From an uncultured Arenicella sp. (GTDB lineage Bacteria; Pseudomonadota; Gammaproteobacteria; Arenicellales; Arenicellaceae), in contig CALJWL010000037.1 of the NCBI GenBank assembly GCA_937974565.1, positions 1-64,000 of the forward strand: a stretch of DNA of 64,000 nt. Reading direction: 5' to 3'. Below, one piece after another: positions 1 to 64,000 of the stretch (position 1 is the stretch's first letter; each line of letters opens with the position of its first letter). The notes beneath the pieces are model-generated. The model saw nothing but the letters and a program-made list of their open reading frames with translations. It ran no database searches and was not told the origin of the DNA. The translations under genes and the position numbers were made by a program.

Positions 1-124
1 CAACGACCCTTTCAGCTTCATTTTTTGAAAAGCCTTTCTCTACTAGTTGAACAATCAAATCTTGATCTTCGTCAGACGCTTCGACAAAGATGTTTGAGAT
101 TTCAATAAGTTTTTCGATATTCAT
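1..124 (-). CDS. Partial unknown gene, N-terminus only
   Basis: The window edge cuts this gene, leaving 41 codons that begin MNIEKLIEISNIF. The visible part is acidic and probably helical. A short AAGGAT sequence lies directly in front of the ATG at 122-124, which supports this start. Nothing in the visible residues identifies a family, so no function is proposed. A 17-codon ORF with a strong ribosome binding site lies just upstream, at 137-190. Confidence 0.55.
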   Translation of the reverse strand, partial: MNIEKLIEISNIFVEASDEDQDLIVQLVEKGFSKNEAERVV

Positions 125-612
125 ATCCTTGTGCAGCTAACAGCTTATTAAATGGCATGCGCACTTTGTCGCCTTTTTCTCATTGTACATATTTCATTAA
201 CTCCTTGATTTTTTTCAGCTTAATGCATCTTATCTTGCTCTTCAAAAGGATGAAAGGGGGCGTGCGAATGTTTCTACCGGCGGCGCCCTCCTTTATTTTG
301 TTTTCGATTATATAACTTTCTGATTTGTAACGACTATTTTTCTATCAGCGTTGTAAAGGAAGCAGCAAACGGTGGCTTAATTACTTGATTTCATATTTTC
401 ACAAAAATAAACTGTGTTTACATACAGCCTATTTGGTGAGATTGAAATGACTGGTAAAAACCGTTTTCAGACCCATTTTTTGATCTATTTGACCGACAAT
501 GCACTGAAAGTAACACCAAGAACATCACTCATAGCACTTGCTGAACTCTCTTAGAGTCGGTGTTCTACATTCACTGTTACCAGTTTGTTTAGTTTGCCAA
601 GCCGCTTGCGAA
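125..612. other. Intergenic gap with short leader ORF and hairpin
   Basis: No full gene is recognised here. On the minus strand an AAGGAG sequence (201-206) precedes a 17-codon ORF (190-137, protein MYNEKKATKCACHLISC) that ends 12 bases before the partial gene, in the position of a leader peptide. At about 251-295 a GC-rich imperfect hairpin (AAAGG/GGGCG arms with a one-base bulge) is followed on the plus strand by a T-rich stretch and could be a terminator. The rest is AT-rich with no other signal seen. Confidence 0.4.
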
Positions 613-1221
613 TCAGAAAATGCGCCGTTTCCACATCAAGCATAAAAAGCCGCCTACAATGGCGCCTCCTATGTGTGCGAAATGGGCAATATTGCCGCCA
701 AAAACAGAAAAACCCGTCATGCCGCCGGTTAAATCAATTAAGAGCAATATCGGCACGAAAATTTTGACTGATATTGGCACCGGCAAAAAGATTAGCATGA
801 TCTTTTGATTCGGGGACAGCATGGCAAATGCCACCAAAATTCCATAGATTGCCCCAGATGCCCCCACCATTCGTCCACTGATTTGGTGCAACAGGTAATG
901 ATCTATGAGTTGCGATATGACTGCGGCACCTATACCGCATAATAGATAAAAAGCCAACAAGCGCGGGCCGCCCCATGTTCGCTCTAAAACTTGACCAAAG
1001 AACCATAGGCCCAGCATGTTGAATAAAAGATGGAGAAAGTCGGCATGCAGAAACATATAACTAAGTGGCTGCCACACAGAGAAATAGTGTGTGTTCCAGC
1101 TGTGCATTTCAAACGCATTGGGCATGCCAGCAAACAGTGCTTCCACAAGAAAATGAATCGCGACTGTAATGGCGATGATGCGATTTGTGTATGTTTTTAG
1201 AAATGTTTTTATATCGAACAT
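613..1221 (-). CDS. Rhomboid family intramembrane serine protease
   Basis: This 202-residue polytopic membrane protein matches the compact six-helix rhomboid core. The catalytic serine lies in GASGAIYG (Ser122) and the catalytic histidine in AHIGGAIVGG (His183). The helix 2 signature HADFLHLLFNM (from His59) and the loop 1 region with its WQPLSYMFLH motif are present. Rhomboids cleave transmembrane substrates within the bilayer. The substrate cannot be read from the sequence. It is transcribed alone, and its start lies about 75 bases from the divergent epimerase gene. Confidence 0.9.
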   Translation of the reverse strand: MFDIKTFLKTYTNRIIAITVAIHFLVEALFAGMPNAFEMHSWNTHYFSVWQPLSYMFLHADFLHLLFNMLGLWFFGQVLERTWGGPRLLAFYLLCGIGAAVISQLIDHYLLHQISGRMVGASGAIYGILVAFAMLSPNQKIMLIFLPVPISVKIFVPILLLIDLTGGMTGFSVFGGNIAHFAHIGGAIVGGFLCLMWKRRIF

Positions 1222-1287
1222 AGCGATCTAATACGTTATTCTGATTTAGGATACCCTATTGAGCATCATGACTGCGATTAAACGCGT

Positions 1288-1293
1288 TATAAT
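1288..1293 (+). promoter_or_regulatory. TATAAT -10 element at the epimerase start
   Basis: A perfect TATAAT lies only six bases before the ATG at 1300. Initiation 6-7 bases downstream of the element would start the transcript at or next to the A of the ATG, giving a leaderless or nearly leaderless mRNA. No good -35 box is found at 16-18 bp. The only TTGA-like hexamer, at 1259, is about 23 bp away. Confidence 0.45.
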
Positions 1294-1299
1294 GGGGTG

Positions 1300-2262
1300 A
1301 TGAAACGATCACTCATTAGCTCAGACCAATTGCAATTGTCATTAGTGCCTTTGGGGGCAAGGATCGCGGGTCTGAAATATCGAGGCACAGAGTTGGCGCT
1401 TTGTTATGCAGATGATTCTCACTACCTGTCGGATTCTTTCTATTTAGGTGCGTCGGTGGGGCCAATTGCAAATCGAATAGCACATGCCAGTCTGAATATC
1501 CATAATAAGAGTTACCATTTACCACAAAACGAGGGGGCGCATTGTCTTCATAGTGGAGGTTTGGGTTTTGATAGAGAAAATTGGAACATCGTCGATCAGT
1601 CAAGTAACTCGATAACCTTTGAGCTTGATTACACCTTACAAAAAATCGGCATGCAAGGGCATATTACCATTCTCGCCACTTATAGGGTTGTTAAGAACAG
1701 CCTACGAATAGATTACTTAACAACGTGTGATGAAGACACTTACATCAACCCAACCAACCACGTTTATCTGAACTTGTCTGGTCGAGATTCAACGCTTGAT
1801 AACATCGATATCTCTGACCATTCGTTTAAACTATACGGTCAGAATTTTGTTGGCGTTGATAACAAGAACATCCCTAATGGCCAACTTCACGAGTTTCAAT
1901 CGCCGCTGCATTTTAAACTGAATAATATGGATGTTTTTGACGGGCTGGTTGATCACCACTTTAATGTTAAGGGCAATGGTTCTAGTGAGCTTAAGCAGGC
2001 AGATGAAATCGTCACTATGCTCGAAGCAAAATCGGAACACAGCGGCATCACATTGCACGTTCGCGGAAACTCGATTGGTTATCAATTTTACACTGGTCAC
2101 TTTCTCAGCAAACCATTTCCCCCTTCTGCTGGTTTCTGCGTTGAAACTCAATACGCGCCAGATGCAATCAATCAACCATACCTGTACTCACCCGTGTTAC
2201 CTGCAGGCATCACGCACAAACACACCACAATTTTTGAATTCAGTGGTGGGGCTGATCATTAA
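1300..2262 (+). CDS. galM: Aldose 1-epimerase (galactose mutarotase)
   Basis: About 320 residues, the usual length for GalM, which interconverts alpha and beta anomers of hexoses in the cytoplasm. Family landmarks are visible: GPIANRIA near residue 65, the substrate-binding histidine in CLHSGGLGFDRENW, the catalytic-histidine segment NPTNHVYLNLSG, and the catalytic base in the late motif GFCVETQYAPDAINQP. The ATG at 1300 is preferred to the GTG at 1297. There is no Shine-Dalgarno sequence. No other galactose gene is adjacent, so the gene stands alone. Confidence 0.88.
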   Translation: MKRSLISSDQLQLSLVPLGARIAGLKYRGTELALCYADDSHYLSDSFYLGASVGPIANRIAHASLNIHNKSYHLPQNEGAHCLHSGGLGFDRENWNIVDQSSNSITFELDYTLQKIGMQGHITILATYRVVKNSLRIDYLTTCDEDTYINPTNHVYLNLSGRDSTLDNIDISDHSFKLYGQNFVGVDNKNIPNGQLHEFQSPLHFKLNNMDVFDGLVDHHFNVKGNGSSELKQADEIVTMLEAKSEHSGITLHVRGNSIGYQFYTGHFLSKPFPPSAGFCVETQYAPDAINQPYLYSPVLPAGITHKHTTIFEFSGGADH

Positions 2263-2570
2263 TCAGCAGCCCTTTTCATGCTTAACGTCACTACTCGTTA
2301 TTCCCACGGATTTAAGCGTTGCTTGAATGCTTCGAACACAATCAAAGCGGGTCGCATTTTCAGCGCTCTGATTCCAAACGGCATTGAAGGTCGCTCTATT
2401 GTTCTCGAACATGCCTTGAAATAAAGCGATAAGGGTTTCATTGCTTTCATTATCAGCCAATTTTGCTCTAAGCGGCCTAGCAAAAACCCGAAGCCCAGTG
2501 TTTCATAAAATTTCATTGGTTTATGTATGCCCTTCACCGTTAGGCTGATGGAAACGGCACCCAGTTTCAT
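2263..2570 (-). pseudogene. Frameshifted VOC/glyoxalase-fold gene
   Basis: The N-terminal half (from ATG 2568-2570) reads MKLGAVSISLTVKGIHKPMK and FYETLGF, a typical VOC superfamily start. At about 2455 the family continuation moves to the other minus-strand frame: LIALFQGMFENNRATFNAVW, then NQSAENATRFDCVRSIQ. Neither frame alone gives a full protein. The usual final beta strand carrying the metal-binding glutamate, typically a DPDGN-type segment, is missing before the stop at 2263. The gene is therefore both frameshifted and C-terminally degraded. It runs convergent to the epimerase gene, with the stop codons adjacent. Confidence 0.75.
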
Positions 2571-2967
2571 TCCAATGCCTCTGTTAGAAAGCGTCTTGAT
2601 CATTATGTTTAACTTTTTCGAACATCACATTCAAATATTCCAAATATAAAATTGGCTCGTTGGATGACACACTGAACACTTAATACCAACAAATTGAAAC
2701 AGATCTTGAGACCAAATGATTACAATTAAAGCCATTTTAGCCAAATTGATTGGTGAGCAAGCACCAGCAAACCAACATTTCAACAAGTGCTGTAACTATC
2801 GAAACAACTACTACGGTGATCAACTGTGTGATTAATGATTATCAATAACGGCCACGAGTGAATTGATTTGACGGTATGCGCGGGCCAATGACATGAACGA
2901 CGCAGCATCCACTTAATAATTAATAATGATCATGGCAATTCATCGCTGCTTAGAAACTTTCTAAAAC
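2571..2967. other. Gap with a possible 39-residue ORF
   Basis: No known gene is recognised. On the plus strand an ORF at 2716-2835 encodes 39 residues starting MITIKAILAKLIGEQ and ending in a Cys- and Tyr-rich tail (NKCCNYRNNYYGDQLCD). A weak GAG-type ribosome binding site lies six bases before the ATG. It may be a small protein or chance. The remainder is AT-rich intergenic sequence. Confidence 0.25.
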
Positions 2968-3705
2968 TTACAGCAACAAGCTTTTAATCGCTTGTTCAAT
3001 CAACATAAGATCACTTGCGCTGGATAAACGATGATCACCGTCTTTGACCAAGGTGAGTGTCACATCATTGGATTGCAACTGTTCCATCACTTGCTTGGAA
3101 CGTTGCCACTCGACAATTTCATCTTGCATGCCGTGAATTAAACGCACGGGAGCGTTGAGCCTTATGGGCTTTTCCAACAGGTAGTGTTGCGCCGCATTGT
3201 CAATCATGGCTTGATAAATGTAATACGGTTGACCGTCATCGAACTCGTTAGGCACTTCGTAATAGCACAGACCTTGCTCATCCTTATTTTGACTTAAGCC
3301 TTTCATACGTTCAGGGTAATAACGAGTCATATCGGCGGCACACGCTAATAGCACCAACCCTTTAATTCTGTTGGGCCTTTCAAGTGCCGCTAACAACGCT
3401 AGCCATCCGCCCATAGAACTGCCGATCAAAATAACATCTTGGTTTTTAGCGATGTGGTCGACGATGCTTAGCACGTCATTTAACCAAGTGCTGATGGTCG
3501 CATCGGCAAAGTCCCCACCAGAGCCTCCATGAGCAGCGTAATCAAAACGCACATACTCTAAGCCGATATCGCGACAACAACATTCCATCGCTAAGGCCTT
3601 ATTGCCTTGTTTGTTCGAATTAAACCCAGCACAAAAAATCACACAAGGGCCATGGCCTTCGAGGCGGTCGTATTCTATAGCGTGGTCTGATAATGTTAGT
3701 TTCAT
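2968..3705 (-). CDS. Alpha/beta hydrolase, ABHD10-like esterase
   Basis: About 245 residues with a complete alpha/beta-hydrolase triad. The nucleophile elbow is GSSMGG (Ser97 from the chosen start), the acid lies in GMQDEIV, and the histidine in DGDHRLS. The oxyanion region reads CAGFNSNKQG. The short form without a lid insert resembles the bacterial relatives of ABHD10-type thioesterases or esterases; the substrate is unknown. The in-frame ATG at 3744 would add 13 residues unlike the family, so the ATG at 3705 (MKLTLSDHA) is chosen. Transcribed divergently from polB. Confidence 0.8.
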   Translation of the reverse strand: MKLTLSDHAIEYDRLEGHGPCVIFCAGFNSNKQGNKALAMECCCRDIGLEYVRFDYAAHGGSGGDFADATISTWLNDVLSIVDHIAKNQDVILIGSSMGGWLALLAALERPNRIKGLVLLACAADMTRYYPERMKGLSQNKDEQGLCYYEVPNEFDDGQPYYIYQAMIDNAAQHYLLEKPIRLNAPVRLIHGMQDEIVEWQRSKQVMEQLQSNDVTLTLVKDGDHRLSSASDLMLIEQAIKSLLL

Positions 3706-3856
3706 CGCGTTGTGATCGGTTATTCTGTCGTTGTAAAGCGCCAATGCGCCTAACCGTTATACTCTTTCATGTAATCATAAACAGACCTGAAAATCATCCG
3801 CTTAGCTGATCACGCAACGTACTGCATTACAATGACCTTATACACTAACACTGTTC

Positions 3857-6235
3857 ATGAGTGATCGATTAACACAGGGGTTTGTGTTAACCCGCTCCAG
3901 CCACGACTACCGAGGCCGTGTGCAAATCGAATATTGGCTCAGCAGTGATGATGGGCCAATTAGGTTACTTGTTGATGCTCAGAGGCCTGTTTTTTTTATT
4001 AACAAGCCCGACCTAGAAAAAGCAACGGAGCTGTGTCGGCCGCATCAGCAACACGTAGAACTCGTTACCCTGCCACTAAAAACATTTAATGACGAATTCG
4101 CAGTAGCAATATATACCAATACACTGCATCAAGCCTATTTAATCCAAGCCGCGCTTAAGCGATCTGACGTCCAAATGTTAGAAGCCGACTTACGCCCACA
4201 CGATCGATATCTGATGGAGCGATTCGCTTATGGCGGTGTGGCGTGTCGAGGAATCCATGAAAAAAAATCAACGTACACGCAAATTAACACCACACAACTC
4301 AAAAAAGGTGACTACCAACCGCGATTGAGTGCCGTGTCGCTGGATATAGAGTGTGCAATGAACGGCGAGTTATTTTCCATTGGTTTGGCTGGCGACAAGG
4401 CTTGTCAACACAGTCGCGAAGTTCTTATGATCGGCGAGCCTCAAGCCGCAGACACGCCGATATCTTGGCAAGCCGATGAGCGGGAATTGCTGCTTGCTCT
4501 GTGCCAGCGAATCACTGAGTTAGACCCTGATCTAATCATTGGTTGGAATCTGATTAATTTTGACCTACGTATTTTAATCGAGCGCGCCAAGCGGCATGGG
4601 CTAAAGCTTAAAATTGGCCGCAACCATTCTCAAGCCAGCTGGCGCCCAACCCAAAGCGATGCTCATAAAGGTTACATCACCATCCCTGGGCGCATCGCCA
4701 TTGATGGAATTAGCTCTCTCAAATCTGCAACTTGGAGCTTTACCAGTTTCTCTCTGGAGAACGTTGCGCAAGAGCTTCTTGGTCGCGGTAAAAAGGTAGA
4801 CGGCGACGTGGATGACCGGATTGCTGAAATTGAGCATAACTTTCATCACGATAAACCCGCACTCGCCGCCTATAACCTTGAAGACTGCGAGCTGGTGCTA
4901 GACATCTTTGAACACACTAAAATCATTGATTATTTGGTGTTGCGCAGCCGCATGACTGGGCTGGAAATGGACCGCGCCGGTGGTTCGGTGGCAGCATTCA
5001 CTAATCTGTATTTACCCAAACTGCATCGCGGAGGTTACGTGGCCCCCAACCTCCCAACGAGCGGCGGCTTAGCCAGTCCAGGAGGGTATGTAATGGATTC
5101 GAAACCGGGCTTGTATCGCAATGTATTGGTTTTGGACTTTAAAAGTCTGTACCCCTCGATTATTCGTACTTTTAAGGTTGACCCCATGGGGCTAATAGAA
5201 GGCCTAAAAAACCCAACTGATAGCCTACCAGGGTTTCGCGGCGCGATGTTTCATCGCGATAAACACTGTTTGCCAGAAATCATCACCTCACTTTGGAAAC
5301 AGCGTGATCAGGCCAAGCAAAACAAGAATGATGTATTATCTCAAGCAATCAAAATCATCATGAATTCGTTCTATGGTGTGCTGGGTTCGGGCGGTTGCCG
5401 ATTTTACGATACTCGTTTAGCCAGTTCTATCACGCTAAGAGGCCACGCAATTATGCAAACCACCAGCCAGTGGATTGAAGAGCAGGGCTACAGCGTGATT
5501 TATGGCGACACTGATTCAACGTTCGTCTCTCTCGATGAAACTCTGAACGCCAAACAGTGCGCCAGCATTGGCAATCAACTGCAAGAGTTGATTAATCAGC
5601 GCTGGACCCAGACCCTGAAAGAAGAATTTAATATCGAGAATGAACTGGAAATCGAATTCGAAACTCAATTCGAGCAGTTCTTAATGCCAACGATACGAGG
5701 CTCGGACATTGGCAGTAAGAAACGCTACGCGGGCCTAATCATTGATCCGCAGACGCGTGACGAGAGGTTGGTTTTTAAAGGGCTAGAGAACGTAAGAACC
5801 GACTGGACTCAACTGGCTAGAAAATTTCAGGCTTCGTTGTTTGATCTTGTGTTTCACCACAAAGACCCTTCAGAGTTGATTGCGTCTACCGTTGAACAAA
5901 CATTGAACGGCGAGCGTGACGACGACTTGATTTACACAAAGCAGCTACGACGCAAACTTGATAACTATATTAAAAATGTGCCACCACAAGTAAGGGCGGC
6001 GCGTATGGCGGATGAAAAAAATCGTACGTTGGGTAAGACGCTCAAATACCAAAATAAAGGATGGGTGTCTTACTTGATTACAGTAAACGGGCCAGAACCG
6101 GTGGAGTATCGTCAAAGCAAAATTGATTACGACCATTATATTACAAAACAACTCAAACCCATTGCTGATGGAGTGCTGCCGTTTATTGGTCTGGACTTCG
6201 ATGCGTTAACCAGCAATCAGGGTGAGTTGTTTTAA
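3857..6235 (+). CDS. polB: DNA polymerase II (family B)
   Basis: 792 residues, close to the 783 of the E. coli enzyme, which restarts replication and bypasses lesions. The 3'-5' exonuclease motifs are intact: Exo I DIE (Asp163, Glu165), Exo II GWNLINFDL and Exo III YNLEDCELV. Polymerase motif A is DFKSLYPSI (Asp427), motif B is KIIMNSFYGVLGS and motif C is YGDTDS (Asp551, Asp553). Both activities should therefore work. The E. coli gene is in the SOS regulon, but no CTG-N10-CAG LexA box is found in the 110 bases upstream here. Monocistronic. Confidence 0.96.
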   Translation: MSDRLTQGFVLTRSSHDYRGRVQIEYWLSSDDGPIRLLVDAQRPVFFINKPDLEKATELCRPHQQHVELVTLPLKTFNDEFAVAIYTNTLHQAYLIQAALKRSDVQMLEADLRPHDRYLMERFAYGGVACRGIHEKKSTYTQINTTQLKKGDYQPRLSAVSLDIECAMNGELFSIGLAGDKACQHSREVLMIGEPQAADTPISWQADERELLLALCQRITELDPDLIIGWNLINFDLRILIERAKRHGLKLKIGRNHSQASWRPTQSDAHKGYITIPGRIAIDGISSLKSATWSFTSFSLENVAQELLGRGKKVDGDVDDRIAEIEHNFHHDKPALAAYNLEDCELVLDIFEHTKIIDYLVLRSRMTGLEMDRAGGSVAAFTNLYLPKLHRGGYVAPNLPTSGGLASPGGYVMDSKPGLYRNVLVLDFKSLYPSIIRTFKVDPMGLIEGLKNPTDSLPGFRGAMFHRDKHCLPEIITSLWKQRDQAKQNKNDVLSQAIKIIMNSFYGVLGSGGCRFYDTRLASSITLRGHAIMQTTSQWIEEQGYSVIYGDTDSTFVSLDETLNAKQCASIGNQLQELINQRWTQTLKEEFNIENELEIEFETQFEQFLMPTIRGSDIGSKKRYAGLIIDPQTRDERLVFKGLENVRTDWTQLARKFQASLFDLVFHHKDPSELIASTVEQTLNGERDDDLIYTKQLRRKLDNYIKNVPPQVRAARMADEKNRTLGKTLKYQNKGWVSYLITVNGPEPVEYRQSKIDYDHYITKQLKPIADGVLPFIGLDFDALTSNQGELF

Positions 6236-6337
6236 GGTGCGCTACAGCTAAGCCTGGTGAAAATATTCTTAATGACACCACTTCCTAAAAGGCTCAGAGT
6301 CTTTTGATTAATTATCGATCTTTAGTGAAACTCGCAG

Positions 6338-6811
6338 TTATTCGAGCCAATCAACGACATAATCTTCAAGGTCTTCCTCATTTACGTCTTTTTGAAATAC
6401 CACCCTCGCTTTAGCGGACTTACCTTGTTGATGCACCGTATTACGATCACCGCTAACCAGGTGGTGCCATTGTGGTAACGGTTGTTCTTGAACTAACAAG
6501 CGGTAGGCACAAGTGGGTGGCGCAAATTCAGCCGCCTGCTCCACATTGCCAGCATCCATGGTGACGCAACTTGGGATTCGGTCACTTCTGTTGTCATAAT
6601 CCGTACACAAGCAAGTGTTGTCGTTCAACAAATCACAAGCCACATTAGTCAACACCAATTGTTCTGTCTGCTCATCTTGCAACTGCGTGAGACAACATTT
6701 TGCGCAACCATCGCAAATGGATTCCCATTCGTTGCGCGTCATTTCGTGCAACGCTTTATGCTCCCAAAAGCGATCTCCATGGCTGGCGGATTTATCAGTT
6801 AAATTCGTCAT
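6338..6811 (-). CDS. ycgN: YcgN family cysteine-cluster protein
   Basis: 157 residues matching the YcgN/UPF0260 family. The signature CDGCAKCCL (a zinc- or iron-binding Cys cluster) sits near residue 33, followed by TNVACDLLN, CLCTDYDNR, and CAYRLLVQEQPLPQWH with LVSGD. The biochemical role of the family is not established. It starts 10 bases after the deoxyinosine glycosylase gene in the same direction, so the two are probably co-transcribed. Confidence 0.9.
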   Translation of the reverse strand: MTNLTDKSASHGDRFWEHKALHEMTRNEWESICDGCAKCCLTQLQDEQTEQLVLTNVACDLLNDNTCLCTDYDNRSDRIPSCVTMDAGNVEQAAEFAPPTCAYRLLVQEQPLPQWHHLVSGDRNTVHQQGKSAKARVVFQKDVNEEDLEDYVVDWLE

Positions 6812-6821
6812 TACTACTTTT

Positions 6822-7313
6822 TTAACACAATTGTTTACCCCAAATACTGCACTTTTGTTGCAACGTTAAAGAAGCATGAGCAGGGCTGGTGGAAGGTAGG
6901 TCTACCCATTTAATATCGGTAAAGTTACTATATAAAGCTTTGCAATGGCGGTTAAATATTTTACGCGCTGCCTGCCCATTAAACCCCACACTTTCAATAC
7001 TGGGATGGTCAGTAAAAAGAGCAAAAAAGTCGTTCACCTGTTCGGTTTCTTTTACGATATTTTGGTCCAAGCTGCCAAAACGCTCACAATCATGCAACAC
7101 ATCCCATACCGAAACATTGTTTTGCTTGAGCTTCTCCACACGCTTAGTATATGAGTCATCCACGTTAACGCCGTAGAGCTCAGCCATGATCGGCCAAAAC
7201 GCGTTTCGTGGGTGGGCATAATACTGTGCTGCATCAAGAGACGCTTTTCCAGGCATTGAACCAAGAATTAAAATGGTGGGGTTTGACCCCAAAATAGGTA
7301 AAAATGCGGGCAT
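6822..7313 (-). CDS. DNA-deoxyinosine glycosylase (UDG superfamily, family 6 type)
   Basis: 163 residues with the hallmarks of hypoxanthine-DNA glycosylases in the uracil-DNA-glycosylase fold: motif I ILGSMPGKASL with the downstream YYAHPRNAFW, the central segment VGFNGQAA, and motif II LPSTSPAHAS. These enzymes excise deaminated adenine (hypoxanthine) and start base excision repair. The gene leads a probable two-gene unit with ycgN and ends close to DNA polymerase II, although that gene runs the other way. Confidence 0.88.
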   Translation of the reverse strand: MPAFLPILGSNPTILILGSMPGKASLDAAQYYAHPRNAFWPIMAELYGVNVDDSYTKRVEKLKQNNVSVWDVLHDCERFGSLDQNIVKETEQVNDFFALFTDHPSIESVGFNGQAARKIFNRHCKALYSNFTDIKWVDLPSTSPAHASLTLQQKCSIWGKQLC

Positions 7314-7348
7314 TTTGTACTGTACTGATAATTAGGAATACATTAAAA

Positions 7349-9298
7349 CTAATGTTTAGCCAGTTGCACCACCAGTTTGGATATATCGGTTTGTACTGAA
7401 TTCGTGAAGCTCGGAATATCATTCTCAATAGAATAATAATAATCGTAGAACGCATCTTCATCGACGTTAATAGCCAACAGTTGTAGACGGTGATAGTGAT
7501 AACGCTCGTCATTAACGTCATGCCCATGGGCAATATCCAATAACTGACGAGCAAACTCTAAGTCACCTTCGGCAAGTAAACGAGCAAAACGTTGCTCAAA
7601 ATCCAACTCTTGCTCTGGCGTTGATTCATCCACGAAGATTTCCGTATCAATTTCACTAAAAGATTCAGAAAACGACTCGCTATACTCGTCTTCACTCAAT
7701 GACGCATGGTGCGATATTGTCATCGTGTGCTGCGAATCGTTTTTTTCAGCCACTGCCTGACTCAGCGCTTCGTTAAACACGGTTGGTTGAAATTCTAATT
7801 TATCATTCTTACCGCCGAAATTAAGCGAATACCAAAGCCGTGTTAGGCGATCTCGCATCGCGAAACCTAATAACGTCAGGCCACCTAATGCGGCTAACAA
7901 CCAAAGGTACCAACGGCTAGAACCCTCCGCTTTGGGTTGTGGATCGGTTAAGCCCATCTCATCATTTACAGCGCCATTACTGGCTATAACCTCAATTGGC
8001 TTTGTTGCCTCTTGGCCGTTATTGTTAAGGCTGGGGTCAACACTCGATACGGTAAGCGATGAACTGCTTTGCACGGCCTTAGACCTTGCCAGCATGTCGG
8101 GGACAGGACTACCGTCAGCTTGAATAAAAGCTTTCAACTCCACTACTTGTGCTTCTAACACTTGAATTTGCTTATCTTTACGGCCTAATTGCTCAGTCAT
8201 GCTCGAAATAGTCTCGGACAATGACGAGATAATTTCTTTAGATTGATCGTCACTGGCAGAAACCAACACCCCCTCTGAACCGACCGCAGAGTCCAAACCA
8301 CTCAACTGAAACTGACCACTTACTGCGCCCTCAGAACGACGGTCTGAGCGTCTGGGCTCGCCTGATGGAATACCAGTTAAATCAGTTATGTCTGACTTTG
8401 TTGACTCATCAGCACTAACAACGCGCGTATTTTCTCGCTTTGCTAGCGATAAGTTGTCCAGCAAACGCTTAGCTTCTTGATCTGAAATGCTAGTGACGGC
8501 GACGGAACTGGGGATGGTGAGGAATGTACCAGCACGAAGGCTTTCGATACTTTTACTTGAAAAAGCCTGCGGGTTTGACTGATAGAGCGCCCACATCATT
8601 TGGTTGTTACTGGCATTCATTGCTGGGCTAATTCGCCTTGCCACACGCCATAAAGATTGACCGTCTAACACAGCGCCAAACTTTTCCGGTATTTGGCCAG
8701 CCTTGGCCCAGTCATACGGCCCCATTACCGAGCCGCTAACCACCTTACTCAGATTTTCATCAGCCTTATCAACACGAGCATCAGAAGAGAGTGTGGCGTT
8801 TCGTTGTGTACTTTGCTCGATATATCGCGGGTCACCCGTCGGCGATAAATTTAGCAACACCGTGAACTGTTTGCGAAACTCGTTACCGTTATCAATCAAA
8901 TTCAGAGAAAAGTTGAAGTATGGCTCGTTGACCGGTTCGCTCGATCTAATCAAGACTGACAGTTGCGAGTTCGCTCGGCTTAGCGTGGCTGTAAGTTCAC
9001 CATCGTTATCATCGTCAAGACGTTCAAGGTCTATTTTTAGAGTGTTTGGTGATTCAACATTATACAACGGTATTTCGACTCGCAATGGCTGGCCGATATA
9101 GGAGCGTGTTTCAACTCCGCCCACACCTAATGCGTAAGCCAAACTGGGCAACAGAAGACCAAATGCGAATACGCCACCCGAAAGCGCTTTGCGCACAGTA
9201 AGACTAAGACCGCTCAAAGAACGGCAAGGCAAGATCATATTATCAATGGTTACTACGCTAAACTTCTGACCCGTTGATTTAATCACTTGCAGTCTCAT
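7349..9298 (-). CDS. fimV: FimV-like pilus assembly / polar hub protein
   Basis: Begins with a long signal peptide ending at about SLAYA, followed directly by the FimV N-terminal motif LGVGGVETRSYIGQPLRVEI. A LysM-like FimV module (LDGQSLWRVARRI, then IESLRAGTFLTIPS) comes next, then a coiled coil (SLSETISSMTEQLGRKDKQI), one membrane helix (WYLWLLAALGGLTLLGFAM), an acidic cytoplasmic segment and a short TPR-like C-terminus. FimV organises polar type IV pilus and signalling machinery. At about 650 residues it is shorter than the Pseudomonas protein (over 900). The start is uncertain: 9361, 9298 and 9238 are all in frame, and 9238 gives the neatest signal peptide. Confidence 0.82.
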   Translation of the reverse strand: MRLQVIKSTGQKFSVVTIDNMILPCRSLSGLSLTVRKALSGGVFAFGLLLPSLAYALGVGGVETRSYIGQPLRVEIPLYNVESPNTLKIDLERLDDDNDGELTATLSRANSQLSVLIRSSEPVNEPYFNFSLNLIDNGNEFRKQFTVLLNLSPTGDPRYIEQSTQRNATLSSDARVDKADENLSKVVSGSVMGPYDWAKAGQIPEKFGAVLDGQSLWRVARRISPAMNASNNQMMWALYQSNPQAFSSKSIESLRAGTFLTIPSSVAVTSISDQEAKRLLDNLSLAKRENTRVVSADESTKSDITDLTGIPSGEPRRSDRRSEGAVSGQFQLSGLDSAVGSEGVLVSASDDQSKEIISSLSETISSMTEQLGRKDKQIQVLEAQVVELKAFIQADGSPVPDMLARSKAVQSSSSLTVSSVDPSLNNNGQEATKPIEVIASNGAVNDEMGLTDPQPKAEGSSRWYLWLLAALGGLTLLGFAMRDRLTRLWYSLNFGGKNDKLEFQPTVFNEALSQAVAEKNDSQHTMTISHHASLSEDEYSESFSESFSEIDTEIFVDESTPEQELDFEQRFARLLAEGDLEFARQLLDIAHGHDVNDERYHYHRLQLLAINVDEDAFYDYYYSIENDIPSFTNSVQTDISKLVVQLAKH

Positions 9299-9647
9299 TG
9301 ATCTGCTCACAATCCTTTTATTATTTTTTTTTGAGAGCCCCACGATCTCCACCCATACCAATATATCGTCTCTGCGCTAAAAACTTGGTTAGCTTTTAGC
9401 AAAATTTAAGCGAACCCCACTGTCATCTTTTAAGCCTGATTAGCTTATTTTCAGCGAATGCCTGCTCTGCCATAAAATTGACAGTAATCTAAACGAGGTA
9501 ATCTGACAATGCCTTTACAATAAAAAATGACCTTACATTACAAATATATACAAGCACTTCTTAATTTTATATAGCATAAATACAGTAGCGCTAATTTGCC
9601 ATTCTACTTATTGATCGCTTTGCCTGAAAAGTCCTTACATATTTACT

Positions 9648-10829
9648 TCAAGTCTTGCTAGCACGCTGCTCCAGTATCTCAACTGCTGGCAGCTTATTGC
9701 CTTCTAAGAACTCAAGAAAAGCACCACCGCCTGTTGAGATATAGGAAATTTTCTCAGCCACACCGTACTTATCAATGGCCGCCACTGTATCGCCACCACC
9801 CGCAACTGAGAACGCATCGGATTCAGCTATGGCATGCGCTAGTACTTTGGTTCCTTGACCAAATTGATCAAACTCAAAAACGCCAACTGGACCATTCCAC
9901 AGTATGGTGCCTGCGTCTTGCAACATACTTGCAAACTGGGCAGCCGTTTTAGGCCCAATATCGAACACCATGTCATCGTCAGCCACTTCGTTAACAGCCA
10001 AGGTGGTAGCGACCGCTGTTTCAGAGAACTCTTTACCACACACCACATCAACAGGCACCGGAATGTCGCCGTCAGTGGACTTAGCTTTATCTGTTAAGCG
10101 GTTGGCTTCATCCATTAAATCACTTTCGTATAATGACTTACCAACACCGTGGCCAGCGGCAGCGATAAACGTATTCGCTATCCCCCCGCCTACAATCAAT
10201 TGATCTACTTTCTCAGACAGAGTTTCCAGCACTGTAAGCTTGGTGGAAACTTTAGAACCGCCCACAATCGCCACGATCGGGCGCGCCGGGTTATCCAACG
10301 CCTTGGCCAGAGCGTCAAGCTCATTAGCTAACAGCGGCCCTGCGCATGCGACACTAGCATATTTAGCCACCCCGTGCGTGGAAGCTTGAGCGCGGTGAGC
10401 CGTGCCAAAGGCATCCATCACAAACACATCGCAAAGCGATGCCATGCGGCGCGCCAACTCATCATCGTTTGTCTTTTCACCAACGTTAAAGCGCACGTTT
10501 TCGCAAAGCACAACTTCACCAGCAGCGACATCAACGCCATTCAACCAATTCTGAGCGAGACGCACATCTTGCCCAAGTAGGCTGCCTAAATGGCGGGCCA
10601 CTGGAGCCAAAGAGAATTGGTCGTCATATTCGCCTTCAGTCGGTCTGCCGAGATGAGACATCAACATGACTTTTGCGCCTTTCTCAATCGCCAATTTAAT
10701 GCTTGGTAATGACGCGCGTATTCGGGCGTCATTACTTACTTGGCCATCTTTTAATGGCACATTCAAATCCAAACGAATTAATACTCGCTTGCCAGACAAC
10801 GTCTGGTCTTTCATTCTTAAAACTGCCAT
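9648..10829 (-). CDS. pgk: Phosphoglycerate kinase
   Basis: 393 residues, collinear with bacterial PGK. Visible motifs are [11 protein letters not shown] and [19 protein letters not shown] (substrate-binding N-domain), [27 protein letters not shown] (hinge and ATP side), [10 protein letters not shown], and [13 protein letters not shown] with the C-terminal [13 protein letters not shown]. It catalyses 1,3-bisphosphoglycerate plus ADP to 3-phosphoglycerate plus ATP. It starts 13 bases after the transketolase stop, so the two form an operon of central carbon metabolism. No gapA, epd or fba follows here. Confidence 0.97.
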
Positions 10830-10842
10830 ATTTCTGCCTTAA

Positions 10843-12843
10843 TTAAGCGAGTTTATTTACCGTAGCAATCACGTTTTCAACCGTGAAGCCGTAATGTTCA
10901 AACAATTGATTTGCCGGCGCAGATTCACCAAAGGTGGTCATGCCAATAATGGCCCCATGCAGGCCAACGTATTTGTACCAATAATCACTGATACCCGCTT
11001 CTAAGGCCACTCGCTTTGCCACACGGCTTGGTAACACTGACTCTTTATATTCAGCCGTTTGTGCATCAAAACGATCCGTTGACGGCATTGAAACTACACG
11101 CACAGCTTGGCCCGCATCGCTAAGCTGCACACTCGCATCGACGGCTAATGCAACCTCAGAGCCAGTAGCAATAAGAATCACATCCGGAATTCCTTCACAG
11201 TCTTTAAGCACGTAACCGCCCTTCTCAATATTTGCCAACTGAGCGGCATCGCGAGTTTGGTGTGCAAGGTTTTGCCGTGAGAAGATCAAACTGCTTGGTT
11301 GATCAGTGGCCTCTACGGCCACCTTCCATGCAACCAATGACTCAACCGCATCACACGGGCGCCAGACAGACATGTTTGGAATCAGACGTAGACTTGCTGC
11401 ATGTTCGATGGGTTGATGCGTGGGACCGTCTTCGCCCAGGCCAATGGAATCGTGAGTCAAAACATAAACCACCGGTTGTTTCATTAATGCAGACATGCGC
11501 ATACCATTACGCATGTAATCAGCGAAGACTAAAAAGGTGCCGCCGTAGGTTTTAAAACCGCCGTACAGCGAAATACCATTACAAATGGCCGCCATAGCGA
11601 ATTCTCGTACGCCAAAATACAAGTAATTACCAGAGGCATCTTGGGCGCTAATGCCTTTAGAATCACTCCATATCGTGTAATTTGAGCCAGCCAAATCCGC
11701 TGAGCCACCGATTAGTTCTGGCAATAATGGCCCCAATTCATTTAACGCATTCAAGCTGGCCTTTCGTGTGGCGAGGGTAGCGGCGGCTTGGTCAACCTGC
11801 TTAATCAGTTTATTGGTTTCTTCAACCCAATTGGCTGGCAACTCGCCATTAAGTCGTCGCGTGAACTCAGCGGCTTTTTCTGGGTTAGCAGCCGCGTAAG
11901 CATCAAATAAACTCTGCCACGCCTGTTCAGCACGGGCACCTTTGCCAGCGGCATTCCAAGCCGATTTAATGTCTTCTGGAACCACAAACGGCTCAGCATC
12001 CCAGCCCAAGCGCTCACGAACTAAGTTGATCTCATCAGCACCTAGTGGTGCGCCATGGCAACTTTCTGAACCTTCTTTGTTGGGAGACCCTTTTCCTATC
12101 ACTGTTTTACAACAGATCAAAGTCGGTTTGTTGGGCTCGGCTTTCGCTTGATTGATGGCTGTGATGAGTGCTTCAGCATCGTGGCCGTCAACATCGGCTA
12201 CCACGTGCCAGCCATACGATTCAAAACGCTTGGCAGTGTCATCGGTAAACCAACCTTCGACTTCGCCGTCAATGGAGATACCGTTGTCATCCCAAAACGC
12301 AACCAATTTTCCTAACTCCAATGTGCCCGCCAAAGAACACGCTTCGTGCGACACACCTTCCATCATGCAGCCATCTCCCATGAACACATAGGTATTGTGG
12401 TCGACAATGGCGTGTTCATTGGTATTAAATTGAGCCGCTAAGGTTTTCTCTGCAATGGCCATACCAACGGCATTAGCAATACCTTGACCTAGTGGCCCTG
12501 TAGTGGTTTCCACACCCGGCGTGTAGCCATATTCTGGGTGGCCTGGGGTTTTTGAATGCAGTTGCCTAAAGTTCTTAATGTCATCAGCGCTAACGTCATA
12601 GCCTGATAAGTGCAAGAGACTGTAAACAAGCATTGAACCATGACCGTTTGATAGCACAAAGCGGTCACGGTTTGGCCAATCCGGATTACCAGGGTTGTGG
12701 CTTAAGAAATCATTCCACAGCACTTCGGCTATATCCGCCATCCCCATGGGCGCACCCGGATGACCTGAATTGGCTTGTTGAACTGCATCGGCACTTAAAA
12801 CGCGAATGGCGTTGGCGAGTGATTGGCGGTTGGTCGATGACAT
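10843..12843 (-). CDS. tkt: Transketolase
   Basis: 666 residues, the standard bacterial length. The thiamine-diphosphate motif begins at [13 protein letters not shown] and continues through the [11 protein letters not shown] segment. N-terminal substrate residues lie in [11 protein letters not shown], the pyrimidine-domain glutamate in [12 protein letters not shown], and a conserved [20 protein letters not shown] block is present. Transfers two-carbon ketol units in the non-oxidative pentose phosphate pathway. First gene of the tkt-pgk unit. Confidence 0.97.
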
Positions 12844-13424
12844 CGAAAAGGCTCCGATTTTAATACAAGAGTTGGCGTTAAAGTGGCCGACCTACGACGC
12901 CCTGCTCAGCGTGGGTTTAATTCAACCTACAGCATAAGCTTTGCTTCGTTACACGACCTGAATTTGCCGTAATATAGCAAATCTACCCTTTAATTCCTCA
13001 GCCAAAATACGTTTTTCAAGATAAATAGGTGGCCTGCCTGCTTGTTAGTGGAGTCATGAATGCCAATTCAGCGTAATGGCTTAAATATCACTGCGTTTTC
13101 ATGCTCTGGTTTTTATTCCATCACCGACCAACACACCCACCTTAGTCGTGCCATTTATCATTGGTATCACCACTCATGTGCCGACCTTATTGGGCGTTGA
13201 GGCACCGAATCAAAGAGGCTGTGTCATGAATTATCTGATTTATTCGAGTTTCAAGATTATTCAAACAAGACACAAATTGCTTTAGTGACGTGCCTTTTTG
13301 GAGTGTCACGCTTTATGTTGCCGGCTCTGCGTTATTGCCACCAAGCCAATCGATGGCTAACCCATTTTTGAAAACACCTTGATTGGGTAACATGAAGGTT
13401 TCACCCACGGCCAACCATTGAACA
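12844..13424. other. Large gap with decayed coding traces
   Basis: No intact gene. The plus strand holds an interrupted ORF at 13060-13371, listed separately. On the minus strand, directly after chpC and in another frame, 36 codons run open to a stop at about 13320 and include FMLPNQGVFKNGLAIDWL. This lacks a start codon and was not recognised. Together these suggest decayed coding sequence rather than a pure regulatory region. Confidence 0.4.
13060..13371 (+). pseudogene. Candidate small gene interrupted by TGA
   Basis: A GTGGAG ribosome binding site (13048-13053) lies six bases before an ATG. The frame runs 46 codons to a TGA at 13198, then continues open for 56 more codons to a TGA at 13369. 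The second part reads like coding sequence (KRLCHELSDLFEFQDYS and CLFGVSRFMLPALRYCH). The protein is not recognised. It may be a broken gene, a 46-residue protein followed by chance open frame, or all chance. Confidence 0.28.
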
Positions 13425-13913
13425 TTAAAAATATGAGAACGCCACCGCAATAGCCGTGAGCTTAGGCACAATAAAGGCTTGTTCATCTATCTCGATCACG
13501 GCATCAACGTAGCGTCTGTCTACGCCATCGGGAGCGTCGGCGAAGCTTAAATTAGGCTCTATGGAAACTTGCTGAACATCACCATGGCACAATAAGGCTG
13601 AGTAAGCTTTTCTCGCAGCACCAGGGATGGGGTTTAACACCACTAAAAGCTCATTGCCCGTTTCTTTTTCTTCCTTTTTGGCTTTTTCTTTATTACTGTC
13701 AGTGGGGGTTGCAAATGCATGTAAGCCACCAAAGTCCATCACTGGCAAACGCTGATTACGCCAATTAACGTGGCCCTGCATCCACTGCGCAGGCGCTGAT
13801 TCTAGGCCTTCGATCACAGGCTTGGCCACCACTTCGGCAACGCATTCTATTGGCAGCAAAAGCGGCCTTGGGTTTGTCGGCAAGATATAACAGTCTAAAG
13901 ATTGCGAACTCAT
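13425..13913 (-). CDS. chpC: CheW-like coupling protein, ChpC type
   Basis: 162 residues with a CheW domain. The N-terminal beta region reads LLLPIECVAEVVAKP, and the WMQGHVNWRNQRLPVMDF segment corresponds to the CheW motif usually written GxxxxRGxxxPVxDL. A lysine- and glutamate-rich loop (about residues 73-86) interrupts the domain. It starts 15 bases after chpA, the same position that chpC holds in the Pseudomonas cluster. It probably couples an additional receptor, or a pilus component, to the ChpA kinase. Confidence 0.85.
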   Translation of the reverse strand: MSSQSLDCYILPTNPRPLLLPIECVAEVVAKPVIEGLESAPAQWMQGHVNWRNQRLPVMDFGGLHAFATPTDSNKEKAKKEEKETGNELLVVLNPIPGAARKAYSALLCHGDVQQVSIEPNLSFADAPDGVDRRYVDAVIEIDEQAFIVPKLTAIAVAFSYF

Positions 13914-13928
13914 AATTATTTTCTATTG

Positions 13929-21530
<7,602 letters not shown>

Positions 21531-21640
21531 ATCGGGTCTCGGTATTCGTTCAAATTTCTTAGCGGCGGCGTCAAAGCGCGTTGCCAGCTAAGCTTACTAC
21601 TGCTAACTAAGGCAGTTAACCAAATGCTCAATCGCACTGT

Positions 21641-23821
21641 TTAATTGGCTGGCAGTTTAAATCGAGAAACAGACGTTTCCAGATCTTTCGCAAGCTCCAA
21701 CAATTTCGCAATTGAATTAGCAGAGTCTTGTGCTTTACGTGATGTCTCAGTAGAGGAGTCACTCACCTGCGTTACTTGTTGCGATACTTGAGTTACTGTT
21801 TCGGCATGCTCATTTGAACCTTTTGAAATGCCTTCCACCAGTTCTGACAGTTTCTTAGACGCAGTTTCAATTTCGGCCAGTGCCGTACCCGCGGAGTCAG
21901 CAACGCGTGTACCACTAACCACTTGTTGCGTTGCTTTTTCCATCGACAATACTGCATCGTTCGTATCATTTTGAATGGTGGATACCAGTTCCGCAATTTT
22001 CTTTGTTGCTTCAGTAGAACGTTCCGCCAGGCTTTGCACTTCGTCCGACACCACCGCAAAACCGCGACCGGCTTCACCGGCCATAGACGCCTGAATCGCC
22101 GCGTTTAACGACAAGATATTTGTCTGTTCCGCAATGTCATCAATCAATGCTACGATATCCCCAATGCGCTGTGACGACTCACCTAGACGCTTAATTCTTT
22201 TAGAGGTTTCTTGAATCTGTTCACGCATATCCTCCATGCCTGAGATGGTATCACGCACCGCTTGTGCGCCGCGCTCGGCCACTTGCATTGATTCAGCCGC
22301 CATAAACGACGATGAATTCGCCTGTTCAGACATCACACGCATACTTTCTGATACTTGTTGCATCAGTTGTGCAGCGCTGGAGATTTCTTGCGCCTGACTG
22401 GCGTTGGATTGCGATACTGCTTGCGCGTTCGACACCGCCAACTCTGATTCGTTTGCCACCTCAATAGAAGCACGGTTAATTTGCGATACCAGTTCACGCA
22501 TCTCAATCACCGCGAAGTTCACAGAGTCAGCAATCGCCCCGGTAATTTGGTCAGTCACCTCGGCCTCAACCGTCAAGTCACCGTCCGCCAGTGCGCTCAT
22601 CTCATCCAGCAATTTTAAAATAGATTCTTGTTGGTCCGCTAACGTTTCCTCTAGACCTGCATCACGACTGGAGAGTTGCGTCGCACGTGCTTGCGAGAAT
22701 TTCCAAAGGCAGAGAATACCTAATGCAGCAAGCACCAATGGTAAAACAATTGACAAGTTTGAAATCAGTTGCAGGTTTGAGCTTTGGTTACTCGCGGCGC
22801 CTACCGATTCAATTAAGTTGCGGTTACTCTCAAGCATTTTTTGTAAATTCGCACGTGAATCAGCCAGCGTACCTACTCGGTCACCTAATGTAGCAAGACG
22901 AGATTCAATACCTGAATATTGCTCACGCAAAGGCTCAGCGGCCGTGCCGACCACGTCTGCTGAATTACTTACAATGCGGCCCAATGATTCTTGTAAGCGC
23001 CCCATGAAGCCATTCACTCGGTCTAATGACTCTTGCAAATTGACGTTGGGTCGAAAAAAGCGCGGCATATCACCAATCATGGTGCCAAGAATACCATTCA
23101 GATTCGACGCCTCTGACGTCAGATACAAATACTTGTCTTTCGCTTCACGTGAGACTTTTTTTCTACCTTCAATGGCCACGGAATTCACAAAGCCTATAGA
23201 ATCCCCTAAGGTGCGAGTCAATTGGTCTGTGGTCGCATTAACATCTCGTTTAGCTGCCGTGACATCATCCTTAGTAAGCAGAAACTGTTCGCTATCTGCC
23301 TTGTAAGCAGCGAATTTATTCTGTACATCAGCGTTAAACGCACCATTACCAAATAGCATCGCTGCAATCTTGCCGGGCAATGCGCTTTCTGCCGTCAAAG
23401 CTTGAACAGCCACTTCGACATCTTGAACGTTTTTCGTGATGGGGTCGAACGAACCGTTCTGCGTCAAAGCTTGAGCGGCAACTGACGTTGCTAGATTCGC
23501 CTTATTTGCGGCATTAATGCCTTTATCAACACGGCTTTTTTGCACCGTAACAGCGGGCGACAAAATTAAGGTGGATGCCAGCGCCAACGCAAACATCAAC
23601 ACTGTTAGAATCAACCACCCGCGGCCTGTAGAAGGAGTGGCCTCAGCAAGCGCGGCGGCAGGCACGACCTCATCATCAAATCCGTCAAGGTCTTCCATGG
23701 CATCGAGTTCAGCCGCTTCCGCTTCGTAAAGCGCCTCAAGCTCCTCCATCGATTCATCCGAGATACTGTCCAGATCAAGAAAATCGTTATCTGATTGCTT
23801 TGGATCACTCATGCTTTCCAC
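21641..23821 (-). CDS. pilJ: PilJ methyl-accepting chemotaxis receptor
   Basis: 726 residues. An unusual acidic cytoplasmic N-terminus (about 65 residues) precedes TM1 (WLILTVLMFALALASTLIL). A periplasmic region of about 265 residues follows, then TM2 (LSIVLPLVLAALGILCLW, near 355), a HAMP-like linker and the MCP signalling hairpin. The hairpin tip reads IAEQTNILSLNAAIQASMAG, followed by EAGRGFAVVSDEV, the conserved CheA/CheW contact region. PilJ senses surface contact or pilin state and feeds ChpA. Starts at 23821 and 23812 are both possible. Third gene downstream of pilG, in the classical order. Confidence 0.94.
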   Translation of the reverse strand: MESMSDPKQSDNDFLDLDSISDESMEELEALYEAEAAELDAMEDLDGFDDEVVPAAALAEATPSTGRGWLILTVLMFALALASTLILSPAVTVQKSRVDKGINAANKANLATSVAAQALTQNGSFDPITKNVQDVEVAVQALTAESALPGKIAAMLFGNGAFNADVQNKFAAYKADSEQFLLTKDDVTAAKRDVNATTDQLTRTLGDSIGFVNSVAIEGRKKVSREAKDKYLYLTSEASNLNGILGTMIGDMPRFFRPNVNLQESLDRVNGFMGRLQESLGRIVSNSADVVGTAAEPLREQYSGIESRLATLGDRVGTLADSRANLQKMLESNRNLIESVGAASNQSSNLQLISNLSIVLPLVLAALGILCLWKFSQARATQLSSRDAGLEETLADQQESILKLLDEMSALADGDLTVEAEVTDQITGAIADSVNFAVIEMRELVSQINRASIEVANESELAVSNAQAVSQSNASQAQEISSAAQLMQQVSESMRVMSEQANSSSFMAAESMQVAERGAQAVRDTISGMEDMREQIQETSKRIKRLGESSQRIGDIVALIDDIAEQTNILSLNAAIQASMAGEAGRGFAVVSDEVQSLAERSTEATKKIAELVSTIQNDTNDAVLSMEKATQQVVSGTRVADSAGTALAEIETASKKLSELVEGISKGSNEHAETVTQVSQQVTQVSDSSTETSRKAQDSANSIAKLLELAKDLETSVSRFKLPAN

Positions 23822-24066
23822 CTTTAAATTGTGTTGACCGCTCTATTCACTTTGGCGGCCTGTTTTTACGACGAAATTTTATTCACGAATGTTTAACGCA
23901 TAACAACGGCATTAAAGTATCGCGATTACCATCTTCATGAGCTTCGGTTGCTTGGCGTACGATTGATCGCCAAAACGTGAAACCCTACTTCTTAATTCTT
24001 ACTGCGTATAAATCTTTCGTATGAAAGATATTGGCTGTTTGTGATTTTATCAAGCTAAGCCATTGG

Positions 24067-24609
24067 CTACTGAACTTCTCGAAATTGCTCTGCAGCGAGC
24101 AGCTTGTTGACATCAAGGCGAAACCACTTCTGGCCATCAGCTTGATAGCCCTCTTCCACGAATGGCCCCAAACCATCCACCATATCAAGAGAACCCTCTA
24201 AATCTTCAATTTTATTTATTTCATCAAAATATCGAAAACCAATCACGCGACTGACTAACAGCGCGCTCTGTGCGGCTGCGTCGTTAAGCAACAACAGATG
24301 ACCTTTATTCGTTTGAATAGGCCGACCAAAGCCAGCAAATATCGATAAATCTGTTACTGAATACAACACGCCCTTGGAGTTAATTAAGCCCCGTAACCAG
24401 TTTTTGGTTTGTGGAATAACCATCAAGTTTTCACACGTTGAGACCTCTTTTACATCGCGCGCGTCGCAGTAGAAATTCACGCCATTCACAACGTAGGCGA
24501 TATTTTTGACGCCAGCAGACTGAGTTGAATACGTTAAACCTTGCGCAGCAAGTTCTACCGCGGCATCGCGCATACTACTCAGTAATTCAAATGGTGCGTT
24601 TTCAGCCAT
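24067..24609 (-). CDS. pilI: PilI CheW-like coupling protein
   Basis: 180 residues with one CheW domain (IAYVVNGVNFYCDARDVKEV near residue 36; the motif GLINSKGVLYSVTDL near 75). It should link the PilJ receptor to the ChpA kinase. Position between pilH and pilJ agrees with the Pseudomonas gene order. Its upstream gap is about 100 bases and its downstream gap to pilJ about 245 bases, with no clear terminator in either. Confidence 0.9.
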   Translation of the reverse strand: MAENAPFELLSSMRDAAVELAAQGLTYSTQSAGVKNIAYVVNGVNFYCDARDVKEVSTCENLMVIPQTKNWLRGLINSKGVLYSVTDLSIFAGFGRPIQTNKGHLLLLNDAAAQSALLVSRVIGFRYFDEINKIEDLEGSLDMVDGLGPFVEEGYQADGQKWFRLDVNKLLAAEQFREVQ

Positions 24610-24710
24610 AATAATCTCTTAACAATGGACACTCTCACTAGACCAGCGCACTGAGTGCGTTAGTCATCGCTGCTATTATAATTGTCATTAAATTAGATTC
24701 AATAAACCAA

Positions 24711-25079
24711 CTATTGCAGTAGTGATCGAAGCTTGCTCAACAGCAGCTTAGGGTTGGCCGGCTTAACCACGTAGTCAATAGCACCTTGACGCTCAGCCCA
24801 CACGCGGTCGGTTTCTTGTGACTTGGAGCTTAAAATCAACACAGGAATAGCCGCCGTTTCAGGCGCACGAGAAATAGCACGTGTGGCCTGAAAACCATTC
24901 ATTTCAGGCATCACCACATCCATCAAAATGCAATCTGGCTTTATGCGTTTTGCCGCTTCAATACCATCTTTACCGGACGGTGCGTATTCGACGTTATAAC
25001 CACCGTGATCAAGAATGTTTTTCACGTAGAGGAAATCTGTTTTTGAGTCATCGACGACAAGAATTGTTTTATTCGACAT
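24711..25079 (-). CDS. pilH: PilH single-domain response regulator
   Basis: 122 residues, a bare CheY-like receiver. The acidic pair is Asp10-Asp11 (VVDDSKTD), the phospho-acceptor Asp54 (CILMDVVMPEMNGFQ), the switch Ser in LILSSKS and the conserved lysine in YVVKPANPK. In Pil-Chp systems PilH favours pilus retraction or acts as a phosphate sink. It follows pilG by about 70 bases. Confidence 0.92.
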   Translation of the reverse strand: MSNKTILVVDDSKTDFLYVKNILDHGGYNVEYAPSGKDGIEAAKRIKPDCILMDVVMPEMNGFQATRAISRAPETAAIPVLILSSKSQETDRVWAERQGAIDYVVKPANPKLLLSKLRSLLQ

Positions 25080-25151
25080 GTTGATATTCGAGACAGTTCG
25101 TTAAATAAGAATTTAGTTGTTTGTACACATTCATTTTAGTTTGATCAGCAA

Positions 25152-25556
25152 TCAGACATAACGATGGATTGCTTCTAGCAATTCGCTCTTGGTGAACGGC
25201 TTGTTGATGTGTTGCTCAGACCCCGCAACACGACCGCGCGCCCGATCAAACAGACTGTCTTTACTGGACAGCATAATCACCGGCGTATTACGAAAGTAGC
25301 TGTTATTTTTAATCAACTTGCAAGTTTGATAGCCGTCTAAGCGGGGCATCATAATATCCACAAAAATAATATCTGGCCTAGTGTCAGTAATGACCGACAT
25401 GGCTTCAAAACCATTGGTAGCAGTGAACACTTCGTATCCCTCCTTCTTAAGAATGGTTTCGGCAGTCATGCGAATGGTGTTACTGTCATCGATTACCATG
25501 ACTTTAGCGCTTGGCTTGCCCGAATCTGACGCTACCGATTGAGAATTTTCTGACAT
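25152..25556 (-). CDS. pilG: PilG single-domain response regulator
   Basis: 134 residues, a CheY-like receiver with a 16-residue N-terminal extension. The acidic pair is Asp23-Asp24, the phospho-acceptor Asp67 (IIFVDIMMPRLDGYQ), the switch Ser in IMLSSKDS and the lysine in HINKPFTKSE. PilG drives pilus extension and, in Pseudomonas, cAMP production through FimV. First gene of the chemosensory cluster, so the promoter should lie just above 25556. Confidence 0.93.
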   Translation of the reverse strand: MSENSQSVASDSGKPSAKVMVIDDSNTIRMTAETILKKEGYEVFTATNGFEAMSVITDTRPDIIFVDIMMPRLDGYQTCKLIKNNSYFRNTPVIMLSSKDSLFDRARGRVAGSEQHINKPFTKSELLEAIHRYV

Positions 25557-26107
25557 AGACTGCTACTTGCCTCCAAGTAAACTCATTAGAGAAAAATTTA
25601 ATAGTTAAGAGTCCGTCGTCTTCGACTCAGAGCATCGCCCTTTATTAAACACAAAACAGACACATACTAATAACCATACCAGCTTATAAACCGTGGCAAC
25701 GACAAGACGTTATCGCTAAACTACAAGTCGCCAAAGCAAATGCAGCACAATTAAAGGTAAGCAACACAAGTTCAAGTTACTAATTCCATGAAAGTGAGCT
25801 TATACTCTCGCCTTGCATTCACGTTGACACTCAAGCCCAAATTTTGCGTGGCATTCACCTTACCACTATTATTTAGCAAACAAAGTCGACCAAATGCAAC
25901 TACCGAAACACCATCAAAACCGCTACTGATACATACGGAACTCACAAAAGAATTGAAACATCTCGCGAATTCGTAGGTTGTTCTCTTAAATTGTTGTTAT
26001 TAATATTCTTTAGACTTTATAACATACATCATGTCAGTATTTTTGTTAAATAAAAAGGGCTGCAAAAACGATAATGTCGAGTGAGTTAACAAATTTATGC
26101 GATTTAA
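25557..26107. other. Gap upstream of pilG
   Basis: About 550 AT-rich bases with no recognised gene. A plus-strand open stretch ending at about 25782 includes WQRQDVIAKLQVAKANAAQL, which looks helical but has no start codon. A 62-codon plus ORF at 25788 has no ribosome binding site and non-protein-like composition. The promoters of pilG (leftward) and of the GIY-YIG gene (rightward) should lie here. Confidence 0.4.
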
Positions 26108-26143
26108 ATGTCTCCAAAGTGGCTAAATCTCCAGTCTTTTAAG

Positions 26144-26392
26144 ATGAACTGGACGGTTTACATACTTTGCTGTGCGGATAATTCACTGTACACAGGGGTC
26201 ACCACGGATATAAACAGACGTGTCGATGAACATAATTATTGCAACAAAAAGAGCGCCAAATACACCCGATGCCGACGGCCAGTTTCACTGGTGTACTCAG
26301 AAACCTGCGCCGACAGATCCCGCGCATGTCAGCGCGAATCGGCATTAAAGAAACTCACTCGTGACCAAAAACTAGCCCTAATTAATGCATGA
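26144..26392 (+). CDS. GIY-YIG family protein, YhbQ/UPF0213 type
   Basis: 82 residues from the chosen ATG, all of it a GIY-YIG-type domain: WTVYILCCADNSLYTGVTTD holds the variant YIL...YTG motif, followed by NRRVDEHN and the later ESALKKLTR helix. Stand-alone proteins of this size are the YhbQ family; a nuclease role is inferred from the fold. The longer start at 26108 adds 12 residues absent from the family. It overlaps rsgA by four bases (ATGA), so the two are translationally coupled. Confidence 0.87.
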   Translation: MNWTVYILCCADNSLYTGVTTDINRRVDEHNYCNKKSAKYTRCRRPVSLVYSETCADRSRACQRESALKKLTRDQKLALINA

Positions 26393-27441
26393 GCAATCGT
26401 AAACTCAACCGGCGGCAAGCTTGGCGCGCGGAAAAGATACAGCAAGAACGCGAAGCCAGAGCCCTGAAGAAAGACAGGGATCTGACAAGGCAACAACAAT
26501 CGGGTGAATTAAGCAGCGAACAGCGCGGCCTGATCATCTGCCGCTACAGTAAACACTTCGAGGTTGAAGCGCTGGAAGGCAGCGATCAAGGCCAAGTACA
26601 CACCTGCGTGAGCCGAACCAATCTCGGTAATATCGTGGCTGGCGACCACGTTATTTGGCGCGCGGCGGCGGATAATACCGGCGTCATTGAGAGCCGGCTG
26701 GAACGCCAAAGCTTGCTTGAGCGGCCCGACAATTTTGGTCGACTGAAAGCCGTCGCCGCGAACATAGATCAAATGCTAATCGTAATTAGCCCTGAGCCCA
26801 GCCCTCAGCCGAACCTGATTGATCGCTATTTGGTCGCCGCCGAACTAATGACTATCCGGCCAGTCTTAGTACTCAATAAAGCGGACTTGCTGGATAATTA
26901 TAATAGCGACTTAATTGCCGAGTTACTTGAGGTGTATCAACACTTGGGCTACCAAACTTGTGCCGTGATTAGCTCACGACACCAAACACCTCAACTGGCT
27001 GACTTGCCGACGTTAATTGATGGTCGAACCAGCATCGTTGTAGGGCAATCAGGCGTTGGTAAATCGTCCCTGATCAACACCTTACTGCCAGAGGCCAAAC
27101 TGGCCGTTGGTGAACTCTCGGCCGCCACCGGCGAAGGCACTCACACCACGACTCAGGCGAAATTGTTTCAACTCCCCACTGGCGGCAAATTGATAGACTC
27201 ACCCGGGATTCGAGATTTCAGCTTATGGCACATCGACGCACAACAATTGCAGCTTGGGTTTGTGGAAATCGCCCAACGACTGGGGCACTGCCGTTATCGA
27301 GATTGCAAACATGAGGAAGAACCGGGTTGTGCGATTCAAGCCGCCGTGGATGCAGGAGCAATAGACGAAGTTCGTTTCGATAGCTACGAAAAAATCAAAG
27401 CCGCCATTTTAGACCAACAAGCTCGCGGGCTAAGCACCTAA
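26389..27441 (+). CDS. rsgA: Ribosome small-subunit GTPase RsgA
   Basis: 350 residues in the circularly permuted GTPase order. A basic N-terminus and OB fold come first, then G4 LNKADLL, then the G1 P-loop GQSGVGKSSL (from about residue 219), switch region GEGTHTTT, G3 DSPGIRDF, and a C-terminal zinc finger (GHCRYRDCKHEEEPGCA). RsgA checks late 30S maturation and releases assembly factors. Start codon overlaps the previous gene. Confidence 0.96.
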   Translation: MSNRKLNRRQAWRAEKIQQEREARALKKDRDLTRQQQSGELSSEQRGLIICRYSKHFEVEALEGSDQGQVHTCVSRTNLGNIVAGDHVIWRAAADNTGVIESRLERQSLLERPDNFGRLKAVAANIDQMLIVISPEPSPQPNLIDRYLVAAELMTIRPVLVLNKADLLDNYNSDLIAELLEVYQHLGYQTCAVISSRHQTPQLADLPTLIDGRTSIVVGQSGVGKSSLINTLLPEAKLAVGELSAATGEGTHTTTQAKLFQLPTGGKLIDSPGIRDFSLWHIDAQQLQLGFVEIAQRLGHCRYRDCKHEEEPGCAIQAAVDAGAIDEVRFDSYEKIKAAILDQQARGLST

Positions 27442-27469
27442 ATATCTAAGCACCTAAACCTCTTCTGGC

Positions 27470-28009
27470 CTAATCATAAGCAACAACACGGGCCACTTCG
27501 AACCGATAATCACCGCTACTTAGGGTTAAAGGGTCACTTTCTTTTACCTGCCGATCAATAGCGCTGTCAGCCCACTGGTAATAAATGCTGCGATTAACTC
27601 GAGCCCAAAGGTCGTAGCGAACTTTAATGTACGGCAGCCATACACCTTGGTAATCACGCAACTCAACGGGGTTTGACTCGCCAACAATGACTTGTTCGTG
27701 GGTATTGGTGACCACAATCCAAACCTCCTCAACGTACTCAGCTTGATGAATCAAATACGGCACATCTTCAACGTCGATTTTCAGCTTCTCAAGCGGTGTT
27801 ACCAAATAATGTAAGTTGCCTTCTGCCCATAAAATACTGGCAAACAGAGCCACCAGCTTATCACGCGATATAGGCTCACCTTCGTGAAACCAAAACCCTT
27901 GAGCGTTAATTTTAATATCAATGGAGCCGTGGATCTCTGGCTTCCACAGATGCACGGGGGGTTGTTTGTTGCTCTCGATTTGCTTGGCGATTTGCTCTAA
28001 TTTACTCAT
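27470..28009 (-). CDS. DUF1285 family protein
   Basis: 179 residues matching the DUF1285 family by HLWKPEIHGSIDIKINAQG and WFHEGEPISRDKLVALFASI, followed by a beta-rich half. No catalytic motif is evident and the family's role is not established. It is convergent with rsgA (29 bases between the stops) and divergent from the HIT gene. Confidence 0.82.
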   Translation of the reverse strand: MSKLEQIAKQIESNKQPPVHLWKPEIHGSIDIKINAQGFWFHEGEPISRDKLVALFASILWAEGNLHYLVTPLEKLKIDVEDVPYLIHQAEYVEEVWIVVTNTHEQVIVGESNPVELRDYQGVWLPYIKVRYDLWARVNRSIYYQWADSAIDRQVKESDPLTLSSGDYRFEVARVVAYD

Positions 28010-28090
28010 GATGACAGTATAATATCTTCTTTGGATAGAATCCTTGCTTCATTATAGTCCGCCCACTTAATAACAGGTCACTTCGCAACC

Positions 28091-28522
28091 ATGTTTTCAC
28101 TGCACCCAACTCTGCAAGCCGACACAATTGAAGTCGGCCAATTCCCCGTATGCCGCGCTTTATTGATGAACAATGCCCATCTACCTTGGATTATCTTAGT
28201 GCCTAAACGTGCGGGGATGAGGGAAGTACATGAGCTTAATCAGAAGGACCAACAAGCGGTTTTTCAAGAATCCATGATCGTGGGTAAAGCGCTGTTAGGT
28301 GAGTTTAAAGGCGACAAATTAAACACCGCCACCATCGGCAACATGGTTCCTCAACTGCATCTGCACCATATCGTACGATTCAAACACGACCCTGTGTGGC
28401 CCAAGCCGGTTTGGGGCGCTCTTCCCGAGAAAAAGTACACGCAGATTAAATTGAATCAAATGCTAAAGCGCCTTCACAGTTTGTTCGAAAGTGCCTCTTC
28501 AGACTTCATTAAAACAACATGA
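28091..28522 (+). CDS. HIT family hydrolase
   Basis: 143 residues with the histidine triad in PQLHLHHIVRF near residue 95, preceded by IGNMV and an N-terminal LLMNNAHLPWIILVPKR strand pair typical of HIT proteins. The family hydrolyses or transfers nucleotides from phosphoramidate or dinucleotide substrates. The triad here reads HxHHI rather than the full HxHxH, but this variant occurs in the bacterial subgroup. Stands alone; a T8 run follows the stop and may terminate transcription. Confidence 0.85.
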   Translation: MFSLHPTLQADTIEVGQFPVCRALLMNNAHLPWIILVPKRAGMREVHELNQKDQQAVFQESMIVGKALLGEFKGDKLNTATIGNMVPQLHLHHIVRFKHDPVWPKPVWGALPEKKYTQIKLNQMLKRLHSLFESASSDFIKTT

Positions 28523-28596
28523 ATGGAACATTTTTTTTACTTTTACAGATGGAAATAACCACTTAAATTCATAAAAACAAGATCATTAGAAAGGTT

Positions 28597-28608
28597 TTAT
28601 GCGCATAA
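28597..28608. promoter_or_regulatory. 12-bp palindrome upstream of putA
   Basis: TTATGCGCATAA is a perfect 12-base palindrome located 38 bases before the putA start. It could be an operator for the nearby Lrp-type regulator, because this PutA has no DNA-binding domain of its own. The same sequence was not seen ahead of putP or the regulator gene, so the link is only inferred. Confidence 0.3.
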
Positions 28609-28646
28609 TGCAGTGATATCGATCAACCTCATCACCCAATGCCACT

Positions 28647-31600
28647 ATGACCGCGATAAACCTCTCCAGACTGCGAGCAGACATTGTTGCAACCAAACAC
28701 ATAGAAGAGCACTATTTTGTAACACAGTTGCTAGCAACGCCCCCACTTAGCCAAACAGCACGCAACGAAGTAGAAAAGCACGCCAGCGCTATCGTGACGG
28801 ATTGTCGCGAAGACATAAAAAGCCAGACCCTACTGGACTCGTTTCTACAAGAGTACGGCCTGTCTAATCAAGAAGGGGTTGCCCTAATGTGTCTTGCTGA
28901 AGCTCTGTTGCGGGTTCCCGACCCGCTCACCGCTGACCGCCTTATCGCTGAAAAGCTTGGCTCAGCAAACTGGTTCAAACACGCAGGCAAATCAAAATCT
29001 TGGCTGGTTAATGCATCTACTTGGGGGCTAATGCTTACCGGCAAGGTGGTCAAACTGGATTCGGCCATTCAACAACAACCCAATCATTGGTTACGTGACC
29101 TAACCACCAGGCTTGGGCAGCCTCTTATTCGGGCCGCAACGCGACAAGCCATGCAATTTATAGGCGGGCAGTACGTTCTTGGGCGCACCATTGGTGAAGG
29201 CATAAAAAAGAGCGCGCAACAAAGCAAAGACACCAAGGAGCCCGCAACTCGCTTATCATTTGACATGCTTGGGGAAGGCGCGCGCACTCAGGCCGATGCA
29301 GATCGTTACTTTGACTCTTATCGAAAGGCGCTTGAAGCCGTTGGCGCGTTAAACCATTCCAACAACGTCGTCAGTGCGCACAGCGTATCAGTCAAACTGT
29401 CGGCTTTGCATCCGCGATACCACCACGCTCATTATCACAAAGTGATGGACGAGTTATTGCCCAAAATCACTGAATTAGCCAACATCGCCAAGCACCACAA
29501 CATTGGCCTTAGCATTGACGCCGAAGAAGCCGCTCGCTTAGAAATGTCACTGGATATCGTTCAAGCACTCTGCGAGAACCCAAAACTAACCAACTGGGGT
29601 GGGCTGGGGTTTGTGATGCAAGCCTATCAGAAACGCGCCCCCGCCGTAGCCAAGTGGTTGGTGGCACTCGCTCAAAAGCACGAACGAGTCATTATGGTAA
29701 GGTTGGTCAAAGGAGCGTATTGGGACACTGAGATAAAGCGCGCTCAAGAACAAGGGCTAAATGACTACCCGGTGTTTACTCGCAAAGTTAATACCGATGT
29801 GTGTTACCTGCATTGCGCACGCATTTTATTATCGGGCGGCCATCACGTGTTTACTCAATTTGCCACTCACAATGCGCATACAGCCGTTGCCGTGCAACAA
29901 CTCGCTGGTGATATGGGCGTGCATGAATTTGAGTTTCAACGCCTGTATGGCATGGGAGCGTTGCTGTACAAACACCTAGCCAATAATCCCATCGACACAT
30001 CACAAACAAACCCAGCACTCAGAGTCTATGCCCCGATAGGCCAACACCGGGACTTATTGCCGTACCTGGTCAGGCGTTTATTAGAGAACGGCGCTAACAG
30101 TTCTTTTGTTAACCAGTTTCTAGACCCCGACTATTCGCCAACAAACTTAGCTCGCGATTGTTATGACGAGGCTGGCCAACACTCAACATTTCGACACAAC
30201 GGCATCCCAATACCAAGCGACATCTTCATTTCCACCGAATCAACACGAAAAAATGCCCAAGGGCTGGATCTGGACGACACTAAAACCACCGACGCCATTC
30301 GCCACGCCATTCACCATACGCGTACGCAAACCTTACTTGGTTACCCCATCGTTAACGGCAATGCGATCACGAACTCGAGCGCAAACGTCTCTTTCGACCC
30401 AAGCGACAGCTCTAAACCCGCAGGGAACGTCCATACAATAGACGAGGAAAACTTAGAGCAAGCATTAGACAGTGCGTTTCAAGCGGGCGAAGATTGGCAA
30501 AAAGCGGGGGCCAGCAACAGAGCAACCATATTAAATTCAATGGCCACCTTGCTGGAACAACACACCAGCGAACTCATTGGCATAATCAACCGCGAAGCAG
30601 GCCGCACCATTGCAGACTGCGTATCTGAAGTGCGCGAGGCCGTGGATTTCTGTCGTTATTATGCCGAACAAGCCATTGCCAATCAGAACCTACCTGCGCA
30701 AGGCGTGTTTCTCTGTATCAGCCCATGGAATTTTCCATTGGCCATTTTCACGGGGCAAATTAGTGCCGCGCTCGCTGCGGGCAACTGTGTGCTTGCCAAA
30801 CCAGCAGACGCCACCACCATCGTTGCCACACGGGTCACGCAACTGTTCCATCAAGCTGGCGTTCCAACCCATGTTTTGCACTTAATCATAGGCGATGGCC
30901 CCTCCATTGGCACACAAATATTACCCGACCCACGCCTGGCTGGCGTGGCATTCACTGGTTCGACTGAGGTCGCCAAAACCATTCACCAATTTCTGTCTCA
31001 ACGAGATGGCCCAAGCATTCCATTTATTGCTGAAACTGGCGGGCAAAACTGCATGATCGTGGACTCCACAGCCCTACCAGAGCAAGTGGTGGACGATGTG
31101 ATTTCATCGGCATTTCACAGCGCGGGGCAACGCTGTTCAGCATTACGTGTGCTTTACGTTCAAGACGTAATCGCTGATGCAGTTATAGCGATGTTGGAGG
31201 GCGCGCTGGCATTAATAAATGTCGGCTCACCGCAAAAGCTGAGTACCGATGTGGGCCCAATTATCGACCAGCGCGCACTCAGCCGCCTGAACGACCACAT
31301 TCGCCACATTGAACCTTTGAACAACAAAAAAATACGCGCGCCGTTAAGCAATGACTGCAGTACAGGCACGTATTTCGCACCACAGGTATTTGAAATAAGC
31401 ACAATTAGGAGTCTGAAACGAGAAGTATTTGGCCCAATCATGCACGTTATTCGCTATAAAATGTCAGAACTGAATCGAATTATTGATGACATCAATAGTA
31501 CCGGCTACGAATTGACGCTTGGGGTTCACAGTCGAAGCGATACGTTTGCTAACTTCCTTTTCAACAACACAACCACTGGGAACACGTACATTAACCGCAA

Positions 31601-32273
31601 CATCATCGGCGCAGCGGTAGGCGTAAACCCATTTGGTGGCAGAGGGCTATCAGGTACAGGCCCGAAAGCAGGTGGGCCGAGCTACATTCTGCGTTATCAG
31701 AAAACAACGTTGCAAGGCGCCACGTTGTTGAATGACGACATACAACAACGCATGGAAAAAAACCAGTTCAGGTTAATGCCCGGGCCAACTGGCGAAGAAA
31801 ACATTCTAATACGAAAACCAGTCGGCAATGTGCTATTCGTGCTGAATGAACAAACACCGCTAAAAGAGCTTGCGGCGTGCTGCAACCTCGCACTTAAACT
31901 GAACAACAGCGTTACCGTTACCGTGCGCAACATCGCCAATCAAGCGCAACTCAACGCGCTGTTAATCGATGTGCCCAAGCAATATCATCACAACATAACA
32001 ATCAATGAGGAAAACGTACTCGCAAGAGTTACAAACCATGCTCATCAAGCCATCGCGATACACCGCTCTCACCCTGACCTATATCAATTTAGACAACGCA
32101 TAGCGCAACGCGAAGGCCCCATCACCCAGCTTATCGAGTTCGACCAATCCGTTTTACTCATTGAGAATTTAGACTGGTACGCTAGCTATTTAAGCGCCGA
32201 ACGCACCAAAACAAACAACTTAGTCGCAAAAGGTGGCAACACTCAACTATTTAATTTGAAGGAAAACACTTAG
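28647..32273 (+). CDS. putA: Bifunctional proline dehydrogenase / P5C dehydrogenase
   Basis: 1208 residues. The proline dehydrogenase barrel shows ISIDAEEAARLEMSL-like sequence near residue 290 and RLVKGAYWDTEIKRAQ near 353 (FAD and proline contacts). The aldehyde dehydrogenase half has Glu796 (ETGGQNC) and the catalytic Cys830 (AGQRCSAL), followed by the FGGRGLSGTGPKAGGP segment. It oxidises proline to glutamate at the membrane. The ribbon-helix-helix domain of E. coli PutA is absent, so this protein should not repress its own locus. PutP and an Lrp-type regulator lie 2.4 kb downstream on the other strand. Confidence 0.95.
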   Translation: MTAINLSRLRADIVATKHIEEHYFVTQLLATPPLSQTARNEVEKHASAIVTDCREDIKSQTLLDSFLQEYGLSNQEGVALMCLAEALLRVPDPLTADRLIAEKLGSANWFKHAGKSKSWLVNASTWGLMLTGKVVKLDSAIQQQPNHWLRDLTTRLGQPLIRAATRQAMQFIGGQYVLGRTIGEGIKKSAQQSKDTKEPATRLSFDMLGEGARTQADADRYFDSYRKALEAVGALNHSNNVVSAHSVSVKLSALHPRYHHAHYHKVMDELLPKITELANIAKHHNIGLSIDAEEAARLEMSLDIVQALCENPKLTNWGGLGFVMQAYQKRAPAVAKWLVALAQKHERVIMVRLVKGAYWDTEIKRAQEQGLNDYPVFTRKVNTDVCYLHCARILLSGGHHVFTQFATHNAHTAVAVQQLAGDMGVHEFEFQRLYGMGALLYKHLANNPIDTSQTNPALRVYAPIGQHRDLLPYLVRRLLENGANSSFVNQFLDPDYSPTNLARDCYDEAGQHSTFRHNGIPIPSDIFISTESTRKNAQGLDLDDTKTTDAIRHAIHHTRTQTLLGYPIVNGNAITNSSANVSFDPSDSSKPAGNVHTIDEENLEQALDSAFQAGEDWQKAGASNRATILNSMATLLEQHTSELIGIINREAGRTIADCVSEVREAVDFCRYYAEQAIANQNLPAQGVFLCISPWNFPLAIFTGQISAALAAGNCVLAKPADATTIVATRVTQLFHQAGVPTHVLHLIIGDGPSIGTQILPDPRLAGVAFTGSTEVAKTIHQFLSQRDGPSIPFIAETGGQNCMIVDSTALPEQVVDDVISSAFHSAGQRCSALRVLYVQDVIADAVIAMLEGALALINVGSPQKLSTDVGPIIDQRALSRLNDHIRHIEPLNNKKIRAPLSNDCSTGTYFAPQVFEISTIRSLKREVFGPIMHVIRYKMSELNRIIDDINSTGYELTLGVHSRSDTFANFLFNNTTTGNTYINRNIIGAAVGVNPFGGRGLSGTGPKAGGPSYILRYQKTTLQGATLLNDDIQQRMEKNQFRLMPGPTGEENILIRKPVGNVLFVLNEQTPLKELAACCNLALKLNNSVTVTVRNIANQAQLNALLIDVPKQYHHNITINEENVLARVTNHAHQAIAIHRSHPDLYQFRQRIAQREGPITQLIEFDQSVLLIENLDWYASYLSAERTKTNNLVAKGGNTQLFNLKENT

Positions 32274-32308
32274 AGCAGGGTCTTTAAAGTCAAAATCTTC
32301 AGGGCTTC

Positions 32309-32575
32309 CTAATGCTTAAGGGTTGAAATTTGATTTCGAAATAGTTTGGTACGCCACAAGGTTTGCATTTTTATTAACACTTTTAACTGATTCGGATAGC
32401 ACTCTATATCACCGTGATGAGTCAGCGAATGGATTAGTTCGACAATTTTAGGCAGAGCATTATTGCACTGGGTCAAACTGTGGTGCGTAATCAACACGCA
32501 AAGGTTAGCCATCAAGTTGTCAAACGTAGGCTCTTCGAGTTCGTCATTAAAAAGGGGAGTAGGATTAAGCTGCAT
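32309..32575 (-). CDS. Small unknown protein, second gene of Fur-linked pair
   Basis: 88 residues, beginning MQLNPTPLFNDELEEPTFDN, mostly helical, with a few Cys and His residues. No family was recognised. It lies 97 bases after the 91-residue gene in the same direction and may share its Fur-controlled transcript. Coding is supported by an uninterrupted, protein-like composition, but the start codon is not proven. Confidence 0.5.
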   Translation of the reverse strand: MQLNPTPLFNDELEEPTFDNLMANLCVLITHHSLTQCNNALPKIVELIHSLTHHGDIECYPNQLKVLIKMQTLWRTKLFRNQISTLKH

Positions 32576-32672
32576 GTGTCATTACTTATTCGTTGAATGG
32601 AAAGATCAAAATCGGATATCGAGTGGACTTAATGCTATTTCAAGCCAAAAGCCAACAAGGCTTAAGGCAGCA

Positions 32673-32948
32673 TCAATGAACGCCTTTGCGATTAAGGCGG
32701 TTGGATTGGTTCCTTTTGGCCACCAAGCTACGACAGACCTCGCCTATCACTGATGGCCTACGATACTTGCATTCATCTTGCAATGCCATTAACGCCAGCC
32801 GTTTGGCAAAGCACTGCCTCTCTTGATGAGAAAGAAAGCGCAGATCATGGGCTTCAAATTGCCGCTTCAAAATCATCAACTTAACAATCTCAAAATGCTC
32901 AGGCACAACCCAACACTCTTCTCGCGTTCTAATAGTCAGTGACTTCAT
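32673..32948 (-). CDS. Small unknown protein behind a Fur palindrome
   Basis: 91 residues, basic and largely helical, with Cys residues in REECWVV, ERQCFAK, QDECKYR and EVCRS. No family was recognised. A strong ribosome binding site (AGAGGGG) precedes the ATG at 32946-32948. It lies inside a 45-base perfect palindrome that holds an 18/19 match to the Fur box. Iron-responsive repression is therefore likely, and the neighbour bfd supports an iron-linked role. Confidence 0.6.
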   Translation of the reverse strand: MKSLTIRTREECWVVPEHFEIVKLMILKRQFEAHDLRFLSHQERQCFAKRLALMALQDECKYRRPSVIGEVCRSLVAKRNQSNRLNRKGVH

Positions 32949-32954
32949 AAACTC

Positions 32955-32999
32955 ACCCCTCTTAAATGATAATGAGAATCATTATCATTTAAGAGGGGT
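32955..32999. promoter_or_regulatory. 45-bp perfect palindrome with embedded Fur box
   Basis: Two perfect 21-base arms (32955-32975 and 32979-32999) flank a three-base GAA centre. The middle, GATAATGAGAATCATTATC at 32968-32986, matches the 19-base E. coli Fur consensus at 18 positions. The outer arm on the minus strand ends in AAGAGGGG, the ribosome binding site of the 91-residue gene, and the other arm supplies the complementary CCCCTCTT. Confidence 0.9.
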
Positions 33000-33194
33000 C
33001 TGAATACAAGCCAATTCTGACCAAAAGCATTAAAAAGAATGGGTTAACAATATTTGAAGTTGAACAGACACTTTTGCATCGCCCAAAGCCTTCATGGTCT
33101 GTATTTAAGAAATTAAAAAACTAACTGTGTTTGCCCGTCATCCTTCAGCAATAACGTACTCACCTATTACGTAAGCACAAAGGATAATGACTTA

Positions 33195-33431
33195 TTAAAG
33201 GCCGGCAATACCTAAACCCGTTTGATTGGGGAAACCAAACGCTGGCGCTTCGGATTGCGCAACTTCTTTTTCCAACCGCTTTTGCATTATTTTTTTTACT
33301 TCACAAGTGCAAGAACCGCATACCGTACTCACCTCAAGACGATCTTGCATCTGCTCAAACGACGTCACTCCACCATCAACGGCAGCGCGAATTTCGTGAT
33401 CAGTAATCGATTTACAAAGGCAAACAAACAT
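33195..33431 (-). CDS. bfd: Bacterioferritin-associated ferredoxin-like protein
   Basis: 78 residues. The four cysteines that bind the [2Fe-2S] cluster are in MFVCLCKSITD and VCGSCTCEV, the spacing of Bfd. Bfd passes electrons to bacterioferritin to release stored iron when iron is low, and the family is usually Fur-regulated. A Fur-like site lies at 33504-33518, about 70 bases upstream. No bacterioferritin gene is present in the window. Confidence 0.88.
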   Translation of the reverse strand: MFVCLCKSITDHEIRAAVDGGVTSFEQMQDRLEVSTVCGSCTCEVKKIMQKRLEKEVAQSEAPAFGFPNQTGLGIAGL

Positions 33432-33503
33432 GGTGGCAAGTACTTAACAGTACAGTTGGCTTTATTTAATAACGAAAATAACATCGAACTCCCTCTTTGT
33501 AAA

Positions 33504-33518
33504 TGCTAATCAATATCA
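33504..33518. promoter_or_regulatory. Fur box upstream of bfd
   Basis: TGCTAATCAATATCA matches the 7-1-7 Fur consensus TGATAATnATTATCA at 12 of 14 defined positions. It lies about 70 bases above the bfd start, a normal operator distance. Flanking AAATG and CATTT extend the symmetry. It would make bfd iron-repressed. Confidence 0.65.
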
Positions 33519-33725
33519 TTTGCATTATTTTTATCTTTAAAATTGTGCTGCGGAGTTAAGAAAGGCCGCCACGAAACGCCATTCATATCAAAACAGCACT
33601 ACTTTGCACCCTCTTATCGACAAAAACAATCAATATGACCATAAAACACTATTGAATCTATATAACTGTTTTTATTCTGACTAATTGTATTATCCGTTGT
33701 TCACCAAACCTTTTGGAGCAAACCG

Positions 33726-34604
33726 ATGTGTGATGAATTTACAGAAAAAGACATAGATAAATATGAACGTGACATTAGCGCATTAAATCGTCGAAGCTTT
33801 ACTAAATTATCCGCCGTGTTAGGGTTTAGCTCATTGCTGCCCAGCATTGCAAACGCGGCTACGGTCAGTGAGTCAGACATTACAATAAAGACGCCTGATG
33901 GTGTCGCAGATGCATACTTTGTTCACCCTACCAAGGGTAAACACGCTGCCGTGCTGATTTGGCCAGACATTCTTGGCCTTCGCCCCGCCTTTCGCGCAAT
34001 GGGTAAACGGCTGGCTGAATCGGGCTACGCCGTGCTAGTGGTCAACCCATTTTATCGCAGCGCCGTTGCTCCGGTCATTCCCGATGGCGCGAGTTTTCGT
34101 GATCAAGAAACACGTGACATTGTTATTCCAATGTACCGAAAACTGTCAGCGGCTACCCACATTAGCGATGCCACTGCATTTATTCAATTCTTAGACCAAC
34201 AAAGGGCGGTCGACACTGATCGTAAAATAGGCACCCAAGGCTATTGCATGGGAGGGCCCATTATTATGCGCACGGCGGCCGCTGTGCCAGAGCGTGTGGG
34301 TGCGGCCGCATCATTTCACGGAGGCGGTTTAGTCACCGACAAAAAAGACAGCCCTCATTTACTGATTCCAAACACTCAAGCTCACGTGTTGCACGCGATT
34401 GCTGAAAACGACGATAAGAAGGACCCGAATGCAAAGGTCATACTAAAAGAGGCGTATGCGGCCGCGAACATTCCAGCAGAAATAGAGGTTTATAAAGGAG
34501 CATTACACGGCTGGTGTCCGCCAGACTCGGCCGTGTATAACAAAGAACATGCAGAACATGCCTGGAGTCGCTTGCTGAATTTATATAAAAAAACATTGGC
34601 ATAA
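33726..34604 (+). CDS. Tat-exported dienelactone hydrolase family protein
   Basis: 292 residues. The N-terminus has a twin-arginine motif (NRRSFTKLS near residue 22) and a cleavage region IANAA, so export to the periplasm by Tat is likely. The hydrolase triad includes the nucleophile Cys174 in GYCMGG and His261 in GALHGWCPP. The fold matches dienelactone hydrolase (carboxymethylenebutenolidase) relatives. The natural substrate is unknown. Not linked to aromatic degradation genes here. Confidence 0.88.
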   Translation: MCDEFTEKDIDKYERDISALNRRSFTKLSAVLGFSSLLPSIANAATVSESDITIKTPDGVADAYFVHPTKGKHAAVLIWPDILGLRPAFRAMGKRLAESGYAVLVVNPFYRSAVAPVIPDGASFRDQETRDIVIPMYRKLSAATHISDATAFIQFLDQQRAVDTDRKIGTQGYCMGGPIIMRTAAAVPERVGAAASFHGGGLVTDKKDSPHLLIPNTQAHVLHAIAENDDKKDPNAKVILKEAYAAANIPAEIEVYKGALHGWCPPDSAVYNKEHAEHAWSRLLNLYKKTLA

Positions 34605-34662
34605 AAGACACGGAACTCAGACGCCGGAAGCTTCAACCTAAAGCCGATTTATAACGACCTCA

Positions 34663-35160
34663 CTAGCTTTTATCAATCGGCACTTCGGCTTCGACTTTCA
34701 CCTGTTCAATTACCATGTAGCTGTGCGTCTGAGAAACACCTGGGAAACGCACTACGGTTTCGAGTACTGAACGATAGTTTTCAATATCGTCGAAGCGTAC
34801 TTTAATCAGATAATCGTAGCCGCCAGCAACCATATGACATTCGGCGACATAAGGGCTGCTCATGACTTCTTTCTTAAAGTTTGAGAATATGTCTTCGGTT
34901 GTGCGCTCAAGTGAGACTTGCACAAATGCAATTTTGCCATAACCCATTTTCGACGCATTAAGTTTGGCTTGATAACCTTCAATGTAGCCCGCTGCTTCTA
35001 GACGCTTTACGCGCTCTAAACACGGGCTGGGGCTTAGATGCACCTTCTCAGCTAATGCAACATTAGAGATACGCCCATCCTCTTGTAAGGCAGCAAGAAT
35101 GGCTCGATCAATGCGATCGAGCTTACGATGACGTTTGTTTTCAGGTTTTCGATCAGCCAT
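34663..35160 (-). CDS. Lrp/AsnC family regulator, probably of proline use
   Basis: 165 residues. The N-terminal helix-turn-helix (LDRIDRAILAALQEDGRISN, then LAEKVHLSPSPCLERVKRLE) and the C-terminal RAM effector domain (VAGGYDYLIKVRFDDIENYR) are typical of Lrp. It sits between putA and putP, 70 bases after putP on the same strand. In other bacteria PutR-type Lrp proteins activate putA in response to proline, and this PutA lacks its own DNA-binding domain. Role inferred from context. Confidence 0.9.
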   Translation of the reverse strand: MADRKPENKRHRKLDRIDRAILAALQEDGRISNVALAEKVHLSPSPCLERVKRLEAAGYIEGYQAKLNASKMGYGKIAFVQVSLERTTEDIFSNFKKEVMSSPYVAECHMVAGGYDYLIKVRFDDIENYRSVLETVVRFPGVSQTHSYMVIEQVKVEAEVPIDKS

Positions 35161-35230
35161 ATGGTTTATTCAATGTGTGACTTATATTGAGAAAGAATTC
35201 ACTTAACGTAGATCAGTATCTTACCTGACG

Positions 35231-36715
35231 TTACGTTAAGCGGCGTTTTACTTCATCAAACTGCGCTTGCGTATCAGCATTAGGTTCTGCGGTTAGTAAA
35301 CTAACCACCACGATAACAACAGAAGCCAGTATAAAACCCGGCACAATTTCAAACATCACAGAACTGGGCGATTGTCCGTTGATAGTAAACGGGCCATAAA
35401 TCCAAATCAATACGGTAACGGCACCGACCACAATACCAGACAAGGCACCCAAGCGAGTCATACGTTTCCAAAGCAAGCTGATCAACACGACTGGACCAAA
35501 AGCGGCACCAAAGCCAGCCCACGCATTACTCACCAATGACAAGATACTGCTTGAACTGTCCTGCGCTAATAACACGGCCAAAGCAGCAACCGCCACCACC
35601 GCCAAACGCCCCAGCACAACGAATTGCGATGCCGTGGCTTGTTTATGAAAGAACGTATGGATGATATCTTCCACCAATGAACTTGATGTCACTAACAGCT
35701 GTGACGAGATGGTACTCATGATTGCCGCTAATATCGCCGCCAACAAAAAACCGCTGATTAACGGGTGAAACAAGGTGTTAGAAAAAAAGATAAAGATCGT
35801 TTCAGGGTCGTTCAAAATGGCGCCAGTTTTAGCAACGTAAGCTGCGCCTATCAGGCCTACCATGCAAGCGCCAATCAGACTGATAATCATCCACCCCATG
35901 CCAATACGACGAGCCACTTTAATCTCACGCACTGAACGAATGGCCATAAAACGCACGATAATGTGCGGTTGACCAAAATAACCCAAGCCCCAACTGGCCG
36001 CTGAAATAATACCTAATAAACCCACGCCCCCAAAAGAGAGTAAATCTGGATTAATCGAATTTAACACCGATTGGGTTTCTGCCCAGCCCCCTATATTCGA
36101 CAAGGCGACAATAGGCACTATGATTAACGCAACAAACATGATGCAACCTTGTACAAAATCGGTGGTACTAACCGCGAGAAACCCCCCAAAAGCACTGTAA
36201 GCAACCACCACGCCAGCGGTAACCAACACGCCAAGTTGATAACTTAGCCCAAAGGACGTTTCAAATAACTTACCACCAGCAACGACACCAGAGGTAGTGT
36301 AGATGGCAAAAAACACCACAATAACCACCGCACAAATCAAGCGAATAATATGACTGTCATCAGCAAAACGATGCTCAAAGTATTCTGGAATAGTGACCGC
36401 GTCTTGAGCAACTTCGGTGTACACACGAAGCCTAGGGGCCACAAATAAGTAATTCAGATACGCACCAACAACCAAGCCGATTGCGATCCAAGCGCTGCTC
36501 AACCCGGTTAAGTACATCGCCCCTGGCAACCCCAATAACATCCAACCGCTCATATCAGAAGCACCGGCGGATAAGGCCGTTACAGATGGGCTAAGACCTC
36601 GACCACCCAACATAAAACCCGACACATCATTCTTAGTTTTTACATAGGAATAAAAACCTATCCCTAACATCGCTAAAAAGTAGACGCCTAGAGAAATAAA
36701 TACGCCAGTTTCCAT
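35231..36715 (-). CDS. putP: Sodium/proline symporter PutP
   Basis: 494 residues with about 13 membrane helices of the SSS family. The N-terminus reads YSYVKTKNDVSGFMLGGRGL, and GASDMSGWMLLGLPGAMY carries the substrate and sodium contacts. IGLVVGAYLNYLFVAPRLR and the later WGLGYFGQPHIIVRFMAI are PutP landmarks. It imports proline with Na+ and should supply PutA. A perfect 9-base inverted repeat (35202-35210 and 35232-35240) overlaps its stop codon. An 8-base inverted repeat, GTGCCAAA...TTTGGCAC, at 36752-36777 lies about 40 bases above the start. Confidence 0.94.
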   Translation of the reverse strand: METGVFISLGVYFLAMLGIGFYSYVKTKNDVSGFMLGGRGLSPSVTALSAGASDMSGWMLLGLPGAMYLTGLSSAWIAIGLVVGAYLNYLFVAPRLRVYTEVAQDAVTIPEYFEHRFADDSHIIRLICAVVIVVFFAIYTTSGVVAGGKLFETSFGLSYQLGVLVTAGVVVAYSAFGGFLAVSTTDFVQGCIMFVALIIVPIVALSNIGGWAETQSVLNSINPDLLSFGGVGLLGIISAASWGLGYFGQPHIIVRFMAIRSVREIKVARRIGMGWMIISLIGACMVGLIGAAYVAKTGAILNDPETIFIFFSNTLFHPLISGFLLAAILAAIMSTISSQLLVTSSSLVEDIIHTFFHKQATASQFVVLGRLAVVAVAALAVLLAQDSSSSILSLVSNAWAGFGAAFGPVVLISLLWKRMTRLGALSGIVVGAVTVLIWIYGPFTINGQSPSSVMFEIVPGFILASVVIVVVSLLTAEPNADTQAQFDEVKRRLT

Positions 36716-36977
36716 GATCAGAACCGCTCTTATTATTAGTGTGTTGTCAGTGTGCCAAAAAAACGACAGTTTGGCACTCTCTTTATCGAGACGGGCCTAA
36801 CCCCGCCGCCTAACGCCCATTAAGATAAGTTTTGGCGACTTTACTAAACTACCGTGACAAGGCACCCACTCCGCCCTTTGGTCATTGTTATACGGGTTTG
36901 AGTGTCATTGTGGCATGGTGTGATGCAACATTGCTATTCTGCATTGAAGAATGATGATATCTAAATTTTCATGGAAG

Positions 36978-37736
36978 TTAGGTCAAACTGCGCACAATAT
37001 ATTTATCAGGAACCAGCAAAGGGTTGACTGGTAAATAAGTGGATACGCGTTTCACCCAAGCCATTATGTCAGGATGATCGACCATAAATCTTTTGGACTT
37101 CATTCCCATCATGTAACCGTTTACAACAATTGGAAAGGCCGATAAGTCAGCCATAGACGGTTCCGAGCGCCCCGCCAAATAGTCCCCGCTGCCGAGGTGT
37201 TGCACCAGCTCTTTTTGCAACCGGCTAACCATGTCTTGCATTGACTCAGTTAAATCCAGTTGTTCAACCATGTTCACGATAAAAGGCGCACGTTTTACCC
37301 CAAAAGGCCATAGCACACGAGCCAAACGTGGCAATGGCGTGCAATGATTCACTGCACGTGACAATTTCCACCCATTGGTAATTGAATAAAACGCATTCTC
37401 CCACTCATAAGCATTTCTAAACACGCTTGGGATAAGAGACTCACTAACCCATTTATCGACAGCAAGGACTCGGTCACGCTCTGATTTATCGACAGGCAGC
37501 ATAGGACGTTCAGGGTATTTCTCTTCCAACCAAAGGCCAATGCTCGACGACTCTTTACGCCACTGATCTGCGATCTGCAGCACCGGAACTTGCCGTTGCC
37601 GCGTAAATCTAATTTGATCATTGGTCATTGGGTTGACCCCAACAAGCTTGAAGTCCAACTGCTTAAACTTGAGATAACAACCAACCTTTTGTGCGTAGGG
37701 GCTGGTTGGGTAAGTGAATAATTGAATGTGGCTCAT
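36978..37736 (-). CDS. Glutathione S-transferase family protein
   Basis: 252 residues. The thioredoxin-fold N-domain has the TYPTSPYAQKVGCYLKFK motif with a probable active-site serine, the cis-proline in RQVPVLQI and the Glu/Ser pair WRKESSSIGLWLEEKYP. The helical C-domain ends with the N-cap motif GRSEPSMADLSAFPI. It probably conjugates or reduces with glutathione. The substrate is unknown. Transcribed alone. Confidence 0.85.
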   Translation of the reverse strand: MSHIQLFTYPTSPYAQKVGCYLKFKQLDFKLVGVNPMTNDQIRFTRQRQVPVLQIADQWRKESSSIGLWLEEKYPERPMLPVDKSERDRVLAVDKWVSESLIPSVFRNAYEWENAFYSITNGWKLSRAVNHCTPLPRLARVLWPFGVKRAPFIVNMVEQLDLTESMQDMVSRLQKELVQHLGSGDYLAGRSEPSMADLSAFPIVVNGYMMGMKSKRFMVDHPDIMAWVKRVSTYLPVNPLLVPDKYIVRSLT

Positions 37737-37978
37737 GGTAAAGCCTCTCGTTCTGTTTTTATTTTATATAGGCTATCACGGCTGTTTCGTTCGTCTATCA
37801 CAGTAATATCATTTGATCAGGGTTAAATTTAACACCGCTAATGACGCCTTTATCAGCACTCGCTCAGTCAAATAAACACCACGCTATAAAACCACAAACT
37901 GTTTAACAGCCCATGCAAAAGAAACACTTAATGCAAAAAGAACAAGAGCGATGAAACAGCATCGAGCAACACAGTGAA

Positions 37979-38608
37979 TTAGCCCGCCAAACTAAAACTG
38001 ATGCGGTTGATTGTTTGATTAACAACCACATCCAGCGTATCTCCTTTTCTCAATGCCACAGGCTCTTCAAAAGTACTTACTGCCTGCATCCAACAATTCC
38101 ATGTGTTTTCAGGGCCGGTGGACATGGTGATGTGCGAACCAAAATCAAGGGTAAACCAGAAAGCCACTCCATGACACAGCCCCTCTTCAGTACAGACAAA
38201 CGTTTGCGTGACTTGACGATTGTCTTCATTGCCGGAGTTAAAATCAAAATACAGCACCGTCTCTGAGTCGCTTAAGTATGAATGTTCATGCACGTTAACC
38301 CGAGCTTGATAGTACGAAGGGGTAAGGGCATTTAACTCAGAAACGTCAAACCCGGCACAACGTGTGGTCACCACCTCTTTGTGTAACAAATCGCTGTTAA
38401 TCAATCGCGCTTGAACACTGGCTTTACCTGGCAGAATTTTTCCACCTGAAGCTAGCAAATGTTCTCTTGCGTGCGCAAACGTACTTAAAGCTTGCTCTCC
38501 CAACAACCCACTATCGAATATTTCAGCCACGATAATATCTGCTTTTTGTGGCAGGTGGTCGCCTATCGTTATTGGCTTGAGGGCCTTAATTTTATTCATT
38601 GGCACCAT
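37979..38608 (-). pseudogene. N-terminally truncated PRMT-like methyltransferase
   Basis: 209 residues that resemble the second half of protein arginine methyltransferases of the PRMT7 type. The double-E loop VAEIFDSGLLGEQAL (near residue 27) and the beta-barrel region (LASGGKILPGKASVQARLI) are present. The Rossmann half with the SAM-binding motif (normally about 150 residues upstream) is absent. None of the frames in 38609-38769 encodes it. A methyltransferase without the SAM site should be inactive, so this is probably a remnant, although a repurposed protein cannot be excluded. Confidence 0.6.
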
Positions 38609-38769
38609 GATGCGGAAAAATCGACGATGAAGTCCATGATTTGGCGCACGTCACACATAAAATAAGCATAGGTCTGCGATATACGTCATCAATAAGTAAT
38701 TATCAATGATTTTCGGCCAACGCAGCCGTTGATAACGCTTTTCGATTTAATTTTATGTCTAGTGCGCGT

Positions 38770-39102
38770 CTAATCTACGATCAAACCTCGATATACCCAC
38801 TTCTTTTTAGGCTCAGAGCTTGGCTTGCTACCAGCATCCGAACTGGGGTCAGCTAACACGACTCCACGATATCGCGCTGCGAGTTTCTCTGGTGCGCTGA
38901 ATGCATCAATGGTTCTCAACACACGTTTAGCCAATGTTTTGGTGTCCGCTTTGGTGGTTTCCAAATAAATACTTTTAACGCGTTTAATCAGATCGGGGCT
39001 GGATATTCGAAAGTCAGCTTGCTCACTCATAGGCAAGCTTCGTTTTAATTCGAATATTATATTGACCGTTTGGCGGTCATACGCAATGGGTGTTTTTGTC
39101 AT
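38770..39102 (-). CDS. Small hypothetical protein
   Basis: 110 residues. Reads as a basic, helical protein (DLIKRVKSIYLETTKADTKT and LAKRVLRTIDAF) with a low-complexity linker (about residues 86-98, SSDAGSKPSSEPK) and a hydrophobic end. The M25 alternative (MSEQADFRI) would give an 86-residue protein. No family was recognised and there is no informative neighbour. Confidence 0.55.
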   Translation of the reverse strand: MTKTPIAYDRQTVNIIFELKRSLPMSEQADFRISSPDLIKRVKSIYLETTKADTKTLAKRVLRTIDAFSAPEKLAARYRGVVLADPSSDAGSKPSSEPKKKWVYRGLIVD

Positions 39103-39334
39103 CGGTAGGATATTGAGTCTTAATTTACCGAACTAAACTCGCCCGCACGCCCACAGCCTCAAACCAGAATAAAATCTGGTGAGTGGTATCAATAAGCGGT
39201 TAAAGGGCTTGAAGTTGAGTCGGTCTTCATGTCAGCCACCGACAGAATATCCTTATTGTCACCATTGCGTAAACATTAAATTTTGCAAAAATTAACAATT
39301 TTGAGCCCAGAGAGTTTCCGCTCACAGGCCCAAT

Positions 39335-39373
39335 AAAAAAGCCCCGCACCTCTTAAACGAGTCACGGGGCTTT
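39335..39373 (-). terminator. Rho-independent terminator of groESL
   Basis: AAAGCCCCG (39338-39346) pairs with CGGGGCTTT (39365-39373) across an 18-base loop. On the minus strand the stem is followed by TTTTTT, a good terminator for the groES-groEL transcript. The plus strand side (CTTTGGTCTTTT) could work weakly in the other direction. Confidence 0.85.
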
Positions 39374-39423
39374 GGTCTTTTAACGTGTCATAGAAATCTC
39401 ACCTAAGCAAACTCTCTACTGAC

Positions 39424-39476
39424 GGTTAAAAAACCACGGCGGTTTTTTAACCAGAATTAGGTTTAAACCTAATTCT
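39424..39476. repeat. Two abutting perfect palindromes after groEL
   Basis: GGTTAAAAAACC, a loop ACGGC and GGTTTTTTAACC form a 29-base hairpin. It is immediately followed by the 24-base palindrome made of AGAATTAGGTTT and its exact complement. Both would be transcribed in the groEL 3' untranslated region ahead of the terminator. The function is unknown; it could be an mRNA-end stabiliser or an extra termination site. Confidence 0.85.
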
Positions 39477-39491
39477 TGCCGGACGGCTGAT

Positions 39492-41147
<1,656 letters not shown>

Positions 41148-41313
41148 TTAAATTTTTACTTGATTGATCAATCGTGATCTGTGGCTCAAAATTTTGCTCT
41201 TAATCGAGGCAAATAAAAGCGCAGAGCAGGGCGTACCACAACCTGTGAAGAAAGTACGTACCAACTGAACATTTTATTTAACGAAGAGTGAGAACAAAAA
41301 CTTAGGCCGTTAA

Positions 41314-41601
41314 TTATTCAACAACGCCGACGATGTCGTCTTCTCTCATAACGAGAAGCTCTTCACCGTCAACTTTGACTTCAGTACCCGCGTACTTGCC
41401 AAAAAGAACTTTATCGCCAACTTTGACGTCTAGCGCGCGAACTTCGCCGCTGTCCAAAATTTTGCCGTTACCTGCAGCGATGATTTCGCCTTGGACCGGC
41501 TTTTCTTTTGCAGAGTCAGTTAGGATGATGCCGCCAGCAGAAGTTTGCTCTTCTTCGTTGCGACGAACGAGAACACGATCGTGTAGTGGACGAATTGCCA
41601 T
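41314..41601 (-). CDS. groES: Co-chaperonin GroES
   Basis: 95 residues from the chosen start [18 protein letters not shown]. The mobile loop [16 protein letters not shown] and the roof loop are intact. It caps GroEL. An in-frame ATG at 41616 would add five residues (MEEKR) that the family lacks, and the AGGA sequence lies at the right distance for the ATG at 41601. Confidence 0.97.
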
Positions 41602-41658
41602 TCGTTTTTCCTCCAAAAATAGAAAAATGATTGGGATTTAAATTAACTTAGATGAGTT

Positions 41659-41685
41659 TTAGCACTCACCACTTGGGAGTGCTAA
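41659..41685. promoter_or_regulatory. Perfect CIRCE operator
   Basis: TTAGCACTC, nine bases, then GAGTGCTAA: an exact match to the CIRCE element bound by HrcA. It lies about 60 bases above groES and abuts the -10 box, so it would repress groESL without heat shock. Confidence 0.97.
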
Positions 41686-41712
41686 TAATATGGACGAAGC
41701 AAAGAATGTCAA
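41685..41712 (-). promoter_or_regulatory. Sigma-70 promoter of groESL
   Basis: On the minus strand a perfect TTGACA (41707-41712) is followed by a 16-base spacer and TATTAT (41685-41690). CIRCE starts at the last base of the -10 box. Regulation should be by HrcA on a housekeeping promoter; no sigma-32 promoter was recognised. Confidence 0.85.
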
Positions 41713-41725
41713 GCCTTGCGATTAT

Positions 41726-42235
41726 TTATTTATTTTCGTCAGCACCAGCAGTGTACTCACCTTCTATGACATTTCCATTAGAATGGGGGTTTGCATTGGG
41801 TTGCTCAGCCGAATAAAAACCACTCGCACTGACGTTAGTCATCATTACTCCATTACGGGTAATATAAGCTATAAGCGCTTGCCTGATGGCAGGTATTAAG
41901 AGTGAAAAACCAATGGCGTCAGTAAAAAAACCAGGCGTTAGTAAGACAGCACCGGCAAATAATAACGCCACCCCTTCCAGCATTTGCTGCGCAGGCACCT
42001 TGCCAGCATTGGCTTGCTGTTGAAACTTAGCCAATGTTGCCAAGCCCTGCTGCTTTACCATATAGGCTCCAAGCACGGCTGTAAATATCACGAAGAGTAT
42101 GGTTTTAACGCCGCCAATGGCCGCACTGACCTTAATCAGCAAGCTGATTTCTAATATTGGAATACCAATAAAAAGCGTGACTAAGATAAGAAATGGCATG
42201 AGGTTTTTAACACTCTGGGCGGCGGTGTCTATCAA
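41726..42235 (-). CDS. fxsA: FxsA family membrane protein
   Basis: 169 residues. Four membrane segments include FIGIPILEISLLIKVS (the FxsA signature), TILFVIFTAVLGAYMV and GVALLFAGAVLLTPGFFTDAIG. FxsA interferes with phage F exclusion in E. coli and its ancestral role is unclear. It lies just above groES, a common neighbour order in gammaproteobacteria; the groESL promoter sits in the gap. The C-terminus is polar and ends in an acidic tail. Confidence 0.92.
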   Translation of the reverse strand: MIDTAAQSVKNLMPFLILVTLFIGIPILEISLLIKVSAAIGGVKTILFVIFTAVLGAYMVKQQGLATLAKFQQQANAGKVPAQQMLEGVALLFAGAVLLTPGFFTDAIGFSLLIPAIRQALIAYITRNGVMMTNVSASGFYSAEQPNANPHSNGNVIEGEYTAGADENK

Positions 42236-42272
42236 AATAATAACATAACGATGATTACATCAAATTCAAGCG

Positions 42273-42575
42273 TTAGCGCTCGCCGCCGCAACACCAACAA
42301 ATTTCGAACGTACTCGGGTTTTCCTCTTTACAACCTGAACACAGCCAATCATCCGTATCTACGATCTCTGATTGAACTTGCGCAACCAGTTGTTCTGCTT
42401 GTTGAAACATCTCGTCTGCCACCCAAATTTCTGGCCACGTTTCAAAGAATGGCACTTCGCCCATTACCGACGATGTGAATTCGTTTTTCAGAACACTAGG
42501 CACGCCATGCGATTCTAAAAAACTTCGCATGGCGATGACCTCAAAACGATTCTCTTTACTGAAAACCAACTTCAT
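42273..42575 (-). CDS. DUF2007 protein with C-terminal zinc ribbon
   Basis: 100 residues. The N-terminal half (FSKENRFEVIAMRSFLESHG) is a DUF2007-type domain of putative signal-transducing proteins related to PII folds. The C-terminal half has WLCSGCKEENPSTFEICWCC, a RanBP2-like zinc ribbon with CxxC pairs. No ligand is known. It precedes fxsA on the same strand, with 37 bases between them, and could be co-transcribed. Confidence 0.8.
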   Translation of the reverse strand: MKLVFSKENRFEVIAMRSFLESHGVPSVLKNEFTSSVMGEVPFFETWPEIWVADEMFQQAEQLVAQVQSEIVDTDDWLCSGCKEENPSTFEICWCCGGER

Positions 42576-42593
42576 AAACTTAAGCTCTTGGTA

Positions 42594-43712
42594 TTACTGA
42601 CCAACAACGAGTTTTACTTCTTTGCGGTACCAATTGTTGAATAGACGGCCTTCTTTTTCACCGCGAGCAAATTTGAACACACGCCCGTCAATTTCCACCG
42701 TCACCTCGGTATTTAAATCGCGCTTATTAATCTCCATGCCTAACACGCCGTTGTGACAAATCCGGCCGGTGTGAGGTTTCTTTTGAAATCGATGAAAACC
42801 GTCTTTACCATGAAAGCGAATTCCACCATCTTTGCCATTGGTGTAAGCTCTATAGTTAAAACAATTAACTCGGATTCGTCGATCTGGTCGACTTGCCTCT
42901 CCACTGCGCGGTGCTTCGGCTGGGCGAACGTTCACGGCGTGGGCTTTTCTACTGGTTATCGCAAACCGCTGTGGTTGATTATTGCGTCCGGTAATGGTGA
43001 CATCATTAACAAACAGATCAATACGAATGCGTTCGTTCGTGTATTGATTTTTAAGATAAATACGGTTGTCATCACGGCTTACTTCATTGTATTGACTGAC
43101 TTCACGATGGCGGCCTTGTATTTGCCAAGCTCGCTCACCCACTTGTTGTAAGACGCGGTTATCAAACACCACCTGCGCCACATTTTTACTGTTTACCGAA
43201 TCTTCGTAGTGGATTTGTCGGTCTTGAGTCGGGCTGTGATTATTGCGAGACCGGTCACCTCTATTTTGATAGCGATCACGTTCATGAGTTTGACCACCGT
43301 AAACTCTAGGTCGATCTCGTGATTGATTGCGCTGAACTACTTCTCGATATTCTACTTTAAGCGAACTGACCTGATCGTTCCAGCTTCGATCAAAGCATCG
43401 CACATCACTACTAACCCGAGCGTAATCGCCCTTAAAATCGTCGTGTTCGAAGATGATGGCATCTAATTCGCTCGGCACCCGGATTGATGACACGGCATCA
43501 TTAGAAAAATCCAACTCGCCCATACTCCGAAAGTGGCCTACGGCAACGTCACGGCGTTCGCCTTTAAAATCACAGTGTTCGAAAATACTGATGTAAGGCT
43601 CATTACTGCCTCCATATTGTGACAACACGGACAGCGGTAACAGCGCCGACGATATTACGGTAACTGCATACACGCTCGCCTTCATAAGGTTCACTGCTCG
43701 AAAAACGTTCAT
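42594..43712 (-). CDS. Exported protein with beta/gamma-crystallin domain
   Basis: About 372 residues from the chosen start. A signal peptide (MKASVYAVTVISSALLPLSV) precedes a beta/gamma-crystallin domain with two Greek-key motifs (YISIFEHCDFKGERRDV and IIFEHDDFKGDYARV), each with the family's glycine and a downstream DxSS-type serine (NDAVSSI, NDQVSSL). A long Arg-, Asp- and Asn-rich linker follows, and then an unrecognised beta-rich C-terminal half. GGGAG at the right distance supports the ATG at 43712 over 43850, which would put 46 residues before the signal peptide and overlap hisC. Confidence 0.75.
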   Translation of the reverse strand: MNVFRAVNLMKASVYAVTVISSALLPLSVLSQYGGSNEPYISIFEHCDFKGERRDVAVGHFRSMGELDFSNDAVSSIRVPSELDAIIFEHDDFKGDYARVSSDVRCFDRSWNDQVSSLKVEYREVVQRNQSRDRPRVYGGQTHERDRYQNRGDRSRNNHSPTQDRQIHYEDSVNSKNVAQVVFDNRVLQQVGERAWQIQGRHREVSQYNEVSRDDNRIYLKNQYTNERIRIDLFVNDVTITGRNNQPQRFAITSRKAHAVNVRPAEAPRSGEASRPDRRIRVNCFNYRAYTNGKDGGIRFHGKDGFHRFQKKPHTGRICHNGVLGMEINKRDLNTEVTVEIDGRVFKFARGEKEGRLFNNWYRKEVKLVVGQ

Positions 43713-43848
43713 ATAAAAACTCCCATGGTAAATTGAACTGGACCAATCATGACAACCCTCTGACTTTCGTATCTCTAATTTTTCTAACAAAGACCTTAGC
43801 AATGTTATTATTAATACAAGCTGAATCACTATAACCTGCCGCACTGCC

Positions 43849-44931
43849 ATGAGCCAATTCTGGTCAAAAATTGTTCACGAACTGAACCCCTACATTCCAG
43901 GCGAACAACCTCAAGTTGCCAACTTGATAAAACTCAACACAAACGAAAACCCTTACGGCCCATCACCCAACGTGATTGACGCAATCAGTGCCGCTAATTC
44001 ACAAAACCTGCGCAAATACCCAGATCCTAACGCCAACGCACTTAAATCAGCGATAGCCCATTATTATCGAGAATTTGGAATCACTTCAAGCAATGTGTTT
44101 GTTGGAAACAGCTCCGATGAGGTGCTGGGGCACGCCTTTAAAGGTCTGCTAAAGCACGACAAACCGTTACTGTTCCCAGATATCACGTACGGCTTTTACC
44201 CGATTTACTGCGATTTGTTTGAAATCGAGTACCAGTCAGTGCCTTTACGCGAAGACTATTCAATTAGTATTGACGACTTTTCACTTGAAAACGGCGGCAT
44301 CATCTTCGCCAACCCCAACGCCCCCACTGGGTTGGCATTAACATTGGCTCAGGTCGAAAGTTTGTTAAACAAGCATAAAAATTCAGTGGTGGTGATGGAC
44401 GAGGCGTACATCGACTTCAGTACTGGCGATGTGCGAACGGCCGTGGAGCTGATTTCAAGGCATCCTAATTTACTGGTCACGCAAACGCTGTCTAAGGCAC
44501 GCAACTTAGCCGGTTTACGAGTAGGCCTTGCAATAGGCGATGCGACATTAATAGAAGGCTTAGAACGCGTAAAAAATAGCTTTCACCCCTACGCCATAGA
44601 TACCTTGGCGTTAGCGGGCGCCGTGGCGGCGTTTGAAGATACAGCGTATTTTTCGCAATGTTGCGAAAAAATCAAGGCCACTCGCGCATGGTTTAGTGAA
44701 TCATTAACTCAACTTGGCTTTGACGTGTTGCCTTCACACACTAACTTTGTGTTCGCCAACCACCCTCATAAGGAGGCAAAAGCCCTTTTTACTGGGTTGC
44801 GTGAGCAAAATATCCTTGTCCGTTACTTCGACAAACCCCGTTTAGATCACTTTTTACGCATTAGTATCGGCACCGACACAGAAATGCAACAATGCGCCGC
44901 CGTACTTAAAAGACTCACCCAAGCGCCGTGA
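43849..44931 (+). CDS. hisC: Histidinol-phosphate aminotransferase
   Basis: 360 residues. The class I/II aminotransferase core shows LNTNENPYGPSP near residue 28, the aspartate in VVMDEAYIDF, the PLP lysine at 216 (TLSKARNLAGLRVG) and the late phosphate-binding arginine in LRISIGT. It makes histidinol phosphate in histidine biosynthesis. No other his gene is adjacent, so it may be one of several aminotransferase paralogues. Divergent from the crystallin-domain gene. Confidence 0.93.
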   Translation: MSQFWSKIVHELNPYIPGEQPQVANLIKLNTNENPYGPSPNVIDAISAANSQNLRKYPDPNANALKSAIAHYYREFGITSSNVFVGNSSDEVLGHAFKGLLKHDKPLLFPDITYGFYPIYCDLFEIEYQSVPLREDYSISIDDFSLENGGIIFANPNAPTGLALTLAQVESLLNKHKNSVVVMDEAYIDFSTGDVRTAVELISRHPNLLVTQTLSKARNLAGLRVGLAIGDATLIEGLERVKNSFHPYAIDTLALAGAVAAFEDTAYFSQCCEKIKATRAWFSESLTQLGFDVLPSHTNFVFANHPHKEAKALFTGLREQNILVRYFDKPRLDHFLRISIGTDTEMQQCAAVLKRLTQAP

Positions 44932-45088
44932 AATATAACAAATTTCTACCATTTGCTAAGCCAATACTACTCAGGTTATGGTTATGATAGAACTGACGGG
45001 CGCACACGCTCAACTATCCAAGGGTGCATGAACGACACCCGCAAATAAATTAATAGTGTAAAGACCTGAATCACAGGCAGGAGCAAAA

Positions 45089-45529
45089 ATGGGATTATTC
45101 GATTTCGCAGCGGACATCGGTAAAAAAGTATTTGGAATTGGTGATGCGGATGCCGCCGAGCAAGTTCAACGAGAAATTGAGGTCGTCAACCCCGGCGTCT
45201 CTAACCTTGAAGTGTCAATGGATGGCGACGCATGCACACTCACGGGCAGTTGTGAGTCTGCCGCCGCCAAAGAGAAAACGATATTAGTGGCTGGCAACGT
45301 GCTTGGCGTTGGAAGCGTTAATGCCGACAACCTGACCTCGCCAGAGCCCATTGCTGAAGAAGAAGATCAGTATTACGTAATTGAAAGTGGTGACACACTG
45401 TGGGGTATTGCGGCAAAAACCATGGGCAATGGTGCCAAGTACACCGAAATCTTTGAGGCAAACAAAGAAGTCATCCAAGACCCAGATAAAATTTTCCCAG
45501 GTCAAAAAATCCGCATTCCTAATTCGTAG
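45089..45529 (+). CDS. kbp: BON and LysM protein, Kbp (YgaU) type
   Basis: 146 residues, matching the E. coli potassium-binding protein Kbp in size and order. The N-terminal BON domain reads EVVNPGVSNLEVSMDGD, and the C-terminal LysM domain YVIESGDTLWGIAAKTMG ends in FPGQKIRIP. There is no signal peptide, so it is cytoplasmic like Kbp. Kbp binds K+ and helps growth under potassium stress. A strong AGGAG sequence precedes the ATG. Confidence 0.92.
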   Translation: MGLFDFAADIGKKVFGIGDADAAEQVQREIEVVNPGVSNLEVSMDGDACTLTGSCESAAAKEKTILVAGNVLGVGSVNADNLTSPEPIAEEEDQYYVIESGDTLWGIAAKTMGNGAKYTEIFEANKEVIQDPDKIFPGQKIRIPNS

Positions 45530-45899
45530 TTACGAATTAAAAACACGACCTCTCAGACAGCTTAGGGGCCGATGTTCAAGGCGTGACGCCAGAAATCAAT
45601 CTAGTTAGACAACCGCACGCCTTGAACATAAACCAACCTTTTCTATTCTTACTTACGTCTCGCCTTTTAATTCATCAGTGTACCCACCCACGCCGCAACG
45701 TAGTAATACCATCTTCATCGTGAGTTTTACCTTGATCGATGAATCGGGGCCCACGGCTATCGCAGCAACAAAGACGCATATCTTTTAGTACACTTTAAAC
45801 CCCACAATTCTCAACTTGAGTGATTAAATGGATCATTTTTTCCGCTGGATGCCAACAACGTTAGCGCTGTAGTATTGGGGCGTTTCGCAATTACTCAAT
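45530..45899. other. Gap with long hairpin and interrupted EamA leader
   Basis: No separate gene. A hairpin with 14-base perfect arms (ATGTTCAAGGCGTG at 45572-45585, its complement at 45616-45629) follows kbp, without a T-run. At 45828-45869 an ATG opens a 14-codon reading frame, in frame with the EamA gene, that ends at an amber TAG at 45870. Confidence 0.6.
45572..45629. repeat. Perfect inverted repeat after kbp
   Basis: ATGTTCAAGGCGTG pairs with CACGCCTTGAACAT over a 30-base loop. It starts 43 bases after the kbp stop. There is no T-run, so it is not a typical intrinsic terminator. It could protect the 3' end of the kbp mRNA. Confidence 0.8.
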
Positions 45900-46781
45900 T
45901 TGACTCTTATTTTGACCATCGCCCATCAATTACTTGCACTTCTTGTTGTGTTTGTCTGGGGCACCAATTTTGTTTTTATTCGAATTGGGCTGGATGAGCT
46001 GCAACCCTTTACTTTTGCGGCACTGCGTTTCGCTCTAGTGGCTCTGCCATTAATTTTTTTCTTACCAAAACCAAACACGTCATGGCGCAATTTGATCAGC
46101 TACGGTTTGTTCATTGGTGTGGGTCAGTTTGGCTTACTGTTTTGGGCCATGAAGAGCGACATTTCACCCGGTTTGGCCTCACTGATCGTACAAACGCAAG
46201 TATTCTTCACGGTCATTTTAAGCGCGTCATTGCTCAAGGAGCGAGTGAGTAATACACAATGGTTTTCATTGGCCATCGGCCTAATTGGGCTGCTAACCAT
46301 TATCGCTCACATCGACGCTCAAACCACGTATTTGGGCGTCGCCATTGTGCTAGCCGCAGGCTTAAGTTGGTCCTGCGGCAATCTGGTTGTCAAACACGCT
46401 GGCCGTGTCGACATCATCGCCTTTATTGCGTGGTCATCGTTGTTTGCCACACCCCCTTTATTAGTAATGGCGATATTAACCGAGGGCGGGACAGCAATCG
46501 CATGTGACATTGGCGGTCTAAGCTGGCAAGGGTGGTTGGTGGTTTTATGGCAGAGCCTGGGTAACACCTTGTTAGGTTATGGGCTTTGGAATATGCTTCT
46601 GGGGCGCTATAGCGCAGCACTCGTTGCTCCTTGGGCCTTACTGGTGCCGGTCTTTGGCATGGCCGCTTCTGCAACACATCTAAACGAGAGCATGCCAGCG
46701 TGGAAATTGACCGCGGCCAGCCTAATTATTCTGGGGTTAGCTATCAACGTATTTAGCAACCAACGCTTGAAAGCCAAATAA
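45900..46781 (+). CDS. EamA/DMT superfamily permease
   Basis: 293 residues with ten membrane helices in the two EamA repeats. The first repeat starts LLALLVVFVWGTNFVFI, and the second LVVKHAGRVDIIAFIAW. Substrate unknown, usually a metabolite or amino-acid efflux. The start codon is weak: TTG at 45900 or 45912 is used, as there is no ATG nearby. An in-frame ATG at 45828 is cut off by a TAG at 45870. The 3' end sits in an 11-base inverted repeat (46761-46771 and 46785-46795) that overlaps the stop codon. Confidence 0.82.
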   Translation: MTLILTIAHQLLALLVVFVWGTNFVFIRIGLDELQPFTFAALRFALVALPLIFFLPKPNTSWRNLISYGLFIGVGQFGLLFWAMKSDISPGLASLIVQTQVFFTVILSASLLKERVSNTQWFSLAIGLIGLLTIIAHIDAQTTYLGVAIVLAAGLSWSCGNLVVKHAGRVDIIAFIAWSSLFATPPLLVMAILTEGGTAIACDIGGLSWQGWLVVLWQSLGNTLLGYGLWNMLLGRYSAALVAPWALLVPVFGMAASATHLNESMPAWKLTAASLIILGLAINVFSNQRLKAK

Positions 46782-46809
46782 ACGTTCAAGCGTTGATATC
46801 ACAAAAGGT

Positions 46810-49233
46810 TTATTGAATGGGCAAACTCGGGTCACCTAATAAAGCCCAATTACTTATTGCTGGGCTAGCGCTGACAGGAAGGCGTCTCATGCCCGCCTGT
46901 ATCGAGCCGCCAATACTCCTCCCACTTTTCATTTCTTCAGCAATTGAATCAGCCAACCTTAACTGGTTCTGATAGCCACCCACCACCGATGGGCCATGAA
47001 TGGCCACAGCGGCATTGTTGCCGGCAAACATCAATTGTAAAGCAAGTGAATTGTGTGTTGGGCTCTCGTAATAGGTGGTATAACAACCTAAAGAAGTGAT
47101 CATCACCGGCGCATGTTCATTATCCAACTCCACAACTCTAGACGCCGCCAGCATTTGACTGAATGACCACGCATTCGGTGAGCCGTGGCCATTATAAAAC
47201 ACCCAACTCTTATTATTAGCAAAGCCGTCAAACACCATTTCTTGCACTCGTTGATTTAACCCGGCCCCACCTTGTTGTGCAATTTGATCTACGTAAACAC
47301 GATCAATCGCCCCAAGCTTAATGTCGCTAAGTTTCGAAACGTGTTGATCCAAATCGGCAGCAAAATTAAATTCACGCGTCTGATCCCCTAACAGCAGAAC
47401 GCCGTGCCCCCCCGCTTGACGCTCGGTCTCTCTATTTGCCCACGTTAAGCTTTTTTGCGCAATGATACCCACTTGCGCCGGTTCTCTAACTGGCCATCGA
47501 CCGATGCTTTTCTCTGGAAAACCATCGCCATCAAAATCAACAAAAGGTTGATCGTTTGGCGTGAACCGTGAACTGCCGATGGCGGTGTAGAATGTTGGAA
47601 TAAAGCTAAGGCTGTCTGGGTTTTGACGACCCAGATAATCAAAGGTGTGACCGCCCACAATCAACACATGCTCAAAATCAATGCTGTTGTTTGCGGCTCT
47701 TAAGAATCGCTGTATTGCGATGTGCAACGGCACATCAACACCGTAATTTTGCTGAATGAGTGCAGTGCTAATTAATTGACTCTCTACGCCTTGCAAGCGG
47801 CGTTCTTGTAAATACTCGTCTAAAGCATCACCCATGAAGTTAGGATGGCTAACCACCAACATATCAGTATCCAATAAGTTAATTGCCTCAGGCGGATCAA
47901 GAACGGTAAACGACGATGGCTTGAATAAATCAGCCGACTGACCCACGAAATACAGAGCGTCGCCATTGGCGACAAACGGCACTAAGTATTCGCCACGTTT
48001 TGCCCCTCGAATCGGCCGCATTCGCATCAGGTTTTGATCTTCACGGTAAGCGTAAGCCATCAGGCTGCGCCGCTCAGAGGTGTTCATAACGAGGCCATCA
48101 CCAACGCTGGGAGCGCTGCTAAAATATACCGTTTCATCCGTTCGATTACCTACGGGGTAAGAGACGGCAACTGAGTCCACAACAGCCACATCAAAGCCAT
48201 AACCCGTTACTTCTAACTGAACAGAAACGGTATTATTACCCTCACGCAAAACCCCCGCCGGCAAGTCCAGCTTAACCGCCTCTTTACGTTGGCCTTCAAA
48301 CGACAATGTTGTAACAACGTGGTTATTCACTAACACTGAAATTTCATGATGCGGATCCAACCCACCATCACCATCAAAATCTTGCCGTGGCGCATTCGCA
48401 ATGCCGCCCAACACCAACGACAATTTGCTCGCTTGGCCCTCAAACAGTGCAGGCAATTGGAAATGATAATCGACCTTAGCCGGGCTTGATGTGCGAAAAA
48501 TCAGATCCATTACCCAAGGGGATTCCAACGGACTGAAAATGACGTGCTGATTATCAGCGCTTTGTTCTTGGCGCTGATAATGCCAATTAACAGGGTTAAC
48601 AGGCTTACGTTTGATCCGCCGAACAGGTTGGCTTAACTCTGAATTAAGTTGAATTTGGTAGACTCGTTGTCGCTGATAGATTGACAAAGAATCGTCAGGC
48701 GCCACACCCACAAAGTCGATAACGCTGCCCGCTCCAAAGCGTCGACGTTTGGTTTTCAATACCGCTCGCGGCACCGGCTTACCATCCAACGTTACCCCTA
48801 TTTGCCTACGATCAACGTTAGCCCAGTCGACGCCTTCAGCAAGCAAGTCTTCATAAGTGACTCGATACACACCGGTGTGTTCAACACCCACTTGCACTAT
48901 CTGGCTCGCCGTTTCACTGGCATCATATTGGGCTCGGCTCTGGCGCCAGCGGTTGGCACTTTTTCGAAACCCACGTTGGCGCATTGATTTTTCAAACTCA
49001 GCATGCACGAACTGCCAGTCGATCGGTTGAGGTGTAAAGCTTGCGCCATAAGTTTCACCCACATCAAAGGGGCCAAAAAATTCTTGAACACCATTGATGT
49101 CCACACTCGATAGCACCACGTTTTCTAGGTTAGAGTACTTGCGCGCATTAATACGCCATGAATAGTAAAGAGTGTCGGTGGAATCAAACCGCTGACTGCG
49201 AATCAGATGGCGATTCAATTTTTGCAGCGCCAC
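46810..49233 (-). pseudogene. C25 (gingipain-type) peptidase, C-terminal part of split gene
   Basis: 807 codons open from the GTG at 49233, which is an internal valine rather than a real start. It contains the peptidase C25 domain: VLIVGGHTFDYLGRQ, DGFPEKSIGRWPVR, the catalytic His683 in FYNGHGSPNAW and Cys716 in SLGCYTTYY. The family-type ending reads NWALLGDPSLPI. The stretch upstream of the peptidase is beta-rich. The first half of the protein lies in another frame (49184-50323), and the two overlap by 50 bases. One base skipped near 49234 would restore a single protein of about 1170 residues. Confidence 0.8.
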
Positions 49234-50323
49234 CGTCAGTTAAGGTCCAAACGTTAAAGCCGGCGTTAAACGTTTCGTCGGCCGTTTCCCAGTTCAGTTT
49301 AATGAAAGGCCCAGCCTTAGTAGTGGAGAGTTTAGCCAGAGTTACGGGCACCGTAGTCACAGGCCCGATCGTGGCTTGTGCGGTCGGGCAAGAAGGAGCG
49401 CGCAGAATAATTCCGGGAGAGCTTGTGGTGAGATCCGTAAATGTCTCATCGGCTAATGAGCCATCGCCGTCTGAATCAAACCGATATTGCAAACTGGCTG
49501 GCCCATCACAGCAACGTTCATATCCTAATGCTCTAAGAGTGTGTGCCCCAGCCGTTAAAAACTGCGAACCTTGCAATACATCGGGGTTCGCATAACTGGT
49601 TGCCCACCACAAATCATCCATCCAATCGGCTTCAAGCGCAATACCGTCAATGTACAGTTCACCACCACTACCAAAATCAGCACCCAACCTAAATTCATAA
49701 AGCGCATCGGCAGGTATGACAATCTGACTCGTGATCGCAAGCCCAAAATCACCGTTTTGGGTAAATATCGAACTATGGTCATCGTCGATTTGACTTAACG
49801 TTGTACACCCATACGCAGGATTAGAGGTTACTTCGTTAAAATTAAATTCGGCTTCAGCGGCGGCACGCGTTTCTGGGCCAGGCGCGGCGGTCGTGTGTGG
49901 TTGGCTATGATAAGTAAAACCGTCGTTTAAAAATGTGTTCGCCAAATTACTTAACGGGCTTACAACGTCCGTGCGGTTGTAATCCAAAAAAAGTTCGGTG
50001 TTGGGTGGACTCGGCGGCACACTTGGAACGCGAACCCAAACAACCGCCGTTTCACCAACCGGATCAATGCTCTCCACGTAAAAATCCAGTTGCGCCGTGG
50101 TATCGGCATTCCACGCAATAAGATCGTCTCCATTATTAGTGAAGTCGAACCCCGGCGCATTCATCGCGGTTAAATCAACGCGCACGGTGTAATCCGTCAG
50201 TGTTGTGGCAGGCAATGCCGTGTTGGAGACACTGATCGGTAAGCGAGACTGCCCCATGATTCCCGTATTGACCGCGTATAAACAAAACGCAATCAACACT
50301 ATGACTTTTTTACCCATGATCAT
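49184..50323 (-). pseudogene. DUF2341-like and PA14-like N-terminal part of split C25 peptidase
   Basis: 379 codons. A signal peptide (VIVLIAFCLYAVNTGIMG) leads to a DUF2341-type domain (TVRVDLTAMNAPGFDFTNNG and WVRVPSVPPSPPNTELFLDY). A PA14- or lectin-like sensor region follows with GADFGSGGELYIDG and ALGYERCCDGPASLQY. The chain then enters the Fn3-like WETADETFNAGFNVWTLTDG strand typical of the join to C25 peptidases, and runs out of frame into nonsense (ESPSDSQSAV). The true continuation, VALQKLNRHLIRSQ, is in the next frame. Confidence 0.8.
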
Positions 50324-50452
50324 CGTACCCTTAACCCCCGCTTCAAGTGCCTATGACTATCGAACTTAAAACCTAGACAATTTAGCCAACATTTACAAGA
50401 GCAAGGCGCAATCAAAGGCAGAAACTCACGACTCTTTTTACCGTAAAATCCC

Positions 50453-50481
50453 TTGATTACTTGATTTTTCGCTCCTATACT
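50453..50481 (+). promoter_or_regulatory. Sigma-70 promoter of the suf operon
   Basis: TTGATT (50453-50458) and TATACT (50476-50481) are separated by exactly 17 bases. Initiation is expected near 50488, inside the IscR-like operator. Transcription would run through iscR into sufB. Confidence 0.75.
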
Positions 50482-50484
50482 CCG

Positions 50485-50509
50485 ATACCCGAGTAAATCA
50501 CTCAGGTTT
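50485..50509. promoter_or_regulatory. IscR type-1-like operator
   Basis: The 25 bases match the type-1 IscR consensus at 22 positions. The left half reads ATACCCGAGT, the centre AAATC and the right half ACTCAGGTTT. Two of the mismatches (G for C and C for G) are compensating, so the dyad is kept. It overlaps the predicted transcription start, as expected for repression by [2Fe-2S] IscR. Confidence 0.78.
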
Positions 50510-50564
50510 TACGGCCGACGGCTTACACTGCTTACATATCTATTGCTGCTTACTGTATTCTCTT

Positions 50565-51029
50565 ATGAAACTGACCACTAAAGGCCGATATGCGGTTACC
50601 GCAATGATGGACTTAGCGCTGCATGCGAAGATTGGCTGTGTCTCTTTAGTGGATGTATCCGAGCGACAAAATATTTCGCTGGCCTACTTAGAGCAACTTT
50701 TTCGCAGCCTAAAGAAATCAGGCTTAGTAAATTCGATTCGCGGCGCTAAAGGCGGTTATATGTTAGCAAAAGGCGATAAAGAAATATCGCTGGCTGATAT
50801 TTTGGTGGCCGCTGATGAACAAATAAATCTGGCTTGTGGCGGCAGTGCATGCAGCGAAAACACGCCGTGTTTAACGCACGGTTTGTGGACAAATTTGAGC
50901 AACCAATTTTACGAGTTTCTAGACAGTAAAAGCTTAAATGATCTTGTAAAAAGTCGCGATGTGCAAACCATGGCCACCATGCAAGACGTCACTCAAATCG
51001 GGAATATCCCGGTACAAATTAGCAAATAG
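50565..51029 (+). CDS. iscR: Rrf2 family Fe-S regulator, IscR type
   Basis: 154 residues. The winged helix starts MKLTTKGRYAVTAMMDLALH, and the cluster ligands Cys91, Cys96, Cys102 and His105 lie in LACGGSACSENTPCLTHGLW, close to the E. coli IscR spacing. It senses the Fe-S supply and should repress its own operon when the [2Fe-2S] cluster is loaded. It leads the suf genes, not an isc operon, and ends 34 bases before sufB. Confidence 0.93.
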   Translation: MKLTTKGRYAVTAMMDLALHAKIGCVSLVDVSERQNISLAYLEQLFRSLKKSGLVNSIRGAKGGYMLAKGDKEISLADILVAADEQINLACGGSACSENTPCLTHGLWTNLSNQFYEFLDSKSLNDLVKSRDVQTMATMQDVTQIGNIPVQISK

Positions 51030-51063
51030 CCATACAGAATATACCTTTAATTGGTAGGAAATT

Positions 51064-52539
51064 ATGTCTGACCACAGCGTAGAACAAACCCTATTGGAAG
51101 AACCCAATAAAGAACTAAAAGAACTCGTTAAACGCGAGTACAAAGAGGGCTTTGTCACTGATATTGAATCCGACACTTTTGAGCCAGGTTTAAACGAAGA
51201 CATTGTACGCCGTATTTCTGAGAAAAAGGGCGAGCCAGCGTTCATGCTAGAGTATCGCCTGAAGGCCTTCCGTCGCTGGGAAAAAATGACCGAGCCTGAT
51301 TGGGCACACATTGATTACCCGAAAATTAATTTTCAAGACATCGCCTATTATTCCGCTCCCAAAGAGATGCCCAAGCTCAATAGCTTGGACGAAGTAGACC
51401 CTAAACTGCTTGAGACTTATGAAAAATTAGGCATCCCACTGGAAGAGCAAAAGATGCTCGCGAATGTGGCGGTGGATGCGGTGTTCGACAGTGTGTCTGT
51501 GCGAACCACGTTTCGTGAAACCCTTTCTGAAGCGGGTGTCATCTTCATGCCTATTTCAGAAGCCGTGCATGAACACCCTGAACTACTGAAGCAATATCTG
51601 GGGAGCGTAGTTCCCACGCAAGACAATTACTATGCGGCTCTGAACGCGGCCGTATTCTCTGACGGCTCATTCGTTTACATCCCAAAAGGCGTGCGCTGCC
51701 CCATGGAACTGTCCACGTATTTTCGCATTAACGAAATGAACACCGGCCAATTCGAACGCACTCTGATTATTGCGGATGAAGGTTCCTACGTAAGTTACCT
51801 TGAAGGCTGCACTGCGCCACAACGTGACGAAAATCAATTGCACGCAGCCGTGGTTGAATTAGTCGCGCACAAAGACGCTGAGATTAAATACTCCACCGTG
51901 CAAAATTGGTACCCAGGCGACGAGAATGGCAAAGGCGGTATCTATAACTTTGTCACCAAACGCGGCGTGTGCAAGGGCGATAATTCTAAGATTTCGTGGA
52001 CCCAAGTTGAAACTGGCTCGGCCATTACTTGGAAGTACCCAAGTGTGGTATTGCAGGGCGACAACTCCGTTGGCGAATTCTACTCCGTCGCGCTTACGCA
52101 CAATAAGCAACAGGCCGATACCGGCACCAAGATGATCCATATGGGCAAAAACACGTCCAGCACCATCATCTCTAAAGGCATTTCGGCTGGCCATGGGCAA
52201 AACACCTATCGCGGCTTAGTCAAAATTTTAAAGGGCGCAGATAACGCACGCAATTTTTCACAATGCGATTCGTTGCTAATGGGTGACCGTTGCGGTGCGC
52301 ACACCTTCCCTTACATTGAAGCTCAGAACCCAAGCGCCAACCTCGAACACGAGGCCACGACGTCAAAAATTTCAGAAGACCAACTTTTCTATTTAATGCA
52401 ACGCGGTCTCAATGAAGAAGCGGCTGTATCAATGATTGTGAATGGCTTTTGCAAAGAGGTGTTCCGAGAGTTGCCGATGGAATTTGCTGTAGAAGCCCAA
52501 AAACTATTAGAGATTTCTCTAGAAGGCGCCGTTGGATAA
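51064..52539 (+). CDS. sufB: Fe-S scaffold protein SufB
   Basis: 491 residues with the SufB-type beta-helix. The C-terminal region reads [18 protein letters not shown], followed by [18 protein letters not shown]; the conserved cluster-binding and SufD-contact segments are present. SufBC2D is the scaffold on which Fe-S clusters are built under stress or low iron. Separated from sufC by about 118 bases. Confidence 0.97.
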
Positions 52540-52657
52540 ACCAACCTTAAATAACGATGAATGCCGCCTAACCCATTTAATAAGGCTAAGAAGATCAACA
52601 TCGCCGGCGGCGTAATTACGGCTGAAAGCCGAGACAGATAAACAGAACGAGACAACC

Positions 52658-53428
52658 ATGTTAGTAATCAAAGATTTACACGCCGAAGTGTTTGGCACCC
52701 CCATACTCAAAGGTCTTAACCTTGACGTTAAGGCTGGCGAAGTACACGCTATTATGGGGCCTAATGGCGCAGGTAAAAGCACTCTGTCGAACGTAATCGC
52801 GGGCCGAGATGGTTACGAAATCACTCAGGGTTCAATTGAATACTTTGGCAAAGACTTAACTGAGCTAGAAGCTGACGAGCGTGCTTGTGAAGGCGTCTTC
52901 CTGGCATTTCAATACCCTGTAGAAATACCCGGTGTGAGTAATATGGCCATGCTAAAAGCCGCCGTTAACTCAATTCGCAAATACAATGAGCAACCCGAAA
53001 TCAGTGCGGGTGATTTTCTTAAATTGATTCGCGAAAAAGCAGCGTTAGTCGAGATGAAGCAAGAATTCTTAAAGCGCTCTGTCAACGAAGGCTTCTCTGG
53101 CGGCGAAAAGAAACGCAATGAAATTCTGCAAATGGCCATGTTAGAGCCCAAACTGGCATTGCTAGACGAAACCGACTCTGGCTTGGATATCGATGCTTTA
53201 AAAATTGTGTCCGATGGTGTCAATGCTTTGCGCTCACCAGATCGCGCCATGGTGGTGGTCACCCATTATCAGCGTTTGCTAGACCATATTATTCCGGACT
53301 ACGTACACGTATTAGCCGAAGGCAAGATTGTAAAAACCGGTGACAAAGAGCTGGCCTTAAAACTGGAAGCCGAAGGCTACGGCTGGATTGAAGGCTTATC
53401 AAAACACGCTGTGGCAGAGGCAAGCTAA
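52658..53428 (+). CDS. sufC: SufC ATPase
   Basis: 256 residues, an ABC ATPase. Walker A is GPNGAGKST (residues 34-42), the signature [13 protein letters not shown], Walker [13 protein letters not shown] and the switch histidine in VVTHYQ. It powers the SufBC2D scaffold. The stop codon is followed after one base by sufD. Confidence 0.97.
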
Positions 53429-53429
53429 C

Positions 53430-54713
53430 ATGATAGCGGCAGAACAACCCCAAAGCTGGGTCGACTCTCACGCATCAATATCGTTCGCAGATGTTGCATG
53501 GCTGAACGATTTACGCAAAAGCGCCCTTGCGCAGTTCAAAGAGCTGGGGCTTCCTGGCGTTCGCGATGAAGAATGGCGTTACACCAATTTACGCAAACTG
53601 AAAAGTAATGCGTTCACACTCACTTCGCCGCAAGCCTTATCAATCGCATTACCAGAAACCAATAACCCAAGACTGGTGTTCGTGGATGGTTTTTACGACG
53701 CTGAACACTCAACAGCAAGCACGATTGGCTCCGCTAGCACTTTGGCATCAACCTTATCAGAGTCACCCGATCAGTTGGCGGAACAATTCAACACCTCGTT
53801 GCCAAATAAACCGCATGGTTTTACCGCATTGAATACCGCCTATGCACAAGATGGTTACGTGATCAGATTGACCAACAATCAAGTGCTGGAAGACGTTCTT
53901 GAAGTGGTGTTTGTGTCACAAAGCCATGATACAGTTAGCCACACTCGCAACGTTATCATCGCCGGCGCCAATACCAAATGCACCGTAATAGAGCGCCACA
54001 TTGGCGTAGACGGTCAAGCCTATTTGGCCAATAACGTGACTGAAATTTTCGCGGGCGAAAACGCACACATCGATCATTATAAAATTCAGCAAGAGTCTGA
54101 CCACGCGTTTCATATTGGCGGCGTATTTATTAAACAAGAACGCGGCTCTAACGTTAAAAATCACAACATTGCATTAAGTGGCTTAATAACACGCAATGAC
54201 GTGAACACCCACTTATTGGGTGAAGGCGCTCACATGGAGATGAATGGGTTGGTATTGGGCGCGGGCCGCCAACACATTGACAATCACACCGAAGTGAATC
54301 ACGCCGTGCCGCATTGCACCAGCGATGAATACTACAAAGCCGTATTAGACGATAACGCCCGCAGCGTGTTCAAAGGCCGCATTATCGTGGCACAAGACGC
54401 GCAGCTCACGGTTGCGGACCAACAAAACAATAACTTGTTGTTGTCAAAAAACGCCGAAGCCGACACCAAACCTCAACTTGAGATTTACGCTGACGATGTT
54501 AAATGTTCGCATGGTGCAACCGTAGGCCAACTAGACGAAACCTCACTGTTCTATCTTAAGTCTCGTGGTATTAATGAGGCGCAGGCTCGTGGCTTATTAA
54601 CCTTCGCCTTCGCAAACGAAGTAGTCAAACGCATTGATGTTGAATCAATAAAAACCGAGCTCACGCAACTCATCGCCGGAGAACTTCTGTCAGGCCTTGA
54701 ATCGTTGGTTTAG
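53430..54713 (+). CDS. sufD: Fe-S assembly protein SufD
   Basis: 427 residues from the chosen start. The N-terminal domain has GVRDEEWRYTNLRKL and the beta-helix domain includes VKCSHGATVGQLDETSLFYL, the family's hallmark with the conserved Cys and His. It forms the scaffold with SufB and SufC. The ATG at 53430 (MIAAEQPQSW) lies one base after the sufC stop; the earlier ATG at 53388 would add 14 residues that lie within sufC and are not family-like. Confidence 0.95.
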   Translation: MIAAEQPQSWVDSHASISFADVAWLNDLRKSALAQFKELGLPGVRDEEWRYTNLRKLKSNAFTLTSPQALSIALPETNNPRLVFVDGFYDAEHSTASTIGSASTLASTLSESPDQLAEQFNTSLPNKPHGFTALNTAYAQDGYVIRLTNNQVLEDVLEVVFVSQSHDTVSHTRNVIIAGANTKCTVIERHIGVDGQAYLANNVTEIFAGENAHIDHYKIQQESDHAFHIGGVFIKQERGSNVKNHNIALSGLITRNDVNTHLLGEGAHMEMNGLVLGAGRQHIDNHTEVNHAVPHCTSDEYYKAVLDDNARSVFKGRIIVAQDAQLTVADQQNNNLLLSKNAEADTKPQLEIYADDVKCSHGATVGQLDETSLFYLKSRGINEAQARGLLTFAFANEVVKRIDVESIKTELTQLIAGELLSGLESLV

Positions 54714-54765
54714 AGCTAACTTAGCCATCGCCTTAGTGAGACTGAGACACAGGTAACGAAAACGC

Positions 54766-56040
54766 ATGAATCAAGCAGCTAACATGGCGACAAAAGGCGA
54801 ACCAAGTCAACCACAAGCCGTTCGCTTCGACCTTGAAAAAGTTCGATCTGACTTCCCGACTTTGAATCAAAAAGTTTCAGGGCACGACCTTGTTTATTTG
54901 GATAACGGCGCGTCAACTCAGAAACCTCAACAGGTCATCGACACAATCAAGGCGTATTATGAGAACGATAATTCCAACGTTCATCGTGGCATACACACAC
55001 TGAGCCAACGCGCCACCGACAAATTTGAAGCCGCCAGAGTCACTGTACAATCCTTCATTAACGCCGAGTCTGACGCGCAGATAATATTCACTAATGGCAC
55101 CACCGAGTCCATCAACTTAGTGGCGCATTCTTATGCCCGCGCTTTCTTACAGGCCGGCGATGAAATTATTATCAGCACCATGGAACACCATTCGAACATT
55201 GTTCCTTGGCAATTGTTGGAACAGCAAATTGGCATAAAATTGGTGGTTGCGCCAATCGACAAGAACGGCAATTTTTTGCTAGACGAATACACAAAGTTAC
55301 TCAGCGAGAAAACCAAGTTTGTTTCCATCACTCAGCTATCAAACGCGCTGGGCACCATCACGCCAATCAAAGCTATTATTGAAGCAGCGCACAACGTGGG
55401 TGCCAAAGTGATGGTCGATGGCGCGCAAGCCATTGCGCACACCGAGGTCGACGTACAAGCACTTGATTGTGATTTTTATGCGTTCTCAGGTCATAAAATT
55501 TTTTCGCCCACGGGCATAGGCGTGCTGTATGGTAAACGTGAATTACTTGACGCGATGCCACCTTACCAAAGTGGCGGCGATATGATCAAAGTGGTGAGCT
55601 TTTCCGGCACCACCTTTAATGAACTGCCTCATAAATTCGAAGCAGGCACACCTAATATCGCTGGTGTCATTGGTTTGGCCGCTGGCCTAGACTACGTTTC
55701 TGATATTGGCATCGCCAACATCGCCGCTTATGAAAAAGAGCTGCTCGATTACGGAACACACAGATTATCTGAGATTGAAGGCCTTAGCATGATCGGCTCG
55801 GCGGATAACAAAGCCAGCATTTTGTCGTTTCAAATCAACGGTGTGCATGCGTCAGACCTCGGAACATTATTAGATCACCAAGGCATCGCAATACGCGTTG
55901 GTCATCACTGCGCTATGCCTGTGATGGAATTTTTCGGGGTGGATGCCACGGCTCGAGCCTCCTTAGCTTTTTACAACTCAAAAGAAGACATTGACGCCTT
56001 AGTCGCGGCCATCAACAAAGCCGTCATGATGTTAAAGTGA
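54766..56040 (+). CDS. sufS: Cysteine desulfurase SufS
   Basis: 424 residues. A fold-type I PLP enzyme with Lys244 in FSGHKIFSPTGIGVLYG and the active-site Cys382 in RVGHHCAMPVMEFFG. It removes sulfur from cysteine for the Suf scaffold. The group II desulfurase usually passes sulfur to SufE or SufU, neither of which is found in this operon. It ends six bases before the sufT start. Confidence 0.97.
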   Translation: MNQAANMATKGEPSQPQAVRFDLEKVRSDFPTLNQKVSGHDLVYLDNGASTQKPQQVIDTIKAYYENDNSNVHRGIHTLSQRATDKFEAARVTVQSFINAESDAQIIFTNGTTESINLVAHSYARAFLQAGDEIIISTMEHHSNIVPWQLLEQQIGIKLVVAPIDKNGNFLLDEYTKLLSEKTKFVSITQLSNALGTITPIKAIIEAAHNVGAKVMVDGAQAIAHTEVDVQALDCDFYAFSGHKIFSPTGIGVLYGKRELLDAMPPYQSGGDMIKVVSFSGTTFNELPHKFEAGTPNIAGVIGLAAGLDYVSDIGIANIAAYEKELLDYGTHRLSEIEGLSMIGSADNKASILSFQINGVHASDLGTLLDHQGIAIRVGHHCAMPVMEFFGVDATARASLAFYNSKEDIDALVAAINKAVMMLK

Positions 56041-56046
56041 TTGATT

Positions 56047-56436
56047 ATGACTGAAGAACTTAGACCTTATATCGTACCTCGAGAAGGCGCCGATCAACCC
56101 GTTGACGAAGCGGCACTGAGACAACGCACTCCTGAGCAACTGGGCCCAGACATTGTTGAAGCATTGCGCACGGTTTATGACCCTGAGATTCCAGTTAATA
56201 TATATGATCTGGGGTTAATATACGGATTTGAAGTGGATGATAACTACTTTGTGGATGTCACCATGACGCTTACCGCTCCAGGTTGCCCAGTGGCAGAGAC
56301 CTTCCCTGGCATTGTCGAGAATGCAGTGAAAAGCGTAATCGGCGTTTCCGATGCGCGCGTTGAACTGGTGTTTGACCCTCCTTGGACCATGGACAACATG
56401 TCAGAAGAAGCAAAGCTTGAACTTGGCATGATTTAA
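56047..56436 (+). CDS. sufT: SufT-type DUF59 Fe-S assembly protein
   Basis: 129 residues from the ATG at 56047. The DUF59/MIP18 core reads VYDPEIPVNIYDLGLIYGFE, followed by MTLTAPGCPVAETFP with a conserved cysteine. Helps mature Fe-S proteins when iron is short. The six codons of space after sufS and the missing other start put it at the end of the suf operon. An N-terminal extension of about 30 residues precedes the core. Confidence 0.92.
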   Translation: MTEELRPYIVPREGADQPVDEAALRQRTPEQLGPDIVEALRTVYDPEIPVNIYDLGLIYGFEVDDNYFVDVTMTLTAPGCPVAETFPGIVENAVKSVIGVSDARVELVFDPPWTMDNMSEEAKLELGMI

Positions 56437-56666
56437 GCTCATTGAATCAGCGCCGGCTAACCGCCGCTGACCCACGAATGCTCTTAGCTAGTTTAGTGGC
56501 CAGCAATGTTCTCCTTAGTCTTTGATGGGTTGGGTTCCTGGGTCGCCGAAGATCACTCATCAAGCTAACATGCTTCAACAACACACGAAAATTAATAAAA
56601 ACTGCGCACATACGTGAGCTTGAGAAAGCTCAATGCGGCAATTTAATTAGGGATTTTTTGATTTAA

Positions 56667-57446
56667 TTGAATTTAGGCAAGGAGTGCAGAATAATTGGGC
56701 CGCGTTCAAACTATCTAAGCACCCGCATGCAAGAACCTAAAATATTAGTCGTTTTAAAAGACGCACAAACAGCTCATCAGGCCGGTGACTTTGTTAATGC
56801 CCTGAAATTCTATGAACACTTTTTTGATCATGCCTTAGACGACGACCCTTACGCTCTTTACGCCGTTAGGTTATCGCACTGCCTGCACGGCTGGGCAGAG
56901 CTTGCCGAAGCCTTTCCTGGTGCCAAGCATGCATTAGAAAGAAAAAAGCGCGAAATGCTCGATCTTTACAAAGAAAGAAAAGAGCCAGAGCGGTTTCACG
57001 ATTTCTTCTCTATCAGCAGAGTGCTAGGCACAGAGTCTGATGCTTTAGAGCAGTTTCTAATTTTGCATCACGAGAACCCTAAATCAGCCGCCAAGTTAAG
57101 CAAGTACGTCTGGGACGATCTTATTAATCGCGAACATTGGCAGGTTTGCAGCAATTTAATGGCTGAAAGCAATCAAAAGTTAGATGAATTGTTTTCTGTG
57201 TTTGATGAAGCATCCAAGCTCGGTGAGCTTGATCCGTCGTTCAATAAACCTCAATTTGATCAGCACGTTGTCGACACGCTTCTCAATGATGTTGAACGCA
57301 CCGTTTTAGTATTACGGCACGCCGGCCGCACAAATGACATCGCCGCGATACAAAGGCAATTCTTTCAAGGGGTCGATCACCGGAATCATTCCTTGCTGAC
57401 CAAACAAGCTCATGCAAAAGCCGCTTTTTTATTTTCTGGGCATTAG
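56667..57446 (+). CDS. Hypothetical helical (TPR-like) protein
   Basis: 239-259 residues. Helical pairs such as LKDAQTAHQAGDFVNALKFY and FHDFFSISRVLGTESDAL look TPR-like. No family was recognised. The start is uncertain: an ATG at 56727 has no ribosome binding site, while AAGGAG at about 56679-56684 is spaced correctly for an in-frame ATA or ATT codon and not for the ATG. Stands alone between sufT and the lipase gene. Confidence 0.6.
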   Translation: MNLGKECRIIGPRSNYLSTRMQEPKILVVLKDAQTAHQAGDFVNALKFYEHFFDHALDDDPYALYAVRLSHCLHGWAELAEAFPGAKHALERKKREMLDLYKERKEPERFHDFFSISRVLGTESDALEQFLILHHENPKSAAKLSKYVWDDLINREHWQVCSNLMAESNQKLDELFSVFDEASKLGELDPSFNKPQFDQHVVDTLLNDVERTVLVLRHAGRTNDIAAIQRQFFQGVDHRNHSLLTKQAHAKAAFLFSGH

Positions 57447-57537
57447 GGTCTGTCGATAATTTCAATTCCTACAAGCGGTACTGTAGTATTGTTTAAGTTT
57501 AGCCCGCTTTCACAACGAAACTCAGTAGCCAAAAGAT

Positions 57538-58362
57538 ATGAACACACGCATTATCGAGCAGACAGACCAAGGCCTCTACTACCGTACATGGCCTACAGAC
57601 ACACCTAAAAAAGGTGTCGTAATGGTGATTCATGGCTTGGCCGAACATAGCCAACGCTACGATCATTTAGCCGAAGCGCTGAATAAAGCCGGGTTCTCCT
57701 TATATGCCATCGATTTACCGGGACACGGTCGTTCTGATGGCATGCGTGGCCACATAGACAGTTTTAATGATTTCCACGATGCGGCACTTAAACTGTATAA
57801 CAAAGTGACTGCGGAAAACATCGCTACCCCAGTCTTTATCGTAGGACACAGCATGGGGGGCTTAATCACCAGTCGTTTTTTACTAGACCATCAACATAAA
57901 TTTAACGGCGCCTTGTTGTCAGGTGCGGCGATAGAAAGCCCGCAAGAACCGCCTGCGTGGCAGGTTTCACTCATTAAAGGGGTTGCCAAACTGTTCCCTA
58001 AAGCCCGAGTGCTGGCTCTTGACGCTTCTGGTATTAGCCGCGATAAAACGGTGGTCGACAACTACATGCAAGATCCACTGGTTAGTAAAGACAAATTAAC
58101 AGCAAACTTCTTAGTGGAAATGACCAACACCATGGAAAGAGTAAAGGCCGAAATCAATACCGTATCAATACCTCTCATGGTGATGCACGGCACTGGTGAC
58201 AATATTACAGCCCCCAGCGGCTCAGAGTTTGTGTATAATCGGTGCGCCAGTTCTGATAAAACACTTAAATTATACGAAGACTTGTATCATGAAATTTTCA
58301 ATGAACCTGAACAAGCTCACGTGTTTGAAGACATGATTGACTGGTTACAGAAGCGCTGCTAA
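57538..58362 (+). CDS. Monoacylglycerol-lipase-like alpha/beta hydrolase
   Basis: 274 residues. Nucleophile Ser105 in VGHSMGG, Asp221 in GTGDNITAP and His251 in LYHEIFNEP form the triad. The early HGLAEHSQRYDHLAEAL motif and the DLPGHGRSDGMRGH region are typical of monoacylglycerol lipases (serine aminopeptidase S33 group). Probably cytoplasmic, as there is no signal peptide. Stop overlaps by four bases the end of the convergent VOC gene. Confidence 0.88.
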   Translation: MNTRIIEQTDQGLYYRTWPTDTPKKGVVMVIHGLAEHSQRYDHLAEALNKAGFSLYAIDLPGHGRSDGMRGHIDSFNDFHDAALKLYNKVTAENIATPVFIVGHSMGGLITSRFLLDHQHKFNGALLSGAAIESPQEPPAWQVSLIKGVAKLFPKARVLALDASGISRDKTVVDNYMQDPLVSKDKLTANFLVEMTNTMERVKAEINTVSIPLMVMHGTGDNITAPSGSEFVYNRCASSDKTLKLYEDLYHEIFNEPEQAHVFEDMIDWLQKRC

Positions 58363-58748
58363 AGAGCCTTTGAAAAAATCGTCAGTACCGCACCGGCTGG
58401 GTCGTTAATTACGTAATACGTATCTCCGCCAAATGAGTTAGGACCAGAGATGACCTTGCCTCCAAGGTTTTTCACAGCCGCAACGCTCTGCGCCACATTA
58501 GCCACTCTAACGTACATCATCCACTGAGCTGGGAGCCCAGCATTATCGCCTCGCGCATGACACACACCCGCAACGGTTTCTCCATCATCGGCAAGATTCA
58601 TATTGTAGTCATCATAATCACCCATCGAAACCGGCTCAGCCTTCCAACCCACCACTGATTGATAAAAACCAGCCACATCCTTAGCGTGTTCTACGGTTAA
58701 ATCGCGCCACTCAATAGCGCCAATTTTCGAATTAATGGAATCAGACAT
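58359..58748 (-). CDS. VOC family protein
   Basis: 129 residues from the chosen start. Two beta-alpha-beta-beta-beta modules begin IEWRDLTVEHAKDVAGFYQS and end DPAGAVLTIFSKAL. The family is metal-dependent and diverse (glyoxalases, dioxygenases, resistance proteins), and the substrate here is unknown. GAAAGG spaces well to ATG 58748, so this start is used, not the ATG at 58781. Convergent with the lipase. Confidence 0.85.
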   Translation of the reverse strand: MSDSINSKIGAIEWRDLTVEHAKDVAGFYQSVVGWKAEPVSMGDYDDYNMNLADDGETVAGVCHARGDNAGLPAQWMMYVRVANVAQSVAAVKNLGGKVISGPNSFGGDTYYVINDPAGAVLTIFSKAL

Positions 58749-59056
58749 TGATAAAAGCCTTTCTTCGGTGCGTTTGGTCATGCCGAATCATATCAAATGT
58801 GATCACGACGGCGCTTTGCTAAACTCTTCGTTAGCCCCGCTGATTTATTAACAAGCACATGTTATCAGTCACCGCAATCCGTAAAGAAAGAATGATACAA
58901 GCGCACTATTGCAACTTAACTGGTAAATCCGCGAGTATGAGGCAGATATTGCCATATTTTACTTGCCATGATAATCGCCAGAAGTGAATTTGGATGCAAC
59001 CTAAAGTAAGGAATTCATAGCCAAAAACAACTCCTATTACTCTGATTTATTCTCAT

Positions 59057-60853
59057 TTAATTTGGAAATCGACACAGTACTTCCAGAAAATCGTCGCCGT
59101 ATTTTTCTAATTTGACTTCTCCTACTCCGTTAATAGTCAGCAGCTCCGCATTATCTTGCGGACGGTGTTGCATCATCTCCATTAAAGTGGCGTCGTGAAA
59201 TATATGAAATGGAGGTACACCTTGGTCATCGGCTAATTGTTTACGGCGATTTTTTAAAGCCTCCCACAGGTCTTGGTCCGCTTCAGAAACGTTGAACGTA
59301 CGCTTTTTAATCCGTTCTGGTTTAGCCGCTTCTATGTCTTCTCGTAGATAAATTTCTATCTCGCCCTTTAATAGACCTCGAGCTTTTTCAGTGAGTTGCA
59401 ATGCTCCGTATTGGTCCTCGTTTATCAACAAGTAATTTTGCACTAACAACTGACGAATAATGGAACGCCATTGTCTATCACTGCGATCGGCACCAATCCC
59501 ATAAGTGCTGATTTTATGATGCCCGAACTGTTGTATTTTTTGGTTGTCTTTACCACGCAAAACGTCAATCACGTGCCCAGAGCCAAAACGCTGGCCTGTG
59601 CGATAGACATTCGACAGCAGTTTTTGTGCTGCCTCGGTGGCGTCCCACGTTTTTGGGGGAGTAATGCATACATCGCAGTTACCGCACGCTTCATCACGTG
59701 CCTCACCAAAATAGCGCAATAAGGCTCGACGGCGACACGTGTTTGTCTCACACCAGCCAAGCAAGCTGTCAATTTTCGCCCGCTCCACTCGTTTGTGATT
59801 GTCATTGGCGCTGGAGTCTTGCACCATTTTTGCAATACGAACCACGTCTTGCAAACCGTACACCATCCACGCTTCGCTTGGCTGGCCATCGCGACCAGCA
59901 CGCCCGGTTTCCTGATAATACGCCTCCATGCTTTTGGGTAAATCAAGGTGTGCTACGAATCTGACATCAGGCTTATCTATGCCCATACCAAAAGCCACCG
60001 TGGCCACCATTACAACGGCATCTTCGCGCAAAAAGCGACGCTGATTCTCAGCACGCTCATCAGCGCTCATACCTGCATGATACGGTAAAGCGTTAACCTT
60101 CCGCGCCTGCAACCATGCCGCTATGCCATCCACTCTATTGCGGGTCATGCAGTAAACCACGCCCGCTTCATTTCGGTGGTTCTGTAAAAACTTAATTAAC
60201 TGGGCCTTCGCGTCGCCCTTTTCCTGCACAATATAACGGATATTAGGACGATCAAAACTGCTTACGAATACCGATGGATTTTCTAACGCCAACCTCTCAA
60301 TAATCTCTACGCGCGTACGCTCGTCTGCGGTTGCCGTGAGCGCAACCCTAGGCACACCAGGGAAGGCTTGTCGCAACACGTGTAAGCCAAGGTAATCCGC
60401 TCGAAAGTCGTGCCCCCACTGCGAAACACAATGCGCTTCGTCAATCGCAATCAGAGAAATATCCGCGGCCATCAAACGGTTTAATGTGCTTTCTAGCAAC
60501 AGGCGTTCCGGCGCAACGTATAGAATATCTAAAGACCCATCATGCATTGAGCGCATAACAATATTCTGCTGCTCACGGCTTTGAGTGGAGTTCAGGTACG
60601 ATGCATTTAGCCCGAGTTGTTGTAATGCATTCACTTGGTCTTGCATCAATGCAATTAGTGGAGAAACCACAATAGCCAGCCCTTCACGCACTAAACCAGG
60701 AATTTGATAACACAGAGATTTGCCGCCACCCGTTGGCATCAAAACCAACGCATCTTGTCCATCGAGAAGGGTTTGAATGACTTCTTTTTGCTTACCGCGG
60801 AAAGAAACATACCCGAAGGTGTGCTTCAATATGTGTTCGGCTCGGTTTATCAT
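59057..60853 (-). CDS. recQ: ATP-dependent DNA helicase RecQ
   Basis: 598 residues. Helicase motifs are clear: Walker A PTGGGKSLCYQIP, DEAH in IDEAHCVSQWGHDFR, motif VI region QETGRAGRDGQPS. The zinc-binding RQC domain has CRRRALLRYFGE with CGNCDVC, and the C-terminus is an HRDC domain. RecQ unwinds forks and recombination intermediates. Divergent from greB, with about 118 bases between the two starts. Confidence 0.97.
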   Translation of the reverse strand: MINRAEHILKHTFGYVSFRGKQKEVIQTLLDGQDALVLMPTGGGKSLCYQIPGLVREGLAIVVSPLIALMQDQVNALQQLGLNASYLNSTQSREQQNIVMRSMHDGSLDILYVAPERLLLESTLNRLMAADISLIAIDEAHCVSQWGHDFRADYLGLHVLRQAFPGVPRVALTATADERTRVEIIERLALENPSVFVSSFDRPNIRYIVQEKGDAKAQLIKFLQNHRNEAGVVYCMTRNRVDGIAAWLQARKVNALPYHAGMSADERAENQRRFLREDAVVMVATVAFGMGIDKPDVRFVAHLDLPKSMEAYYQETGRAGRDGQPSEAWMVYGLQDVVRIAKMVQDSSANDNHKRVERAKIDSLLGWCETNTCRRRALLRYFGEARDEACGNCDVCITPPKTWDATEAAQKLLSNVYRTGQRFGSGHVIDVLRGKDNQKIQQFGHHKISTYGIGADRSDRQWRSIIRQLLVQNYLLINEDQYGALQLTEKARGLLKGEIEIYLREDIEAAKPERIKKRTFNVSEADQDLWEALKNRRKQLADDQGVPPFHIFHDATLMEMMQHRPQDNAELLTINGVGEVKLEKYGDDFLEVLCRFPN

Positions 60854-60971
60854 TAACGGTCCTTATCTATTGATTATTGGCCGTGCTCATTGGGCGCAAG
60901 TATGCCCTTAGGTTAAGCAGCAATCAAGGAATCATCGAACTAAACTTTACACCCAACAGACGATTATCAAT

Positions 60972-61463
60972 ATGAGCCGATGGCGCCCCCCACAACCCAG
61001 GTCCACCCCCATTATTACCCCTCAAGGTTATGCGGCTTTAGAACAAGAGATGAAGGCACTCTGGGCTAAGCGAAGAATCGTTAATGATGCGTTAGCCGCC
61101 GCCGCCGCTGAAGGTGATCGTTCAGAAAATGCTGAGTATATTTACCGAAAAAAGGAACAAGCAGGCATTGATCGTCGAATTCGTTATTTACAAAAACGCA
61201 TGCCTGACTTACAAGTGGTAAGCAAAATAGGAGACCCCAGCAAGGTGTTTTTTACGGCGACAATCGAGCTTGAAAAGGACGACGGTCAAATTCTAACTTA
61301 CCGTATTATGGGGCCCGATGAAACCAACACTCAAAACGGTGACATCAGCATAGACTCGCCATTAGCGCAGGCACTTCTTAAAAAGGAGGTGGACGATGAA
61401 GTGTGGATAACCATCAATAATGAGAAAACGAGTTACGTAATTGTGGATATACGCTACGCATAA
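60972..61463 (+). CDS. greB: Transcript cleavage factor GreB
   Basis: 163 residues. The N-terminal coiled coil carries the acidic tip AAEGDRSENAEYIYRKKEQ, and the C-terminal FKBP-like domain ends in YVIVDIRYA. The longer basic N-terminus and the IYRKKEQ sequence separate GreB from GreA. It rescues backtracked RNA polymerase. Confidence 0.96.
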   Translation: MSRWRPPQPRSTPIITPQGYAALEQEMKALWAKRRIVNDALAAAAAEGDRSENAEYIYRKKEQAGIDRRIRYLQKRMPDLQVVSKIGDPSKVFFTATIELEKDDGQILTYRIMGPDETNTQNGDISIDSPLAQALLKKEVDDEVWITINNEKTSYVIVDIRYA

Positions 61464-61517
61464 CTCTAACTATTTCAATACATCTTCTTGTAACATAAGT
61501 GACAGTTTATTAATTTT

Positions 61518-61546
61518 TTGTTACAAATGACTATTTTCTAGATAAT
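61518..61546 (+). promoter_or_regulatory. Promoter-like pair, candidate sRNA
   Basis: TTGTTA (61518-61523) and GATAAT (61541-61546) are 17 bases apart. Start of transcription is expected near 61553. Confidence 0.45.
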
Positions 61547-61552
61547 GCCTTA

Positions 61553-61702
61553 CAAAATTTGTTATAACTGTCTGTGTCGAAGCGGTATGAACGAGCCGTA
61601 TCGATATGTTGTTTTTCATTTGAAAACCAAACTAGATATACCCCACCCCTACTTATTTAGTTTGCTTAAGCGCTTTGGCCCTATAACCAAAGCGCTTTTT
61701 TT
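61553..61702 (+). ncRNA. Candidate small RNA, about 150 nt
   Basis: An orphan promoter-like pair lies about 55 bases beyond greB, and the predicted transcript ends at a strong intrinsic terminator with no protein-coding gene between them. The 5' two-thirds are AU- and pyrimidine-rich, as in Hfq-type sRNAs. It could also be the far 3' end of the greB transcript. No known RNA family was recognised. Confidence 0.35.
61668..61702 (+). terminator. Strong intrinsic terminator
   Basis: AAGCGCTTTGG (61668-61678) pairs perfectly with CCAAAGCGCTT (61687-61697) across an eight-base loop, followed by more T's to 61702. It ends either the candidate sRNA or a long greB transcript. Confidence 0.92.
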
Positions 61703-61881
61703 ATGGCATTCTAATGCAATGCCTTGATCTGCACTGGCTCAAAGCCAGCTGGTGTACATAAGCGCTTTCATCGGTCTATTGATACGGAAAACCAGTTAGA
61801 GCCAATGTGGCGATCAGCAATCTTGTCGAGCTTCAGTAAGTCTCTTTAATTTTGCCGAGGTTTTAATCAACGCTTACGCAT

Positions 61882-63291
61882 TTAATCCCATGCGTCGCTC
61901 TCAATATTGCCTTGAATTTGGCATTCATTTTTTTGAAACGTAATTGCGTGCCCCGCGTCCTTTTTTGTAATGTAATTTTTGCTTACCGCCACAATAGTGG
62001 GTGTAAGAAGAATCAGTGCAATCACATTAACCACTGTCATCAACCCCAAGGCCATATCAGCGGCAGCCAACACTTGGGTTAACGTAGCACTGGCGCCCCA
62101 GAACACCATCGCTAAATAAATCGCGATGTAAGTCCAATTGCCAAACTTATTATCCATCTTGAATATGCGCAAATTACTTTGTGCGTACGCAAAATTCGCC
62201 ACCACTGACGTAAAAGCAAACAAAGTAAGCGCAATGGCTACAAAATGGCCGCCGTAGGTTCCAATGTGTGATTCCATGGCGTCTTGCGTAATGCGGATAC
62301 CACTTAACTCACCATTAACCCCGTCAAAATCTGACAATAAAATAATAATGGCCGTGCAAGTACACAGCACGATTGTATCGAAAAATACGCCCAACATTTG
62401 TACATAACCTTGTGATGCCGGGTGGTTAGGTACCGGTGTAGCACCAGCCGCAGCGTGCGGTGCGCTGCCTGACCCCGCTTCATTGGAGAACAAACCACGT
62501 TGGATGCCGTTCTTGATGGCGGCACCAATTGCACCACTGCCCGCTTCTTGTAAACCAAAGGCTGACAGAACAATGTCGCCTAGCATACTGGGCACCAATT
62601 CAATATTGACGATGGTAATACCGACAGCAGTGAGTACATAAGCAATGCCCATAAAAGGCACCACCCATTCAGCGAACCGTGCGACTGAGCGTAAGCCCCC
62701 CATCACAATAATGCCCGCTAACACCATTACCACAGCCCCCACATACTGTGTTGGAAAACCGTAACTGTGGTTCACGGCACTGGCAATATTATTTGCTTGA
62801 AAGGCACTGAAAAACAAACCATAACCCATGAAAATACAAACGGAAAAAAGCACCGCCAACCAACTCTTCCCTAGGCCTTGTTTGATGTAATAAGCAGGCC
62901 CACCACGAAACTCACCGTTGCTATTACGTACCTTATAAACCTGAGCTAGCAAACTCTCTGCATAGCCTGTAGCCATACCTAAAATGGCAATAACCCACAT
63001 CCAAAATACAGCACCAGAACCACCTAAAGAGATGGCAATCGCCACCCCAGCTAAGTTGCCGGTGCCAACGCGCGCCGACAAACTGGTACACAAGGCCTGA
63101 AACGAACTAATGCCCTCTTTGCTACTCGTAGTGCTATTGCGCAACAGTGAGAACATATGCCCAAAATGGCGCAACTGAATTGCCCCCAAACGCATCGTGA
63201 ACCACAGCCCTGCGGCCACTAACAGCACAATCAATACCTGCCACTTCCCCCAAAGAATGTCGTTAATAAGTGAGATGGCTGAATCAAGCAT
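61882..63291 (-). CDS. Sodium:alanine/glycine symporter (AGCS family)
   Basis: 469 residues and about ten helices. Family landmarks are FQALCTSLSARVGTGNLAGV (substrate and Na+ site), GMATGYAESLLAQVY, RGGPAYYIKQGL and FSNEAGSGSAPHAAA. Imports D- or L-alanine or glycine with Na+. Monocistronic; its stop is about 180 bases from the sRNA terminator on the other strand. Confidence 0.93.
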   Translation of the reverse strand: MLDSAISLINDILWGKWQVLIVLLVAAGLWFTMRLGAIQLRHFGHMFSLLRNSTTSSKEGISSFQALCTSLSARVGTGNLAGVAIAISLGGSGAVFWMWVIAILGMATGYAESLLAQVYKVRNSNGEFRGGPAYYIKQGLGKSWLAVLFSVCIFMGYGLFFSAFQANNIASAVNHSYGFPTQYVGAVVMVLAGIIVMGGLRSVARFAEWVVPFMGIAYVLTAVGITIVNIELVPSMLGDIVLSAFGLQEAGSGAIGAAIKNGIQRGLFSNEAGSGSAPHAAAGATPVPNHPASQGYVQMLGVFFDTIVLCTCTAIIILLSDFDGVNGELSGIRITQDAMESHIGTYGGHFVAIALTLFAFTSVVANFAYAQSNLRIFKMDNKFGNWTYIAIYLAMVFWGASATLTQVLAAADMALGLMTVVNVIALILLTPTIVAVSKNYITKKDAGHAITFQKNECQIQGNIESDAWD

Positions 63292-63436
63292 GGTGTTTTA
63301 TGATTAAGTGTTTGATGAGTAGATCATACTCTAAATCACAGAACCTAAACGACAAGGTTCACTGAGTAATACGCACTGGAAAGCCGTAAGACGTTTATTT
63401 TTATGCACACCGCAAGAAACTGAGTGCATTGCAATG

Positions 63437-63477
63437 GAATTAAGTGCTGCTATAGAACCAGTAACAGCACTTAATTC
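63437..63477. repeat. Perfect inverted repeat after ribH
   Basis: GAATTAAGTGCTG (63437-63449) and its exact complement (63465-63477) enclose a 15-base loop. It lies 27 bases beyond the ribH stop. There is no T-run on either side, so the role as terminator is unproven. Confidence 0.8.
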
Positions 63478-63503
63478 AAACGAAAATTGTAAGATATGGG
63501 GTT

Positions 63504-63959
63504 TTAGAGTGTGGCCAGTTGCTCTAGCGTAGCCGAGCATGCCTCAGCGGCTTCTTTGCCTTTAAGTATAAAATGCTCTTTAAAAAAAGCGTGATGTTCT
63601 TCACTTGCATGAAAGTGATGCGGTGTAAGTACAGCCGAAAAAATGGCAACGCCGGTATCTATTTGCACTCGCATTAAATTATCAATAACAGTGCTAGCCA
63701 CAAAATCGTGGCGATAAATACCACCGTCCACAACCAAGCCAGCTGCCACAATACCCGCGTATTTACCAGTGTCAGCCAATGCTTTACAGTGCAACGGTAT
63801 TTCTAATGCCCCTGGAACTTCAATAAAGTCTATTTGCTTATCATTAAGTCGGTTGAATTCGGTTTCAAATGAGTCCCTTAGTCGATCAACGATATCCCGA
63901 TGCCAGCAGGCCTGAACAAACGCGATGCGATCACGATTTGCGATGGATGAAATGCTCAT
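63504..63959 (-). CDS. ribH: Lumazine synthase, type II (RibH2-like)
   Basis: 151 residues. FIEVPGALEIPLHCKALADT and DGGIYRHDFVASTVIDNLM carry the substrate pocket and the catalytic His84. The long PHHFHASEEHHAFFKEHF segment is that of RibH2-type (Brucella-like) enzymes rather than the icosahedral type. It makes 6,7-dimethyl-8-ribityllumazine for riboflavin. The gene is not within a rib operon here. Upstream, a 9-base hairpin (CTCAATTAA at 63969-63977 and its complement at 63987-63995) lies just before the start, and an FMN riboswitch could lie beyond the window edge. Confidence 0.9.
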   Translation of the reverse strand: MSISSIANRDRIAFVQACWHRDIVDRLRDSFETEFNRLNDKQIDFIEVPGALEIPLHCKALADTGKYAGIVAAGLVVDGGIYRHDFVASTVIDNLMRVQIDTGVAIFSAVLTPHHFHASEEHHAFFKEHFILKGKEAAEACSATLEQLATL

Positions 63960-63968
63960 ATGTATTAT

Positions 63969-63995
63969 CTCAATTAAATTATTGGGTTAATTGAG
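63969..63995 (-). promoter_or_regulatory. Hairpin in the ribH leader
   Basis: Nine-base perfect arms (CTCAATTAA and TTAATTGAG) flank a nine-base loop, ten bases before the ribH ATG. It could be the 3' expression platform of a riboswitch, because RibH2-type genes are often preceded by an FMN riboswitch. The aptamer is not visible in the 41 bases left in the window. Confidence 0.4.
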
Positions 63996-64000
63996 GGCAA

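Follow-up and report, generated by a model that had tools for sequence, protein, structure and literature searches.

A Fur-box palindrome extending into the Shine-Dalgarno sequence of a two-gene operon in an uncultured Arenicella species

In classical Fur-regulated promoters the Fur box lies over the -10 region and the transcription start site falls inside the box; to our knowledge these promoters lack mirrored arms reaching into the Shine-Dalgarno (SD) sequence. The hiding of a ribosome-binding site (RBS) according to where transcription starts is itself an established principle. In phage T4 I-TevI the promoter sits in the 5' arm of a hairpin that conceals the RBS only on transcripts from an upstream promoter, and an operator overlaps that promoter (reviewed in PMC2988022). 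In phage T4 gene e, which codes for lysozyme, the SD is covered by a fold in the long early transcripts, whereas transcripts with a start within that fold are translated well (PMC3014915). The leader of the IS200 transposase, as cited in PMC3196728, has one stem-loop hiding the RBS and another that ends impinging transcripts.

Here we analyze an extended palindrome in a 64,000-nucleotide stretch of DNA from an uncultured Arenicella sp. (the whole of which we call the window). With classical Fur-regulated promoters it shares the box over the -10 element and an internal predicted start. As in I-TevI, the 5' arm of a hairpin holds its predicted promoter, with the RBS hidden only in upstream RNA according to the folding computation and an operator over the promoter; however, the I-TevI repressor is the gene product itself, resulting in autorepression, and that hairpin was tested experimentally, whereas here the repressor would be Fur and the hairpin is predicted. 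The gene e leader resembles it in that the long RNA folds over the SD and the RNA with an internal start is open (a prediction for our locus), but has no operator palindrome and serves temporal control. The IS200 leader likewise places a stem-loop over the RBS, but belongs to a mobile element and, as described there, does not involve Fur. No Fur box merged with an RBS-hiding hairpin was reported in the literature that we searched. A scan of 369 gammaproteobacterial genomes for the pattern CCTC...Fur core...GAGG likewise recovered just the window and two sites with unmirrored flanks, and the reversed-control pattern gave zero matches in the same genomes.

The palindrome, its Fur box and the downstream operon

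The element at 32955-32999 is an inverted repeat with two 21-nt arms (32955-32975 and 32979-32999) that are 100% complementary, separated by a 3-nt centre, GAA. The preliminary description of a perfect 45-base palindrome is accurate for the arms, but the 21-3-21 architecture is not strictly palindromic across all 45 bases. No other perfect inverted repeat in the 64-kb window is as long (the runner-up has arms of 12 nt), and in 20 dinucleotide-Markov simulations of 64 kb the longest arms were 8-11 nt versus the 21 nt observed. Taking the Fur core as given, the chance of a further 9-nt perfect match per arm is ~7e-6. A reading of the palindrome as an intrinsic terminator was rejected for lack of a U-tract on either side of the stem, and its Rfam matches were confined to microRNA hairpins at chance level, under the gathering score. 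Elsewhere in the window, two neighboring perfect inverted repeats with 12-nt arms (39424-39476) lie right behind the groEL stop codon and are probably termination or processing signals.

As had been proposed, the palindrome contains a Fur box: the 19-mer at 32968-32986 (GATAATGATTCTCATTATC on the minus strand) agrees with the consensus GATAATGATAATCATTATC at 18 of 19 bases, and is the sole exact match to the Fur-box pattern in the assembly. The arms of nine other Fur-like boxes examined in this genome measure just 3-4 nt. Features expected of a Fur-regulated promoter are found together here, namely a near-consensus 19-bp box, its overlap with a predicted sigma-70 promoter, and a Fur-family protein encoded in the genome (PF01475, 147.8 bits). 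Fur would bind the box at 32968-32986, and iron probably switches off, through this operator, a two-gene operon on the minus strand.

The first gene of this operon codes for a 91-residue protein (32673-32948) and the second, conserved one for an 88-residue protein (32309-32575); neither has a family in Pfam, NCBIfam or PHROGs. The AlphaFold model of the 91-residue protein is good (pLDDT 85), but showed no significant match to PDB folds, and a contig scan with this single protein as query returned no match; a wide alignment proved too weakly conserved to serve as a query. Its family, seen only in Arenicellaceae, occurs in 15 of the 109 genomes of the order, and the 88-residue protein in 12 of 61 relatives. 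The two are mostly adjacent and are found in Arenicella and two further genera of Arenicellaceae; a Fur box precedes the pair in most relatives.

Upstream on the same strand lies bfd (33195-33431; Fer2_BFD, PF04324), at a distance of 246 nt from the 91-residue gene. The interval between bfd and the palindrome holds no convincing intrinsic terminator, and the bfd terminator looks weak; read-through transcripts might reach the operon. Among the relatives, G011 and G013 are the only ones in which bfd immediately precedes the operon in the same orientation, and in G010 it is divergent. This restricted synteny implies that the 91/88-residue family has its own promoter, independent of bfd. A Fur-like box with two mismatches to the pattern also lies upstream of bfd itself (33502-33520).

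Promoter register and predicted concealment of the ribosome-binding site

Comparison of the homologous upstream regions revealed a common promoter register: 10 of 14 have a GAGAAT -10 element at Fur-box offset 0, with a TTGACA or TTGACT -35 element 17-18 nt away. The window holds the same register on the minus strand as TTGTAT-N17-GATAAT, in which the predicted -35 element (33004-33009), TTGACA in most relatives, is weak, and the predicted -10 element (32981-32986) coincides with bases 1-6 of the Fur box. Placing the start 6-8 nt past the -10 element puts it at about 32972-32974, in a predicted start region (32971-32975) within the palindrome. Given that this register is kept in relatives, transcription should begin inside the palindrome and leave the promoter-distal (left) arm untranscribed; the outer part of that arm (32987-32999), which carries the anti-SD-like ACCCCTCTT, lies in the -35/-10 spacer, outside the promoter's own transcript. 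An alternative reading, TTGGCT-N16-TTAAAT, would start near 32980 and again leave out the outer far arm. The earlier suggestion that a start inside the palindrome frees the ribosome site is thus supported, as a prediction, by the promoter register conserved in relatives.

On the minus strand the promoter-proximal (right) arm has the sequence TTAAGAGGGG; its outer part (32955-32967) lies in the leader and holds the SD AAGAGGGGT(GA), the stretch from SD to ATG of the 91-residue gene being AAGAGGGGTGAGTTTATG. Since the 3' end of the 16S rRNA was sought in the assembly and not found, SD strength was computed with RNAduplex against a generic anti-SD. The resulting duplex of -13.3 kcal/mol is the strongest of the family (-0.8 to -11.0 kcal/mol in the homologues), which agrees with the idea that the gene-proximal outer arm is the ribosome-binding site of this gene.

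In folding computations, the energy needed to open this SD is 3.6 kcal/mol for RNA made from the promoter itself versus 21.7 for read-through RNA, which contains both arms. When the outermost nine nucleotides of the far arm were randomized, the read-through value fell to 5.5 +/- 2.3 kcal/mol (maximum 12.9); merely shuffling them left it at 12.8 +/- 2.2 kcal/mol, on account of their C-rich composition. By the mean pairing measure the contrast is smaller (0.32 versus 0.12 unpaired), as the promoter's own leader pairs weakly with the early coding sequence. The computations thus bear out the proposal that the other arm pairs with the ribosome site and would silence a transcript from upstream: the predicted SD sequestration is strong, confined to read-through RNA and unique to this sequence among those compared. 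In ten relatives the opening cost was 1.1-3.3 kcal/mol in the promoter's own RNA versus 1.1-5.3 in read-through RNA; sequestration was absent in all ten, including the two in which bfd is the adjacent upstream gene in the same orientation.

Origin of the arms and competing explanations

Taken together, we consider it probable that a conserved Fur operator-promoter has here acquired a species-specific arm copy, which should silence read-through RNA as a by-product. In this model the element would serve as the operator-promoter of the two-gene operon. With iron present, Fur would cover the box containing the -10 element and block RNA polymerase; with iron absent, transcription would start inside the box, some 25-28 nt upstream of the ATG, and yield RNA with a short leader and an SD that is strong and fairly open. 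The box of this species would have expanded into a mirror of 21 bp, its far arm lying in the -35/-10 spacer, which is not transcribed, and its near arm being the SD. Transcripts of the promoter itself would lack the far arm, whereas read-through RNA would have both and fold into a very stable hairpin burying the SD; its silencing would be real, but an insulating effect that came about incidentally. As the source of the far arm we consider a template-switch copy, or the correction of an imperfect palindrome, most likely. A single template-switching event can create a perfect hairpin stem (PMC8794818), and such switching is known to occur at E. coli quasipalindromes (PMC7202029); the nearest homologue, at 61% identity, is too distant to polarize such an origin.

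A relative offers a parallel: G004 (L076; G004:C5, around 32674-32706) carries, at the homologous operon, a perfect palindrome of its own that spans 33 bp around the Fur box, extending the same flanks (CTTAAAT/ATTTAAG) and leaving the SD outside. This extension is an independent one, indicating that a Fur box can grow arms with no link to the SD.

We therefore favor a by-product that may have an insulating effect over an evolved second layer, in which selection would keep the arms to restrict translation to RNA made by the Fur promoter and to keep leaky or read-through RNA silent. We regard the latter as unlikely. In its favor, the perfect 21-bp stem uses exactly the SD, the difference of 18 kcal/mol in opening cost is far above the random-arm values, I-TevI and gene e follow the same logic, and with iron plentiful the hairpin would also quiet stray transcripts. 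However, the arrangement is missing in all relatives tested, even where bfd lies upstream in the same orientation, and is seen in a single genome. Moreover, given the Fur-like box of bfd, the bfd and operon transcripts should respond alike to iron and appear together, with read-through expected mainly when the operon promoter is already on. What is supported of the "two-layer control" in the preliminary description is the Fur box, the SD in the arm, the predicted internal start and the predicted sequestration limited to read-through RNA; an evolved second layer is not supported, in light of the homologues, the box of bfd and the G004 palindrome. The more general notion that one mirrored sequence lets the operator of a metalloregulator act as an RNA switch as well, with translation depending on the source promoter and control exerted at both DNA and RNA levels, we likewise hold to be rather unlikely.

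It is improbable that the extended arms act instead on DNA, through stronger Fur binding or altered promoter behavior (extra Fur contacts or a cruciform), with any RNA effect irrelevant. Fur is able to bind extended arrays, and the independent extension of the same flanks in G004 does not involve the SD; but the outermost 9 nt, ACCCCTCTT, are unlike Fur hexamers and most relatives do without them. Least probable is that the hairpin in read-through RNA serves for processing by RNase III or stabilizes the bfd mRNA 3' end rather than silencing translation: the stem is long enough for RNase III, which the genome encodes, and a convincing terminator is missing after bfd, but no U-tract follows the stem, which is itself absent in relatives with the same gene order.

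Implications

The principle of start-dependent RBS hiding is known, and a Fur operator in such a role was found neither in the literature searched nor, with the pattern tested, at other sites in the 369 gammaproteobacterial genomes. If the element works as predicted, a single inverted repeat would serve as an operator and would also sense where a transcript originated, showing a route from operator palindrome to RNA regulator. Even as a by-product, it would offer a clean natural example of palindrome growth beside a ribosome site. The pair of small proteins preceded by a Fur box in Arenicellaceae may in turn provide a separate lead for the iron biology of this family.
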